Assembly: GCA_005406025.1 (NCBI GenBank)
Contig: BGZK01001330.1
Span: forward strand, 1 to 64,000
DNA from: Eumeta japonica
Lineage: Eukaryota > Arthropoda > Insecta > Lepidoptera > Psychidae
Length of the DNA: 64,000 bases
Direction of reading: 5' to 3'
The translations under genes were made by a program, and so were the position numbers. Position 1 is the stretch's first letter, and the number at the start of each line of letters is the position of its first letter. This document shows positions 1 to 64,000 of the stretch, one piece after another. The notes under the pieces are model-generated. The model was not told the DNA's origin. It saw nothing but the letters and a program-made list of their open reading frames with translations, and made no database searches.

Positions 1-228
1 CACCTGTTATAAGCGCCTGTATCACAGACACGGTATAAAGTTTTATGTATTGTAAATAATTGGGAATTTGAAAAAATATTTATTTTTTATGTATTTTAAA
101 ATTAATTATTAATTTTATTGATATGTTATTTGAAAACGAAAAAAATTTTTTCAATTATAAGCGATTAAAAATTGATAAAATTTAAAAATCACGTGACTGA
201 ACGCGCCACAATGATTGCCACCATACTT

Positions 229-612
229 GTGACGTCATAATGTTATAGCATTCCATAACAGTGCAGCGTTTACAGCTATTATAAGTAACTAATGACAATA
301 TGAATATGAAATACTTACATCAAAGTGATCTCTTCACAACAAAAGTTCGATTTTGTTTTAGGATTATCTCGGAGCACTGCTTGAAACCATTTTTCGACGT
401 TTCTCGTCTTGAGGAACATTTAAAAACATTTTTCCAGGTTGTCTTTGTAGTATTTGTACATAATGGTACAAAACAAGAGCGGTAACTTTTGAGATTTGAC
501 ATTTTATATATTTTGAGTATTTAACAATGACAGAATAAAATAATCAAAACTCAAAAGCACTACACTTATCTCCGTATACTACTACGAGTGACAACTAACA
601 TTATGACGTCAC
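229..612 (-). mobile_element. TIR-bounded element with a decayed THAP exon (copy 1)
   Basis: A perfect 17-bp inverted repeat (GTGACGTCATAATGTTA at 229-245, its complement at 596-612) bounds the element. Weaker outer similarity around a GCGCC motif suggests the true ends lie slightly further out. On the minus strand 502-319 reads as a THAP-like zinc-finger start: a C-x4-C pair (CFVPLC), then a basic stretch. A 2-bp insertion disrupts the expected C-E-D-H-F-D end, and a consensus donor GTAAGT follows at 318-313. The element at 39988-40690 has the same layout. It is a non-autonomous or decayed DNA transposon; a P-element-like or other THAP-transposase origin is inferred. Confidence 0.65.
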
Positions 613-859
613 ACGCACTGATTTGTTCGGGAGTTGTCGGCGCGTCTTCGGTACTGGATTCAAAAAATAATTTTTATTTTGATATAGCTTTTTAATTATT
701 GTAGAAAAAAAAATAAAAATTGTTTTGTTATAAAACTAATATATGATCTTTCCATTTTTCAACAAAAAAATTTTTTTCAAAAACCTAATTGTGTGTTAAT
801 ATTATAATCGTGACAAATAAATGATAAGAAAGCAGATCTGGAGGGGCGCCTGTCGGCCG

Positions 860-3113
860 CACTGTGAGGTAATACACTCCGCCTATATAAGCCGGACTTC
901 CGGGATTTTTCACAGTCGTCGTCCGGCCTCCGTTCCGAACGCATCGCGTACAGCGCCCAGTATGCAGTGTGTCCAGATTTCTGTGTTTCATCCGTGTGTT
1001 TGTGTGTGCAGGTGTGCGCCGAGCACATAGAGTGAAGTGCATAGCGACGAGCTACACCAGTTCTGCCGGGTAACCCCAACGGTGTCAACAACCGGCACGT
1101 TATTGCTTTCGTGGTTCGTCCACGCAGTTAATCTGCAGCGCCGCGACCGCCTCGTTGCGCGGTCGCGCCGAGCGGTGCACGCGTCGGACACCGCCGCGCG
1201 GCGTCCGTTGCGGCCTACCGCATCGCGTTCCGCGTCCCTCGCGGCCCTCTTCCATCGTTCCGCTACACGACCCGGCCTGCGCGCTGTGGTCGTCGCGTCG
1301 CGTTATCCCACGCGGTGCTGCGAGAGCGTTTAGCTAAGGCCGACTCTTTGCAGCTACCTGCAATAGCCAATTGTTAAAATACTCGTGAGCGGTCCTCGAC
1401 CTCCTTAGAGACTTCGAGCGTACTGCTCCTCCCCAGCCTCGCTCCGAGCAAGCCAACCCTGATCTCGAGATGGGAGGTCAACACCAAATACAAAGAGCCC
1501 ACTAAGCGGCCAGCTACCGCTCGCCCGTCTGAGGGCTCTACCTCCTCCCTCCTCCGATTCCGACGCCGGTGAGTGACGACTCGGATCTCTCCGAGTTCAC
1601 AACAGTACGGCGACGCAGCTTCGCGGCCAAAACCGCAACGTCCTACTCACGGAAGGGCGACGGATCCACCTACTACCGGATCACCCCTGTCTTCCAAAAG
1701 CCTAAAACGGCCAACCCCAAAACAAAACCAACAATCCCCGGCAAATCGGCTAAGTCGATTTACGACGCTCCAGAGAGCTGGAGAAACTGTTCAGCCTACT
1801 AAGGCAACGGCCCCACGGTCACACTCCACGAGGCGGACGAAATCGTCCCCCGCCCCGGTAGTAAACTTCAACGTCCACCGCCCCTTTCATTCATGATAAG
1901 GGACGCTGGACCGAAGTCAAAACAATGCGATAGCAAAGGCATTGTCATCCTGAACGGCCGCAACTCAATTAAAGGCCTAATTCAACCGGAGTCCGTCACG
2001 GACTTCCGAAATCTATCTCACATTTGCGACGCTCAAAGTCGCCTACATCTTCCCCAGGAGGAACGCGAATTCCGCGTCGTCCTCCGGGAGTACCAAAAGA
2101 AATCCCCACCGAAGAGGCAGGGAGGACTGTTAACGCAGGACCTCCCTGTACATCGGTGCGACGGATCACCAACCGCGCCCGAGAGCTCTGGACCTAGTGT
2201 TAGTAACAGCTAACACAGGCATCGACCAAGAAACGAAACGGTCCTTCTACTCATCAGCGGTATGCTCCCTTCAGGTGTAGTGGAGCAACTCACAAGAAAG
2301 CATTCCTGGACAATGCTTTAATTGTCAAATGTATGGACATTCGTCCAAAAACTGTTTCCAACGCGCGCGCTGCGTAAAGTGCCTGGGCGACCACGGCACC
2401 GCCGCATGCACGCGAAACAAAGACACAGACGGGCCGCCCGCCTGTGTCCTTTGAAATCATCCGGCCACACGGCCATTTAGGCTGTCCCGCGCGCCTAAGA
2501 GGAACACAACCCAAAAATAAAACCCTCCGCCCGCTCGCCGCGCCGCGTCATGCCGCGCGCGCGGTTACGCAAAATTATCGTACGCGAAAGCGACGGCAGG
2601 CCCCCGTACGGACCCGCCACCCCAAACAAAAACTAAAACTAACCTCACCCTCCGAGAACATTAAAGCCCATGTCGGTGATCTCTATCATCGACATTGGGA
2701 AGTAGTGCTCTCGCAAATAAATTCAAGACCGCCGCGAATCCCGTGGAAAAATCTTGATCTTAGCAGAACACGCCCCGCTCGTGGAGGCGATTAAAAATAA
2801 CAAATTCTAACCCGCCCAAAATAAAGTCACTAGCCACCCCACACTGAGTGGTAAACCGGTCAATAATCACACTTCACTCACCCACGCGACGCGAAGTCCC
2901 AAACTTTGTACATTGCACCGAGTGCATTGTTTGTAGCTTTCGCTTTGACGCCCGGCAAAGCTTATGAGTACCATGGTCATAGTAATAGCTTTAACGATAG
3001 AGTCACCTAGAGGTTTTAGTGGGTAAAATCCCACATAACCCGGCTCATAGGTCGCGTGGCTGGTATCTTCGTCCGTGAAGATTTTACACTTCCTGCGGCA
3101 AACCAAAAAAAAA
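860..3113 (+). mobile_element. Decayed non-LTR retrotransposon (jockey/X-element-like, ORF1 side)
   Basis: A GC-rich block sharply different from its AT-rich surroundings. It opens with a TATATAA motif near 885 and a long 5' leader, then carries frameshifted ORF1 remnants with CCHC zinc knuckles, a 3'-UTR-like tail and an A tract at about 3104-3113. No endonuclease or reverse transcriptase is visible, so most of ORF2 has been lost. The exact 5' border is uncertain; it could start anywhere from about 840 to 1040. Confidence 0.6.
1893..2460 (+). pseudogene. Broken ORF1 (gag-like) of the non-LTR element, with zinc knuckles
   Basis: Reading across frames gives an ORF1 protein typical of jockey/X-type elements. 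A segment around 2050-2210 resembles the region upstream of the knuckles. From 2305 come CFNCQMYGHSSKNC (C-x2-C-x4-H-x4-C), then CVKCLGDHGTAAC (C-x2-C-x3-H-x4-C), then the start of a third knuckle (CVLC) where the frame breaks near 2450. Such proteins bind the element's RNA. Several frameshifts and stops make it non-functional. Confidence 0.7.
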
Positions 3114-4258
3114 AGTGGATTTTTCAGTCACAGTTCCTATTCCGCGGTTGCGATCGGTCGCCTTCGGTCCAGTCCCCTGACCCCACTTAGTTTACTGTGT
3201 TACTGAGGTGAGTGTTTCCCGTAGCGCGTTTCGCGCGTATACGAGTGTGCGCGGTACCGTGCAGTGCACCGTGCGGCGACAGCCATATTATGTTCGTCCT
3301 GTGTGTTCGCTCCGCCTTACTGCGCCGTTCGCACGCTGAGCCCTCCCCGGTTCGTGCCTCGGCTGAGCTGCCGCAGGAGCCGCTTCTAATACCGATCGCT
3401 TTTTGGTTATTTCATGTGTTTTTCGCACATAAACGGTTTGTCATTGACTGCGGAGAGCGACCGCATTTGTCGACCAGCAACACTCCTTAGGGAGGGACAA
3501 TGCTCGAGTGTCGACTGCCAGCGGTCAATCTCTGTTATCGGTATACGACCCGATTCCGATTCAAAATCAGCTGTGCCACGTTACGTTTTTAGGTAACGCT
3601 TATAGGTCATTTCTTAAATCTTAAATTTAAATTCAGTGATTTAAGGGCCTACAGCCCTCAACCGGAACCGCTAGTTTTTTCGCCTCTCGCGGAATTATGC
3701 CACCCCCTCAACTACTCGCTTTTAAAAGCGTCGTTTGATACCTAACTTATTACACAATGTAATAAGTAATTATTTAGTTATTTTGTCTCTTCCCGGGGCA
3801 CAATCGTCACCTATGACGTTACTATGTCGTGGTAACCGAAAAGGGGTCAAATGATTTTTCGCGCCTTTGGCACTCCTTGTGCCTCCTGGCAGCTTTGGAT
3901 GAAGTCCTCAAAGCTCCAATATAATTGGAGCTACGGACAACTCCCATCCGACATGTTGATTCGGATATTTTTTGATCCGTGAAAGTCGGACACACCACGC
4001 ACACGGATGCGTGGAGCTCATTAAGTTTTTTATCCCCCTCTCCCCGCAAGGAGAAAATAAAAAGGGATTTTTTGTCAGTTCGAGTGCAGCGGCCGACGGA
4101 ACAATCCTGAAGAAGCAGCCCACCGAAGAGAGTGAAGCCAGTGTAGTGCAACGACGACGGCGTTGTATTCAGAGCCACCCGGGAGAATATCCGTCCTCCA
4201 CATTGTCAGTTGTTCTTTTCATTTTTCAAAGACTTTGCCAGTCGCATATCATCTGAAT
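3114..4258 (+). other. GC-rich repeat-like block, unclassified
   Basis: It follows directly on the A tract at 3104-3113 and starts with CAGTCACAGTTCC, similar to the 5' ends of jockey-type elements. GC content stays high to about 3600 and again at 3980-4210. Short open frames exist (3212-3490, 3972-4256), but none shows a domain I recognise. It may be the 5' leader and ORF1 start of a second truncated non-LTR element. Confidence 0.3.
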
Positions 4259-4269
4259 AAACCGTTTTA

Positions 4270-4760
4270 CGATTTTCTAGTGGCACTGTAGCCGCATGTC
4301 CATTTATACCAAAAAGAAGCAACCATTTGCTGCAAAGTGCTTTTGGCACGAATCACTTTGTTGAATTTGACACATTTTGAACACCCACACCGTTGACTAT
4401 TGTTTAGTTTCGAATTCACACGCATAACCCCAAGATTCATCACCTGTAAATAATATAAACGGCTTGCGACGCATCATGATTGTTTTTTTTGCACCAATCG
4501 ACATGAGCCTGTTTTCAATCAATATTCAGGTTGAGCAGAATCCAATGCAAACAATTTTTAACAGCCAAATTTTCATGTAATATCTTATGTGTGCTCGTCA
4601 TACTTATGACGCCTTAATCTCGTAATATGTAACATGACGATCTTGCATTATTAGTTTACTTTTCGACGGTGTTTAATTCTGAAACGTCGAAGTCGATCTA
4701 TGCACTGTTTTGAGTTATTCCACGCCGAAAATCAATAAATCGTCGCAACGAAAATTTTCA
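4270..4760 (-). mobile_element. Decayed mariner transposase fragment
   Basis: The minus strand, read across several frameshifts and stops, gives a mariner transposase middle section. It has a VTYYEIKA-like helix, a KILHE-like segment (around 4580), DESWGYACEFETKQQSTVWVF around the second catalytic Asp (4380-4450), and a KQMVACFF-like segment (4310-4340). The order matches mariner family transposases. The terminal inverted repeats were not located. Confidence 0.65.
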
Positions 4761-5057
4761 CGAGTAAATTCATGGTGATAAAAGACTCGCAATATTTAAA
4801 ATGACGCCATGATGGTAAAACAATTTACAGTTACATGAAACAAACTGTATTCTACAGCCAAGGAATTAAATATTTAAATGTGGTAATTAATTTTTGAATA
4901 TTGTTCTTCTGTATGTGGCCAGTCCCGGATACACAAATAGCAGCCCTCGTACTTTATATATTCTTTTACCCTGGTTAAACTGGAATCAACTCGAAAATCA
5001 AAGTTTTCTATGAATCTGTTTAAATAATCATGTAAATAGGTTTTTGAAAGCAATTTT

Positions 5058-5850
5058 CAGGGTTCCGAGACAAAATGGCAAAAACGGAACCCTTACAGTT
5101 TCATCATGTCGGTCTGTCCGTCCACATATCACAGGCATTTTACTCAAAACAATAAGATGTATATAGATGACATTTGGAATAAAGGGGTCTTGTATAAGCT
5201 GCTACTTAGTTTGGTAGTTCAATAAATATTTGTTTTTGTTAAGTAAAAACAAAAATTAATATTTCCAAGGGAGGCACTCCATACATGTAACAGAAGCTGA
5301 TTTTTTTTTCCGCAAACATCAACATGTACATATTTCTACAGTTCTTTTTAAAAACACTAAGGTTTCTAAGCAATTTTTTGATTAATTGAATATTTTCAGA
5401 AATAATCGCTCCGAAAATAGCTAAAATTGCCTTTATTTTTTAAATAGTATGTCCAAGAAATCTAAAAAAATTCAAAGTTAACATATAATAAATACTTTAG
5501 AGTTAAATTATTTTGAACATGATCAGATATACCGTTTTTGAGTTATTGTCGAAAAACTGCGATTCTCAGCAAAAGGACCTAAGTGCCATGAAGAAGAGCT
5601 CTTGCTGGTACACTTTAGTCTACTAGAAACTATTGTAAACTAAAGCGCACCAAGCACTTTCGTTTACAATAGTTTCAGACTAATAGTCGACGTACCTACT
5701 TGTTACTCTAGTTATAACCGACTAAAGTGCTTATACTTATTCTATGCGAGAAACATGGAAAATGTATAATAAGCTAGGTTTTTTCGTCTGTAGTGCATTT
5801 CTTTGTTGTAACACCTTCAGAATCCTACACTGAGCATGAACTGACATGAT
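5058..5850 (+). repeat. Dispersed repeat, copy A (homologous to 36880-37600)
   Basis: It begins with a GGGTTCCG...CGGAACCC inverted pair (5061-5093) and a TCTGTCCGTCC tract. It then shares long blocks with 36880-37600: the 'gcactccatacatgt' segment, 'gttattg(t/c)(c/a)gaaaaactg', 'actaaagtgcttat', 'gaaacatggaaaa' and 'catctgtagtgcattt' or close variants. Same orientation, no coding potential. Confidence 0.6.
5626..5676. repeat. 15-bp perfect inverted repeat
   Basis: GAAACTATTGTAAAC at 5626-5640 pairs perfectly with GTTTACAATAGTTTC at 5662-5676 across a 21-nt spacer. Pairing continues imperfectly on both sides. It lies inside dispersed repeat copy A; copy B is eroded at this point. Confidence 0.7.
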
Positions 5851-6689
5851 CTTAGTCATTTTTTATTAAAATTAATTAATTTCACATTTTTTAATAAACG
5901 AGTAATTATAACTTTGTAATTTATTTAACTACTTTGCTTATGGATCCAACCACGGTTAATAAAACTGACCAGGCATTTCTTTTACTTTTGTACGGAACAC
6001 TTGGAAATGCAGTATTTCCGATATCGAATTTATTAGCCACTGGTAATAATTTCAGGGTCCTTACATTCTTAGTCGGAGTGTGACTACCAAACTATCAGTA
6101 ATTATTAACAAATTAAATAAGTTATTCTTATTCTTTATAATATAAAAGTTCTAAAATTATTGTTATAATAATTGTTTTGAACTTTTATAAATAAGTTAAA
6201 AACGATTAATACAGATCACATTTTCAGCCACTTCCACATTAAATTAATTTAGCTCATTTTTACTGTTATCTTAAGAGATGTATTTATGATTAGATTGTCG
6301 CGTTGGAATTATATAAGATAATAAAAATATGTAGGTAGATCAATAAATAATTTTAATTCTGCTCATACTAGGTTTTACTAATAAATATTGAAGAATAGTT
6401 TCTGACGACAATGTTATTCCCTAACTCCTGCATAGGTGACACTCGAAATTTATAGAACTGACCACTTAGAAACTGTAAAAAAAAACATTTAAATTAAAAA
6501 AATGGAACTTTGCCAAAGTTATTATACTGCATTAATCTCTCATTTGTTTTTACATACTGTTGGTAACAAAAAATTGTTTGTCTATACTTAACATCATATT
6601 AGTTAAATTTTTGTGCAATGATTTTCAATGACTTTCGAAGCCATTTAAGCCAACAAAAAAGTTTTTAACAGATTTCGGTTGGCCATTTA
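5851..6689. other. AT-rich intergenic DNA
   Basis: AT-rich sequence with stops in all frames. I see no gene, RNA or clear repeat boundary. Confidence 0.5.
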
Positions 6690-7620
6690 TGATGAAGCCA
6701 TTGTTTATAACTGGTTTAACGAGTTCAACCATGTTGCACTAATCTGATTGACGATCTACGTGAGGGACGTCCTTCTATGGCGATGACCGAAGACAACATT
6801 AATGCTGTGCAGCTTATGATAGAGACTGACAAAAGAGTGACCCATCAACAAATTCAGACAAGCTTAAGAATCAGTATGAGTCAAGTATACAATTCTTCAT
6901 AACATTTAGCGGTTAGGAAACTTTATACTCGATGGATACCTCATAGTTTGACCGAAGCTCAAAAAGTCCGTCGTGTTAATGGGTGTCGCGAAATGATGCA
7001 GCGTTGCCGGTGGTGACTCAAACGCTGTGTGCGACGTAGTTATATGTGACGTGAGCTGGTCTACTGTTACGATCCCGAAATGAAGTTATTTAATGGGTAT
7101 TTCCTTTCGAGGATTGCCTGCTAAAGTAAAACGAGGTGGAAGCTTCGGAAAAAAAGTGGTGGGCTTCTTCCGAATGATAGGTCATTAAGGTACAATTGTT
7201 TGAAGGTAAAAGCAGTCACTGCATTGGTGGCACAATTGTTTGTTTCTTGTTTTGGAAAATGATCGAGAAACATGACCTCACAATAGGATTCTCCTTCATA
7301 ATGACGATGCCTCACCACAAACCGCTAAACAAACAAACTATTTGGAGATGTTAGGTATAGAAATACTGGCCTTCAGCCCGATTTCGCACCGTGCGATTTT
7401 ATTTCCTAAAATAAAAAAAAAACTTCAAGGAAAGTGGTTTACGGACGTCGAGAAAGCAGTGCATACGAAAAGGCCGCCCCCTAAGTGCGAGTGTGCAGAG
7501 TTTCATCCAACTGGTTCCATTAAATGTAGCGACGTATTGATCTCATCGGACACTATTTTGAAAAACAACAATAATGTAAATGACATGCCAATTTGTTCAT
7601 TTTTTTGATTTTCTAGGGAC
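6690..7620 (+). mobile_element. Decayed mariner transposon
   Basis: Across frameshifts and stops the plus strand reads as a mariner transposase. The LIDDLREGRPSMAMTEDN linker (around 6745-6800) is followed by an HQQIQTSLRISMSQVY helix, RWIPHSLTEAQKVRRV (6930-6985, the WVPHxLTxxQKxxR motif), fragments near the catalytic DESW position (around 7050), and C-terminal pieces to about 7600. Not functional. It belongs to a different lineage from the fragment at 4270-4760. Confidence 0.7.
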
Positions 7621-10600
7621 TTTCAGATTGACCCACATAACCGTTAAGAAGGCTTTGGTTTCCATCATCGGCTCAGCAGCATGAAATGATAACTATTAGG
7701 TATAAAAGCTTGAATATCTTTATAAAAAATTGAATACAATATTCATGCCTATAATATTTGAGGGTATTCTTAAATTCTACTGGGATCCCATCATCACATT
7801 GTGACTTGGTGACTATAGAACCATCACGGAAGTTTACCTTTTTAAACAAAAACAATCTTGAAATCAATCCACAATTGATGTAATTATCACTGTACATAAA
7901 AAAGATACATACAGACGCACAAACAGTCATTTCTTTGAAGACAGCTAAAAAGGACCAAAAATTTTTAAAAATTCGTAGGGCAAGAATCATCGAAAACATT
8001 TAACATGCGATGTTTGATTTGGGATGACATTTCTACCTTATTAGTCAGAAATTTATTGACTAAATGATTCAATTTCCAATCTACACATTTTTCTTGTAAT
8101 GTGATAAACAACGAGAAATCAAATATGACAAACAAATGATGTATTTCTATAAATAATTAAACTGAAAGTAAAACATCAAAACGGCCAGTGATATTTACAC
8201 GTTACATGCTCTGCAGATTGATAACCTACCATATAATGTATTATCTATGCTATGCTGCTAACTGAAGTAAAAACTTAAAAATATGAATTTTTTTGAGGAT
8301 ATTCCATTTAATTATAATATCAAAAATTAAAACATTATAATGAATAAATTAAAATCATTGACAGTACATGGTTTTCATATATATCGGTACAGTGAACTAC
8401 AATTACCTACATATATGCATTTTCACATGATCTGTTTACTAAAGTAAACACATGGACTGGGCAAGGCCATTAAAGCAATAAAATAGTCAATATTAAGGTT
8501 TGAATTGCAAAAAACTTAGACTTTTGTTAAATAAAATAACATGTTCCAATTGAATTAAATTTAGAATATACTACATTATGTCGGTAACGCAGTGACACGA
8601 GCTTGTAAGATTTTACCCATTCCAAAATGACCTAACATAACTGCAGAAGTTTTCAATTTAAAAACAAAGGTAATTGTGTAAAAGAGGAAGCAAACAGCGA
8701 ATTAAAACTTTAAAAAAAACAAAGGTTGAGTAATTATTTTTTAGATTAATTAATTACGTAAGTGGTGTAGTATTTGCAAATTCATTAGACTAAAGGTGAA
8801 GAAATGTTAAACATGTTTTTCACATGTCACTACTATTCTCAATATGGAAACAATTTCTTTGGAGGATGAACATCTGAGATGCGACGACGTGAACTCGTAA
8901 CATTTTATCTATTCGAAAATTGCCTAACATACCTATAAAAGTTTTCATCTTAAAAGCTATCTTAAAGCATAATATTCATAAACAGATTCCTGTTTTGTTT
9001 CGTATCACGAACAATATGACTAAATCTATGGTCAGATACAGATGGATGGGTGAATATTATAACTTGCAAAGAACCCTGATACACTAGGAAACAATAACAT
9101 TCTACATACAGTTAATTGGTTAAGAATCATAATCATACTTATATGCATCTCACTAATATAAATTTTGGACATGATTGTTTTTCACCTTTAAGATAATTAA
9201 TTTTTATAAGTCATACTGATTGTCCCATATCTTATACCAATATTAAAGAAAGGCATTCCAACTTGCTAACTTATTAACACAGAATCCAAATACTAAAATT
9301 TTGACAACAGATTTCATCCAAAACATGAAACTCAAATAAAAGGTGGTGCCGTAGTCCATCCTAATTTTTCCGATGTTAAACATATAAATATCAGCTAAGA
9401 CTATTCATTACAAATAAGAGATAACTATTTTATTTTTTTTTTATTTTTAAACACAAAATTTGAAACTATTAAATATGCATGGTAATGTCATCACGTATGG
9501 TTGTTCTTATCATAAAAAAATGTGCCTATATATTTTGAGGTCTCTTTTGCCTGTAGTGTATTACTCAAGTGATAAATAGAGAAAGTCGAGATTGTAAATA
9601 ATATTTCTAAACTGTATATATCTTTTGAAACTGAAAGGAATTCTATATCATGATCCACGATCAGAATAGTGACAACTATGAGCGTCAATTCATGTCACAT
9701 AAGTATGTATAGAGTACATACTTACAGTGGTATGTGTAAATCAGACTTACTAACCACACTATTATCTTGTATTTCGGGCTTGCATACTTATATACACTTG
9801 ATAAAAAACATACTGCTTATATACTCTTGATATAATATAAAAATACTATATTTTAACTGCATGAATCAATCTTCTTTTGCAACACTGAAATTAAAAGCAA
9901 ACAATTTTTTCCCTTTTTAAAATCTATAAATAGAGCCTTAAGATTATCATTTGACTTCTGTGAATCATTTTTCAAAATAATTTTTATAATATGCATAATA
10001 AATGTCAACTTTAAAATCAGTGTTAGTGTAACGTAAAAAAGGCAGTTACTTTGCTCATGAAATAAAAAAAATGTTGCATTTCTTAGAAGCAAAATCCACC
10101 ACCAAGTGTTAAAATCAAAAACCTTAGTTTAGTGTATGTTCATAAATGTTTGAATATTTTGATTAATCATTTAATGTTGAAGAAAGCAATCGAAAACTGC
10201 AATATCCAAAATTATACAGAATCCAAAAAAAAAATTTTAATCACAAGGTTTAATTTGATGACTGTGAAATAACATTAAAAGTTCTAAGAAAAGTTACAAG
10301 AAAAAACTCGCATCGAAATGGATGAACTTTACTCTGAAATAACAATATTAATCGAAATCTTTTCAAAAGTAAAAGAATTTAGTAAGTTGTGTTCTAAAAC
10401 AATACCAAAAATATTTATTAAAAAATAAGCCTTTGATATACATTCATGAAAAATTAAATGTGATAAAGCATGACACTTATCATATGCAAAAAATTCTTAA
10501 AAAATGCTAAATGTACAAACAAATATAGTTTTTGTAAAAATGATTAAGTAACAAACATGTCTTTGACTATTTTTTAGCCTTTCCATAAAATACTATATAT

Positions 10601-11811
10601 TTTTGAAGTGTACTATATTTTTTATAGCTTATTCTGAAAAAATTATATAATTGACCAAAAAAAATTTTGGCAACCATGTGAATTGTAAGCTGCAGTACAA
10701 ATATTTGGATATATATTCAAAATGTATTTGTAACAAGATCCTTTATTACTTTCAGTAAAGAAAAAGTTTCTATTTCACTTGTTACTTTATACAACTGCAG
10801 CATCTACCTCCATCTTATATTACAGTTTAGATATTAACAACAGCATGTTTTTATTCTTTATCTGTCCATGTAAAGCCTAGATAGCCTTTAGTGAGACCAT
10901 AAAATAAATATTATTTATATACCTGCATAAATAATGTTAATTTTGCAAACAGTATAGACAAATAAAAAATCTGTACTAAATATATGCAACTTTACTTGAA
11001 TTATAAAAATATTTGACAGATTCCCACACAATTGCTTCTTAAATATTTTAGTACCAAATAATGAAACCAAATATATTTCAACTTATGTACTTCTTTATTT
11101 GTAGTTAGGAGATTAATGATAGTTTGCTAAAATTTGTTTTGATTGTTAGTACATAACTGTAGGGCAACTTGTCTGTTGAAGTGACGGAAAAAAAATTGAA
11201 CATAAAAAAAATGTTTTAAAGGAGTAATTGCTTAATCACAGACCAATATTTATGAAAAATTGTGAAATGTTTTAGTACCAATTATTACACGATAAATATA
11301 TTGAATCTGCATGACAAAGCATAGGTAAAGTATATTACATTATGATATAGTATGCATTTAATAAATTTCACCAATAAATAGGTTGTGTAATACACACCAA
11401 TTGAGTTTCAATTTGATTAGTCTGCTAAAAAATATACTTTGTAAACAGGCAATACTTAGATTGTGTTGATCCTCAAAACATGGTATGATTATTAAAAGAA
11501 TACCAGCTATAACTTTCAAAGCTTATAAGCAACAACATCTGGAGTGTTCAAATTTAAATTATTTGCAGTAGCTACTGGTACATTGGAAAAAGAAAATCAT
11601 TATTTATGAGAAACGCAGAATTCTCTTGTAGCAACTAAGGTGCATGAGTACATTGTTACACTAAGAATTTTAAGTATTTTATGTCAATATAACTTAACAG
11701 AATTTTCACAAAATAGCTAAAAGTTTGTCAATATATTCACACTATTAGTCATAAGTTAACATTGCTCAGGTATTCAATTCCTCAAGATAAGAGTAGAGGC
11801 ATGCTCGTGTG
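7621..11811. other. AT-rich region downstream of MINDY3
   Basis: About 4.2 kb of AT-rich DNA. The part next to 11811 should hold the MINDY3 3' UTR (minus strand); a TTTATT at about 11094, the complement of AATAAA, is one possible polyadenylation signal. I see no coding exon. A weak direct duplication lies at 8590-8664 and 8881-8956. Confidence 0.4.
8590..8956. repeat. Diverged direct duplication (8590-8664 and 8881-8956)
   Basis: The two segments align in the same orientation, sharing 'ttgtaagattttaccca(tt)c' / 'tcgtaacattttatcta(tt)c', 'cctaacata' and 'aagttttca(a/t)(t/c)tt(a)aaa'. Identity is roughly 70 per cent by eye over 75 bp. No coding capacity. Confidence 0.4.
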
Positions 11812-13164
11812 CTAGTTGAGAGAAGGCGAATGTCCATCGTCCCAAACTACGTCAATGCTTGGCCACTTGGTCTGCAAGCAGGTAAGCATTGGGTCACTGC
11901 TGGCAGCACGCAAAGGACATTCCAGTAGTGCCGCACGCCCTGTTCGAAAGACCACACGTCCACCTGGATTACTTCGAGGTAATCCATTATAATGTAGCAA
12001 TGTAAATGTATCTGGTGCACCTCTTTCACATCCAGGGAAAAATTCATCCATAAAAGCACTCAAAAGAATGATTCCTAGATTTTCAGAATCCAATTTTTTT
12101 CTCATAAGTTCCACATACTCTGGTTCACTCACAAGATCCGCCGCACATAAAACGTCTTGTAAAGCTGCTGAAGGAATGAAGTTATTACCTTCAGGATCAA
12201 AAGAACGAAAAATTCTTTCAGCAGATTCACCAACAGTCTCTGGAGCAGCTAACCTTCTTTCAAAAGAAAACAACACAGTTAAATGTGTCTCTGAGGCTAA
12301 TACCCAAACAGGATGCTTAGGATTTTTATAAAAAGATCCTACAGTACAATACTGCATGTGTTCCATTATAGTCAGAAAACCAATATCATTTTGCCGTTCA
12401 ATGCCACGTAATCGTAGACCTCCCACAACCTGCTCATGATCCCACACATGTGCTACTGCTCGACCTGTCAGCATTAAATTGATAAGGCCTTGAGATCCAT
12501 AGCCATAAGTTGAATGTATTAGAGGGTCCGAAAGTTCAGCAAGTTCTGCCTCCACAATGCTTACACCTTTACTAAGGATTACACTATACAACAATAATAA
12601 CACTCCATATTTGTCTTTAAGGATACGTATGTTTCTGGTATAGAAAGACTCGACTTCAGATATTGTTTGAAACGAATGCACTTCTAATCGTTGATGAAAG
12701 TAGTCAATGGGATCACATGCATCTTCTACAGTAACTCTTCCAGTACTGGTTTCAGGTTCATTATCAATTTTTCGGTATACGGCTACATTATACTTAGAAG
12801 CTAGACACTGGCTTAATATGGAACAGACTGCTCTAACAAGTAGAGAGTTACACTTTTCAGAAGTTAAATCTTGAAAACAATGTCCTGGTGTCTCAGATAA
12901 AAGTATTTTCAGTAGAAAACCTTGTACAGGGGCTATAGCAGCGCAAGGACCCCCTTCTTGCTGAATTAAAGCACTAGGTTCATCAGCGCTAAATTGAAAA
13001 CCTTGTGCCCATCGTCTAAACACATCTTCTTTTACATTGGCACCCCATAATAATTGCCTAGTAGAACTCAACTCCTGTTCTAATGAAGCAGTTCCAGCGC
13101 TCATGCTTTGTCTATCAATTCTTCCAGAAGTACTAGTTTCTGATTCGTTCGGTCCGTTTAACAT
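11812..13164 (-). CDS. MINDY3: MINDY-3 deubiquitinase homologue (FAM188A)
   Basis: A 450-residue cysteine protease of the MINDY family, which cleaves K48-linked polyubiquitin; the human protein has 445 residues. Visible features: a tryptophan-rich N-terminal segment (LLWGANVKEDVFRRWAQGF); the nucleophile motif EGGPCAAIAPVQ with Cys74; YGYGSQGLINLMLTGRA near 220-235; the ETHLTVLFS motif with catalytic His294; an EF-hand-like insertion characteristic of MINDY-3 (about 316-376, FDPEGNNFIP then LGIILLSAFMDEFFP); and the conserved end TKWPSIDVVW...SPSLN. The start at 13164 is chosen because a splice acceptor precedes it at 13193-13194 and the spliced leader has upstream in-frame stops. Met21 would align better with the start of the human protein and could also be used. 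The coding sequence has no intron. The frame extends to 13218 only by reading intron sequence. Confidence 0.93.
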   Translation of the reverse strand: MLNGPNESETSTSGRIDRQSMSAGTASLEQELSSTRQLLWGANVKEDVFRRWAQGFQFSADEPSALIQQEGGPCAAIAPVQGFLLKILLSETPGHCFQDLTSEKCNSLLVRAVCSILSQCLASKYNVAVYRKIDNEPETSTGRVTVEDACDPIDYFHQRLEVHSFQTISEVESFYTRNIRILKDKYGVLLLLYSVILSKGVSIVEAELAELSDPLIHSTYGYGSQGLINLMLTGRAVAHVWDHEQVVGGLRLRGIERQNDIGFLTIMEHMQYCTVGSFYKNPKHPVWVLASETHLTVLFSFERRLAAPETVGESAERIFRSFDPEGNNFIPSAALQDVLCAADLVSEPEYVELMRKKLDSENLGIILLSAFMDEFFPGCERGAPDTFTLLHYNGLPRSNPGGRVVFRTGRAALLECPLRAASSDPMLTCLQTKWPSIDVVWDDGHSPSLN

Positions 13165-13384
13165 TTGTAAATCTCGTACTACGCTACACCATCTAAAAAG
13201 AAAGAATGTATTAAGCATGGTAATACAAAAGCAAATTTAACCATGTACAGATAATCACTCAAATGCAATCAAGCGTCGTAATTAATAAGTTAGTTGTATA
13301 ACGTATTAATGAAAATAATATTAACTAATTTACATAAATCATAATCTTTAATCGTAACCACGTAATACTTACAACACAGCTCAT
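13165..13384 (-). other. MINDY3: MINDY3 5' leader: short intron and upstream ORF
   Basis: On the minus strand a consensus donor (GTT|GTAAGTATT) follows position 13373 and an acceptor (TTTCTTTTTAG) ends at 13193, defining a 180-bp intron (13193-13372). An ATG at 13384-13382 lies 12 nt before the donor. After splicing it would form a six-codon upstream ORF (Met-Ser-Cys-Val-Met-Val-stop) ahead of the main start at 13164. The transcription start is not identified. Confidence 0.55.
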
Positions 13385-14375
13385 AGTTAGTCTTGCAGGA
13401 TTTATTATTTTTCTATTCGACCGTAAAATAGAGAGTGTATTTCTTATTATTTGTGTTATAAATTCTCCATTAATTAAAAGAAAAACACTTCTAAGTAGAA
13501 AATAAAACCTTATTTCAGCAGCTTACGACATATAAGCTGCCATATTTTTTAAGAAAAATAACAATTGTCACCAATGTTACCAAATATTCAGAATTGAAAA
13601 TTGACATCAATTCTAAAATGTACTTTGTACAATGATACAAAAATATGAAAACGAATAAAATAATTAAGCACAAGCCAGTACTTATTTCTTAATACTCATG
13701 AAAAGAATTAATTTCTTCAGATAACTCTCGATTAAATAAATTTCAAATTAAACCCAATAATAGTTAATACTTATAGTTGGCAACATTGACCATTATTTTT
13801 CATCCCAAATTAAATTTAATAAGAAATTATTAACGTTTATACAAAGTACATTATATATACATATAAATATTTTGGAAATTTAGCTATTATTAAAAAACTA
13901 CTTTGAAAAAAGTATATTTTTAACCTTCATTTTCAAAAATATGTTTTCCGTTATTGTAGGATACATTACAGACCAGTCTTAAAATTGTTTAACTATAACA
14001 TTTTGATATGCAGGCTGTCTCATAAATCGCGCATCCAATTGTTGGTATCGAAAGAGAAAAATATTCTGAGCCCAAAAATCCATGTTTGGAATTTTTCGAT
14101 AACGTAGTTAATTAATTAATGAAAGTAACCAATCAGGAGTGCGCTACAGAAGAATAAAAATTGAGTGGGGAGGCAGTAAGGGACGCGAGAGTGAGATGGA
14201 CCAACCGTAGACGGCGGACGTAATAAAATATTATTAAATAAATTATTATCCAAACTAGTTTTCTTTGCTACATTTAACATTTTTCAATCTCATTTTCGTT
14301 AGCCAGAGTCTAATATCTTGAACATTTTCTTATTTATTTCACGTGAATTATTTATTTAAATTTTTTTGCTGTAAA
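13385..14375. other. MINDY3: Upstream flank of MINDY3, AT-rich
   Basis: The first 100 bases should contain the MINDY3 promoter, but no TATA box or other clear element is seen. The rest is AT-rich intergenic DNA. A short GC-richer patch at 14130-14220 has no recognisable function. Confidence 0.35.
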
Positions 14376-14484
14376 GAACTTTTTTAATACATGATATGAT
14401 ATAAAAAAAATACATAGCAATTGTACATAAGAACTTTTTAATACATGATATGATATAAAAAAAATACATAGCATTTGTACATTT
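14376..14484. repeat. Two-copy tandem repeat, about 55-bp unit
   Basis: 14376-14430 and 14431-14484 are nearly identical (gaacttttttaatacatgat... then ...atacatagcaattgtacat). Differences are one T in a homopolymer, one base near the end and a short tail. A recent local duplication. Confidence 0.85.
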
Positions 14485-15116
14485 TATTGTGTCTTATATT
14501 AATAAGTATATTTTATCTGCTTGTATTCAGAACAGGTTTGCTGTAAAAATGCAAAATGATGTTAAGATTTGTAAAATTCAATTCGATCAACATAAAAAGA
14601 AAAAAAAAAATGTATAAAAACTGTACTTTAAGATATATTCAATATCAACATATATTGTACTTGAATATTATCTTTAAAGTGAAGAACATATCGTATGTTT
14701 ATATAGGCCGTTGTATGTTTATAAATATGTGTTTGCCGTTTTTTAATTTCATAATTTCTTTGACGTATTACATTCTTTTCCTTTCTGTAATCGTATTCTG
14801 GGATTGTAACTTCTATCTCGTTTCTTCACTCTTCCTTCTCTGTGATCTTTAATCTCACAAAAACGTCATGGGTGTTGGGTGTTGACGAAGTTTTTAGAAT
14901 TATTTTATTATTTTTGTTTTAGAATTAATTATTTTTTTTTCATTTTGACATGTTAGGTTCGACAGTCAGTCTTTTAAAATATGTGTAATTGGTGCAAGTG
15001 ATGATTTATTAATGTGGAGTACTAGTGATACGTGTTATGTTTTGTAATTGTTTCGCCAAGATGAAAAGTAAAATCTTTAGGAACGGGACGGCAACGGTTC
15101 GTCTTATAGGTTTGTA
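14485..15116. other. AT-rich intergenic DNA
   Basis: No gene recognised. A short plus-strand frame from 14556 is hydrophobic only because of its T-rich composition, and I do not support it. A lone ATG at 15061 opens a short frame of no known family. Confidence 0.4.
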
Positions 15117-15344
15117 CAGATATTAGAAATAATTTTAAATAACTTAAGAACTGCCATAAGTTTAATACAAAATGAAGTATAACAAAAACTACAATGGTGT
15201 AATGAATTACACGCTGTTTGCGACTTAGAAAAACGAGATGGCCCGTACCACTGCTGTGTTTATAATTTGTGGCATATTGTTAATACATATCATGAATATG
15301 ATCCTGATATAAAGAAAAAAATTGTGGTGTCTGATAATGCTTAA
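15117..15344 (+). pseudogene. Unidentified coding-like segment with one in-frame stop
   Basis: In one frame the sequence reads ILEIILNNLRTAISLIQNEV, a TAA stop (15180-15182), then QKLQWCNELHAVCDLEKRDG and a further 33 residues (including PYHCCVYNLWHIVNTYHEY) to a TAA at 15342-15344. Composition is protein-like (Cys, Trp, charged and aromatic residues) and unlike the AT-rich frames nearby. A splice acceptor (TTTGTACAG) sits just before 15120. I do not recognise the family. It may be a terminal exon with a nonsense mutation, an exon starting after another acceptor (TTAG at about 15229), or a decayed gene. Confidence 0.3.
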
Positions 15345-15868
15345 CATATTCTTAAATATCTGTGAAGCTCATAAAATGTAGTGCTCTAGGATAGTGTAAA
15401 TTTTTCTTTAATATTATAGTGTCATTTTCAAAATGAATTAAGAGCACAATTTTAGGTAATTTTTAAAGCTAAGGACCCTTCCACCATCTCTTTTCTAACT
15501 GACAAAAGTCATTTAAAGTAAAATTTTGTGTTCCATATCTTCTTTTTAACGAGTTTTAGCCTGAACATCCATTAAAAGGATGATATGGATAACAAAATTA
15601 ATTTTTAATTTGTCTTTTTGTCATATAGCAATTTAAAAGGACATAGTGGAAGAGACTCTAAGACTGTGTTTACCAGTGCAACATAAAATAGTTTAAATAA
15701 GTACATTTCGACAATGAGTGTGAAAACAGGAAATCTTAAAACTACCATCATAATTGTTTTAATAAATAGCTGTTGATATATATGTATAAGATTTTTTTAA
15801 TGAATTGATTATGATTATAGGACTAAGTTTGTTACTTGTCTGATTTGCTTGTAATGTATATCTAATAC

Positions 15869-15873
<5 letters not shown>
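15345..15873. other. AT-rich intergenic DNA
   Basis: I see nothing beyond AT-rich sequence with frequent stops. Confidence 0.4.

Positions 15874-15938
<65 letters not shown>
15874..15938. repeat. (TA)n microsatellite
   Basis: An uninterrupted alternating TA run of about 65 bp. A tyrosine/isoleucine-rich minus-strand frame across it is an artefact of the repeat. Confidence 0.95.
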
Positions 15939-15941
<3 letters not shown>

Positions 15942-16666
15942 GGCACATATATGGTTTATTTGATATAATGTAACAAGCATATAGAAAAATTATCTATGAG
16001 GGTTTATAATCGCACTAATGTAAATAAGTGAAAAAGTAACATGAAACTCATATTAGATCTGTTTACAGTCAAAGGCCCTTCATCCTAAGTAAGATTCTGG
16101 AAACTTATGCACTAAGATGAGAAAAACTCACACCAATGTTCCACTGCCTTATCCTCCAATACACCTAAATTTTTATTTATTTAATTGCCTAAAATATATA
16201 ATAAATACTTAAAACTTTGTCTCATTCAATATGTTTTTTCATTTATTGTGCAAAATGTATGATTAAATTCCTATAAGCCATAGCAAAAATTTTTTCTAGT
16301 GCAATTTTATTTTTGGAATATTTATTTTCTTACAAATTGTATCATATTACCTTGATTTTTAATCAGTAATGAAATTTTTGGTTGAATACTTTAGGTTTAA
16401 TTTCTAAAAGGATCCATACCAAACAATATTTTTCAATATATGTACTGTATATTTGAGAAAATATACTTCAAGCCTTAACATGTATTGCCTTTTAACATTG
16501 AATATGTAGAATTGATACAATTTTATTATAATTACTTATTAAAAATTTATAAGTAATATGATTATTTAATTAGAATTAAAACAGTTTTAATATATATTTT
16601 TTTATTATTTTCTTGTAAAGTTGTATTAAATTTCTCAATCGGGTTTTAGTCATCCAACACCAGGGG
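15939..16666. other. AT-rich intergenic DNA
   Basis: No feature recognised. Confidence 0.4.
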
Positions 16667-16862
16667 CAGTGGCGGCGCTAGGCGTCGGCGACGTCGGCGA
16701 CCGCCGACGGCCTCGCACCTGAAGGGGCCTCGCAAACAAAAAAGTTTTGCCTGCAAGTTATTAAAAAGAGGCCTCGCAAAAAGTTTTGCCTACAAGTTAT
16801 TAAAAGGAGGCCTCGCAAACCTGATGTCGCCGACGTCCACGAGTGGTGTAGCGCCGCCACTG
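16667..16862. mobile_element. hAT-type MITE, 196 bp, with target-site duplication
   Basis: The ends are a 14-bp inverted repeat, CAGTGGCGGCGCTA and TAGCGCCGCCACTG. Flanking 8-mers ACCAGGGG (16659-16666) and ACCAGGGC (16863-16870) match at 7 of 8 bases, as expected for a hAT-type insertion. Inside is a roughly 40-bp unit (ggcctcgcaaa...aagttttgcctgcaagttattaaaa) repeated twice plus a partial third copy (16728-16820). Confidence 0.8.
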
Positions 16863-16870
16863 ACCAGGGC

Positions 16871-17652
16871 ATACCCTACCTACTAAAAACATAAGTCAGA
16901 CTATAGGGCTTGGACCCGATACTGCCACAGAGTATATACTTATCTAGGTCCAGCAGCAATCCAGTAAACAAGACAAGATAATAAAACAGATTATAACACA
17001 GGTTCTCTCTACTTAATGCAATATCAGAATAAAAAAATACATAGTGTCTCATTTAAAATTTAAAAAAAATGAGTTAAAATGGGTTGTTGTACATTTTCTA
17101 TAATATAATTTAGAAAATGTGATATTTTTGATTTTTTGAAACTAATTTATATATGCCTCAATTGATTAGAGAAATAAGTACCATTATTATGACAAATTTT
17201 TGCATGATGTTATAAAATTAAGTATAACATTAATTTTGATTTTTGTAGTATAAAACATATTTTCCCTGGTTTTCTAATAGAAGGTTTAAGATTATTCAAT
17301 CTGGAGATGGCAAGAAGTAATAAAAAACATTTTGAAAAAGAAAATATTTTTTAGTTTTTCTTTAAAAATTTTAAATATTTCCAATAATTAAAAGAGAACA
17401 TCCGTTTCTTCCCATATTATTATTTTTCTTACAGCTAAGTATCAAAACCTAAAAAAAAATAACTAAATTGTGGGGTTTTTATATTTCGAAGTTAAATGAT
17501 TAAATTACTTACTATATGTAAAAAGATTGTTCATTATCTACCTACTAGATATCTCAACATTTTTTTAACTGCAACTTTTTACTAATTAATTATTGAAGTT
17601 TGTAGAAAGTTACTAAAATGTATATTTTATTTTTATCAGGTTTATTGTATTA
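16871..17652. other. AT-rich intergenic DNA
   Basis: No gene or structured repeat recognised. Confidence 0.4.
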
Positions 17653-18039
17653 TTGATAGTATGGATAATAAATATGTCTTTGCAACTCTTTGTCCAACTT
17701 GCTACTCTCCTTTTTGGAATTATGAAGACAAAAACTCCTACATACTTACATGAACATCTTATATGGCCCTGTTCTGGCCGTTTTACTAGTTTTGCCATTT
17801 CTCTTCATAAAACTTTCACATTTAAGGGCAGCTTCAAGTATGCCACTATGAAAATATGGAACAATATCACATTCCTGTTGTACAACTTTCCCACTATTAA
17901 TTTGTCTAAACACTCTTTGAAGAATCACATTTTGTCACTGCAAATTGATGGCATTACTGATCACCTGCTCTATAACTGTCTCCATATCCTTGAAAAAAAA
18001 AAAGTAGAATTTTCTTTGTTTATTTTATATCTGGTATGA
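17653..18039 (+). pseudogene. C-terminal remnant of a non-LTR retrotransposon ORF2
   Basis: A 128-codon frame contains LATLLFGIMKTKTPTYLHEH, then TFKGSFKYATMKIWNNI and NLSKHSLKNHILSL. This order resembles the region after the reverse transcriptase in CR1/jockey-type elements (a 'xxxLWNxLP...SLxxFKxxLxxxLL' pattern). An A-rich tract follows. No reverse transcriptase is present nearby, so this is a 5'-truncated copy. The assignment rests on motif similarity only. Confidence 0.45.
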
Positions 18040-18589
18040 TACCGGTAACGACTACATTTCACAGTGCAATATTTCTAACACTTCCATGGCTTTGTGTGTA
18101 TAAAGTGTTTGGCAGGGCTACCTGGACTAGATTTTAAATTTTCAGGGCCCAGGTGAAAATCAGTGCTTTGGCCCAGGCTGTAGCATTTTGTTGAGCTAGT
18201 CACCCCTTTTTTTAATTTGAGAATTGATCTAAGATAATGATTATTTTATGTTTTGAAGTAAAAACATTTCTCTGTATTCCAGAAAATATTGAATTTATTA
18301 CTTAAGTTCCTTTTCAGATTTTCTATTGTGTGATTTTCATTTTTATGGGCCAAATAAAGGATTATTTATTTACTGTGATTATGAACATAGCAAAATTTAA
18401 AGGCTAATATCTATTTATTGTTTGAAATAGGAATTGATTCAAAACTAAAATTGACTGGTGATTGGCTAAAATAATGATTCTTTTTTGAATTTATATATCA
18501 TATTAGCCTTTTACTGAAGCTCCACTTGTGTATTCATGAAATTAATTCCTTCATCTGGTATATTGCTTCATCAAGAATCCAAAATTTTA
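18040..18589. other. AT-rich intergenic DNA
   Basis: Nothing clear. 18110-18200 (ggcagggctacctggac...ggcccaggctg) is slightly GC-richer and may be an old repeat. Confidence 0.35.
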
Positions 18590-18880
18590 ATCGCTATCCA
18601 ATTCTCGATTCTGATCCTGGTCCTGCTCTCTAAGTCCATTTCTTTTATTCCCGATTCAATTGCAGTCCCAATTCTGATTTCGATTCCTGTCTGATTTAAT
18701 GTGGGCCGATTCCATTCTCAATTCTGACCCCACTTTAAAATTTTGGTCCCAGTACTACTACATTCTGATTCTGGCCACACTTTAGATTGTAATTTTGATT
18801 CCACACTCAATTTTGATCTGATTTTGATCCTAGTCTCACTTTCAATGCTGTTTCTCGACCTGTGTGAATTTTAATTTTGC
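18590..18880. repeat. Degenerate GATTC/CCGATT satellite-like tract
   Basis: Some 290 bp of imperfect hexamer-like units (attctgattc, gatcctggtcc, gattccattctcaattctgac). Related tracts lie at 23655-23825 in the same orientation, and at 38250-38320 and 42960-43430 in the complementary one. Non-coding. Confidence 0.6.
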
Positions 18881-19319
18881 TATCTAATCACGCTTCTGTT
18901 CCGGCATGTAACATATAGTTAGTTTTATAGTAACCAAATTAATGGTTTAACCATGGAATATAAACATAGTGTTTATGATTTTTCATAAAAAAAATTTTCC
19001 TCTTTCAGTCGAATTTCTGAAAATCCTTTTCAGTGCTTGTCATGTTATAACAGGAATCTCTACAAAATGTCAAATCTCTTTACTTTTTGGGTTGGGCTGT
19101 GCCATATATCATTTAGTCGATTTATTCTTTATATATTTAGATTTTTCAAAAGCATAATTCAACATAAATTATTATTTCACAAAAGAAAGTTATGCAAAAC
19201 TTTTATTATAATAGCTCTTCTAGAGTTAGTGTGTTTAAAGAAGTTGAAATCCTATTTCATCTCCAAATTATAAAAGATAAACAAATGTTTTCCAAAATTT
19301 TCAAATATTTAATTTTTCT
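18881..19319. other. AT-rich intergenic DNA
   Basis: Two overlapping short plus-strand frames (18969-19157, 19037-19273) are phenylalanine/leucine-rich products of base composition. No gene supported. Confidence 0.35.
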
Positions 19320-19560
19320 AGTGACCATTGCTGATTAGTGACACTTGCTTTTGAACTAGAAGGAATTGTGTTTGAATCATATCAACAGGCAACTTATGAG
19401 TTTTTAACTTAAATTAACTTAATCATTTGTCCCATTCCTCAGATAGCAACATTAAAACACCAGTCACTGTCACCATTCATTGGTGATAATTGTCATTAAA
19501 AATCCTTAACCTGAATTAAGCCAGCTTCAGAGCCAGTGGGCCTCAAGGTCTATTAATCTG
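19320..19560 (+). mobile_element. SINE-like repeat (same family as 51560-51800)
   Basis: It shares ordered blocks with the reverse complement of 51560-51800: 'ttgaactagaaggaattgtgtttgaatc' (a tRNA-like B-box region), 'aa(c/t)t(t)atgagtttttaa', 'ggtgataattgtca' and 'ccagtgggcct(c)aa'. The pol III promoter region is more decayed here than in the 51.6-kb copy. Confidence 0.5.
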
Positions 19561-20254
19561 AAATGAAAAGACTGTGGAGAATGTTTCATCAATCAGATGT
19601 AAAAAATCTGACTTCACATTCATAGCATATGAGGTAAAAATATCTTATGATATAAAAGAGGCTATGTGTTACAATTTAAATAAGCTAACTAGGGAATGAC
19701 TTATAATGTGTATGAGTTTTTAATCAATAATATAAAATTATCTCTGAAAATGTCCAGTATCAACTGCTTGTCATGCTCATTGAATGATGAACAAGGGGTT
19801 TCAATGTGGCTTAATCAAATTAACTGGTTAGTGATTAAAATGTTTACCATCTGTCTTGAAAGCAACAAAATAACACACTGACCACATTTCATTGTGGGCT
19901 ATGACACATATAAAGTACACATTGCATTGTAATTGCACGCCTTATGCGCGAGCGTAGTTATGCTTCTACTGTCACCTGAAAATCCTGTGTAATCACGATA
20001 ACTAAAAAACTATTTAACTTTTAAACTTAATTTCTTTTTCAATCTCATCACTAACCGATTGGGAATAACTGAATTGAAAATCATAGCTTGATGTAGTACC
20101 GATTAGCTGTAATTGAATTTTTTTACTCACAATTATTCATGTTTTGATCTGTCATTTTGCTTAAATATGTGAAATGGAGATTGAAATGAATGTTTAATGT
20201 TTTTGTAATTGCCAACAGATGGTGGTAATAATATTAAAAACAAAACTACTATTT
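19561..20254. other. Intergenic DNA
   Basis: A short open frame at 19696-19881 has no recognisable domain. Nothing else seen. Confidence 0.35.
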
Positions 20255-20340
20255 TCACCCAAGGATAAGCTGTATGATTTAGTTCAACTGTTTAGCTTTA
20301 AGTCGCGCGCGCAAGGTGCCCGGGTTCAAATCTGTCCTAA
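20255..20340 (+). repeat. tRNA-like pol III promoter remnant
   Basis: TAGTTCAACTG resembles an A box and GGGTTCAAATC a B box, with suitable spacing. The arms do not pair as a cloverleaf, so this is a tRNA-derived SINE head or tRNA pseudogene, not a working tRNA gene. Confidence 0.35.
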
Positions 20341-21509
20341 AATTTGTTTTATAACAACAATTATTGCATAATAATTTTAATTAATGACATCGGGAAAGTT
20401 TTGAAGAACTTCAAAAAGGATTTTTGGTGAAAAGCTCATATATTATCATTAACTTCTAATTTAAATAACATGTATGTCACAAGCGCTTAAGGCATGCACA
20501 TTCATAGTAATGTGTACAAAGACCTAACCGACATTTTTGTTAATTTGTAGTGTCAAAGACACGTTGTGGGCAGGTTAGACATGAAAGTGACAAAATGGGA
20601 TAGACACTATACAGTGTAATAGGCAGTGCTCTGATGATTCAACATCTCGAGCTGAGGAGCCCCTACCAAGCTTAATAATAATCTAAATGAAAGGTCATGT
20701 AGATCTAATAAGAAAGAAATATAGTTTTATACATTTTTTATGTCCACATGTACAAGTTAATTATTGCATTGTAAGATGGGTCAGAATGAAGTTATGAAAA
20801 ATTTTTTTTTTAAAAAGCATTTTTGAGGGGTATTTGAGCCATTAGAGAGGAGGTGGCCACTGCCGCCCATGAATACTGGCAACCGAGTGTCCATGTTAGA
20901 GTGTTTTGTTCTGTTGCAAGAGTGGGACCTCGCCGAATCTTTAATGTTAATAACTTCAAATCACTATGTCTTGTAAGAGGTTTAGATAAATCTCTGTGTA
21001 AACTAGTATATATAAACCTTTAGCTTAGATAAATTGTAGTTTTATAACTAGATTTGGATAAACAGGTTTGTAGAGATATGTAGATTTCTTTTAAAATGTT
21101 TTAACACATGTACTATTGCTGCTATTGATGCAGGTGTAAGCAGGGTGTAGGCTCTATATGAGTGTACAGAGAGCATGTACATTCTGATGTGTTTTTGTAT
21201 TTTTGACTACATTTTTCAAATTCATCCTTCAAAATGTGACCAAATGAGTGACTCTATTTTAAACCAATAAATTCTATTTGACCCAGATTAAAAATTTGTC
21301 ATTGATTGGAAGCCATACCATCAAGACAGCTATGCTATTTTACATTATCAATTCCGGGCTGTGCCAGAGCTTCGTGATTCGGCATCCTGTATAACTACTA
21401 GTACCGATAGGCCAGCTTACTGTCACTAGAGCTGTCGTTTAATATATCAAATGATCGACTTTTTGAAGGATCGTTGAGTTTATTTCATGGACATGTAAAA
21501 TGGATTTAT
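20341..21509. other. AT-rich intergenic DNA
   Basis: No gene recognised. A few GC-richer patches (20620-20680, 20850-20930, 21330-21430) look like old repeat debris but match nothing I can name. Confidence 0.35.
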
Positions 21510-21557
21510 GAAGTAAAACTCATTCAAACATGTTTATGTTTGAATGAGTTTTACTTC
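21510..21557. repeat. Perfect 22-bp hairpin with 4-nt loop
   Basis: Arm 1 (21510-21531) starts GAAGTAAAACTCATTCAAAC. After the loop GTTT, arm 2 (21536-21557) is its exact reverse complement. Confidence 0.95.
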
Positions 21558-23654
21558 AACTTTTTTTACAAAATCCTATTATTGAACATATTTCTATGAA
21601 GTATATAAATGAAACTATTTTATATTAAAAAGTTATGTGTAGTATGTAATTTTTTTTTAATTTGAAACTTGTCTATATGTAGGTGCACACTGTGTATGTA
21701 TCGGGGTGGGTAGAAAATTATCATCAAGAACACCATTTCATGAAAACATAAAAATCAGTGATTCTATCAAAACTATATATTTTTAAAGTTAAATTTTGTT
21801 TTTAGATGTAATATGGATGTTTATTTCATTTATATTTAAATACAGCAATTTTGTGGAGGACGAATATTCCTTCTCGGTTAAGTCGTTCTGAAATGAAACA
21901 AATAAAAAACTATTATTCATTGCATATCTGAATCCTACTTAGGTGTCCGCATCGCCTATCCCCTTTCGAGCTGCTATGTATACCTAATACCTATCTCGCT
22001 CTATGTATCCCTTTCGCTCTAGGATAATGCAATACTCAGTGAAATTGCATCATGCATTTTTCAGATGTGCATTCTCTATGATATGTTATATTATACTGAA
22101 TAAGCTGAAAGTACTAAATTTATATGAAAGAAAGTCATTACAGTTTTTATGCACTTATTACGGACATGGTTCCCTGTAACTCACATATATGTATTATACA
22201 TAATATTATAATGTTCTACTTTATAAGCCTTAGTATCCATTTACTATTAAAATGCGACTTACGAAAATATAATCTATTTATATTCACTACAAGTTAAACT
22301 ATTTATTTCGGATATCGTCCGCAGCAATTTTTTTTTATTTTATAGAGGCGAGTGTCGAATAAAGGCATTTTTATAAGCACAAAATCCAAAACTTGAGATT
22401 AAATTCTATTATAAATATTTGGAAAATTCGAGAAGTTATTGTTATTTTATGTTCCATTTTCAAAAATAGATTTTCGTCACATGTTGTTTAGGACTCTTAT
22501 TTGATGTCAAGTATTTCTAAACTATTCTACCAATCATTGCAGGAGAATTAAAAAAAAAACCTTTTATGTTTACTTTTATATTTTTAGATTTTTTTTAGGC
22601 TATTAAAATTGAAATTGAAATTGAAAAAGACGACCAATTAGTTAGTGAATTTTTTTTTATGTATGTGTTCCCCTGCCTGCCCTACTTTTAAGTGGCAGTA
22701 GTTGTAGTACAGAACATAAGTAGAATAAACTATAAAAGACGAGAGCGCATTGTCTATGTACTTTTGTCACATACAGATTTTTCCCTGATACTCACAATAC
22801 AGCAATTGTAATAAAAATTAGAAATAAAGTGTATTCAAAATAAATCACGAATTTCTAGTAGTTATGTGGACTATGGAATCAATTTATTTATATTTTTTTT
22901 AAAGCAATTTTCTTGATAAAAAATGAGAACGCACGAGAAGCACGGCGTTAATTTCGTTTCCAAACCTTTGGTAAAGGTATATGTTATTTATTAGCATGTT
23001 ACGTGCATTTGAAATAAATAATAACGTCATTAATGTAATTTACTTATGATTATTATTTGATTCTGGAAATAGAGTTTTCAATTTTAAGTCTGTAATAAAG
23101 AAATTTTGATGTGTTTATTGCTTTAATTAATATTTTTTTATATAACTTATAATTCAATATTTTATATATATATAATATCCAATTTTAAGTATACGAATAT
23201 TTTTTTTAGATATCATTTTGTATTTCTCATTTAATTACTCGAATGTTGCTAATTTATTTCATTATTTCTGTTATTTCATGTAAAACAATAGCGCAAACTC
23301 GCAAACTAGTGTAAAATAATAAATTACAGAAACAGAATAAGTAAAAAACGAACTCGTGCTAAGAATCCCAAACTGAATGATAAGATTTTTTGATCTTTTT
23401 TCATAGACACGTAACGCAAAAATGGGCAATGACGGCGGATACCGTCGTGTGCGCATCGACTCGCGTTCGGTTGGTTTTTTGTTTTGCATCATTTTACGAA
23501 ATAGCGATATCAGTACTATTAACATTTCGTATTGTCAGATTATGAAAATATTATATTTAAATAATTATTATTACACTTCGAGTGTATATAGATTTTGATT
23601 AAAAGCTAGCTTTAGCCCGCGTGGATATAGAATGCATTTCTTCATCATCATATT
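21558..23654. other. AT-rich intergenic DNA
   Basis: No gene recognised. A minus-strand frame at 23271-23525 lacks any recognisable domain and is not supported. Confidence 0.35.
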
Positions 23655-23825
23655 GATTGATATTGTTGTCGATTCTAATCTCAATCGCTCATTTATTTCT
23701 GGTCCCGCGTTCCTAATTTACATCCCGGTTACGCTGTTGATTCTGAGCCCGTTCCCACACCCAATTTCGATATCGGTCCCGGTCCCAGCTTTCGATTCTG
23801 TTTCTCATCTCGCTTTAAAGTTCTC
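23655..23825. repeat. Degenerate CGATTC/GGTCCC satellite-like tract
   Basis: Units such as gtcgattctaatctcaatcg, ggtcccgcgttcc and gatatcggtcccggtcccag. Same family and orientation as 18590-18880. Confidence 0.6.
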
Positions 23826-25624
23826 ATTTGTACAAACCTGAGGAAAACGTAAACTATTAAAATAACATATGTATATGTAGCTTTGTAAAAAGTTAAAGAA
23901 TTCTTAGAATCGGTCTAGTGGTCCAGTTCAATAGTACAAATAAGTGTATGAAGTCGGGGACAAATGGTAACTGATGTAAAAGGAAACACGCGTTTATTCT
24001 AATGCTAACGTTTAGTTAAATTTTTAAGTCGATTGAAGGTCGAGATTTGCAGCATCAAACATGCCGGAGTTGAATTTTTTTATATGAAAATATGGCTTAG
24101 ATTTCGGTTGAACGTCGAGTTAATCAACGGTGGAAGTTCTGTTGCAATTTTACAGCATTTGTGTAAGGTGTAATCATTTTTTTAAATTATTCACTTTTCT
24201 GTGAATGGAACATAGACCTTCAACTTTAATAACGATGAAAGTAAAGCCGTGATCCACTTCATTGTTTCATAAACTAGTGCCCGGGTATAACTACACACGT
24301 ATTTTACCTCTTTTATACCAGACTTTACCGACACACACTCGCCTCTCTTATTTCAATGTTTGGCGCGAGTGGAGTGGCCCACTTTGGGATACCGTCGTGT
24401 TGCGCCCCACTCGGCATAGTCGAGTGGGTGGGAGTGGGGCTCCGCTTGCGGCCGACGCGCTGTCTCCGCCGTGCTTTTGTTAATTCATTTATTTACTATT
24501 TGAATAATAAATCATGGAACTTTGAGGGCGTACCTATCCCTGTTGTAGGTCTATTGATCTGAAACTGTTATTAGATGAGAAATTGTAATTGAAAATACTA
24601 GACTAGAATATATGTGTTTACCTGTTTTCAATCCCAATAAAAGTACAGCTTAATATGATTCGTTACGATTTGAAGAAATAACATTTCAGAATTCCTTGTG
24701 AATGAGAAAAACTTTTACAGTTTCACGAATTTTAAGCACTCGACTGTCGTCGCTTCTTATACTAAAATGATCATAAAAATGTACTTTGACATAGTTTCAT
24801 GATTATCCTGTAATTTATTCGTTATATGCTAGTCGTATAGTAAAAATATTTTCAATCTTTGAACATGTGGTTTTTAGCCGTATAGAGGTTACCTAGCTCA
24901 TCTTTGCCAATTTTACAACTAGTTTCACCAAGATAAAAAATGTAAATCTTAGATTGAAGACTTGACAGGTTGTCCCCACACTATCCGCCAAGTTATACCA
25001 TTACTTTTACAATTTGCGTTTTATGTTTAGTTGCTCGCCGTTATTGATAATGGTACACTGATCAGTAATGTTAAAAATATTTCGCAACAATCCTTATAAC
25101 CACCTTCACTCGTTATTCCAAAATTTTAATTCATACCAGAGCAAAGTCGCCTCGAATCTTGGACGTGCGAAATAAAACTTGAGCGCTGGGTGTCTACAGA
25201 GGTACAGAGATTTCTTCCGAGATGCTGTAACAAGTGTACTGTGGCTATGACTGCGACCGTTGCAAGTGCAAGGTGCATGTGCATCAATTGTTATATCATT
25301 CTCTGCAATTATCGGATTCGTCCTTCAAATATCGACAAATATTATCTTCATCGGTACCAAAAAAATTAGCAGCAGTAACTGCGCCCGCGAAGCGTTAAAA
25401 CAGATCTATTTTTACCTCATTAACGACATACCCGACAGAGACTGTTATTAATCACGATAAGGCCGTATCGATCGATAGTTTAGTATTGTGCGCTGTCGAC
25501 GTACCTATATATCTATGTTTCTCGGAGTCGAGGATTTCGTAGTTAACCCTACGCAAATGACGGAGGTGTGTGGGGTCAAAGGGGATCATGTATATTATTG
25601 TATTTTTATCGTAATAGTACAACT
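23826..25624. other. Intergenic DNA upstream of crumbs
   Basis: Mostly AT-rich. A GC-rich island at 24355-24480 is probably repeat-derived. Distal crb regulatory sequence could lie here, but no element can be named. Confidence 0.35.
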
Positions 25625-26050
25625 TCCGGGAAAGTGCCGCGTCGGCGAGGTAACGAGGACGTGCGCCGTGCGCCGCGCGCTGCGCCGCGTGACCGCTCTG
25701 GCGCGGACGGTCCTTCACCGCAGGCTTAGTTTCGAGCGCGCCAGCTGTTGTAATGGTCTACAAACTACATCTCGGACTCGTTCGTTTCCGCGCAGTGCCG
25801 GCGACGGCGGCGGCCAGCTGCGCGGCGGCGGCTCGTGAGTCAGGCGTCGTTTAACGGGTCGCACCTCCGCCGTTCGCGGAGCGCACCGGCCCGCGTGACT
25901 CACCGCGCCGTGACGTCACGCGCGAGTTATGTTATGCACGCCCCCGCCCCGACCCGGCCCCTCTTATGCATACGCTACGATGTTTCGGCAAGTACAATGC
26001 CCGCCGTTCCTCTGCACTACCGTTGTACTCGAAACGAGACATAAATATTT
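25625..26050 (+). promoter_or_regulatory. crb: CpG-rich promoter/first-exon region of crumbs
   Basis: About 400 bp with dense CG dinucleotides in otherwise AT-rich DNA, surrounding the predicted crb start codon (25753) and first donor (25835). No TATA box is evident, which suits a CpG-type promoter. The transcription start is not determined. Confidence 0.5.
25753..25834 (+). CDS. crb: crb exon 1 (start codon, signal peptide first half)
   Basis: Encodes [20 protein letters not shown] and seven more residues, then one base of codon 28. An in-frame TGA at 25690-25692 precedes the ATG, which has G at -3 and G at +4. The donor is C|GTGAGT. Phase 1 matches the exon 2 acceptor, and the join gives a basic n-region followed by an alanine-rich hydrophobic core. 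Confidence 0.75.
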
Positions 26051-29000
26051 AACGATGCGTCGACGTCGCCAAGCAGACTTTACCGGGTACTTTCTGTTTA
26101 TTTTGAGCCGGCCCGCCGAATGTGTTCCGCGTTCGTCCGCACGAACATAGAATAAATTCCTTCATCAGGTTTTGTTTCCGACCCGGTTCCGTTCTCGGCA
26201 CCTGCTCGCTCAGATACACATTGCTGAAGTCCAAATACAAACAGGCTAAAGATTTTCAACCTGTCACCGTGTAGGTGGCAGGTCACATCGCAAGTCTCAT
26301 TTAAATCAATTATTTTGGTTAAAAGTAATCTTCATCGCAAAAAGTTCCAAACAATTTCTTTCTTAATTCATAGATTGTTTAAGTCTAAGTATTTTTGAGT
26401 TCAAGAACGGAATCGAATGTCAAATCGGTTGCTTCGTTCAAAAGATATGTTTAACAAAATAAGCTTTGCGTGTTTACCGTTAAAAAGTTCCCTTTCAACT
26501 CCTGTCTCTACGCCGCATCCCACTTAGCACGTCTCGAATCATCGTCGACCCTGTCGCATCCCGCGAACTCGACCCGTTAGCTTTGCGAAGAGACGTAGCA
26601 TCGCATATACTGCGGGGAGTTCCCTGAAAAATTTTTTTAATCTTATTCCTGCTGCTAATTTCCGTCACCGTTTCGCTGGCCGAAAGTACCGTCATCGCCA
26701 TTTGTATGGCTGGCGTTCTACTGTCGTACGCTTCGTGCGCAATTTCCTACCATGTACAAGGTACGAACGGTATGGTCTACCATCAGCGGTATTCCCAATC
26801 GACTACGACAAGGGGGTTTACCAGAAAAGAGCACATTCTTTCTTAAAAGACCGATAACGCGCTAGAGACTGGAGTTGCCCATACGGCTGTATGAACTCCC
26901 GCAAGATCAATGGCGGCGGTGACCAACTAGTGGCTCGAATGCTCGTTTGGCCCTTAAACATTCTATTTAAGAAACTAATAAGGCAATATAAAGCTCGAAA
27001 ACATTATTGCTAAATACCAATGCGGCAAGTTTTGGGACTGGGCTACAAGGTCAACCGTTGTTCAGATAATGTTCCCTTACTCTTTTCAAAAACCGGATTT
27101 TTTGGGTTCACATTTAGAACATTGTAACGAATGGCCCTTTCATGGGCCTTACTGCCAAGTCCATGGCGGTATAAATTTCTTAACCTGTTGTATTTGACTA
27201 CAGAACTGTCTTGGGTTGTAAAGGTGTACATCATTTATAGTTTTGACTCCGGATTCAGTCACGTATGCCTGGCCACGACTGAAAATTGAGCTACATATAG
27301 AAGGGCGTTGCCAATTCCAAGGCCTTGTCACTTGTGAATATTTTTAGCTTATAGTAAATACAAGAAATGTTCCCGGTGAGCTTAGGCATTGTTCAGTATT
27401 TGGAACTTATTTTTTTTTTTAATTAATAAATTTTACAGGTTGATAATAGAATCTCGATTTTCATACTGGGTTGAGCCTAATTAGTTTGTAAAAATAATAA
27501 TTTTGTTAATAATTTTACGCTTGACACCAAGGCAACAAATGTAGTACACCGGTCGCAAGTACAGCGCGCGGCAGAGCGGCATAGCGCATTGACTAATTCA
27601 CGCAAAACAGAAAAAGGATTCCGTAACCCCATCAAAGTTTTTTTGTCGCCTGTCATTATTGTAGTCTATTGTAGTACACTATATTTAGCTAAATTCGTTG
27701 TTAACGAGCTCTATATTTAGCCACGCTTCGATCCGTAACTGTATCCGTCACGTGGGATTGACGCCGAGAGTTGTCTGTTGTAGTCGCCTGGCAAAAGAAC
27801 CTGTTTTTATAAAAAAATAACCTCTTGATTTGTGCGTTTCATAATGCTTTTCAATATGTGTACCCCCTTAATAAAAATTTGGTTGCCTGTAAAGTCGGTA
27901 TACGGGCGAAAGTTTTACGTGACAACGACTTTGAATGGTAAAATCATTTTAATGTGAATATTCATTCGTATAGTAGGAAGAAGGATGAAATAATAGTAAC
28001 AATTTAAAACATTTATTTATACAAAGAATTATATTTAAAACATTAATTTATACAAAGAATCTCGCACTGAATTTCATATTAACAAAATTTTATTTTTACC
28101 TTTACACATACATACGTATTTATATACAAATATATATAACTTGCAATACATTTGCAAGCTATGCACTAATTCTCTAGTGCTGCGCGCGCGGCAGACCGAT
28201 CATAGTTGAGTGGGAGAGACGCAAGGCATTCGGCGGGCCTCTCTCTCGTTCGGTGACTCATCGTTACGTTACCGAGCGTTACACTTTTTCACAGTGACTC
28301 CCAGCCGCAACCTAATTTAAGACGTTGTCACGTCAAAATACACATGTTACATTCAACAATTTAATTGATTTCCGTTTGATCCCTATGACTATGGATTATT
28401 TCCGATGTTATAATTAGACAACGAACAAATAATTAAAATCTAGTACAATGTAGGTAACGAGTTAAACTTGACGATGTATCGGATGGTTTGGTTCCGTCTT
28501 CTTAGATTTCCCAGATGGATCGATTTTAGTCAATAACTTTATAAAATCTAACATAATTAACCTTACGTAATTTACTGAAATCACGATAATTAGATGTTTG
28601 AGGCCTAAATATCCAGTCGTACTTAATATTTATGATAAACCTCACGATTAATCTGCCTAATGAACACAATTATCATGATAATGAGTTTACAACTCTTTAG
28701 TTTAATAAATTTATCACTCATGCAACGGCGCGATTATTTTGCCAAAAATCACCGAGTCCGATCACCGGATCAGGTATATTTGTACCGAATCCGGTAGACG
28801 TTTAGTGTCGCTGGATCCATCAGAATATCGGATTCAGATTTCCTGCAATGTTTTTAGCAACTTATCGGCGTACACCGCATCCTGTCTATATTGCAGCTTG
28901 ATCACTGTGATTACGACTATTTTATAGGAACGCATGTCTTTTAGACGTCGCACTGTACGTAAATAAGTTTTCTACATTAGTTCCATTGTCCATACTACGT

Positions 29001-30939
29001 TGCAGTTGTGCAATGCGCGTCGTGCGCGGGCGGCGCGGCGGCGCGCGCGTCACGGCCGCAGCCGACAATGGCTCCGACACGTGCGAGGTCTACCATTCTA
29101 CGGTGACCGAAAACAATGTAACGATTGTCGGACCGACCCGCGCGCCACTCCACAACAATTTCCCGGGTGTGATGAGCATTTTCGCTCTCTCAATGGCGAG
29201 ATCCGGGAAGATAACGCCGCCGCCGGCACGAGATCGCCTTCTAGCGAAAGCGAATCTGAAACGGCTGAGACCGCTTCGGTTCGCTCCACGGCAGCGTGGA
29301 GCCGCCGGGCGCGGCGTCGGCGAGGGCGGCGGCGCGATATCGTGGCGAATCGATCGCGAGTCACTCACCTCGGGCGGGCGGGCGTCCAGTTACCGCTAAT
29401 TGGATCGCGCGCTGGCGCCGTTAGATTGCTTCACCTGGCTAGAAATCGGCGACTTTTACCCGCGAGACGCCGCCAGCCACGTCTCGTGTTACGTACACGT
29501 TAACGTAAGCGCGCGACAGCGTGCGCGGGCTCGCACCGACACGCTTTTGACGACGAACTCGGTAAAGACGGGCCCCGTCCCGCTGCAGAGCCGACAGAGA
29601 CCATGCATACATTTAATATGAGATTTTAACGCAAGCACATCCAGCGATTCACAATAATGGTGATTGTTTAAAAATAATAACGATATCAACGAAAAACTAT
29701 ATTAAAAACAATTTGCTAAAATTTGACATTGTTCACTGTAATCAGTGGTAATATGTATTGTTCAGTTTGTATATCTATAATAATATCTAAAATGCTGTTT
29801 ACGTTCGTAGTGAATTATCTGCGAAAAGAGGATCTTGCCATAGAAGTGCGCGGTCCGCGGGCGGCACACAAACGCGAACTGTTGCTCGTTCCACGAAAAT
29901 ATCAAAAATAAGCCGAGTATAAAATGTGCGAGAGACGAAATTATAAATTGGTTCTTTAGAGTTTCAAATATGTTTTTAATAAAATACGACGCGTGTGTAT
30001 GTGTTCGTGTAATAATGTATCATCTAGTTATTATGGAGTAAATGATTGTGATGAGTTTCGCACTCCGGTCGCAGGGTATATTTTTGTAGCTACGGCATCG
30101 TCAGACGCTTGTGCGCCCCGGTCGCACAATCCACTACAGCATATTTTATAAAAATATTCTTATTACAGTACGATTTGAAAAAGAGTAATTTAAAAAAGCA
30201 GCTCCAACTGCTTCAGCCGTTATAAAATCTTCGATATTGCCACATTGTAAAAAGTGATTCATAAACAAAAACCCAAATGCGGAAAAAGTGAGCAGTTACG
30301 GTAAAATATTCTCCGGCAAACCGCTTCAGCTGTAGCTCTGACACAGCTACAAGTTAAATAAAAAAGCATAATGGCAAACATTAGAAACGCACTCGGAGGC
30401 CGTCAGTTGTTTTTTTAAACTTCATTTTTTGTATGTTTTTTTATATTACGTTCTCACATTTTCAGCTTTATGGTTATCGGTAGAAAGCAATCTTAGTAGT
30501 TTTCTCGTTTCTTTGAGAAAGTCACTATCGTGGTGATTGTTCAGAAATTAATTTTCGGTGCAATGTAAAATTTTAATATTTATTCCGTCAATTGAATTAA
30601 CGCGATATAACTGCTTAGGCGTCGATGGACATATACTTAACTTTTTGTAAAGGCGCGTGAACTTAGGTCATCCACAGTTCTGTTGCGCTGGCCATGAGTC
30701 TTTTGGGTTAAAAATCGCCAAAGTTCACATGTTGGTCCAATGAATGTTCTACTCGAAATTTTAAGATTTTGATAAACTTTCACTGCCTTGTACGTTCTAT
30801 CAAGCGTTTTTTGAGACGATCAAAATAAGAGATATACAAATGTCCAATTTGATATCCCATTCGACAGATTTCAGTGAATTATTTCTTTCGTAATGACAAT
30901 ATGGCGTCTAGAGCCTGCCGTCTACAATCATGGATAATG

Positions 30940-30973
<34 letters not shown>

Positions 30974-33900
30974 CTCTCGCCAGATTGAAACAAATCTATT
31001 GATGAAAAAATCTACAGAGTGAATCAGAAAACGTGTTTCGACTCTTGTAGGGCCAGTAAGTATTTTTTTAACCGACTTCAAAATTAAAAAGGAGGAAATT
31101 CTCAATCCTCAATTCTACTGTATTTTTTTTATGTTTGTTACCTCAGAACTTTCGACTGGGTGTTCGATTTTGATTATTCTTTTTTTATTTAAAAGCTGGT
31201 GCTTCCCATGTGGTTCCATTTCAATTTGGTTCAGTTCTTACAATGGCATCCATGAGAAAATCTTATAAATCTTAAATTTGCATCAAGTATGTGCGCGACA
31301 AATGAACGAATAGCTCACTATCACTTCAACCGATTTTGATGATTTGAAAAGGATGTACTTCAAGGGTAGTTTGATGAGAGTTTGGTTAGGTTCTGAGTAT
31401 GGGATCCATGACAAAGTAACGGAATTCGTCAATGCTTTGGAGCAAATTAACGATACTCGGCCGAATCTTTTATATGCTATCCGGATATTTGAGTAACGTC
31501 GTTATAGTGAAGTACTTGTAGTCGTATATGAAGATCAATGGAACTCCGTAACGGCTTACAGTAGGGATGCGATTTATGAGCAGCACGTTTAGTAGGCCTA
31601 CCGATATTCAGACAAATTAGTTGTGTACCTCACATTCAATAAAAATCAAAAAAGAAACAAAAAATTTAACAAAAACAAACGACTTAAAAAAATACTATTC
31701 CAAAACAAATTAATATGCACCAAAAAGTAAAAAAATAATTGCGTATTCTTATTTGCGTATTATTCGTGTTAATGCATGTTGCAGGCAAGCGTCTATTATC
31801 GATTTCCGCGAATGAACATCTCACACAATAGATAATTGAAAAGTAAAAATAATAAAAAAAAGTTTTATTTAACTAAAAATTAAAAACGTTTTTTTAGTTT
31901 TTAGTATATTCTTTTTTTATCTGCAGAATGCTGTTTAGCAGACGCCATCTTAAATTTTAATAATTTTATTAACTTCAATGACACCAATGAAATCCACTCC
32001 ACAGGATTATCGTTTTTCTTTATTGGCACCACATCTTGAATGAGTGAGATAAGGATCAACCTGTCGATGTCAAATTCATGCAAATCGGATAAGGCGATTG
32101 AAGATTACAAATCGGAGACTTGCTTACGGTTTCTGGGAAATCTAATACGTTCAAAAACAGTTCTTTGAAATATAAAAAGAACAGAGGCACATAACTGTAA
32201 TTTTAAGAATATAAATATTATCCCAGTTGACGGTTATAATCGACTTTTATTTCCTCCTCCGATACAGCGTGTGGCGGCAAACCTACTGTGAAGTTCGCCG
32301 AATTAAAACGACTGTATTGATACCAGCACCATCTTGTTTTGGTTTTGTTGTGATTCAAATTAACAAACTTGAATATATTTTATGCATAAATAAATATTCA
32401 TTTATATTAATATTTTAAAAGTAGAGAGTTTGCTTGTGTTTGAACGTATTATACGTAGAAAATAGCAGACAGATTTGAAAAATAATGTTTGTATTATATT
32501 TTCCCTCTATTAAGATTTAAGAGTATAGTCCATTTATTTTTGTCGATAGTTTTATTTTTATTTAATTCATGTGTTTAGCTAGTATTTCGATAACGAGATG
32601 CACTTGGTGATGTACTCATCGCGTGTACTGAACGAACATGTGTGGTTATTATATAATACATATTCAAATCACTTGTCGGAAAAGCAAAATAAAATCTCAA
32701 AAATAATAATAAAATTACAATACGACTTGACGTCATAGTGATGCTAATATAATTTTTTTTTTGATATATGTTTAAATTTAATTTTTTCCTGACTAAAGAT
32801 GGGATGTTTCTATTCAAATATTTTAAACGCCATTTGGCTAAGTTGTTAACCTATAATACTGATTGTTATATTATTAAATAGAGCAGTCTAGTTGTGAGAG
32901 TGACTGCAGCTCGGTTGGGTCTGGAGGCTCTATCGGAGTGCGGAGCTCCGAGGATTTAAACGGGCATCTTCGACAGAGAGAAACCCTAACTTAGTAAACC
33001 AAAATAAACAGTTTTCTCAGAAAAAGGGAATTTGCAGATGTCTTCCACCAAAATTTTAATACATTAATTTTTAAGACGGCCGAGAGTAGAGCTAGTTTAT
33101 TATCGAATAAAGTACTATTGCGTCAACTTCGCCCTAATGTAATGATTAGAAATAATAATAATTTAAATAAATATATTTTTAACCTGCTACATCAGAATAT
33201 TCAAGGCATGAAAAATAAGTGCTGGAGGTTGAGCTGTACATGGACAGTGCCATTGTTGATATATACTATGTATTACGGATCATTGGCTCAGGAACGGTCA
33301 GTTTCTCTTTCGCTTTCCTATACACCAGGTGGTAACCTTCAGCAGAGAGAATTCATCACAGGGCAGATCCTTAATTGTAATCCGTAATAATCTAAAATTT
33401 AAGGAAAGAGCGGGTTGTGGAGATAGCCTGTGTGGAACTCGGGCGGCTTATTGTGATGAGCGTATACAGGTCCGCTCATTGTTCTTATGAATTGTTTGAA
33501 TCGATTATGGATCGAGCCTTGTGTAAGATAAGCAATAAAAGTAAATATATTGTAATATGTGGTGACTTCAATGTAAACTTATTAAATGTCACAAATCACA
33601 GCGGTAGAATTCTTTGGGTGTTACAATCTGTCAAATCTTTTTTTGGAGTCTACAAGAATCACGACTGCCTCTAAGACTTGTTTCGATAATATTTATACAA
33701 ATGTTGAACTACTTCAGTAGTATATTATCAATAATTTAAAATCAGACCACATTGGTCAAATAGCGTCTTTTAAATACTGGTTAAAATAAATCTAAAAAAA
33801 TTTATAAAGTGCATTCCAGTGAACGAAAAACGATTAGATGAATTTAGAAAATGTATCATGCAGAAGATTCTGGAACTACAATGCTGTAACAATGCCAGTG

Positions 33901-36900
33901 AGTTGTACAACTCAATATTTCATGTAATAAAAGAGGGATGCGATAAAATTTTCCAAACAAGAATTAATAAAATATATGAGTTTTTATCGTTCAGTGATTG
34001 GTCAACAGTGGGAGTACACAAAGTAGGAAAAGATTGTATGACCTTTATATCGAAAGAGCATACAATAAAAGTGAGGGATTTTACTGTATGTTAAAACTTT
34101 TCAATGTGTTTGTATCGGGGCCATAATAAATTATATTAAGAGCAAAATAAAAAGCAATAAAACTTTAATGATAACAACTGGGATTGTCATAGAGAACGAA
34201 ATTGACAAAATTAAAGGTCGCGATTTTGACTTTCTACTTAAGATAAATGATAAAATTCTAAAAAAAGACATAGAATTTACTGAAGGCTTTGAAGTATTTT
34301 TACTGACATTCCAATTTCAACTACCGAACCTCTTAATTCATCTCCGCTCTTGCTGAATCCTTACTGAGGGAAAATATTCCGCCGATTGATATTAATTTAG
34401 AATGTAAATGTATGTATTCGGAAGACATTATTAAGACATTCAAGTTGTTGGCTATGAAAAAGACTACTGATCTCTATGGTCTGTCAGTTAAAATTGTAAA
34501 CTCCATTATTGATTGTATTGCACCGCGTTTGACGCTTGTTTTTAATAAACGTTTAGATGATGGCATGTTTTCTGATCTGATGAAAGGAAGCAAAGTTGTT
34601 CCCGTATTCAAAAGCGGTAGTAAATCGAACCCCACTAACTTTAAGCCTACATCTATACTGCCGACATTAGGTAAAATTTTTGAAAAGTTGTTCCTAAATC
34701 AACTTCTGCCACATTTTTATAGTAATAATCGAATGTCCAAAAAACAGTTCGGTTTCACACGGGGTCGCTCAACAGTCGATGCTGGTGTTGAGCTTGTTGA
34801 AAAATTTTTTGAAGCCTGGGAGGATTCGCGGAATACGATAGGAGTGTTTTGTGATTTCTCCCAGACGTTCGACTGTGTAAATCACGAAATACTGATCAGG
34901 AAGCTACACCATTATGGAGTTACGGGTCGTGCACTCGACCTATTAGCATTATATTTTACTAATAGGGTTCAGAAGATCGATAACATGAGATCGTCTGGAT
35001 CCGGGGTCTGCATGGGAGTACCACAGGGATCGATCCTCGGTCCGTTTCTGTTCTTAGTTTATATTAATGACTTACCAAGCCTTGTTAAGGATATTTATGA
35101 GATGGTGCTATTTGTAGTTGATACTTCTTTATTATTCAAAGTTGAAAGACTCGATTATGACATTGCTATCTCCAAAATTGAAAAATTGTTTACTCTGAAT
35201 AATTTATTTCTTAATAGGATGAAAACGATCTTACTTTCAAATGTAAAATGGATCTAGTTCTATTTTAATAAGAAAAGTGGAATTAGAACTTGTTGACACT
35301 ATTGTATTCCTAGGTCTTACTTTAGATAATAAACTTCAGTGGGGTCCTCATATATGTGAGTTGGCGAAAAGGTTTAGCTCTGCTGCATTTGCAATTAAAA
35401 AAAAACCGGCCAAGTGCGAGTCGGACTCGCGCACCGAGGGTTCCGTATAAGTTTATATTTATTAAAAAATATATATTTTGTAATGTAACTAAAAATTTAA
35501 GGTTTTCGGAATTTTTCCTTTATGTGTGCTATAAAACGTTGCTTCATGCCAAATTTCAAGATTCTAGGTCGACTGGAAGTACCCTTTAGGTTTTGATTCC
35601 CTTGCGAGTACTTGCGAGTTTCAAAATATGCAGCTTAAATTGCTGTTTCTTTTGATTGCGTTGACATAGAAGTTTGATTTTGTTACAGCTTAAAGGTATT
35701 ATAGACCTGAGTATTTGGTATGAATATCAATTTAATACCTCTACGCGTTTATGAGGAAATGGGTAGTAAGTTTAAAATTATTAAAAAAAATATATTATGT
35801 GATGTAACTAAAATTTATGGTTTTCGTAATTTTTCCTTTATCTATGCTATAAGACGTTGCTTCGTACCAAATTTCAAGATTCTGAGTTCACGGGAAGCAC
35901 CCTGTAGGTTTTGATTCCCTTGCAAGTGTCGAAAATTTGCGGCATAAACGGCTGTATCTTTTGATTGCGTTGGCTTAGAAGTTTGATTTTTCACAGCTTC
36001 AAGGGACAGTAGACCTGAGTAATTGATATAAATTTCAGCTTCATACCTCCACGCGTTCCTGAGAAAAAGGGTCTTGACAGACGGACGGACGGTCGGACAG
36101 ACGGACAACAAAGTGATCCTATAAGGGTTCCGTTTTTTCCTTTTGAGGTACGGAACCCTAAAAATAAGGAATTTGTCCGATATCAAAACCGACAGATTGG
36201 TTTATTTTGGCTGTCGTTGTCCTAAGGCGATTAGCTACATTTCCATCGATTAGAGTGACCCAGTGGTGACGAAGACGCGATCCTTTTACCCGCCTTCGAT
36301 TAAGAGTTATGTTTTCGCGCGTATCCATGTATGCACGTAAGTGTTTGTGACATTCTTGTGACATTCTTTATCGTCCAAACGGCTGGGTGGATTTCTCAAT
36401 TTTGATATTACCAGATTTGTTTTGACAACCAAAGTGTTCTAGGAGAGCCGACGACAAAAAATATTAAAATTTTGTGCGTCATAATGGGTAATTCACCTAC
36501 TTGTGTGAAGAAATAAAATATACTTCAGTATAAATATTTTTAATCTAATAATTCATTGCAGGCGGGGACAAGTTAAAATTACAAAATTTACTAAAAAAAG
36601 ATTGTATTAAATTGAATAAATTATTTATGCATCGAAGTATATTTTGATTTTTCACAAAAATGGGTATAGAACATGTAAACATTGGACAGTAGATTTAATT
36701 ACTATTAAATTTCATAACTGAACTTATTTATCTTAAATCGTGGATTTCATTTTTCTTTTAAGACTTTTTGCAGTCGGGGTTTTTTTTTAAGGAATGGAAC
36801 CTGATCTTATATTTACATGTTGTTATGTTGGTAATTCGCATTGAGCATATCGAGTAGTTGACCCTTGAGGGGCTCGGAAGTTAAGGTTATAAGTACTGCT

Positions 36901-39900
36901 AGACTATAAATGAAACAATTTACACCGTTTTTTCAGTCCGTCTGTCACAGGTACTTTATTAAAAGACTAAGACTTATATTGATGAAATTTATAGTGTAGG
37001 TGTCTATATAAGCCGTCATTTAGTTTGGTGGTTAAATAACAAACAAATATTTCTAGGGGGAGCACTCTATACATGTTACAGAACCTGAAAAATTTTTTCT
37101 CAGCAAACCTCAACGTGTGGCATATATTAGACAGTGCTTGTAAAAACACTTTAAGGTTTACAAACAATTTTTCCGATTACGTGAATAATTTCGGAAATAA
37201 TAGCTTCGAAAGTAACAGAAATTATCTCTCCCCTCCATTTTATTTTCTAATTCGTATGTTCAAAAAATACGAAAAAAATACCAAAGATAATGTGTAATAA
37301 ATAGGTTCAACGAAAATTATTTTGAGTTATTGCAGAAAAACTGTGCTTCTCAACAACAAGACGAAGTGCCATTAAGATGCGCTCTTTGCTGATGCACTTC
37401 AGTTTACTCTAGTTTAATAGTAATAATCGACATACCTATTTGTTTTTCTAGTTACACGCGACTAAAGTGCTTATAACTATTCTGTGCGGGAAACATGGAA
37501 AAAGTGTAACAACGTACTTTTTTCATCTGTAGTGCATTTTTTTGTAAAGATCGTATCGAATAAGCATGATCTGACATGCTCTTGGCCAGTTTTTTCTTAT
37601 TTCTTTATTTAAAAAGAAGGTGTATGGTCATTATTTTTAGACAGGTACAAAAATAATCAAAATGTTTATTTTGAATGAATGTTTTAAGCAGCCAATTATA
37701 CAGAGAGGACGTAAGGAAACTGTGACGTCGTTGTGAGCCTCGGTGCGCCCTAGTACATGTGTGTTAAACTCCCTTTGTGTAAGAAAGTGGTGGTAGAAAA
37801 TTTTTAATGGTTTACAGATCATCGTATCCGCTTACGACATATTTTATTAGCAAGTATAATATACAGAATATCAGCATATTGTGTATACTTTGTAGAGACT
37901 GCATTTTTATCAGTTGTAGTAGCCGATATTTTCGTTTCAAAATGTTGTTCGTACGGTTGCAGTGTGCTGGTCGGCGATGCTGTGCGCGGCGGCAGCGGCG
38001 GGCGGCGGCGCGGGCGGCGCGCGCCCTGCGGGCCCCTCGGGGCCGTCGGAGCGCCCGGAGGCGTACTTCAACAGGAGCTCGTACATACGCCTCTCGAAGC
38101 CCATCTCCCTAAAGCAGATCGTCGGGTTGAGTTTTAGAACGTGTGTTGGTGAGTTCATGCCTTTAATATATGCCTCTCATTGATACATAGACTCAAACTT
38201 TGAACGAGACATTTGAACGTACATCTCGCGATAGTACAAATCAATATTCGAAAGTGTCAAGGCCTAGGGGATCGAGGTCGACATCGGAATCGAGATCGAA
38301 AATAACGTTTGCTACATTTTAAATGACGCAGCGAAACGGGCGAGACGTCGCTAGTCGTCGATGATGCATCGCCTTTTGTTGCTCATAGACATTTATCGAA
38401 TACACGATGTCATTTCGTCGTTCGGTCCGGTCGTCGCAAGGCCGCGAACAAATTCGCAACGTCACTGCGTACGCGAACCGCTAATCCTGCACGCTCCTTT
38501 TTTTGCGATTCGGTGAAGGCACCGACCACGCCGCGCCTCGGCGGCGGGCGGCCGGCGAGTGATGCGCCGCGCCGTCGCGGCGCTGGGGCATTCCGGCGAT
38601 TGTCTGCGGCGACGCCGTCATGCGCGCGGCATCCATTATCCTGTTTATTTCATTAACGTAATTCGAACGACGATTAAGCGAGCGATGCAGACGATCCGTT
38701 TGCGAGGACAGTTGGTTTAAAAATATTTTATTAGGTGATATTTAACTGCGTTTCTCCTCAGTTTTCGATTTACACTGATTATATTTCATTAACGTAATCT
38801 CGTGAACGTCTTACGAGTCACTTTGAAACGCTCGGTAACGCGATGAGTCACCGAACGAGAGAGGCCCGAATCCTTGTTATGATCGAGCAGACATTTTGCA
38901 AAAAAATATATTTGTATTAGTATATGATATAAAATTGTTAATATGAAATTGCAGATTCTCCTGCGTCAACTAAAGTTTTCGACTTTACACCGATTATTTG
39001 ATGTGGTATTTGTTACATAAATCTGTTTTTTTGTTTGTTTTTTGAAACATCTATATTTTTTGTGATAATTTTCTCCAATAATTTGTCCCTTTCTTCCGTC
39101 TAGAGGGCGGAAACTGTCTTCCTGACAAATTTCATCAAAATTGAGTCACATACCTTAATCCTTTGAAAGTTTGCCCTCGGCTCCGTGTGCTTGAAAAAAA
39201 TTCAGTCCGATCCCTAGGTGATAAAGCGTCATAAATATATCCAAATTAGATCGCGAATTAGGACTAATAAATCATAAGAAATTTCATCAAAATCCGTAAT
39301 GATTTCTGTGTTTACCGTGTTCATACAAACAGTCAGACATGAATTCAAAGAAATATTATTTTTAGTTCAGTATCGTCCACATTACCCATACTAATTATTA
39401 TTTTGAAAAAAGGTGTTTTGTACATAATTGACCACATTACGATTTTAATAATTAGTAAAGTAGTAAGTATTTTTCCATAGCCTTTTCTCAATACAATTTT
39501 TCCAAATGTGTTTGTATACCAGCGAAACACATTACTGGTTTACATATACATATATATATTTTTAATTTTAATACTCAATATAACGCAATATTTATAAGGT
39601 GTATTTTTTCTTATCTTTATGCACACAGAGTTTCCCTGTCAGGCGAATGCATATTTAGGTACTCCTGTGATATTCTGTTTGGACATCAGTAGGCTATTGT
39701 TCAGTATGGAATAGTTAGAAACTCGTTAACTCTTACAACTAGATGTTTATCCAATCATTATTTGTGGTATTCTATTGTGTTAGGTGTTAATTCGCGGAAA
39801 TCCATAATAGTCTGTTTGACAACTTTTAAAATATTCAACAAATTGTGGTCATCTTAAAATATTATATTATAAAGAAATATATTTCACTTTATTTTGATGT

Positions 39901-42900
39901 AAAACATATGTATTTTTAACAAAATAAAGCAAATCAATTGTAATATTTTTTTAAATTTTATCTGGAACATGAACGGTTGACATTCCGGTGACGTCACACG
40001 CAAGTAAACAGTTGTCTCGGTAGTTCGCTTCGTGAGTGTTTTTCGTGTTTTTATACGTTTAATAGCAGTTTTCCAACAGTTTTCTGCTTATTCTTCCATT
40101 TTGTTTTACATCTCGTTGCGTAATACCTATCTATTACACATCTCAAATCGTCCTTTTCCATCTGCAATGCAAAATGATTATTAACATGTGATAATAATGC
40201 TATTCAGTATTTTTTTCTGAAAACGAAAAGAAAACTAGGAAAATATAACTACATAAATATAATTAATAGGTTTTAAAAGAATTCTTAATAATATTGCCGT
40301 ATATTAAGAGGTTATGTAATGACATAAACACATGAACCAAAACAAATACATATATCGTTAGATTATCACATATTATTAACTACAATCTACAATTATATTT
40401 ATTTATAGTTAATTATTACTTACATCAAAGTGATCTTCACACAGAAAAACATTCGAATGAGATACAGTGCTTTTTGTGTCTCTTCGAGCTAATTGTAACC
40501 ATCATTTTCGTCTCTTGGGATTTGTTGGAACGGAAACAAACAATTTTTGAGGATTACTTATACTCGAACTTGTACACTGTGGCACTACACACCATTTGTA
40601 TACCATTTTAGGGCATAAATTTCAATAAACAATTAAAATACACTCCAGCTGCACTAATCAAAACAAATGTTTACTTGCGTGTGACGTCACGCGTGACATG
40701 TGACCAGCGCCATTATAGAAACAGTGTTTATCGCGGGTTTTATTAAATTTAAATTTCTACATTGATTTTTCATCATTAAAACATTAAATATTTCGGAAAT
40801 ATCAATGTAGGGTAATTATTATCATATAAACATTAATATAAAACTGTTTTCCAAAATTTGTCAAATAGCCGATTAGACGCTTGCCTGCAACATGCATTGA
40901 CATGCAGCACGCTCCCCACCGCTGACACTCGAATCTCTTCTTCCACAACGAATCCCTATCCAAAGAATCGAATATTACTTCGAAAGTATAGACAGATATC
41001 GAACACCTAAGCAATTGTTATTTTTTTATTTATCTTAACGGACTAAGATAAATAAAAAAATAACAATTGCTAAGTGTTCGATATCTCTCGATCCTCTCGA
41101 ATCAACATTCTGTTCTTGGATAGGGATTCGTAGTGGAAGAACAGATTCGAGGGTCAACGGTGGTTGCATGCTGCATATCAATGCACGTTGAAGGCAAGCG
41201 TTTAATTTATTTGTGGTGCCGAATTTAGTAGAAAGCTCACTAATTGATGTTACTTCTTCAATTTTTGTATCGCTAAATTATCTGACATGATTCACACAAT
41301 AGTTCATGTCGATATGTGAATCATCAATCATAACAGCTGTTTGGTATGATGTTCTTTATAATTTATGGTTCCTGTTTGATTGCACTGGTGAAATCGACAC
41401 ATTATTGTATTGTAATATGTGTAGATAGCGTGTTGAGCGCTTGTAGCGAATAACTTTTAGCGCGTATTTATATGTGAATGAGATGGTTCGAACTGTCGAA
41501 TATTATTATAAAAAAAAGTATGGTCCGTGGTATTGCCTAAACTGAAGACTTGCTTTTAGTATCACTGAAGGTTTTTAAAATCTCTTTCGCACACAGCTCG
41601 ATCCAACCAGATACATACAAAGCAGCAGCGTCTTTTTAGTTCGCCCACTTCGTGCAAGTGGCGCTGATACAATGCTAGTGGAAAAATACGCTTTGTAGCG
41701 ACCAGTTAAGCGTTTGTGTTAAGATAGCCCGCCTGTGCACTTTAGATATTATAAGAATTACATGGATGTATATTATTTTACAAACGAAAAATTGACAGAA
41801 TTAATCTTTATGGGTAAGTATCTGATGAATGTTAGAAATGACATTCGTCATGTGTGTTTTTGGTATTTAAACACTATTAGTTCTTTAAATAGGAAATAAT
41901 TGATAAAACTATTATAATTATTATATTTGTGTCAAAATTATTATTCAGTCTTTTAAAATTTTTATGTACAAAGTTTTATCGTTTTGTGTTACACTCTACA
42001 TCACGAGCACTCCATTTTTGGCATTTGTTTACAATTTACACGACGATTCCACAGTTTTATTATAGATATCACGGTGGAGTAACCCACTACTTGAAATCGA
42101 TGGCATATTAATTTACATGCGACGACTGGACACATAATAAAACAGTGGATAAAATGAATGTAGTTCGAACGTCCCTATTTATGGTGAAATAATTTGTTTG
42201 CTAAAGAAAACGACACGACAGCACGACCACTTAGTGCAAACCTTATCGATACAGCTGTCTCAGTCAGCAGGTTATTCGTTATTGTACGCTCGGTGTGTTG
42301 TGGCGGCTTATATCCCGGAACCTAAAATCAGCCGCCGGTCTATCGCCGCACTTGCAATTTTAGTGCAATTTACGCTATTGGGATTTAAAAAATATAAACT
42401 ATAAACTACTTCGTATTTTTTGCTAATTTTTATGTAATAGATAGTCAAAAACTTCATCTTCCAAACTGAACCTTTGGAAAAGTGTGTAACGTAATTTGTG
42501 GTCATGCGATGTGCGGCGTCAGGCGGAGAGCTGTTCTCGCAGCGATACGAGGGGTACTCGCTGCACGTGACGGCGCTGTTCGAGCACGTGGTGGTGTCGT
42601 GGACGTGGCCCGGGCTGCCGGCGGGCGGCAGCACGCGACTGGAGCGCGCCACGCTCGACAACCGCTGGCATTGGGTGGCGCTGCGGCGCCGGCTCGTGCC
42701 GCCCGGCTTGTTGTTGGAAGTCGATCGAGACACGCAGGTACTTAGTTATGGGACGCCACAGTATCTTCCTACTAATATTATGAATGAGAAAATTTTTATG
42801 TTTGTTAGTCGATCATGCTTTAACGGCTGAACAGACTTAGCTGAAACTTTACAGTGATATAAATTAGAATAACATATTATAGACTAAAATTTACAAAAAT

Positions 42901-45900
42901 GCTAACTTTTGCTCGCAGCTTCGCTTGCATGATCATAAGACGAGTTCTTATGTCGATTCGTTATCGGTAACAACAATGTATAAGAGAAATTCAAGTTCGA
43001 CATCGGTTCGAGACCGGAGTCGCCAACAGGACCGGGATCACGACTAAGAGTATTAGTGGAATGGTTTCACAATAAAAAACAGCGATGTTACGTGTTATTA
43101 GGGTAAAAATGTGGATTCTTCTGATAAGGAGTCGAGAACAGCACCGAGATCGGGAATATGGTGGTCGATAACGCTGTCGATAGATATAATGGATTACACA
43201 ATCCGTTGTGTGTACACATGCAAGGGAGGCGAGAGAATTATGTAGATATTTCTAGATCGGAAATTAGATCGGGAATAGAATCGGAATCAAAAGCGGAGTC
43301 AGGACATAAATCGTAAGAAGGAATACCATCGGGATCGCGGTTTACATGTTCAGACGATATGGAAGAAGAAAGAATTCATTCGGTGATCGAGCGGGCGAGG
43401 CCGCGGGCGCAAATTTTGCTACATATAAATAAATAAAAAATTATAATGGTGTGATACATCTAGTAGAGAACGTAAATGGAAATAAATTAAATAATAAAAC
43501 ATACTACAGATCCTTAAGACATTTTTTTTTGTAAATCATTTCGTAAAAGTTAAGTATCTAACTTATTTATTACAAACTAAGAATTATTTCAATATTTATT
43601 ATACTTTCCTTTTCGTTTCATTCGGTTAAAAAAAAATCTACAATAAATGTTTCCTGTGAAATAACAAGGGTTTAGTCATCTATTGTAGATATTTGCCCTG
43701 TAAATACTAGAGATCGTTGACAGGTTTATTAATATTTGTCGTCAGTTACAGCTATGGATGTAAACTGTGATTGCCGTGAAAAGTTTTACTATTATATTTT
43801 TATTATTACTTGTAGAATTTCATCAATATTCATCCATATCAAAACTATCATATAACATGTAACTGTGACTGATATGTGAGGCTGTGTTAGCTATTCTGTT
43901 AACTAGCTGTGGAGATTTTAAGTCTGTTATCAATAAGGCAGGCTTAGACTATTGTGGAAACTTGAAACTCCTTATGTTTTTATTTTATTACATGAAGTTA
44001 GTTGTATTCTATACATAGTTAAATAAGCGTATCCAACTGATGTCTTTTTAAAAATATTTATTTAATTAGACATAGGCAAGTTAAACTAGTAGTATAGGAG
44101 CTATGTACTACTTTCTAGTCGGTCTGCCGTGTGCAGCGCCGCCAAATACAGACAAACGTAGACAACCTCTCCGAGAGGAGGGGCGCCGGGGGCTTACATA
44201 TATTGTGACGGCGGGGGGCAAGGTAGCTTGTTTGTTCCTTGGCCATGAGCACTTCTCAGGAACAGCTGATGGGACGCAGACAATGACTCTGCCCCTTACA
44301 ATGTAACATATTTCTGTTGTGACCTTATGTGGACAATCTAAAAGTTGCAGGGTACATAACTACATTGCCAACAAAAACTTATAATTTTTTTTATTTGTTT
44401 ACCAATAAAATTAAACATATTTTTTGTTTTATGACGTTCCCTGGTCTCTTACTTAAAATATTTTACAATTGTGAACAGCTTCACAATTTCTCGTATCCCA
44501 ACCAAAAGTCGTCATCTCCCAAGTTAAGCAAGTTGTTCGATTTTACTTGATAATTTAGTTACATAGGTACCTACACTATCTGCTGTGATATAAATCCGAC
44601 AAAGACATGCACTAAAATTATAATGAAACTTTTTGGTGGCTTGCATACAGCTGGTCGCAAACGCTACATTTAACGCTGAGTTGGTCAATGGTGGACCCCT
44701 GGAGTCAGCCAGCGCCACATTGCTGGTGGGAAATCTGTTCAGCGGCTGCATCCACGAGGGACCACAGTTAGAATTCCACGCCACCGCTACTAGCCAGGAG
44801 AAGAATGTCGTGTTCGGCAACTGTCCTCTCACCACGGACGAATGTAAGTCATCGTTGATCCAAAAAGCATTAGTGTAATAAGTTATTTAAAATATTCTTT
44901 GTGAGTAACTGACTATAATTTAATAAAATGACAGGCAAAGATCGGCAAGATGTGTTGCGCATGCCTCCTAAAGACTTCTGCTTCAATGAACCCTGCTTAC
45001 GGCACGGTACCTGCATCTCTAGACACGACAGATACGAGTGTCATTGCGCGGCGCGGTACACCGGGAATAACTGCCAGGTGGACAAAGGAAATCCGTGCTT
45101 GCCGGAACCCTGCGAGCATGGCGGCCGTTGTGTCGAGGATGCACGCGGAGATTACACGTGTTTCTGTCCACCGCAGTATCATGGTAAGATCTTTATTTCA
45201 ATTTGTATACCACTAGAATTAGTATTTTCTCATAAATCTCACGGTGTCAATAGGTGTGCATTGCGAATTCGAGGTGAGTCTGGACCCACTGTGCGTAGCC
45301 GGTCCGTGTCGAAATAACGGCAGCTGCAGCGTGCCCGCCGGCGCCGACACTTACATATGCGAGTGTCCACCCGGCTACACGGGCCGCAACTGCGAGACCG
45401 ACGTAGACGAGTGCGCCGGCGCGGACGCCGCTTGCCTCAACGGCGGCCGCTGCCTTGACGCCGTCAACAACTACACCTGCGACTGCAGCGAAACCGGTTA
45501 CAAGGGTGCACGCTGCGAGATCAACGTCAACGAGTGCGAGGAAGAGCGCACTCTTTGCGGGCACGGCATCTGCTACGACACGTACGGCGGTTATGTTTGC
45601 GCTTGCTTGCCCGGTTACGTCGGTGATCACTGTCAAAAGGTACGTTATTTAAGTATCCTCATCTTACGGCGCACCTGATTAATATCAACTGACACGGACA
45701 TTGTTTATGACTATTATCAGTTGTCGGCGTGTGCGTCGTCACCGTGCGGCGTGGGCGGCACGTGCTTTGATGAAGGCGTCTCATTTCGATGTTCATGCGC
45801 ACGAGGTTGGAGCGGCCCACTTTGCGCGGTGCCTATGCCGTCACCGCCTGCGCTTTCACCATCGGTTGCCCCGCCCCTGTCTTCGTGCGTCAATCACGTT

Positions 45901-48900
45901 TGTCCGGAACATTCGCACTGTCGGGACTCACAAACGATAGGTAATTACATCGTTGTTCTTTGAAATAATTCCGAATTTATGAGTCTGTTCAAGTTCAAGA
46001 GGAATAATTTTATTAAATTACAGGAATGTCGACTGCCAGTCCTACTATGACCTCGTTAAAACAAGCACAATGCTATTGTGATCCAGGATATTTCGGTATG
46101 TCTTGTATAACAGCATAGAACTGCATGCATACTAGACACATAAGGAAATATGGTAAGGCCTAATGTAAAATAACATCTATAACGCAGGAGCATCAGGCAT
46201 GTTTCCTAACTGTTCGACATTGGAGCTGGCGTGCGAGGTGGGCGTGTGCCTGAACGGCGCTACGTGCTCACTTGCCGCCGACCACTTCAACTGCACGTGC
46301 GCACCCGGTTTCAAAGGTGATGACTCGACACGACTCAGCATGAAAAATGTTGTTTTACGTCTTTTTACGAATGAAACAGTTGTTGTGATTGATGCTATTT
46401 ATGTCCCCTTTCCAAACTCATTTTGATGTATATCGATGTCCTTTTTTAAGACAAGTTTGTTTAGTGTTGTTATACTTTAATGTTTGATGCATTTCGCGTG
46501 GAGTACTTAATATTTTTATGGTAAATGAAATGGTTGTGCATGTCTTCGATGTTCATCGTCGCCATTATCATCGTGATTGTGCTGCTTACCGTTAACGCTT
46601 GTCACTCGCTGTGTCGCGGAGGTAGGCGCCTACTGCGAACTGGCGGCCGGCAAGGCGCTCTCGGAGTTGAAGACTGCGGAGCGCTGTGCAGATGCGCCCT
46701 GTATGCACGCCCGCTCCTGCGCAGACCTCGTGAGTGTTTGGCTTCCATATTATTGTTTTGTTTATTTCATTTGTATTTTCATTAAAGTCAATTAATATAT
46801 GCAACTGATTACGTAGATTAAGAAAAATACGAGAGTAATATTTGTAGACCAATATGAAATATTCTGTAAATGTTCCGTTTGCGATTTATTTTTCTTTCGT
46901 GAGTAAATATTTAAATGCTCGAGCTGTATGTGGTGTATGTACCTATTCATTTATATACTAATATATTACAAAGCTTTACTTACTGCATGAGTGTGCATTA
47001 CAATTCTTAAAGGTTAGTTACAACTTATGTCATAATTATAAAAATACGAGTAAAGAAATTAAAAAAATAATATCCTAAAGATGTGCTGGCCATACCACAG
47101 TATTCTTCACCGCACTTATTCCGGGTGCTCCATCATATGGAGGGTACGCTTGCGGCTACCAGGATCGCGTCCGTCACGCCTAGGAAACTAGGCATGACGG
47201 GTGCTAGTTCTAGTTTTCACGAAGGGCGAAACGCAGCCTAAGAAGTCCGCTTCCATATTCTGATTATACATAGAGGGATACACTGTGTAGGTAGTTATTA
47301 AGTTAGAAGAAGATTATATTGCATTACAGGTTTTCTCATATTGTATATGTTCATCACTTGAAATAATACGTTTCCGCCGCTTACATGTTTTTCACACTCA
47401 ATGCACCTATGCCCTCACGAGGACATTACAGAATAGATAACAAAATTGATGGTGTCTGTGAATTGATGAAGGACAGACGATTTGATATTCTGTGCGTGAA
47501 TGAGATTAAAAGAAAAGGTAGTGATATTTATTGATCTGGTGGTGATCAGAGCCTACGAAGATGCTGGGATGTTGGCTCCATTCTATGTCAAAGATTATCT
47601 GAGTGTGTAAACTGTTACGTATTTGGGAATCCAAAACTCCTCTGGTTGCGGATTATAATTAGATTGGCGCCGATTTTTGTCTTAGTTTCATTTGTCTCAG
47701 ATATGTGCAAACTGAACAAGGAGTGAGAACAATTTTGTACTGATGTACTTTTGTACTAAGTAATTTTAATGGCTGGGCCGGTGGACAACGGGATGGGTTT
47801 GAAAAAGTTTTGACCAAGTTCGGAAATCAAGAATGATTGAGAATGTATTACAATCTCTGGGTAATAAATGTAAAGTGTCTTTAAAAAATAGACAGAGGAA
47901 TAATGATGTGAGAGAATGGTGGAGTTTGAAAGAAGTAGTGACTCGAATAGAAAAAGGTATGTTACAGTAATTTGGCCATATGGAAAGGATGAATAAAGAA
48001 ATTAGATTGACAAAAGAAATTTATGAAGTGAATGTGTGCAATAGAATGATCGGCAAGAGACGCCCTAGTAATAAAATATAATACAGACCAAATTGGTGGG
48101 GTAGTAAATGAGGACAAATTTTGACCACTCATAACTAAAACATTTTCATGAAACAATTGATGAATGTCAAAAGCAAGAGAGGTACACAAAAATCATATTG
48201 AGATATCTACGTAGTAGAATTTCTATTTAGTATAGAATTTTCACAAGCAAAGAGAAATTCATTTACAATATTTGATCAAAAACAATACATACTTTTTTTT
48301 TTCATGGAAAAAATACATTATGACAAAGGCGAATTAACTATTTTCTTAACAGATGTTTACTCTGTTAGTGATGAAAGTTACTAAATGTCAGCACAATTCT
48401 ATAAAATAATACATGAATAATATGATAATTGTACAAGAAAAAATTCAACATAATTTAAGAAGAATTTCACCTAACTAAATTAGTGCTCTTGATTTCAAAT
48501 AGCAACCTATCTGCTGTGCATGCAACTTGTATAGGTACTATAGTCATTACCAAGCAGACTCTTCAGTTGGCATGGGGATATATAAATGTTTTATCTGTAT
48601 TACAAGGGCTCATGTTTGTGTTAATGTTAAGGATGTGTCGCTTTATGTCCAGTCGCTAGGATTTCATTGCGAGTGCGAGACGGGATGGAGTGGCGTGCGC
48701 TGCGACACCGCTGCGCTTGCGCCGGCACCCGCACCGCTCTCCGCCGCCGTCGACAACTGCGCAACGTGGCCCTGTCACAACGGAGGCACATGCCGCTTGT
48801 TGCCCGACGGTTATTCCTGCCAGTGTCGACCCGGCTACGGCGGCACGCATTGCGACATTGGTCTCGACTGCCGTGCTAACGGATGCCTACCTCGACAGGT

Positions 48901-49076
48901 CAAATCAATTCTAACTCGTTACATAGATTCTGTCTATATTAAACCAAAATAATTCATCTTTAGAATGAAATACTATTAGCCTTCATTATCTAGTTATGTA
49001 ATGTTGTATTTTTGTTATTCTAAAACAAATCGTGATAACAACAAATGTGCCAATTAATGAATAAATGATTTATATA

Positions 49077-49108
<32 letters not shown>

Positions 49109-52100
49109 TGTTTAAACCATAAGATTTGCAGATTATTATCAATACTATATGAATTCCCTACTACTATTATGTATATACTAAACCTCTTTTACCAGGATGA
49201 ATACATTAAAAACACCAAATTCACAGTATACTGACTCTAGTAAAAAAAATCCTAGAAGATGCTGACATGAATAAAATGCCGTTTTCTTTAATTATACTAT
49301 GAGCAACTTGCCTCGAAAGAATTTCTCGCATATAGTAAATGTATAACGTAAGATTTTACATATTATGGAATACAATACAATCTTATGGTTATATATGTGT
49401 TTGTGCAATTTCATTGAAGAGTTCAGCTGAGATGCAACTATGAAGATGTTAAAATGTTTTGTGTGCTTAATGGGACTTAGGCATGCGTAGAACGGGGCGG
49501 AGACGCGTGGGCGTGCGAACTGGCGGCGGACTCGGCATGCGCGTCGTCGCCATGCCACAACGGCACTTGCCTCGCACTCGATAATGGCGACTTCGACTGT
49601 AGCTGCCCACCTGGATACACAGGTTCCTTTTTTTTTTCATCTTCTTTGGCAGGGAATAAGAAAACTGCACCTAGACTGTGGATGTCAAAATTGTTGTGCG
49701 CAATCCTCGTTGATGTACATTACTCCGTGTTTGCGTTGCCGAGGCAACCTCCATCAAATTTCAAATGTACATGTTAATTTTGAATCGAGGAGCATTGAAT
49801 AAATTTTCGGTATAGATATGACCCAACCTATTTTTGTCTACTTTTAAATACTGGTGATATATACTTACATAATATAAGCAGTAAAATGCCAAAAAACAAA
49901 AAAAAATATTTTGTAAATATTAAAGTGCTCGTTTTTTTCTGGGCTATACATTTTTACACATTATTCATGAATTGTCAAAAATAGAAAAAAACAACAAATA
50001 TTTTTTTTCATTGAAGAGCAGATGAACAGGCGAGCAGGTGAGGTATCAGAGAATAAATGGTCACTCTGAATAGTAGCAAATCCAGAAAAAATAGATGATG
50101 AAAAATTAGAAATTATTATTTTTTGTTTTATATATTTGATTTTATGACATTGAATTAAAGTGTAATAAAGGGGAAAATATTTTCATACTTCTTTTCATTC
50201 AAAGTTGCATAAAAAAATTGCTAATCGATTTCAGGGTTTTATCATTAACCAAATTTTAATTTGTCATTAAAGTAAATTGACAATTTTTATGGCATTCTTA
50301 TTTGACAAAGTACTCCTTGTGACGTACGAAATTAGATATTCAACTGAATAATTCCAAAGTAAACCAATTACACATTTAGGACTCTATCAACATGGATAAT
50401 ATTACATTTTTTGTAAAATTAAAGTATCGCTTTTTTATTAAATTCTCAACTATACAAGTTGAAATCTAAAAACGCATTGAAGAGGAAATGAATGTTGTTT
50501 ACAGGAAGTCTGTCACTTAATTATCTACTATTCAAAAGTGGTCAAGTGAATTTAAACATGGTAGGCAGAGCATTGGAAGATGACCATTGTGCCAGCCAGC
50601 CCAGTGGCGTAGCTAGCCTGGGTGTCACCCGGGGCGGATTTAAAGTGACACCCTAAAAATTAAAACTGTTAAGTTGCAGAAAAACATAATGATAAACAAC
50701 GTTTATATTTCGTTGTGCATTTTTTGTGAATCAAAATTTGCGGTCGGATGAACTCGGGTGTCACCCCTAAATGAGTGGCACCCGGTGCGGACCGCCCCCG
50801 CCGCCCTCCCCTAGCTACGCCACTGAGCCAGCCTGTGGAACTTTCTTCCCATTAAATTGGAGAACATTTCTTAGCAGACAGTTGAATGAAGTTTAAGTCA
50901 ATAGCTAAGACAGCTTGGCCTTTCTGTTGAAACTGTATAGTATATAATATCATTCATGACCGACATTATATGTCAAAAGTGATCATAAGATCATAGTTTT
51001 TGAAATTGAGAACCTGTCGTACAATTCATACTAAACCACAAGCAAATACTTACTATCCTCCAACCTGCTAAAAGATTTCAGAGGGAATCAATACATTGAT
51101 GATGGACCACTGTAGATGGTTGGGACAGAATGTTTTGATGAACAAAATTAAAACTACTTTTATACTGATTTATAAAAAATAACAGATCTTATAAATGCAA
51201 TACTATTAGGGATAACTATTGAAAAATAAATGAAAATTGTATTTTTTTTTTTTCATATTTATACTGAAAATTTATTGAATGCCCTTTGTAATGTAAATGG
51301 AGGACAGATGTTGCTTAAATTGTCATTTAAGTCATTGTTCCAGGGTCAAAAAGTTGTATCAGGTTTGTGTCACCTGAACGAACATCAATCGATTGCTTAT
51401 ATTTTTTACTATTTTTTAAGTATTTTTATTTTCCAAACGGACGTATGGTGGCCGAGCTATGTTGCAAAAACTTATTTTCCTATGCACGGCAAAAGCTCCG
51501 AAACTATTCCACTGCTGAGGCACACCTTCTCAATTTTTTTTATTTCAGATTGAGGAGCTTTAAGCTTAAACGCTCCACTTTAGCCTAGTGGGTCAGGGGT
51601 GGCAACAAACGTCACTAATACAGTGACAATGGTCATTAGCAATCACTACGGAAATAGCCGACAGTCTAATGTGTTGTCGAAGATTTGACGTCATTAGTTT
51701 GATTTGAATTAAAAACTCATTTTTAGTTTGCTTATATTAAGGATTTGAACCCAGTACCTTCTAATTTGAAGGTAAAATACTAACCACTCTGCCAGCCTTC
51801 AGTAGAAATGTCACATGTATACAAAAATGTTTCTGCTGAATATGTTGCAAGATTTGAAGATAACTTGTGCAATAAGACTTTCTAGGGCAACCCTTCACTA
51901 CATGCATTCCCATAAAGGTAATTAATATATTGTAGGATAAATTTCTATGATTTATTTATTTTTTAATTAAATATCATTTTAAATTCATTTTATCTATATT
52001 TTTTTTCTTGTATATAATTAAAAGTTCATTTTACATATTATTTAATGAGTCATAAATGTCACTATTGGTCAAATTATAAATGGGAGGAAATATCCAGAGA

Positions 52101-55100
52101 CTTGTAACTTAATTTAAGAAAACATGAAGATGAGCGACTAGGCAGAAAGAAGTTGAGTGTGTGCATCAAGCTATGAGCATAGCTTTATGCATGAATTTCG
52201 TGAAATATTTTAATAAAATTTCATTTATTTTAAAATGCATCAGTGCTGATGCAGAAAAAAGATTACCTATTATAAAAGTTATAATACTTGACTAGTGTTA
52301 AAATTAGGATATGCCAATGATCAATCATAATTATTTTAGAATGTTTTTAATATTCTGAGGTCTAATTTTAATTAGTACATTATTTTACATTAAGTTAAAA
52401 TTTAATTGACATACATTATATTATACCAAATTTAAAAGTGCTATAAAATGGACTTTTGAAAAATAACTTAAAAATAGTACTGAACAGATAGCTGTAAAAG
52501 TTTTTCTGATTTTTGTATTGATTTTTTTCAATGATTTAATGATTTTCGAAATAAACACTTTAAAAGAAATGAGTCTGTGTCCCATAGTAAATTGACGTTG
52601 TTCTCCTTTGTCCGAAAGGAGAAGACAGGTAATATGATCAGTGATCTCTGTGCTAATATTAAAGCATCCGTTGTTACATTCTTTATGCCATTAATAACAT
52701 ATTGATAAACATATACAAATGATTCTTAAGAATATGTAGTATCAAGACAGTTTATATTGTGCATAAAGATCATCCCAATCAAGATCAAAACAACATTGTG
52801 ATGTGCCTGATGTTCTTTGACTTCCAAGTATTTGTTATCACCATAAAATAAAGTAACCAAATATTGAATAGTATCACTTCCCAAAAAGTTATAGGTTTTT
52901 ATTACAATTTTATGTATTCTAGTAGTGTGAAAGAGGAAAATAATATTTTCATTTGTTGCAATAAAATAATCTTAAAGTTGTTCATTTGTATCTCGTTTGT
53001 ATAAAAAGTTTTGATCAGGTGCAATCAAAGGGTGACTAGGAAATTGCATTACATATATTATTTTTAACAATGTAAAAGGCCTATAAATTTCTTTGATTTA
53101 CTTTTTTAATGCAGTCCTAATAGCTGTGAACTTGGTATGATGTTCAAGTGTAAACTTGTCCAAGATTTTAAGTAAACATAAAAATTAAAGAGATTATCAA
53201 GAACTTGCATTCCCAAGGTAAGTGATATTATATTTTGAGTAGGGCTGATATGGCAAGATATTAATATATAGACGTGTTCCATATTAGATACTTGCCTATG
53301 AATGGATTTCCGCGAATTAACACCTCACACAATACAAAAGTGTTGTATTTTAATGTGCATAGGTATGTTATGAGATTTTTTCCCTAAAAATAATAAAAAA
53401 GAAAACACTACCATGCCTAGCATTCTGTTTGTATGGTTTAAAACTATCATAATAATAAAATTTATGTAACCTTTGACATGTTAATAATTTCGTTTTTTTG
53501 TTTCAAATTTGAATAGAAATGTCATATATTGTTTTCTTATCTAAAACAGTATACAACCTTCATGTTTGAACTTGTGTTGGCATCTTTAAATTTTTTTTAC
53601 ATCCTTATAGTATCACATATTTTATAAAAGTCTAAATTTTTAATTCAAACTTGTCAAGAGATATAGTGATAAGATGAATCGCTATTGAGATCACTTACTT
53701 TACAAATGTCATATATTGTAGTCATAAATTTAGTTAATTCTAATTCACTGTTATCATTTACCAAATAATAGCATATGCACTCTTATGTTATTTTTTCTAG
53801 AATCAGAAAGTCATAGGTCAATGGAGCAGCTTGAACTTGAAAATTTATATCCTAATCATTTATAGTGCAAAAAGAGAAGAAAAAGTGTGAAGGATTATAA
53901 AATTCAGAAATAATTAGCCTAAAACCATCTATAAACGATTCCGCGTCGAATGGTCGAAGTCCCATACAGATACATTCAATAGTATTTAACAGATGTCAGG
54001 CAAAGAAAAAAATGTTTTCCCATTATGTATATATGAGATATAAACACATTATTACAGAGAACATAGATATTTCTGCTATCATTCTTTCTATCAAGTGTGA
54101 TTATTAAATAGTATATCATTTTACTTGCATGTTACACAAATATGGCATATATACATAGGAGACCCGAGCAGTTATCTAGATATTCACAGGTATTTACTAT
54201 GCCATATTTATATTGCCAGTAATAAATCTAGCTACAGAAGTTTTTAGATATTTACCACCAAAGGAAATGGAATTTTGTTAGAGCTTATGGTATCTATTCA
54301 CACCTCCATCTATCACTTCACCTATTACTCTATTTTACAAATGTATGAGGTAACTAATTGATAATTTGATAGGTTGTTTATTGACATGGCATAATCACTG
54401 TAAATTAAGTGTAAACATATGTATTAAGGCTGTACTGTGTTCAAAGGCTATATTTATATAAAACTTTTATTTTGCTATCTAAATTATCTTTGCATTGCAG
54501 GGCCATATGCCCAAATTCAATGCAGATTATGGAGGTTCTGTTACGTAACATTAAATTGTGTCTCAAACTACAATAATATACCATGTAATTAACTATTTTA
54601 TTTTCTGTTTCCATATTTGAAGAAAATAAAATCCCTTATTATAAGATCCATGATTTTAATCCATTGGATTGTCTAACTTTTGCAAGCCTTTATTTTACCA
54701 ACAAGGGATAGCAAATTGGAATGTTGATAGGTTATATTGGGGTCATGGAATCCTCATAGATAATGACAGTATTAAAAAGTAACACCTGCAGTGAAATCTA
54801 AATAAGATACTCATTTATTTAATTAATTGTTTCATGGTCACTAATGCCATAATGGGATTTAGATAGAGTATTCTGTCTTAATATTAACTGTCATATGTCT
54901 CACAGTACATTTGTGTTATATACATAATTATCCACAAACTAAACTCTTGGTGTGATATGAATGACAAGTGTTTTCTAATAATAAAGAGTCAAGTAGTTAC
55001 TGTGCTATTATCACACAAGGAAAATTTAAATTCACATAGTCTTAGGACTATAGTTAATGGTAGTACTTGACAATAATTACGATACATGGGAATGACATAC

Positions 55101-58100
55101 AGTATAGTGATACACAGAAAAACTTCAAAATTTGCTACAGGTTTATATATATTTCACTCCAGGCAAAAACTGTTTAACTTATAATATAACTACATACATA
55201 AATTTCTTTTGTTCTTTACACATTCATAATGAAATTTTTCATATATAATAAATAATACAATGGATATCAATACTGTAATATTTGTTACTTTGTGAACACT
55301 CTTCCAGGCCCATATGCTGGTGTATTCTGTATACGTCTGCCTTTTAAATTGATTGCAAATGGTAACATAGAAGGGTGTCGAATATGGATGCCTCGGGCTT
55401 GCATTGTCCACGCTATCACTTTACATATTGTATCTTTTTTTGCTGTAATTGACACCCAGCCTATAGTCGATAATACTAAATCACCACAACAGACTTTAGG
55501 CCCTTCTCCATTAAACTCTAAAACTGTTGGGTGGCATTGCAGCCCTGGCCAATTACTTAATCGTTGCTTGCCACCAATAGGGACACCAAATAAGTCTGTG
55601 CCTAAGAAAGCCTCATATATTTCACAAGCATCTTCTGTTTTTGTAATAGTGATGGGAAGCTCATTTGAACAGAACACTGTGAATCGACATGCTTCGGTAC
55701 AATCAACAAAGTCTACACGAGCCAGACCGCCAATAAAGATAGTATGACCTTTGAATAAGTAATAAGTTTTGGGCTTGATGGTTTGCTTAGGGATTGCAAG
55801 AATTAACTCTTCGGTTGTTAAAAAAGATAAAACTTGATCTGGATGAATTACTCCTGGAGTGTCATAAAACCATTTACTTTTTGCAAAAATAGGATCCCTT
55901 TCATCAATGCTTAAGGGTTTATCCTCTGACTTATTGTGCGTGAGTTCATTTAAATGTCTGGGATTGGAAAAAGTTCTTCCGATGTGGCCAATCAAAGTGC
56001 GTATAAATTTATTTTTACCTCCTAATTGATTTTTTCTTATTTCCTCTTCAAGTTTTAAAAGTTTAGCTTCAGATTTTAATCTATGAGTTCGTGTATATAT
56101 TTTCCAATCTGAGGGTCTGTTTATAGGAAACTTGAGTAAGTTCAAAGTTGTGCCTGGCCAACGACTCACTGTGGCTCTCTTTATTATATCCACTGCATGT
56201 ACTTTGCAATAGTCTGACTGTAAAAGTGCATTGAATAGTGAACTTTTACCTACATTTGTACATCCTATTAAAAATACATCACCTTTAGCTAGCCATGTTT
56301 CAAACATTGCAGTTATTAATTCTTCTACTCCATAACCTGTTTTAGCCGATATTAATGATACATGTTTTATGTTCGCATCTCTCAGTTTTGTTCTTTTGAG
56401 TTCTCTTATTAATGAATTTTCAATTCTCTTGAGATAGCCAACACTATCACCTGGTATTAAATCAACCTTATTGCCCACAATTATTATGGGTCTATTTGTT
56501 CCAATGATATCAACAATTCCTGGCCAGATAGAACATGGGAAATCTAGCAAATCTACCATCATCACAACAAGTGACTTCACATGCCTTATAGACTCTAATA
56601 ATTTCTCGTATTCTTCAGGTTCAACATTAACATCAAGAGCAATATTATATTCTTTTAAAAAATGGCATCGCTGACATTCCATTTCCTTCATTTCATTTGG
56701 GGATCTCCCTTTAAATATTTCACTTGGTAGATAACCCGGAATAGATGTGTCACTGCAATGCATGAAGGCTCCGCAACCTCCACATGTGATTGTACTGACC
56801 TTCTCATTGGGATCTGGTGTGCCATAATATTTACTCCATTCAGTAATATTCACTTCATCAGATTCATCATCTCTCCACTCACTTTCGTTAAGTTTAGTAT
56901 CATCAAAATATTCATAATTCGTCATCCATTTACCAATATTGGATCTATCAAATTGATTTTCATTCTTCAAGATGTTTTCATGGCCAACTGAAACGTTATC
57001 TCTTCCACTTAGCTGGCTAGTTTTTGCAAATGGTAAATGAAATTGCTTCTCAGGTTCAGGCTCGGTGAGACTTTCATCAATTTCTTCTTCTAATAATCTT
57101 TCTTTCTCAACAAAATATTTCAATGATATAGGTAAAGGCCTAGAAGATGCTACCTCCATCTTCTTGATTACTTCCATCTTATTTTGTTGCAGTGTTTTCA
57201 AGTGATATTTAAAGTTACCTAATGTTAATTTATCCTTTTCTAGAAGTGAATTAAATATAATTTTGTTCTGAAATTGCTCGAATAAATGTTTCAGATGCGG
57301 CTCTTGTGTTGATCTATTCTTGTGGTTTTCACATCCTGAACTTGCGTGCGCATGAACATGCTTTCGAATATATAAAATGTTTTTGTTTAGTAACCTCAAA
57401 AGTTTATTAGTTATATACATATTCATTTTAGATTTTTTCTCCAATAGTTTGATATGTAGTCGCAGTTATTAACTAATAAACCTTAACATTGTAAGAAATT
57501 TTCAAACTGTAATAGTATATTTAACTGAAAACAATTCATTTCGTAGTTGACGTTTTTAGGTTTTCGTCCGTTTCATTGACGTTTTCGCAATGTAGTGCTT
57601 ATTTTACGCGTGACAGTTGTTACATGGATACATAATCCTATCGATTAGAAATAGCGTATCGATGTTTTTTTAGTAGTTATTGTATTCTATTATGATTAAA
57701 AGTATAAATATATAATACAATGACAATAATAAGTTACACATTATTTTGGTTTTCGCTACGATTGTTTGAAGTATTGCGTTACGTTATTTGAAGGTTCGTA
57801 AAATTTTAGCATGTAGAAAAACAAAATAACCCTCGAAAAGTCATAAATAAATGGAACAAATTAAAAATATAGAAATATATTATAATAACAATAATTTTAA
57901 TTCATTAACACCTTAATTAAATATATGTATTTAATAATTATCAATGTGGAATGTATATTTCGTAATTGATTAAAATTATTTTTTTATATTTATGTTTACT
58001 AAAAGGATTATAAGGACAAACAGCAAAGTATAAGTATTTTACTGTAGGACTAATTTATACATTCACAATCACATTTTGAATTTATTATAATATTATCCGT

Positions 58101-61100
58101 TTATCTTACGAAATATTAAATTTGGGAAAATAATTGTATTAAGTATTTGATTGATGTTGTGAGCCACTTTATTTTTTATTGCCATTAGATTGAATGCATA
58201 TATCTAAAACGAGACTAAAAACAAAATACATCAGTTATGCTGAATTATGTTTCTTATCGAACAGTATCGATTTTGATTTAAGTCCATTCAATTGCTTGTC
58301 AATCACCTTATCGCTGGAAAACTTCAAACCGACATTTTATCGCTCTACACCGAGCGAAGCAGCATTTGTTTAATTACGTAAGATTTTTCATATTTGAATA
58401 AATAAGTGATTTGGATTTTGACCCATAATGTAAATGCTGCTTTTGCTGTTTCATTTTGTGACTATGTAAGGCTAACACCAAATAAAATGTTATTGCGAAA
58501 TGGAAGTTATACGATTTTTGTGATACTGTAGTACCAAATAAAGAATATATTACCTCTACTTTGACTTTATATAGATATGGTTTTTTAAGAAACATAATAG
58601 GGAATATGCCTTTTTTTATATAATTTATACGATAGCTCCTATCGCTATATAAATATTCAGCACGAAAAAACTAAAATACAGTAAGAATTTTTTTTAGTAA
58701 ATGTCAAAGATATTGAGAAAGTTTAAATGTTCGCCATTTGCCGCGCTTCTTGGCGCCACGTCAAAATTTTATGACAAACGACTAACCTACAACAAATTGT
58801 TGAAGTATTGTGCAGTCGATTTTGCATCGTACGATTATCGTGGAACATGCCAAAAAACCAACTAATAAGTCTTGTATTGTGCCTATGTGTAAAAATGCAA
58901 TAAGTAGAATAGAATGGAATGATGTTTATTTATTAACTAGTTAATTATTTCTCTACTTCATTTTACTTTTTGTTCACGGGTCGATGGTGTATTCAGCCTT
59001 TGGGTGTGTCAACTAGTGATGTGCCGGATCGCTAAAAATGTAGATCCGCGGATACGGATCCGAAAACGGATATTCGGTGTCAAGATCCGCGGATACGGAT
59101 ACGGATCTTTATTTTCTTATGCAATCGGTATAGGCGCGAGTGACCTTGAAACGATAGTTGACACTTCGCTCGCCGCAACGACACGCAGGACATGTTTCGA
59201 TTTGCGTTGCGCGGTTATTACTTTTGTTTTCTTTATAGTTTAGTGTGACATTGAGCAGCGTACATATCGTTACTATAGGGTTTTGGTAAAATAATAAAAA
59301 AAAGTCGACTGAGAAGTTTACTAGTGTGATTTGGAAGTATTTTGTGATAGTGAATTACGAATACAGATGTCCCAGAACTCAACGTCAAGCCGAAACGGGG
59401 TGACAGGATTGATCATAACCATCATGAGAAAAATAAAAAAAAAAATCTATCCCATGCAGTTTGAAAATTATGGGCATTTTAAGAAAAACCTAGAATTTGG
59501 TCAAACTGTAACCATTTTTCGGTTATTGTGGTTAATTTTTATTATTTTTGTTCAATTTAAACTTTGGAACCATAACTCTAAATAACATATCTGAATGACA
59601 GTCAAAAATAATGACACAATTGCCCCAAGTTTCCTAGAATTAAGACTAATTTGTTAAACTATGAATTGAAAATTTTCAAAATTTGTCGACTTTGAAAGGC
59701 CCTCCTTTAAAAAAAAAATGTACTAGAGTGCCTTGGCAAGTGCCATTAAAAGTTGGCGCATTTAATCAGGAATCTAAAACGGTACAATACTTGTTAGTTT
59801 CATACTAAAAAAAACGAGTAAAAAAATTAAAACCTCAAGTTACCCGATTTTTGCTAACCTATTTTACTCAGTTAAAATGTTTTTGATTCCGTTGTGCCGT
59901 CGGCTGCGGCACAGTTGTGCTCGCCGCGGCAGCCGGGACCGAACTTTTAAATGCAATGAGTAATGCATAGATTTATCATTTAAATCTATTGAGTAATGCC
60001 TCCGATAGAGTTTTTTTCTTGTACCGAGAGTCACAATAACTTTCACAAAGCCGGTTTCGTGACATAGACTTTGACGTCACACACGGCTACCGCTATCGGT
60101 CAGATCATTTGATCAATGACGTTGCGTTTCAACTTAGATATTTCACATATCTTTTTTCGATTTTTTATGTGAAACATCTATAGGCGCAGGGCAAACCGGA
60201 TTGTTAGCGTGGTGACGCTTGCCGTGGCGACAGGGCGCCACGCTATACTCTAGTATAGCCCACCATATACCCTAGTATATTTATAGTCTATTTATAGTAG
60301 AGTGCACTGTGTGGCGACGAATCGCCACGCTATATAATGGTATATATATAGTCAAAATGTATACCGTAGTAAGCAGCACCATCGAACCGAGTGAGAAGGG
60401 AGTCGCACAGTCACTTGCGCATGGCGACGCGTCGCCACATCGTATACACTACTACCTGTGGACTGTATATATTATACTCCATTTTGATTAACATGATTGT
60501 ATTTTTGATTAATAATTTTATATTCATAACCAATTATTATTTATTATTACTGTGACAAGCAATTGTCACAGTAATACCGTCAGAGGAAACATCGAATATA
60601 ACTATTATTGAAGTCACAGATGAAATGAATCAAGTTGTGGCAACTTGAAATTATTATTGAATTTTTGTATTGAATGAAAATAAATATTTATTAAATAAGT
60701 AGTCATCAGTTTCTGTAAAAATTCGTCATATTTAATTTTTCCATTATACTACGTTTAGTTCCTGTCGTAATCTTGTCTTTAACGCATATTACCTGTACAA
60801 ACTCGATGTTTCACATTTGCCAGGTGTCCCGTGACGGCTCACATTTATAATGAATATTTTCTTAACGAAAAATAAAAAAAATATTAATAAAGATATAATG
60901 TTGGACCAAAAAATTTGCAAAAAAAATATTTAACCTTTATATGCTTCAAGCGCATATTTCCTATTGTACATTAGTTTGCATATAATATTTATGTAAACAA
61001 AACGGTTTGTTATGCACCCACAGATATTCGGAAGGCCGCACACGTGCCCGCTATAGCCCGTTAGTACCCGCTAGTACCCGCTAGTACCCGCCACGCGCTA

Positions 61101-63443
61101 AAATATTGAATCTCGCTTCGGAATTGATCGGAATCGATCGTGTACTTCATTACGCGTTTCTAAGATTTTCTTTCGCAACGAGTGCGAGGAACCTCTGGTT
61201 ATAATTGCATAAAAACGCCATCATGCCTTACATGTCTTACATTTGACTTAAATTTCAGACCTCCTAATCTAAAATAAAAATACTGTGAGAAGGTATACCT
61301 CAGCAATAATGTATTAAAACACCGACAAGCTTATTAATCGCCATTCATTCTATCTATGAAGGGTCTTTTTTAAGATGCTTCAACTCGTTACTTAGCTTAT
61401 TTTAAGCTCCTTCGTTATCATACATTTTTGCTTTCCCGGCTGCGCGGCCGGGCCGTGCGCAACACCTCACATCCCAAATGAACGTCTTAACCGCTAGAAC
61501 AGACCGCTCTACACCTGTCCTGGCTGTTAAAAATGTTCGTTTTGCTTTATGATTTAAATTTAAAAAGAAAGTCCGAACAACATTTTTCATTGTTTAAATT
61601 TTGATGATAATAGTATCTTAATAATTAGCATTTAAGTAAATGTGTCTGTAGGTTTTAATAGACTATACTTTTCAGGTCATTTATGTGAAAATGAAATTGA
61701 CGTGTGTGCGGTGATGCCAAAAATATGTAACCAAGGAGTATGCATCAAAGGAGTAGGATCCTTCCAGTGTTACTGCAAGCCAGGTGATGAACTTTGACTT
61801 TTAATAATTTTTAATATTCACGTAGTCATGATATCTCAATGTACATAAACTAGCGTTTCTACTTATTTGCGGTGAATACCAGCGCAACTGAGCACCGGGG
61901 CCAGTTAATGGCCCGGTTATTGTTTGATAAGGAATTGCGTGCTAAACATGTTGCGTTAAAGCCAGCGCTTTATGCAGTCACGGAAGTCGTGTAGTATTGA
62001 ATTAATTTTCTTGACGTTCAACAAACAGGCTACACCGGTGACCGCTGCGAGCAGGATATCGATGAATGCCTGTCGTCGCCGTGCAAGAATGGCGGCACCT
62101 GTCAAAATTTGGAGAACAACTACGAATGCAACTGCATGGCCGGCTTCACCGGTATTTATGTTTAGATAATCATGTCAGTGTGAGGATCCAACTAAAATTT
62201 TTATTTTAGTATTTCCCATCCATTTATTGACACGCCAATCCATTTCATTTCCATCTTAAAATGTCCAGTCATCGGTCCGTTTTAAGTTTGTGATTTATTA
62301 ATTTATATGTGATTTGACATACGCACGATTAGAACATACATATACTCATTTGGAGGCACCTTTTTCACCTGCCGGTTGAACGTCACCACTACGGCCGACG
62401 TCGGGCGTCAGCGGCGTAGGCGATGTGTTACAAGTTAACATTAGTGTAGAATTCAATCCATTTATTTAATTTATGTTTATTTTCTGACTGGAAAATAAAG
62501 AGGCCTCTCAAAGCTGACGTGCGCCCCCGCGCCCCCCGCCGCAGTCGGTCATCACGACCTCTTCCCGTTCCCGTTAAATATCAAATCTCCTATGCAATTT
62601 GTAATTTTTTAGAAAATAAATCTTATGGCGTAACTCCCGGATTGTGTGTTGGAAGGGTCACGAGTTTCACTTTTTCAGAAGCAAAAAATAATTTTGCGTT
62701 ATTTGCATCGTGCAGACGAGTACTTGCATTATACAAAAGGATACGACTTCTCAGCTGTCTCTCTTCGAAAACATTGGCCAAACAAGTGCTAATGCTCTGC
62801 ATTAGTAATTGTCTTCTTTCCTTCCAATGGAATCGTGAAAACTGGGTGAACCAGAAGAAAAACGCCCATTTTTGGAGTTTTGTACCCAAAAGATTCCAAA
62901 GGGACCCTATGCCTAAGCTTACGTCATCATTAGATTTGCTATTATGGCTGATATATTATAAAACAATAAAACAACGGCCCCCCTTAAAAGAATCATGTTT
63001 TCAGTTTTTTTTTTGGTTTTTTAACGTAAGATGGTAATAGATTCGAATGTCAAATTCGATGCGATTATGGTGCAAACTCCAAAGTAAAATAACATAATGG
63101 AAATTGGCCAAGTGGAAGTTGGGCGTGCACTAAAGTTGCGAGCCGAATGAAATGGTTTACCGTTATATTTTGATAAGTAGCTAATAAAAATATATTGTGT
63201 AGCGATGCGGGGAATTCTGAATGCACGAGTCCGGCTTGTGTATAACATAGTGAAACTTTGTGGCGACTCACTCCTAGCCATTGTAACGTGCCAGGTAAAG
63301 ACTGCTCTACGAACATAAACGAGTGCGAGTCGAGTCCGTGCGCGGAGGGCGCCACCTGCGTGGACGGCATCGCCAGCTACTCGTGCGTGTGCCAGCAGGG
63401 GCTCACCGGCGACCGCTGCGAGAACAACATCGACGACTGCGAG
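25753..63443 (+). CDS. crb: Crumbs apical polarity protein, N-terminal 868 residues, 15 exons (continues beyond window)
   Basis: Crumbs is a single-pass transmembrane protein that defines the apical membrane of epithelia and stabilises adherens junctions; its cytoplasmic tail, beyond this window, binds Stardust/Pals1. Exons: 25753-25834, 37963-38148, 42523-42737, 44651-44843, 44935-45183, 45254-45639, 45721-45940, 46024-46095, 46188-46316, 46626-46729, 48653-48898, 49481-49622, 61676-61783, 62029-62151, 63295-63443. All joins keep frame with GT/AG borders (2604 nt). Order: signal peptide (1 to about 47), laminin-G-like domain (about 60-225; [30 protein letters not shown]), then 15 EGF-like repeats and the start of a 16th, several calcium-binding (DVDEC, NVNEC, DIDEC, NINEC). 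This order and wording match the N terminus of Drosophila Crumbs (2146 residues), including an unusual LamG directly after the signal peptide. NOA1 is nested in intron 12. The split start is inferred from phase and signal-peptide logic; the rest is near certain. Confidence 0.95.
26051..28169. other. crb intron 1, first part
   Basis: Mixed sequence with weak coding-like minus-strand frames at 27043-27331 ([20 protein letters not shown]) that resemble nothing I can name and are probably transposon debris. No host exon seen. Confidence 0.35.
28170..28310 (-). repeat. Dispersed repeat, inverted partner of 38805-38880
   Basis: The reverse complement contains 'aacgctcggtaacg(taa)cgatgagtcacc' and 'gaacgagagagaggccc'. 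The same string without the small insertions occurs on the plus strand at 38828-38865. One family in opposite orientations at the two ends of crb intron 1 and intron 2. Confidence 0.65.
28311..28999. other. crb intron 1, AT-rich
   Basis: No feature recognised. Confidence 0.35.
29000..29600. promoter_or_regulatory. CpG island inside crb intron 1
   Basis: About 550 bp of very CG-dense sequence. Open frames on both strands are long because of composition and show no domain. A consensus donor on the minus strand (CCCGAG|GTGAGT, exon edge at 29369) raises the possibility of an antisense first exon. It may instead be an intronic enhancer or alternative promoter. Confidence 0.35.
29601..31064. other. 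crb intron 1, AT-rich, with a (TA)n run
   Basis: Contains a (TA)n microsatellite at about 30942-30972. Otherwise no feature recognised. Confidence 0.4.
31065..31610 (+). repeat. Interspersed repeat beginning 'accgacttcaaaa'
   Basis: Starts with AACCGACTTCAAAATTAAAA and contains 'ttacctcagaactttcgactgggtg', 'gctggtgcttcccatgtgg' and 'cttcaaccgattttgatga'. This wording recurs throughout moth and butterfly genomes. It is likely a retroelement 3' tail. Non-coding. Confidence 0.6.
31771..31832 (+). repeat. Recurrent terminus, copy (a)
   Basis: The first 24 bases (31771-31794) are an exact reverse complement of 40875-40898, the left end of the foldback element. The following 'attatcgatttccgcgaat...cacacaata' recurs at 53304-53334 and, inverted, at 39773-39810. 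Confidence 0.75.
31833..32879. other. crb intron 1, AT-rich
   Basis: No feature recognised; short frames at 32227-32418 and 32575-32817 are not supported. Confidence 0.35.
33417..33790 (+). pseudogene. AP-endonuclease domain remnant of the non-LTR element
   Basis: Shows [32 protein letters not shown] (the GDFN active-site motif) and, after a frameshift, [10 protein letters not shown] (the SDH motif). These domains nick target DNA for retrotransposition. Several stops and a frameshift make it non-functional. Confidence 0.8.
34412..35257 (+). pseudogene. Reverse transcriptase fragment, catalytic motif lost
   Basis: A 281-codon open frame covers motifs 0-C: the [20 protein letters not shown] segment, [28 protein letters not shown] (motif A), [14 protein letters not shown] (motif B) and FVVDTSLLF where FADD is expected (motif C). 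Loss of the first Asp of the DD pair means no polymerase activity. Confidence 0.88.
35403..36166. repeat. Lepidopteran-type 'aagtgcgagtcgg...ggttccgta' repeat with internal tandem duplication
   Basis: Starts AAACCGGCCAAGTGCGAGTC and closes with TACGGAACCC near 36160, so GGGTTCCGTA (35439) and TACGGAACCC face each other. Inside, 35439-35762 and 35763-36079 are two diverged copies of a roughly 320-bp unit (shared 'tttttcctttat', 'caaatttcaagattct', 'ggttttgattccct', 'cttttgattgcgttg'). It interrupts the 3' part of the non-LTR element. Confidence 0.75.
36167..36879. other. crb intron 1, AT-rich
   Basis: No feature recognised. Confidence 0.35.
36880..37600 (+). repeat. Dispersed repeat, copy B (homologous to 5058-5850)
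   Basis: Aligns with copy A over most of its length in the same orientation (gcactctatacatgt, gttattgcagaaaaactg, actaaagtgcttata, gaaacatggaaaa, catctgtagtgcattttt). It lies about 700 bp after the GGTTCCGTA repeat. Confidence 0.6.
37963..38148 (+). CDS. crb: crb exon 2 (signal peptide end, LamG start)
   Basis: Acceptor TTGCAG|TG, donor G|GTGAGT, phase 1 to 1. Encodes the alanine/cysteine-rich rest of the hydrophobic signal core ([15 protein letters not shown]), a proline/glycine-rich linker, then [12 protein letters not shown] and GLSFRTCV, the start of the LamG-like domain. An internal ATG at 37977 alone would leave a poor signal peptide. Confidence 0.92.
38250..38320. repeat. Short GATCGG/GAATCGAG tract
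   Basis: Units such as 'gatcgaggtcgacatcggaatcgagatcg'. The complementary orientation of the family at 18590-18880 and 23655-23825, and the same orientation as 42960-43430. Confidence 0.5.
38805..38880 (+). repeat. Dispersed repeat, inverted partner of 28170-28310
   Basis: Contains 'aacgctcggtaacgcgatgagtcacc' followed by 'gaacgagagaggccc', which matches the complement of the 28.2-kb copy apart from small indels. Confidence 0.65.
39050..39340 (+). repeat. Interspersed repeat tail ('aaatttcatcaaaatccgt')
   Basis: Contains 'ctgacaaatttcatcaaaattgag', 'agaaatttcatcaaaatccgt' and 'tgttcatacaaacagtcaga'. This is wording common to retroelement 3' tails in Lepidoptera. Non-coding. Confidence 0.5.
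39773..39810 (-). repeat. Recurrent terminus, copy (c)
   Basis: The reverse complement reads ctattatggatttccgcgaa and continues ttaacacctaacacaata, matching copies at 31795-31832 and 53304-53334. Confidence 0.7.
39988..40690 (-). mobile_element. TIR-bounded element carrying a THAP-domain exon (copy 2)
   Basis: A perfect 22-bp inverted repeat, GTGACGTCACACGCAAGTAA plus two bases, lies at 39988-40009 with its complement at 40669-40690. Weaker similarity continues outside, so the true ends may be slightly further out. The minus strand holds a THAP exon (40606-40424) followed by a consensus splice donor. Same layout as 229-612. Confidence 0.75.
40424..40606 (-). pseudogene. THAP zinc-finger exon with one nonsense codon
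   Basis: A 61-codon frame from ATG 40606 to the donor GTAAGT at 40423-40418. It reads [16 protein letters not shown], then KLFVSVP, a stop at codon 35, WLQLARRD, and LCEDHFD at the end. The C2CH pattern is complete: Cys6-x4-Cys11, Cys56-x2-His59. THAP domains bind DNA and occur in P-element transposases and host regulators. The nonsense codon and the MITE-sized element argue for a decayed transposase first exon. Confidence 0.75.
40875..41203. repeat. Foldback (snapback) element, about 160-bp arms
   Basis: The centre is a perfect 28-bp stem (41010-41037 with 41044-41071, loop ACGGAC). Imperfect pairing continues outward through 'cgaacacctaag'/'ctaagtgttcg', 'gaatccctatccaa'/'ttggatagggattc' and 'cgcttgcctgcaacatgcat' against 'atgcacgttgaaggcaagcg' at the ends. 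No coding capacity. Confidence 0.9.
42523..42737 (+). CDS. crb: crb exon 3 (LamG middle)
   Basis: Acceptor GTCAG|GC, donor CAG|GTACTT, phase 1 to 0. Encodes [44 protein letters not shown] and [10 protein letters not shown], which align with the beta-sandwich core of the first LamG of fly Crumbs (LLDNRWHTLQ...LHVDR). GC-rich with arginine-rich codons. Confidence 0.95.
42765..42935 (+). repeat. Interspersed repeat just after crb exon 3
   Basis: Contains 'tcttcctactaatattatgaatg', 'gtttgttagtcgatcatgctttaacggctgaacag' and 'gaaactttacag'. This is the wording of a very common lepidopteran repeat, probably a retroelement tail. It starts 28 bp after the donor. Confidence 0.6.
42960..43430. repeat. 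Degenerate GATCGG/GGAATCG satellite-like tract
   Basis: Imperfect units such as 'gttcgacatcggttcgagaccggagtcg', 'gagtcgagaacagcaccgagatcggg' and 'gatcgggaatagaatcggaatc', broken by unrelated DNA. The largest member of the family here. Confidence 0.6.
43431..44650. other. crb intron 3, remainder
   Basis: AT-rich, with one GC-richer patch at 44105-44300 that has an open frame but no recognisable domain. No exon supported. Confidence 0.4.
44651..44843 (+). CDS. crb: crb exon 4 (LamG end)
   Basis: Acceptor CATACAG|CTG, donor T|GTAAGT, phase 0 to 1. Encodes [32 protein letters not shown] and [12 protein letters not shown]. The two cysteines close the LamG fold as in fly Crumbs (GNSFSGCLLDGPGLQF, VVFGHCPLT). 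Confidence 0.95.
44935..45183 (+). CDS. crb: crb exon 5 (EGF 1-2)
   Basis: Phase 1 to 1. Encodes a linker, EGF 1 ([16 protein letters not shown]...YTGNNCQ) and EGF 2 up to its last glycine ([20 protein letters not shown]...CFCPPQYHG). EGF 1 follows the LamG directly, as in fly Crumbs. Confidence 0.95.
45254..45639 (+). CDS. crb: crb exon 6 (EGF 2 end to EGF 5)
   Basis: Phase 1 to 0. The largest exon here. Encodes the end of EGF 2, EGF 3 ([14 protein letters not shown]), calcium-binding EGF 4 ([18 protein letters not shown]) and calcium-binding EGF 5 ([20 protein letters not shown]). Confidence 0.95.
45721..45940 (+). CDS. crb: crb exon 7 (EGF 6, start of atypical EGF 7)
   Basis: Phase 0 to 1. 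EGF 6 ([20 protein letters not shown]) carries a C-x-S-x-P-C O-glucosylation motif. A proline/serine-rich linker ([17 protein letters not shown]) follows, then [19 protein letters not shown], the start of EGF 7. Confidence 0.95.
46024..46095 (+). CDS. crb: crb exon 8 (middle of atypical EGF 7)
   Basis: A 72-bp exon, phase 1 to 1, encoding [20 protein letters not shown] and PGYFG. The Ser/Thr-rich insertion sits inside an EGF loop. Frame, phase and the CYCDPGYFG ending support it despite its small size. Confidence 0.88.
46188..46316 (+). CDS. crb: crb exon 9 (EGF 7 end, EGF 8)
   Basis: Phase 1 to 1. Encodes SGMFPNC, then EGF 8 ([20 protein letters not shown]...CTCAPGFKG). Acceptor AACGCAG, donor AAAG|GTGATG. 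Confidence 0.93.
46626..46729 (+). CDS. crb: crb exon 10 (EGF 8 end, EGF 9 start)
   Basis: Phase 1 to 0. The acceptor is GAGGTAG|GC; only this AG keeps frame. Encodes [34 protein letters not shown]. The donor GTGAGT is consensus. Confidence 0.9.
46730..48652. other. crb intron 10
   Basis: 1.9 kb with an internally deleted RTE-type retrotransposon (47399-48220, listed separately). A GC-richer stretch at 47090-47230 may be repeat-derived. No exon seen. Confidence 0.5.
47399..48220 (+). mobile_element. Internally deleted RTE-like non-LTR retrotransposon
   Basis: The 5' part (47433-47533) reads [33 protein letters not shown], an endonuclease start typical of RTE-type elements. The 3' part (about 47875-48085) reads [47 protein letters not shown], the C-terminal tail of such elements. 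The whole reverse transcriptase between them is missing, and stops interrupt both parts. Confidence 0.75.
48653..48898 (+). CDS. crb: crb exon 11 (EGF 9 end, EGF 10, EGF 11 start)
   Basis: Phase 0 to 0. Encodes [17 protein letters not shown], an alanine/proline-rich linker ([13 protein letters not shown]), EGF 10 ([20 protein letters not shown]) and the start of atypical EGF 11 ([13 protein letters not shown]). Confidence 0.94.
49074..49109. repeat. (TG)n(AG)n microsatellite
   Basis: An uninterrupted TG run followed by AG units, in crb intron 11. Confidence 0.95.
49481..49622 (+). CDS. crb: crb exon 12 (EGF 11 end, EGF 12)
   Basis: Phase 0 to 1. The acceptor GGACTTAG|GCA is chosen because it is the only nearby AG that keeps the frame; the next AG (49500) would shift it. 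Encodes [18 protein letters not shown], then EGF 12 ([20 protein letters not shown]) with a C-x-S-x-P-C motif. The donor GTTCCT is weaker than the others. Confidence 0.9.
50470..51130 (+). mobile_element. Decayed mariner transposon, interrupted by a MITE
   Basis: Before the insertion the sequence reads [32 protein letters not shown] and, after a frameshift, [10 protein letters not shown]. After it, PVELSS, an [13 protein letters not shown] helix region, and [11 protein letters not shown]. These fit the irritans-type mariner N terminus (xSTIQKWxxEFKxGRxSxEDDPxxGRP). No intact frame remains. Confidence 0.7.
50602..50825. mobile_element. hAT-type MITE, 224 bp, perfect TSD
   Basis: Ends are a perfect 15-bp inverted repeat (CAGTGGCGTAGCTAG / CTAGCTACGCCACTG). 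The flanking 8-mers AGCCAGCC (50594-50601 and 50826-50833) are identical. CAGTGG ends plus an 8-bp duplication indicate a hAT transposase. An inner pair (gggtgtcaccc) adds sub-terminal symmetry. Confidence 0.92.
51560..51800 (-). mobile_element. tRNA-derived SINE
   Basis: On the minus strand the head (51800-51735) reads GGCTGGCAGAGTGGTTAGTA (A box TGGCAGAGTGG) and GGTACTGGGTTCAAATCCTT (B box GGTTCAAATCC) with tRNA-like spacing. A body shared with 19320-19560 follows. It should have carried a pol III promoter. Not a functional tRNA: the acceptor stem does not pair. Confidence 0.75.
53304..53334 (+). repeat. Recurrent terminus, copy (b)
   Basis: 'ggatttccgcgaattaac' then 'acctcacacaata', as at 31799-31831 and, inverted, 39773-39805. 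An ACTTGCCT string just upstream resembles the GGCAAGCGT part of the foldback end. Confidence 0.65.
55285..57444 (-). CDS. NOA1: NOA1 mitochondrial circularly permuted GTPase
   Basis: A 719-residue YqeH/NOA1-family GTPase acting in mitochondrial ribosome assembly and translation. The GTPase motifs are in permuted order: G4 NKVD (325-328), G5 SAKTG (366-370), G1 GCTNVGKSS (394-402), G2 within RWPGTT (428-433), G3 DTPG (528-531). A zinc finger precedes them (Cys221-x2-Cys224 and Cys257-x2-Cys260). The N terminus is basic and amphipathic ([20 protein letters not shown]), as for a mitochondrial presequence; Met1 or Met7 may be the start. The C terminus (GPGRVFTK) is complete. Length is close to human NOA1 (698). 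The coding region is a single exon, antisense inside crb intron 12, and intact, so the gene is likely expressed. Confidence 0.95.
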   Translation of the reverse strand: MEKKSKMNMYITNKLLRLLNKNILYIRKHVHAHASSGCENHKNRSTQEPHLKHLFEQFQNKIIFNSLLEKDKLTLGNFKYHLKTLQQNKMEVIKKMEVASSRPLPISLKYFVEKERLLEEEIDESLTEPEPEKQFHLPFAKTSQLSGRDNVSVGHENILKNENQFDRSNIGKWMTNYEYFDDTKLNESEWRDDESDEVNITEWSKYYGTPDPNEKVSTITCGGCGAFMHCSDTSIPGYLPSEIFKGRSPNEMKEMECQRCHFLKEYNIALDVNVEPEEYEKLLESIRHVKSLVVMMVDLLDFPCSIWPGIVDIIGTNRPIIIVGNKVDLIPGDSVGYLKRIENSLIRELKRTKLRDANIKHVSLISAKTGYGVEELITAMFETWLAKGDVFLIGCTNVGKSSLFNALLQSDYCKVHAVDIIKRATVSRWPGTTLNLLKFPINRPSDWKIYTRTHRLKSEAKLLKLEEEIRKNQLGGKNKFIRTLIGHIGRTFSNPRHLNELTHNKSEDKPLSIDERDPIFAKSKWFYDTPGVIHPDQVLSFLTTEELILAIPKQTIKPKTYYLFKGHTIFIGGLARVDFVDCTEACRFTVFCSNELPITITKTEDACEIYEAFLGTDLFGVPIGGKQRLSNWPGLQCHPTVLEFNGEGPKVCCGDLVLSTIGWVSITAKKDTICKVIAWTMQARGIHIRHPSMLPFAINLKGRRIQNTPAYGPGRVFTK
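58735..58905 (+). pseudogene. Short THAP-domain start remnant
   Basis: In one frame 58848-58905 reads [20 protein letters not shown], with the C-x4-C opening of a THAP finger. Nothing of the C-terminal half follows. A GCGCC patch (58753) lies upstream as in the TIR elements. Probably debris of a related THAP transposon. Confidence 0.4.
59010..59120. repeat. Imperfect 'gcggatacggatcc' tandem array
   Basis: Several copies of (a)gatccgcggatacggat within 100 bp (59040-59108). The unit is partly palindromic (ATCCGCGGAT). Non-coding. Confidence 0.65.
59121..60199. other. crb intron 12, mixed sequence
   Basis: Short frames at 59331-59585 and 59864-60046 show no domain. No gene supported. Confidence 0.35.
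60200..60445. repeat. Cluster of small GC hairpins and a palindrome
   Basis: Inverted repeats in 240 bp: AGCGTggtgACGCT (60206-60219), CGTGGCG...CGCCACG (60223-60242), CTATACtctaGTATAG (60243-60258), GTGGCGAcgaaTCGCCAC (60311-60328) and the palindrome TGGCGACGCGTCGCCA (60422-60437). Three share a GTGGCG core. Confidence 0.75.
60446..61053. other. crb intron 12, AT-rich
   Basis: One hairpin (gtgacaagcaattgtcac at 60552-60569). Otherwise nothing recognised. Confidence 0.4.
61054..61091. repeat. Short tandem repeat, 10-bp unit TAGTACCCGC
   Basis: Three consecutive exact TAGTACCCGC copies (with TAGCCCGT just before), in crb intron 12. Confidence 0.85.
61676..61783 (+). CDS. crb: crb exon 13 (EGF 12 end, EGF 13)
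   Basis: Phase 1 to 1. Encodes GHLCENE, then EGF 13 ([20 protein letters not shown]...CYCKPG), matching the fly repeat that contains [20 protein letters not shown]. Acceptor TTTTCAG, donor G|GTGATG. Confidence 0.95.
62029..62151 (+). CDS. crb: crb exon 14 (EGF 13 end, EGF 14)
   Basis: Phase 1 to 1. Encodes GYTGDRCEQ, then calcium-binding EGF 14 ([20 protein letters not shown]...CNCMAGFTG) with a C-x-S-x-P-C motif. Confidence 0.96.
62152..63294. other. crb intron 14
   Basis: 1.1 kb. A 172-codon plus-strand frame (62519-63037) has no EGF or other recognisable domain. An acceptor-like CCGCCGCAG at 62546 is not followed by an EGF frame. No exon supported. Confidence 0.45.
63295..63443 (+). CDS. 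crb: crb exon 15 (EGF 14 end, EGF 15, EGF 16 start)
   Basis: Phase 1 to 0. Encodes KDCST, calcium-binding EGF 15 ([20 protein letters not shown]...GLTGDRCEN) with a C-x-S-x-P-C motif, and NIDDCE, the start of EGF 16. The donor is GAG|GTCAGA. The rest of crb lies beyond the window. Confidence 0.96.
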
Positions 63444-64000
63444 GTCAGATAATCGTCTGTCAAACTTTGAATTATGTATTGTGTTGTTACTTTGAGCGAT
63501 TCGTATATAAGATGAAAAATAAAATAATAATGTTTATATAAAATGAAACACACAATTTTTGCATCGATGGCTTAATTTAATAATTTGAAGTTCACTGGGG
63601 CTTCGAGAAGTCTACTTTTGTGCACTGCTATGGACTCGGAAACGGCTCTAACGATTTTGATGGAAATTTGTACTGTGAAAATGTTTTGTTTTTAAAGTTT
63701 ATCTATGTACGTGTCTTCCATTCAAAAACGTTATTAGGAAAATATCCTATTAAACGTTGCTTTATAGCGCCACGTCGTAGAATTTCGAGGTGATTGCGTT
63801 GATGTTATGCTACCGGATGTAGTATAGAGGCATCAATATATTTGACGTATTGTTTTCAACAACAAATGGCACTACATGTCATTATTAACATGAGAACAGG
63901 TAGTAGTTACATTTTGTATATTGTCTAAGGTATTATGTATCTATGTATTTATTTTTGGAAATGTATGCAAGCAACCTCTCTCATTAACAAAATTTATGTA
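63444..64000. other. crb intron 15 (partial)
   Basis: AT-rich. 63600-63800 contains 'ggactcggaaacggctctaacgattttgatg', wording typical of a lepidopteran interspersed repeat. No exon before the window end. Confidence 0.5.

Follow-up and report, generated by a model that had tools for sequence, protein, structure and literature searches.

The window, which is the whole 64-kb stretch of DNA analysed, contains a transposon copy on its minus strand that carries one exon of a transposase gene with part of a THAP domain. The remnant of a second THAP element is found elsewhere in the window, along with a reverse transcriptase frame and ORFs read as a deubiquitinase, a GTPase and EGF repeats (Table 1).

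Table 1. Features of the window, with positions counted from its first letter
Feature	Coordinates	Strand	Basis or remark
Second THAP element, other family, remnant	228–613	-	Perfect 18-bp inverted repeats 228–245 / 596–613 with TGACGTCA
MINDY-3/4 deubiquitinase ORF	11815–13236	-	ORF reading
Reverse transcriptase frame	34337–35257	+	ORF reading
Whole non-autonomous, apparently ISL2EU-type element, including AAT/ATT target letters	39806–40874	-	1069 bp; flank alignment and left-end pattern search
Terminal inverted repeat, other end	39806–39822	+	Mutated here: AATAGTCTGTTTGACAA; most copies: AATAGGCTATTTGACAA
Terminal segment from the parent's far end (parent 3779–4117)	39806–40149	-	Mapping to long copy
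Subterminal inverted repeat, other side	39988–40015	+	TGACGTCA at 39989–39996
Exon 2 remnant, first four codons (MEKD)	40150–40161	-	Rest of exon 2 deleted
Intron 1, 262 nt, 3' end TTGCATTGCAG	40162–40423	-	Exon 2 of long copies starts MEKDT(T/I)NYMKYKMG
Splice donor GTAAGT	40418–40423	-	Kept in 26/32 short copies
Transposase exon 1, 61 codons of THAP domain	40424–40606	-	Pfam profile 1–58 of 87
TGA nonsense codon	40502–40504	-	Majority consensus TTA (L)
Subterminal inverted repeat, THAP side (terminal repeat of the original prediction)	40663–40690	-	TGACGTCA at 40682–40689
Terminal inverted repeat, THAP side	40858–40874	-	AATCGGCTATTTGACAA
EGF-repeat ORFs	44919–48952	+	ORF reading
GTPase with YqeH-like C-terminus	55288–57465	-	ORF reading

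The original prediction described a 703-bp element (39988–40690) bounded by perfect 22-bp terminal inverted repeats. The repeat itself is present. Its two arms are 96% complementary over 28 nt, 22 nt of which are perfect, and the perfect 22-mer occurs in only two places in the 64-kb window, where none is expected by chance. Its position is subterminal, not terminal. When the genome (702 Mb, 5067 contigs) is searched with the 703-bp query, at least 81 stretches match, many of them 84–98% identical. For comparison, 39 genomic places were taken, most sides with at least 500 bp. The printed copies share letters outside the 22-bp repeat wherever the repeat is present, except that L019 and L025 drop out of the alignment early, each on a different side. 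When 500-bp flanks are aligned (32 rows on the left, 30 on the right), similarity reaches background only at AATCGGCTATTTG... and ...CAAATAGCCTATT. Oriented alike, the copies end together at AATCGGCTATTTGACAA... and ...TTGTCAAATAGCCTATT, and the 22-bp repeats sit approximately 180 bp inward of each true end. Because the copies keep matching past these repeats and end together further out, the element is placed at 39806–40874. The 703-bp interval is therefore not the whole element, and the 22-bp repeats do not delimit copies elsewhere in the genome. The original observation holds for the most part, but with wrong limits.

A genome-wide search for the left-end pattern, allowing up to three mismatches, finds 55 places (24 exact, 12 with one mismatch, two with two and 17 with three), and the reversed control finds none. 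The window element's own family accounts for 37 of these ends. The other 18, comprising one two-mismatch place and all 17 three-mismatch places, are of a related type, AATAGGCTA(G/A)TTGACAAAATTTGG. Ends of this related type occur on contigs C2, C44, C230, C814 and others, and one is near the transposase match on C1928. In copies with both ends located by a search anchored on the ends themselves, the left end has AAT in 27/27 and the right end has ATT in 24/27; L020 and L021 are omitted from the count for a spurious right-end match. The right-end exceptions are L018 (ACT) and L039 and L040 (both GTT). The ends read AAT-[C/A]-GGC, rarely AAT-T-GGC, which puts GG at positions 2–3 if AT is the duplication. 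No 8-bp duplication is seen by eye in the printed copy flanks.

On the minus strand, the frame 40606–40424 reads MVYKWCVVPQCTSSSISNPQKLFVSVPTNPKRRK, a stop and WLQLARRDTKSTVSHSNVFLCEDHFD (MVYKWCVVPQC...CEDHFD), followed directly by GTAAGT. The exon scores 42.5 bits against Pfam THAP (cut-off 23.9), and its frame matches the solved THAP2 structure with an E value of 2.6e-5. The zinc ligands are C6-x4-C11 and C56-x2-H59. This agrees with the predicted C2CH finger that ends at an intact donor. The description of the exon as near-complete is generous, as exon 1 ends two thirds of the way through the THAP profile; the last third is encoded by exon 2, of which four codons are left here. A single nonsense codon, TGA at 40504–40502, breaks the frame as predicted, and three other copies (L023, L035 and L043) also have a stop at this position. 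The THAP frame is present in other copies as well: exon 1 recurs, often decayed, in 34 other aligned genomic copies, including two long ones.

The protein relatives of the exon comprise 14 exon-sized ORFs, 64–87% identical, and 28 longer proteins, 14 of which are listed with DDE_Tnp_4. A search of the same genome with one of these longer proteins, P0020, recovers two long copies, one on contig C252 (L078, 4117 bp between ends) and one on C934 (L079). Their THAP exon copies are 96–97% identical to that of the window over query positions 163–703. Both encode THAP exon 1 and an exon 2 that starts MEKD. Pieces of the long copies score 34.9 bits for THAP, 27.8 bits for HTH_Tnp_4 (L079; cut-off 27) and 144.9 bits for DDE_Tnp_4 (L078). 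A YqaJ domain (54.8 bits) is encoded on the opposite strand of L078, convergent to the transposase, and tblastn matches to YqaJ are present in all seven of L079–L085. Full-length relatives with a transposase, for which the original prediction suggested a search, are thus present in the same genome, with the gene broken in both: L078 and L079 have stops or frame breaks, and no intact source is among the long copies found. In L078, 93-bp inverted repeats (87%) are found at 906–998 and 7444–7536, and this copy may sit inside another TIR transposon. In the 28-protein search, the THAP domains of the beetle proteins P0022, P0023 and P0026 are 80–82% identical to the query, and those of the butterfly and moth proteins P0016–P0020 are 82–89% identical. 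The close match of THAP sequences across insect orders (beetles and Lepidoptera) may reflect horizontal transfer.

The window copy consists of parent positions 1–729 joined to 3779–4117, at 96.6% and 88.7% identity. Approximately 3.05 kb between codon 4 of exon 2 and the far-end segment is lost. Among the seven copies mapped, L009 has the same join as the window copy, L022 is joined at 656/3689 and the type B copies L026, L027 and L035 are joined at 604/3475. L043 is a further-deleted form of type B. At least two other deletion types therefore coexist with the window type in the genome. Past the join, the tail runs antisense to the other (YqaJ-side) gene, upstream of the recognised frames of that gene, and by itself matches no domain family at cut-off. 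The consensus sequences of types A and B are identical across approximately the first 600 bp, exon included, which indicates a recent spread of the copies (about 2% divergence) from a single source, followed by decay. Exon 1 would have been kept only through its position in the roughly 600 bp of 5' end that the deletion types examined retain.

Passages of PMC4482050 and PMC9179366 describe ISL2EU elements as encoding a THAP, HTH and DDE transposase and a YqaJ nuclease, with A|AT|T targets. By domain content and ends, the window element appears to be a relative of ISL2EU (Harbinger-like, PHIS superfamily). The parent has the two genes that parts of Han et al. 2015 (PMC4482050) attribute to ISL2EU, a transposase with DDE, HTH and THAP domains and a YqaJ nuclease, and the ends of the window family are consistent with the AT target within A|AT|T given there. 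The parent is 4.1 kb long, compared with a mean of about 4.8 kb in the same account. The ISL2EU TIR usually starts with GG according to this source; here too a GG lies close to the start of the TIR, preceded by one extra letter, C or A. The window copy differs from ISL2EU in its deletion and in lacking a complete coding sequence for either protein. The window element is probably (about 0.9) an internally deleted, non-autonomous ISL2EU derivative that was mobilised in trans by the transposase of its 4.1-kb relatives, perhaps with their YqaJ nuclease, and is now decaying. Mobilisation would have been of the cut-and-paste kind, with A|AT|T as the target.

The decay of the exon is near neutral. 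Donor and frame counts are based on 32 of the 35 aligned rows, omitting the long copies L020 and L021 as well as L040, which is nearly identical to L039; the exon alignment is without the partial copies L042 and L044–L047. The frame is open in 11 of the 32 short copies, against a neutral expectation of 0.35 x 32, or about 11, which is rough in that any indel counts as damage and the tally of 11 allows one in-frame deletion (L022). All four zinc ligands are kept in eight of the 11 open copies, and one is lost in L017, L022 and L026. In type A (14 rows, without L019 and L024), N is 37 and S is 11, a ratio of 3.36 compared with 3.82 expected (p 0.72). In type B (16 rows), N is 46 and S is 11, a ratio of 4.18 compared with 3.70 expected (p 0.87). 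Since both N/S and the intact fraction are neutral, the exon is taken as a passenger; from these sequence comparisons, exon 1 is most likely a neutral passenger in the window element.

Divergence is lower in the exon than in flanking noncoding sequence, at 1.9% vs 2.8% in type A (Fisher p 0.016) and 2.0% vs 2.5% in type B (p 0.11). The difference is put down to misaligned edges, because columns 120–600 are alike inside and outside the exon, at 1.3–2.4% for type A and 1.2–3.2% for type B. The exon may still be under weak constraint. A larger apparent constraint, seen with a pooled consensus (exon 2.0%, noncoding 5.9%), was rejected as a product of mixed subfamilies and misaligned edges and shrinks with per-type consensus sequences. 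In the pooled-consensus count, stops are in excess among changes (16/115, p 0.04), an argument against constraint. The window element itself is unremarkable: it derives by deletion from a known group, is MITE-like, and has a THAP exon that is apparently neutral baggage. The side results on a matched subterminal repeat and on nymphalid THAP fusions matter more than the element itself.

The palindrome TGACGTCA is located inside the subterminal repeat at both ends of the window element. Among 30 loci with transposase matches (47–83% identity), 21 contain TGACGTCA at least once and nine do not, some of which may end too soon to include it. Because sites are shared, the 21 positive loci reduce to 10 distinct contexts; that of L066 is probably unrelated. 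Six positive loci with different contexts, L080–L085, were picked for a TGACGTCA on the THAP side, so that only the far end is a test. An exact second TGACGTCA is present beyond the YqaJ side in five of the six, and L084 has TGACGTAA. L078 and L079, which belong to the window element's family, have TGACGTCA at both ends. The arms next to the core were compared in seven elements, without L079, which is of the same family as L078. The 18-nt inner arms at the two ends of one element have a mean score of 9.8 (14, 5.5, 8, 13, 14, 5.5 and 8.5), and those of different elements have a mean score of 2.8, with a highest score of 8.0. Of 5040 pairings of ends, no other scores as high in total as the true one. 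The 18-nt outer arm is hardly matched, at 2.6 within and 2.0 between elements.

The subterminal repeat is a candidate family-specific docking site, to which the transposase would bind through its THAP finger. This is inferred by analogy with the P and Galileo elements, where THAP sites lie inside the ends according to passages of PMC7776569 and PMC3688188. In the Galileo account (parts of PMC3688188), the THAP site is internal to the end, with a footprint at +63 to +80, which resembles the subterminal position here; unlike here, Galileo belongs to the P superfamily and its sites lie inside long TIRs. A core common to several families together with an arm matched mainly within an element is expected of a transposase recognition site. 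TGACGTCA is also the consensus CRE. It is possible, if somewhat doubtful, that TGACGTCA serves the two convergent genes only as a host CRE/bZIP promoter site and that the transposase does not bind it. At one end the palindrome lies upstream of the THAP exon and at the far end it precedes the YqaJ-side gene, and an ATTGG/CCAAT word is present outward of it on the YqaJ-gene side in most elements. However, a promoter needs no match between arms, and the inner arms are more alike within an element than across elements. A promoter role, in which the repeat would drive both convergent genes, is a reasonable rival to docking, and both roles may coexist. As a candidate docking site, the repeat is a short, cheap DNA target for testing a THAP transposase outside the P superfamily.

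Judged by literature searches and the main texts of PMC4482050 and PMC9179366, the TGACGTCA palindrome looks undescribed for ISL2EU. The words subterminal and palindrom and the sequence TGACGTCA are absent from the main text of PMC4482050, and subterminal and palindrom are absent from that of PMC9179366. A literature search for GTGACGTCAC with transposition yields an Acinetobacter match only. In viral_contigs, the exact 23-mer of the subterminal repeat has no matches, and pattern matches to the THAP exon relative P0001 and to alignment A1 occur in seven and 59 stretches, none of which is confirmed by tblastn.

In four of the 28 longer proteins, from Vanessa atalanta, Schistocerca nitens, Bicyclus anynana and Epargyreus clarus, a C2H2 or ZAD domain follows the THAP domain. 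Our own domain scan lists THAP in three of these and not in the Schistocerca protein. A search with the post-THAP part of the Vanessa protein returns 20 proteins including the query. Precomputed annotation places THAP in two V. atalanta models and in models from V. tameamea, V. cardui and Nymphalis io. THAP is not listed in whole-protein scans of P0044–P0047. The N-terminal pieces of P0044, P0045 and P0047 score 41.5–43.7 bits for THAP, and the THAP part of P0046 is 89% identical to that of P0045. A Euphydryas model, P0057, has a quite different THAP (54.5 bits). The THAP-bearing species are all Nymphalinae, with the other two Vanessa species assigned by genus. Of the 14 remaining proteins, 12 were read (P0048–P0056 and P0058–P0060); none of the 12 starts with THAP, and several of them look truncated at the start; P0049, without an N-terminal THAP, is also from Euphydryas. 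P0027, P0044–P0047 and P0057 belong to a family of ZAD-like C2H2 genes in nymphalid butterflies, and their models have unlike N-terminal THAP modules.

In the five Nymphalini models, the common host sequence starts at one place, DF(H/D)N(S/N)(Q/K)(V/I)L(E/G)Y. In P0027, this start falls where transposase exon 2 seems to end. By THAP identity the five models form three types, P0027, P0044 with P0047 (70%) and P0045 with P0046. Between the two V. atalanta models, identity is 90% over the zinc-finger part but only 55% over THAP; between V. tameamea and V. cardui it is 89% over THAP and 78% over the zinc-finger part. The predicted gene models suggest that host zinc-finger genes have acquired related THAP modules by splicing on repeated occasions, the unit being exons 1 and 2 together and not a lone exon 1. 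The sober alternative is that the models were chained over nearby transposons.

Transposase capture by host genes was reportedly described in tetrapods by Cosby et al. in 2021. In this process, the DNA-binding exon of a transposon is spliced onto a host regulatory protein, as in the nymphalid models. The tetrapod study differs from the present case, which consists of insect gene models with unlike THAP modules on one host zinc-finger family. The capture model is taken here as a passage of PMC12062965 cites it. The nymphalid THAP/zinc-finger models provide an insect case for checking transposase capture. Tentatively, insect ISL2EU elements may have an unrecognised paired docking site, in which the TGACGTCA core is constant and the arm, specific to each family, co-evolves with the THAP finger of the same element, and the module of exons 1 and 2 may be a recurrent donor of N-termini, with three THAP types on one join of the ZAD-like C2H2 family in nymphalids and a fourth on a further relative. 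If this is true, THAP-fused transcription factors would find ready-made targets in the subterminal repeats of transposon copies.

The original prediction envisaged capture of the THAP exon by genes. In a wider form, with host genes taking up THAP modules by splicing, this is supported by the gene models of other insects, for modules of exons 1 and 2 and not for exon 1 alone. Export of exon 1 and its donor as a first exon to neighbouring genes at the locus is very improbable, even with the donor kept in 26/32 copies and 11/32 having an open frame too. The window exon contains a stop codon. Counting ORFs of 120 aa or longer, the first recognised gene downstream on the minus strand is the MINDY-3/4 ORF (13236–11815), more than 26 kb off, and the first EGF-repeat ORF is approximately 4 kb away on the opposite strand. 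None of the 28 longer proteins joins host sequence directly to exon 1. None of the 14 exon-sized ORFs continues with exon 2, and no spliced small product is found among them; 13 continue VS..., the reading expected of an unspliced GTAAGT-like donor, and P0011 continues IN....

The short element is also unlikely to have been kept for encoding a shortened THAP protein in competition with the transposase, in the manner of the P-element KP repressor, a 207-residue product of a deleted P element in parts of PMC7776569. At least three deletion types retain exon 1 and the donor, and the window type keeps the acceptor, so that a 97-residue product would be possible without the stop. Selection on such a product was rejected on the neutral N/S and the neutral fraction of intact frames. 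The spliced product would lack the C-terminal third of the THAP profile, its tail would be read against the YqaJ-side gene and upstream of that gene's recognised frames, and the retention may reflect the one recent source of types A and B. Passages of PMC7776569 describe internally deleted copies with terminal and subterminal inverted repeats for P and KP, as here, and a P-element THAP domain that binds inside the ends, as proposed for the candidate docking site here. In contrast to KP, there is no sign of selection on the short product here. P-element transposases also have an N-terminal THAP domain in parts of the same source, and membership of the P superfamily on this ground is hardly tenable. 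The long copies carry DDE_Tnp_4, as the catalytic domain, and YqaJ genes, and the ends are AAT/ATT with no 8-bp duplication in the printed flanks. The P element, by comparison, has another transposase class, an 8-bp duplication and no YqaJ gene. The evidence favours a passenger exon in a deleted ISL2EU relative.

The second THAP element (228–613) is probably copy 1 of the original prediction. It has its own GTAAGT donor at 318–313, and its THAP exon is decayed, with a broken frame. It is older than the element at 39806–40874. The 64-kb window contains eight TGACGTCA sites, compared with 0.7 expected under a first-order Markov model, and four of these are in the two THAP elements. Single TGACGTCA sites are present at window positions 25911, 32728, 51686 and 60072, the first of which lies in a GC-rich, promoter-like stretch.
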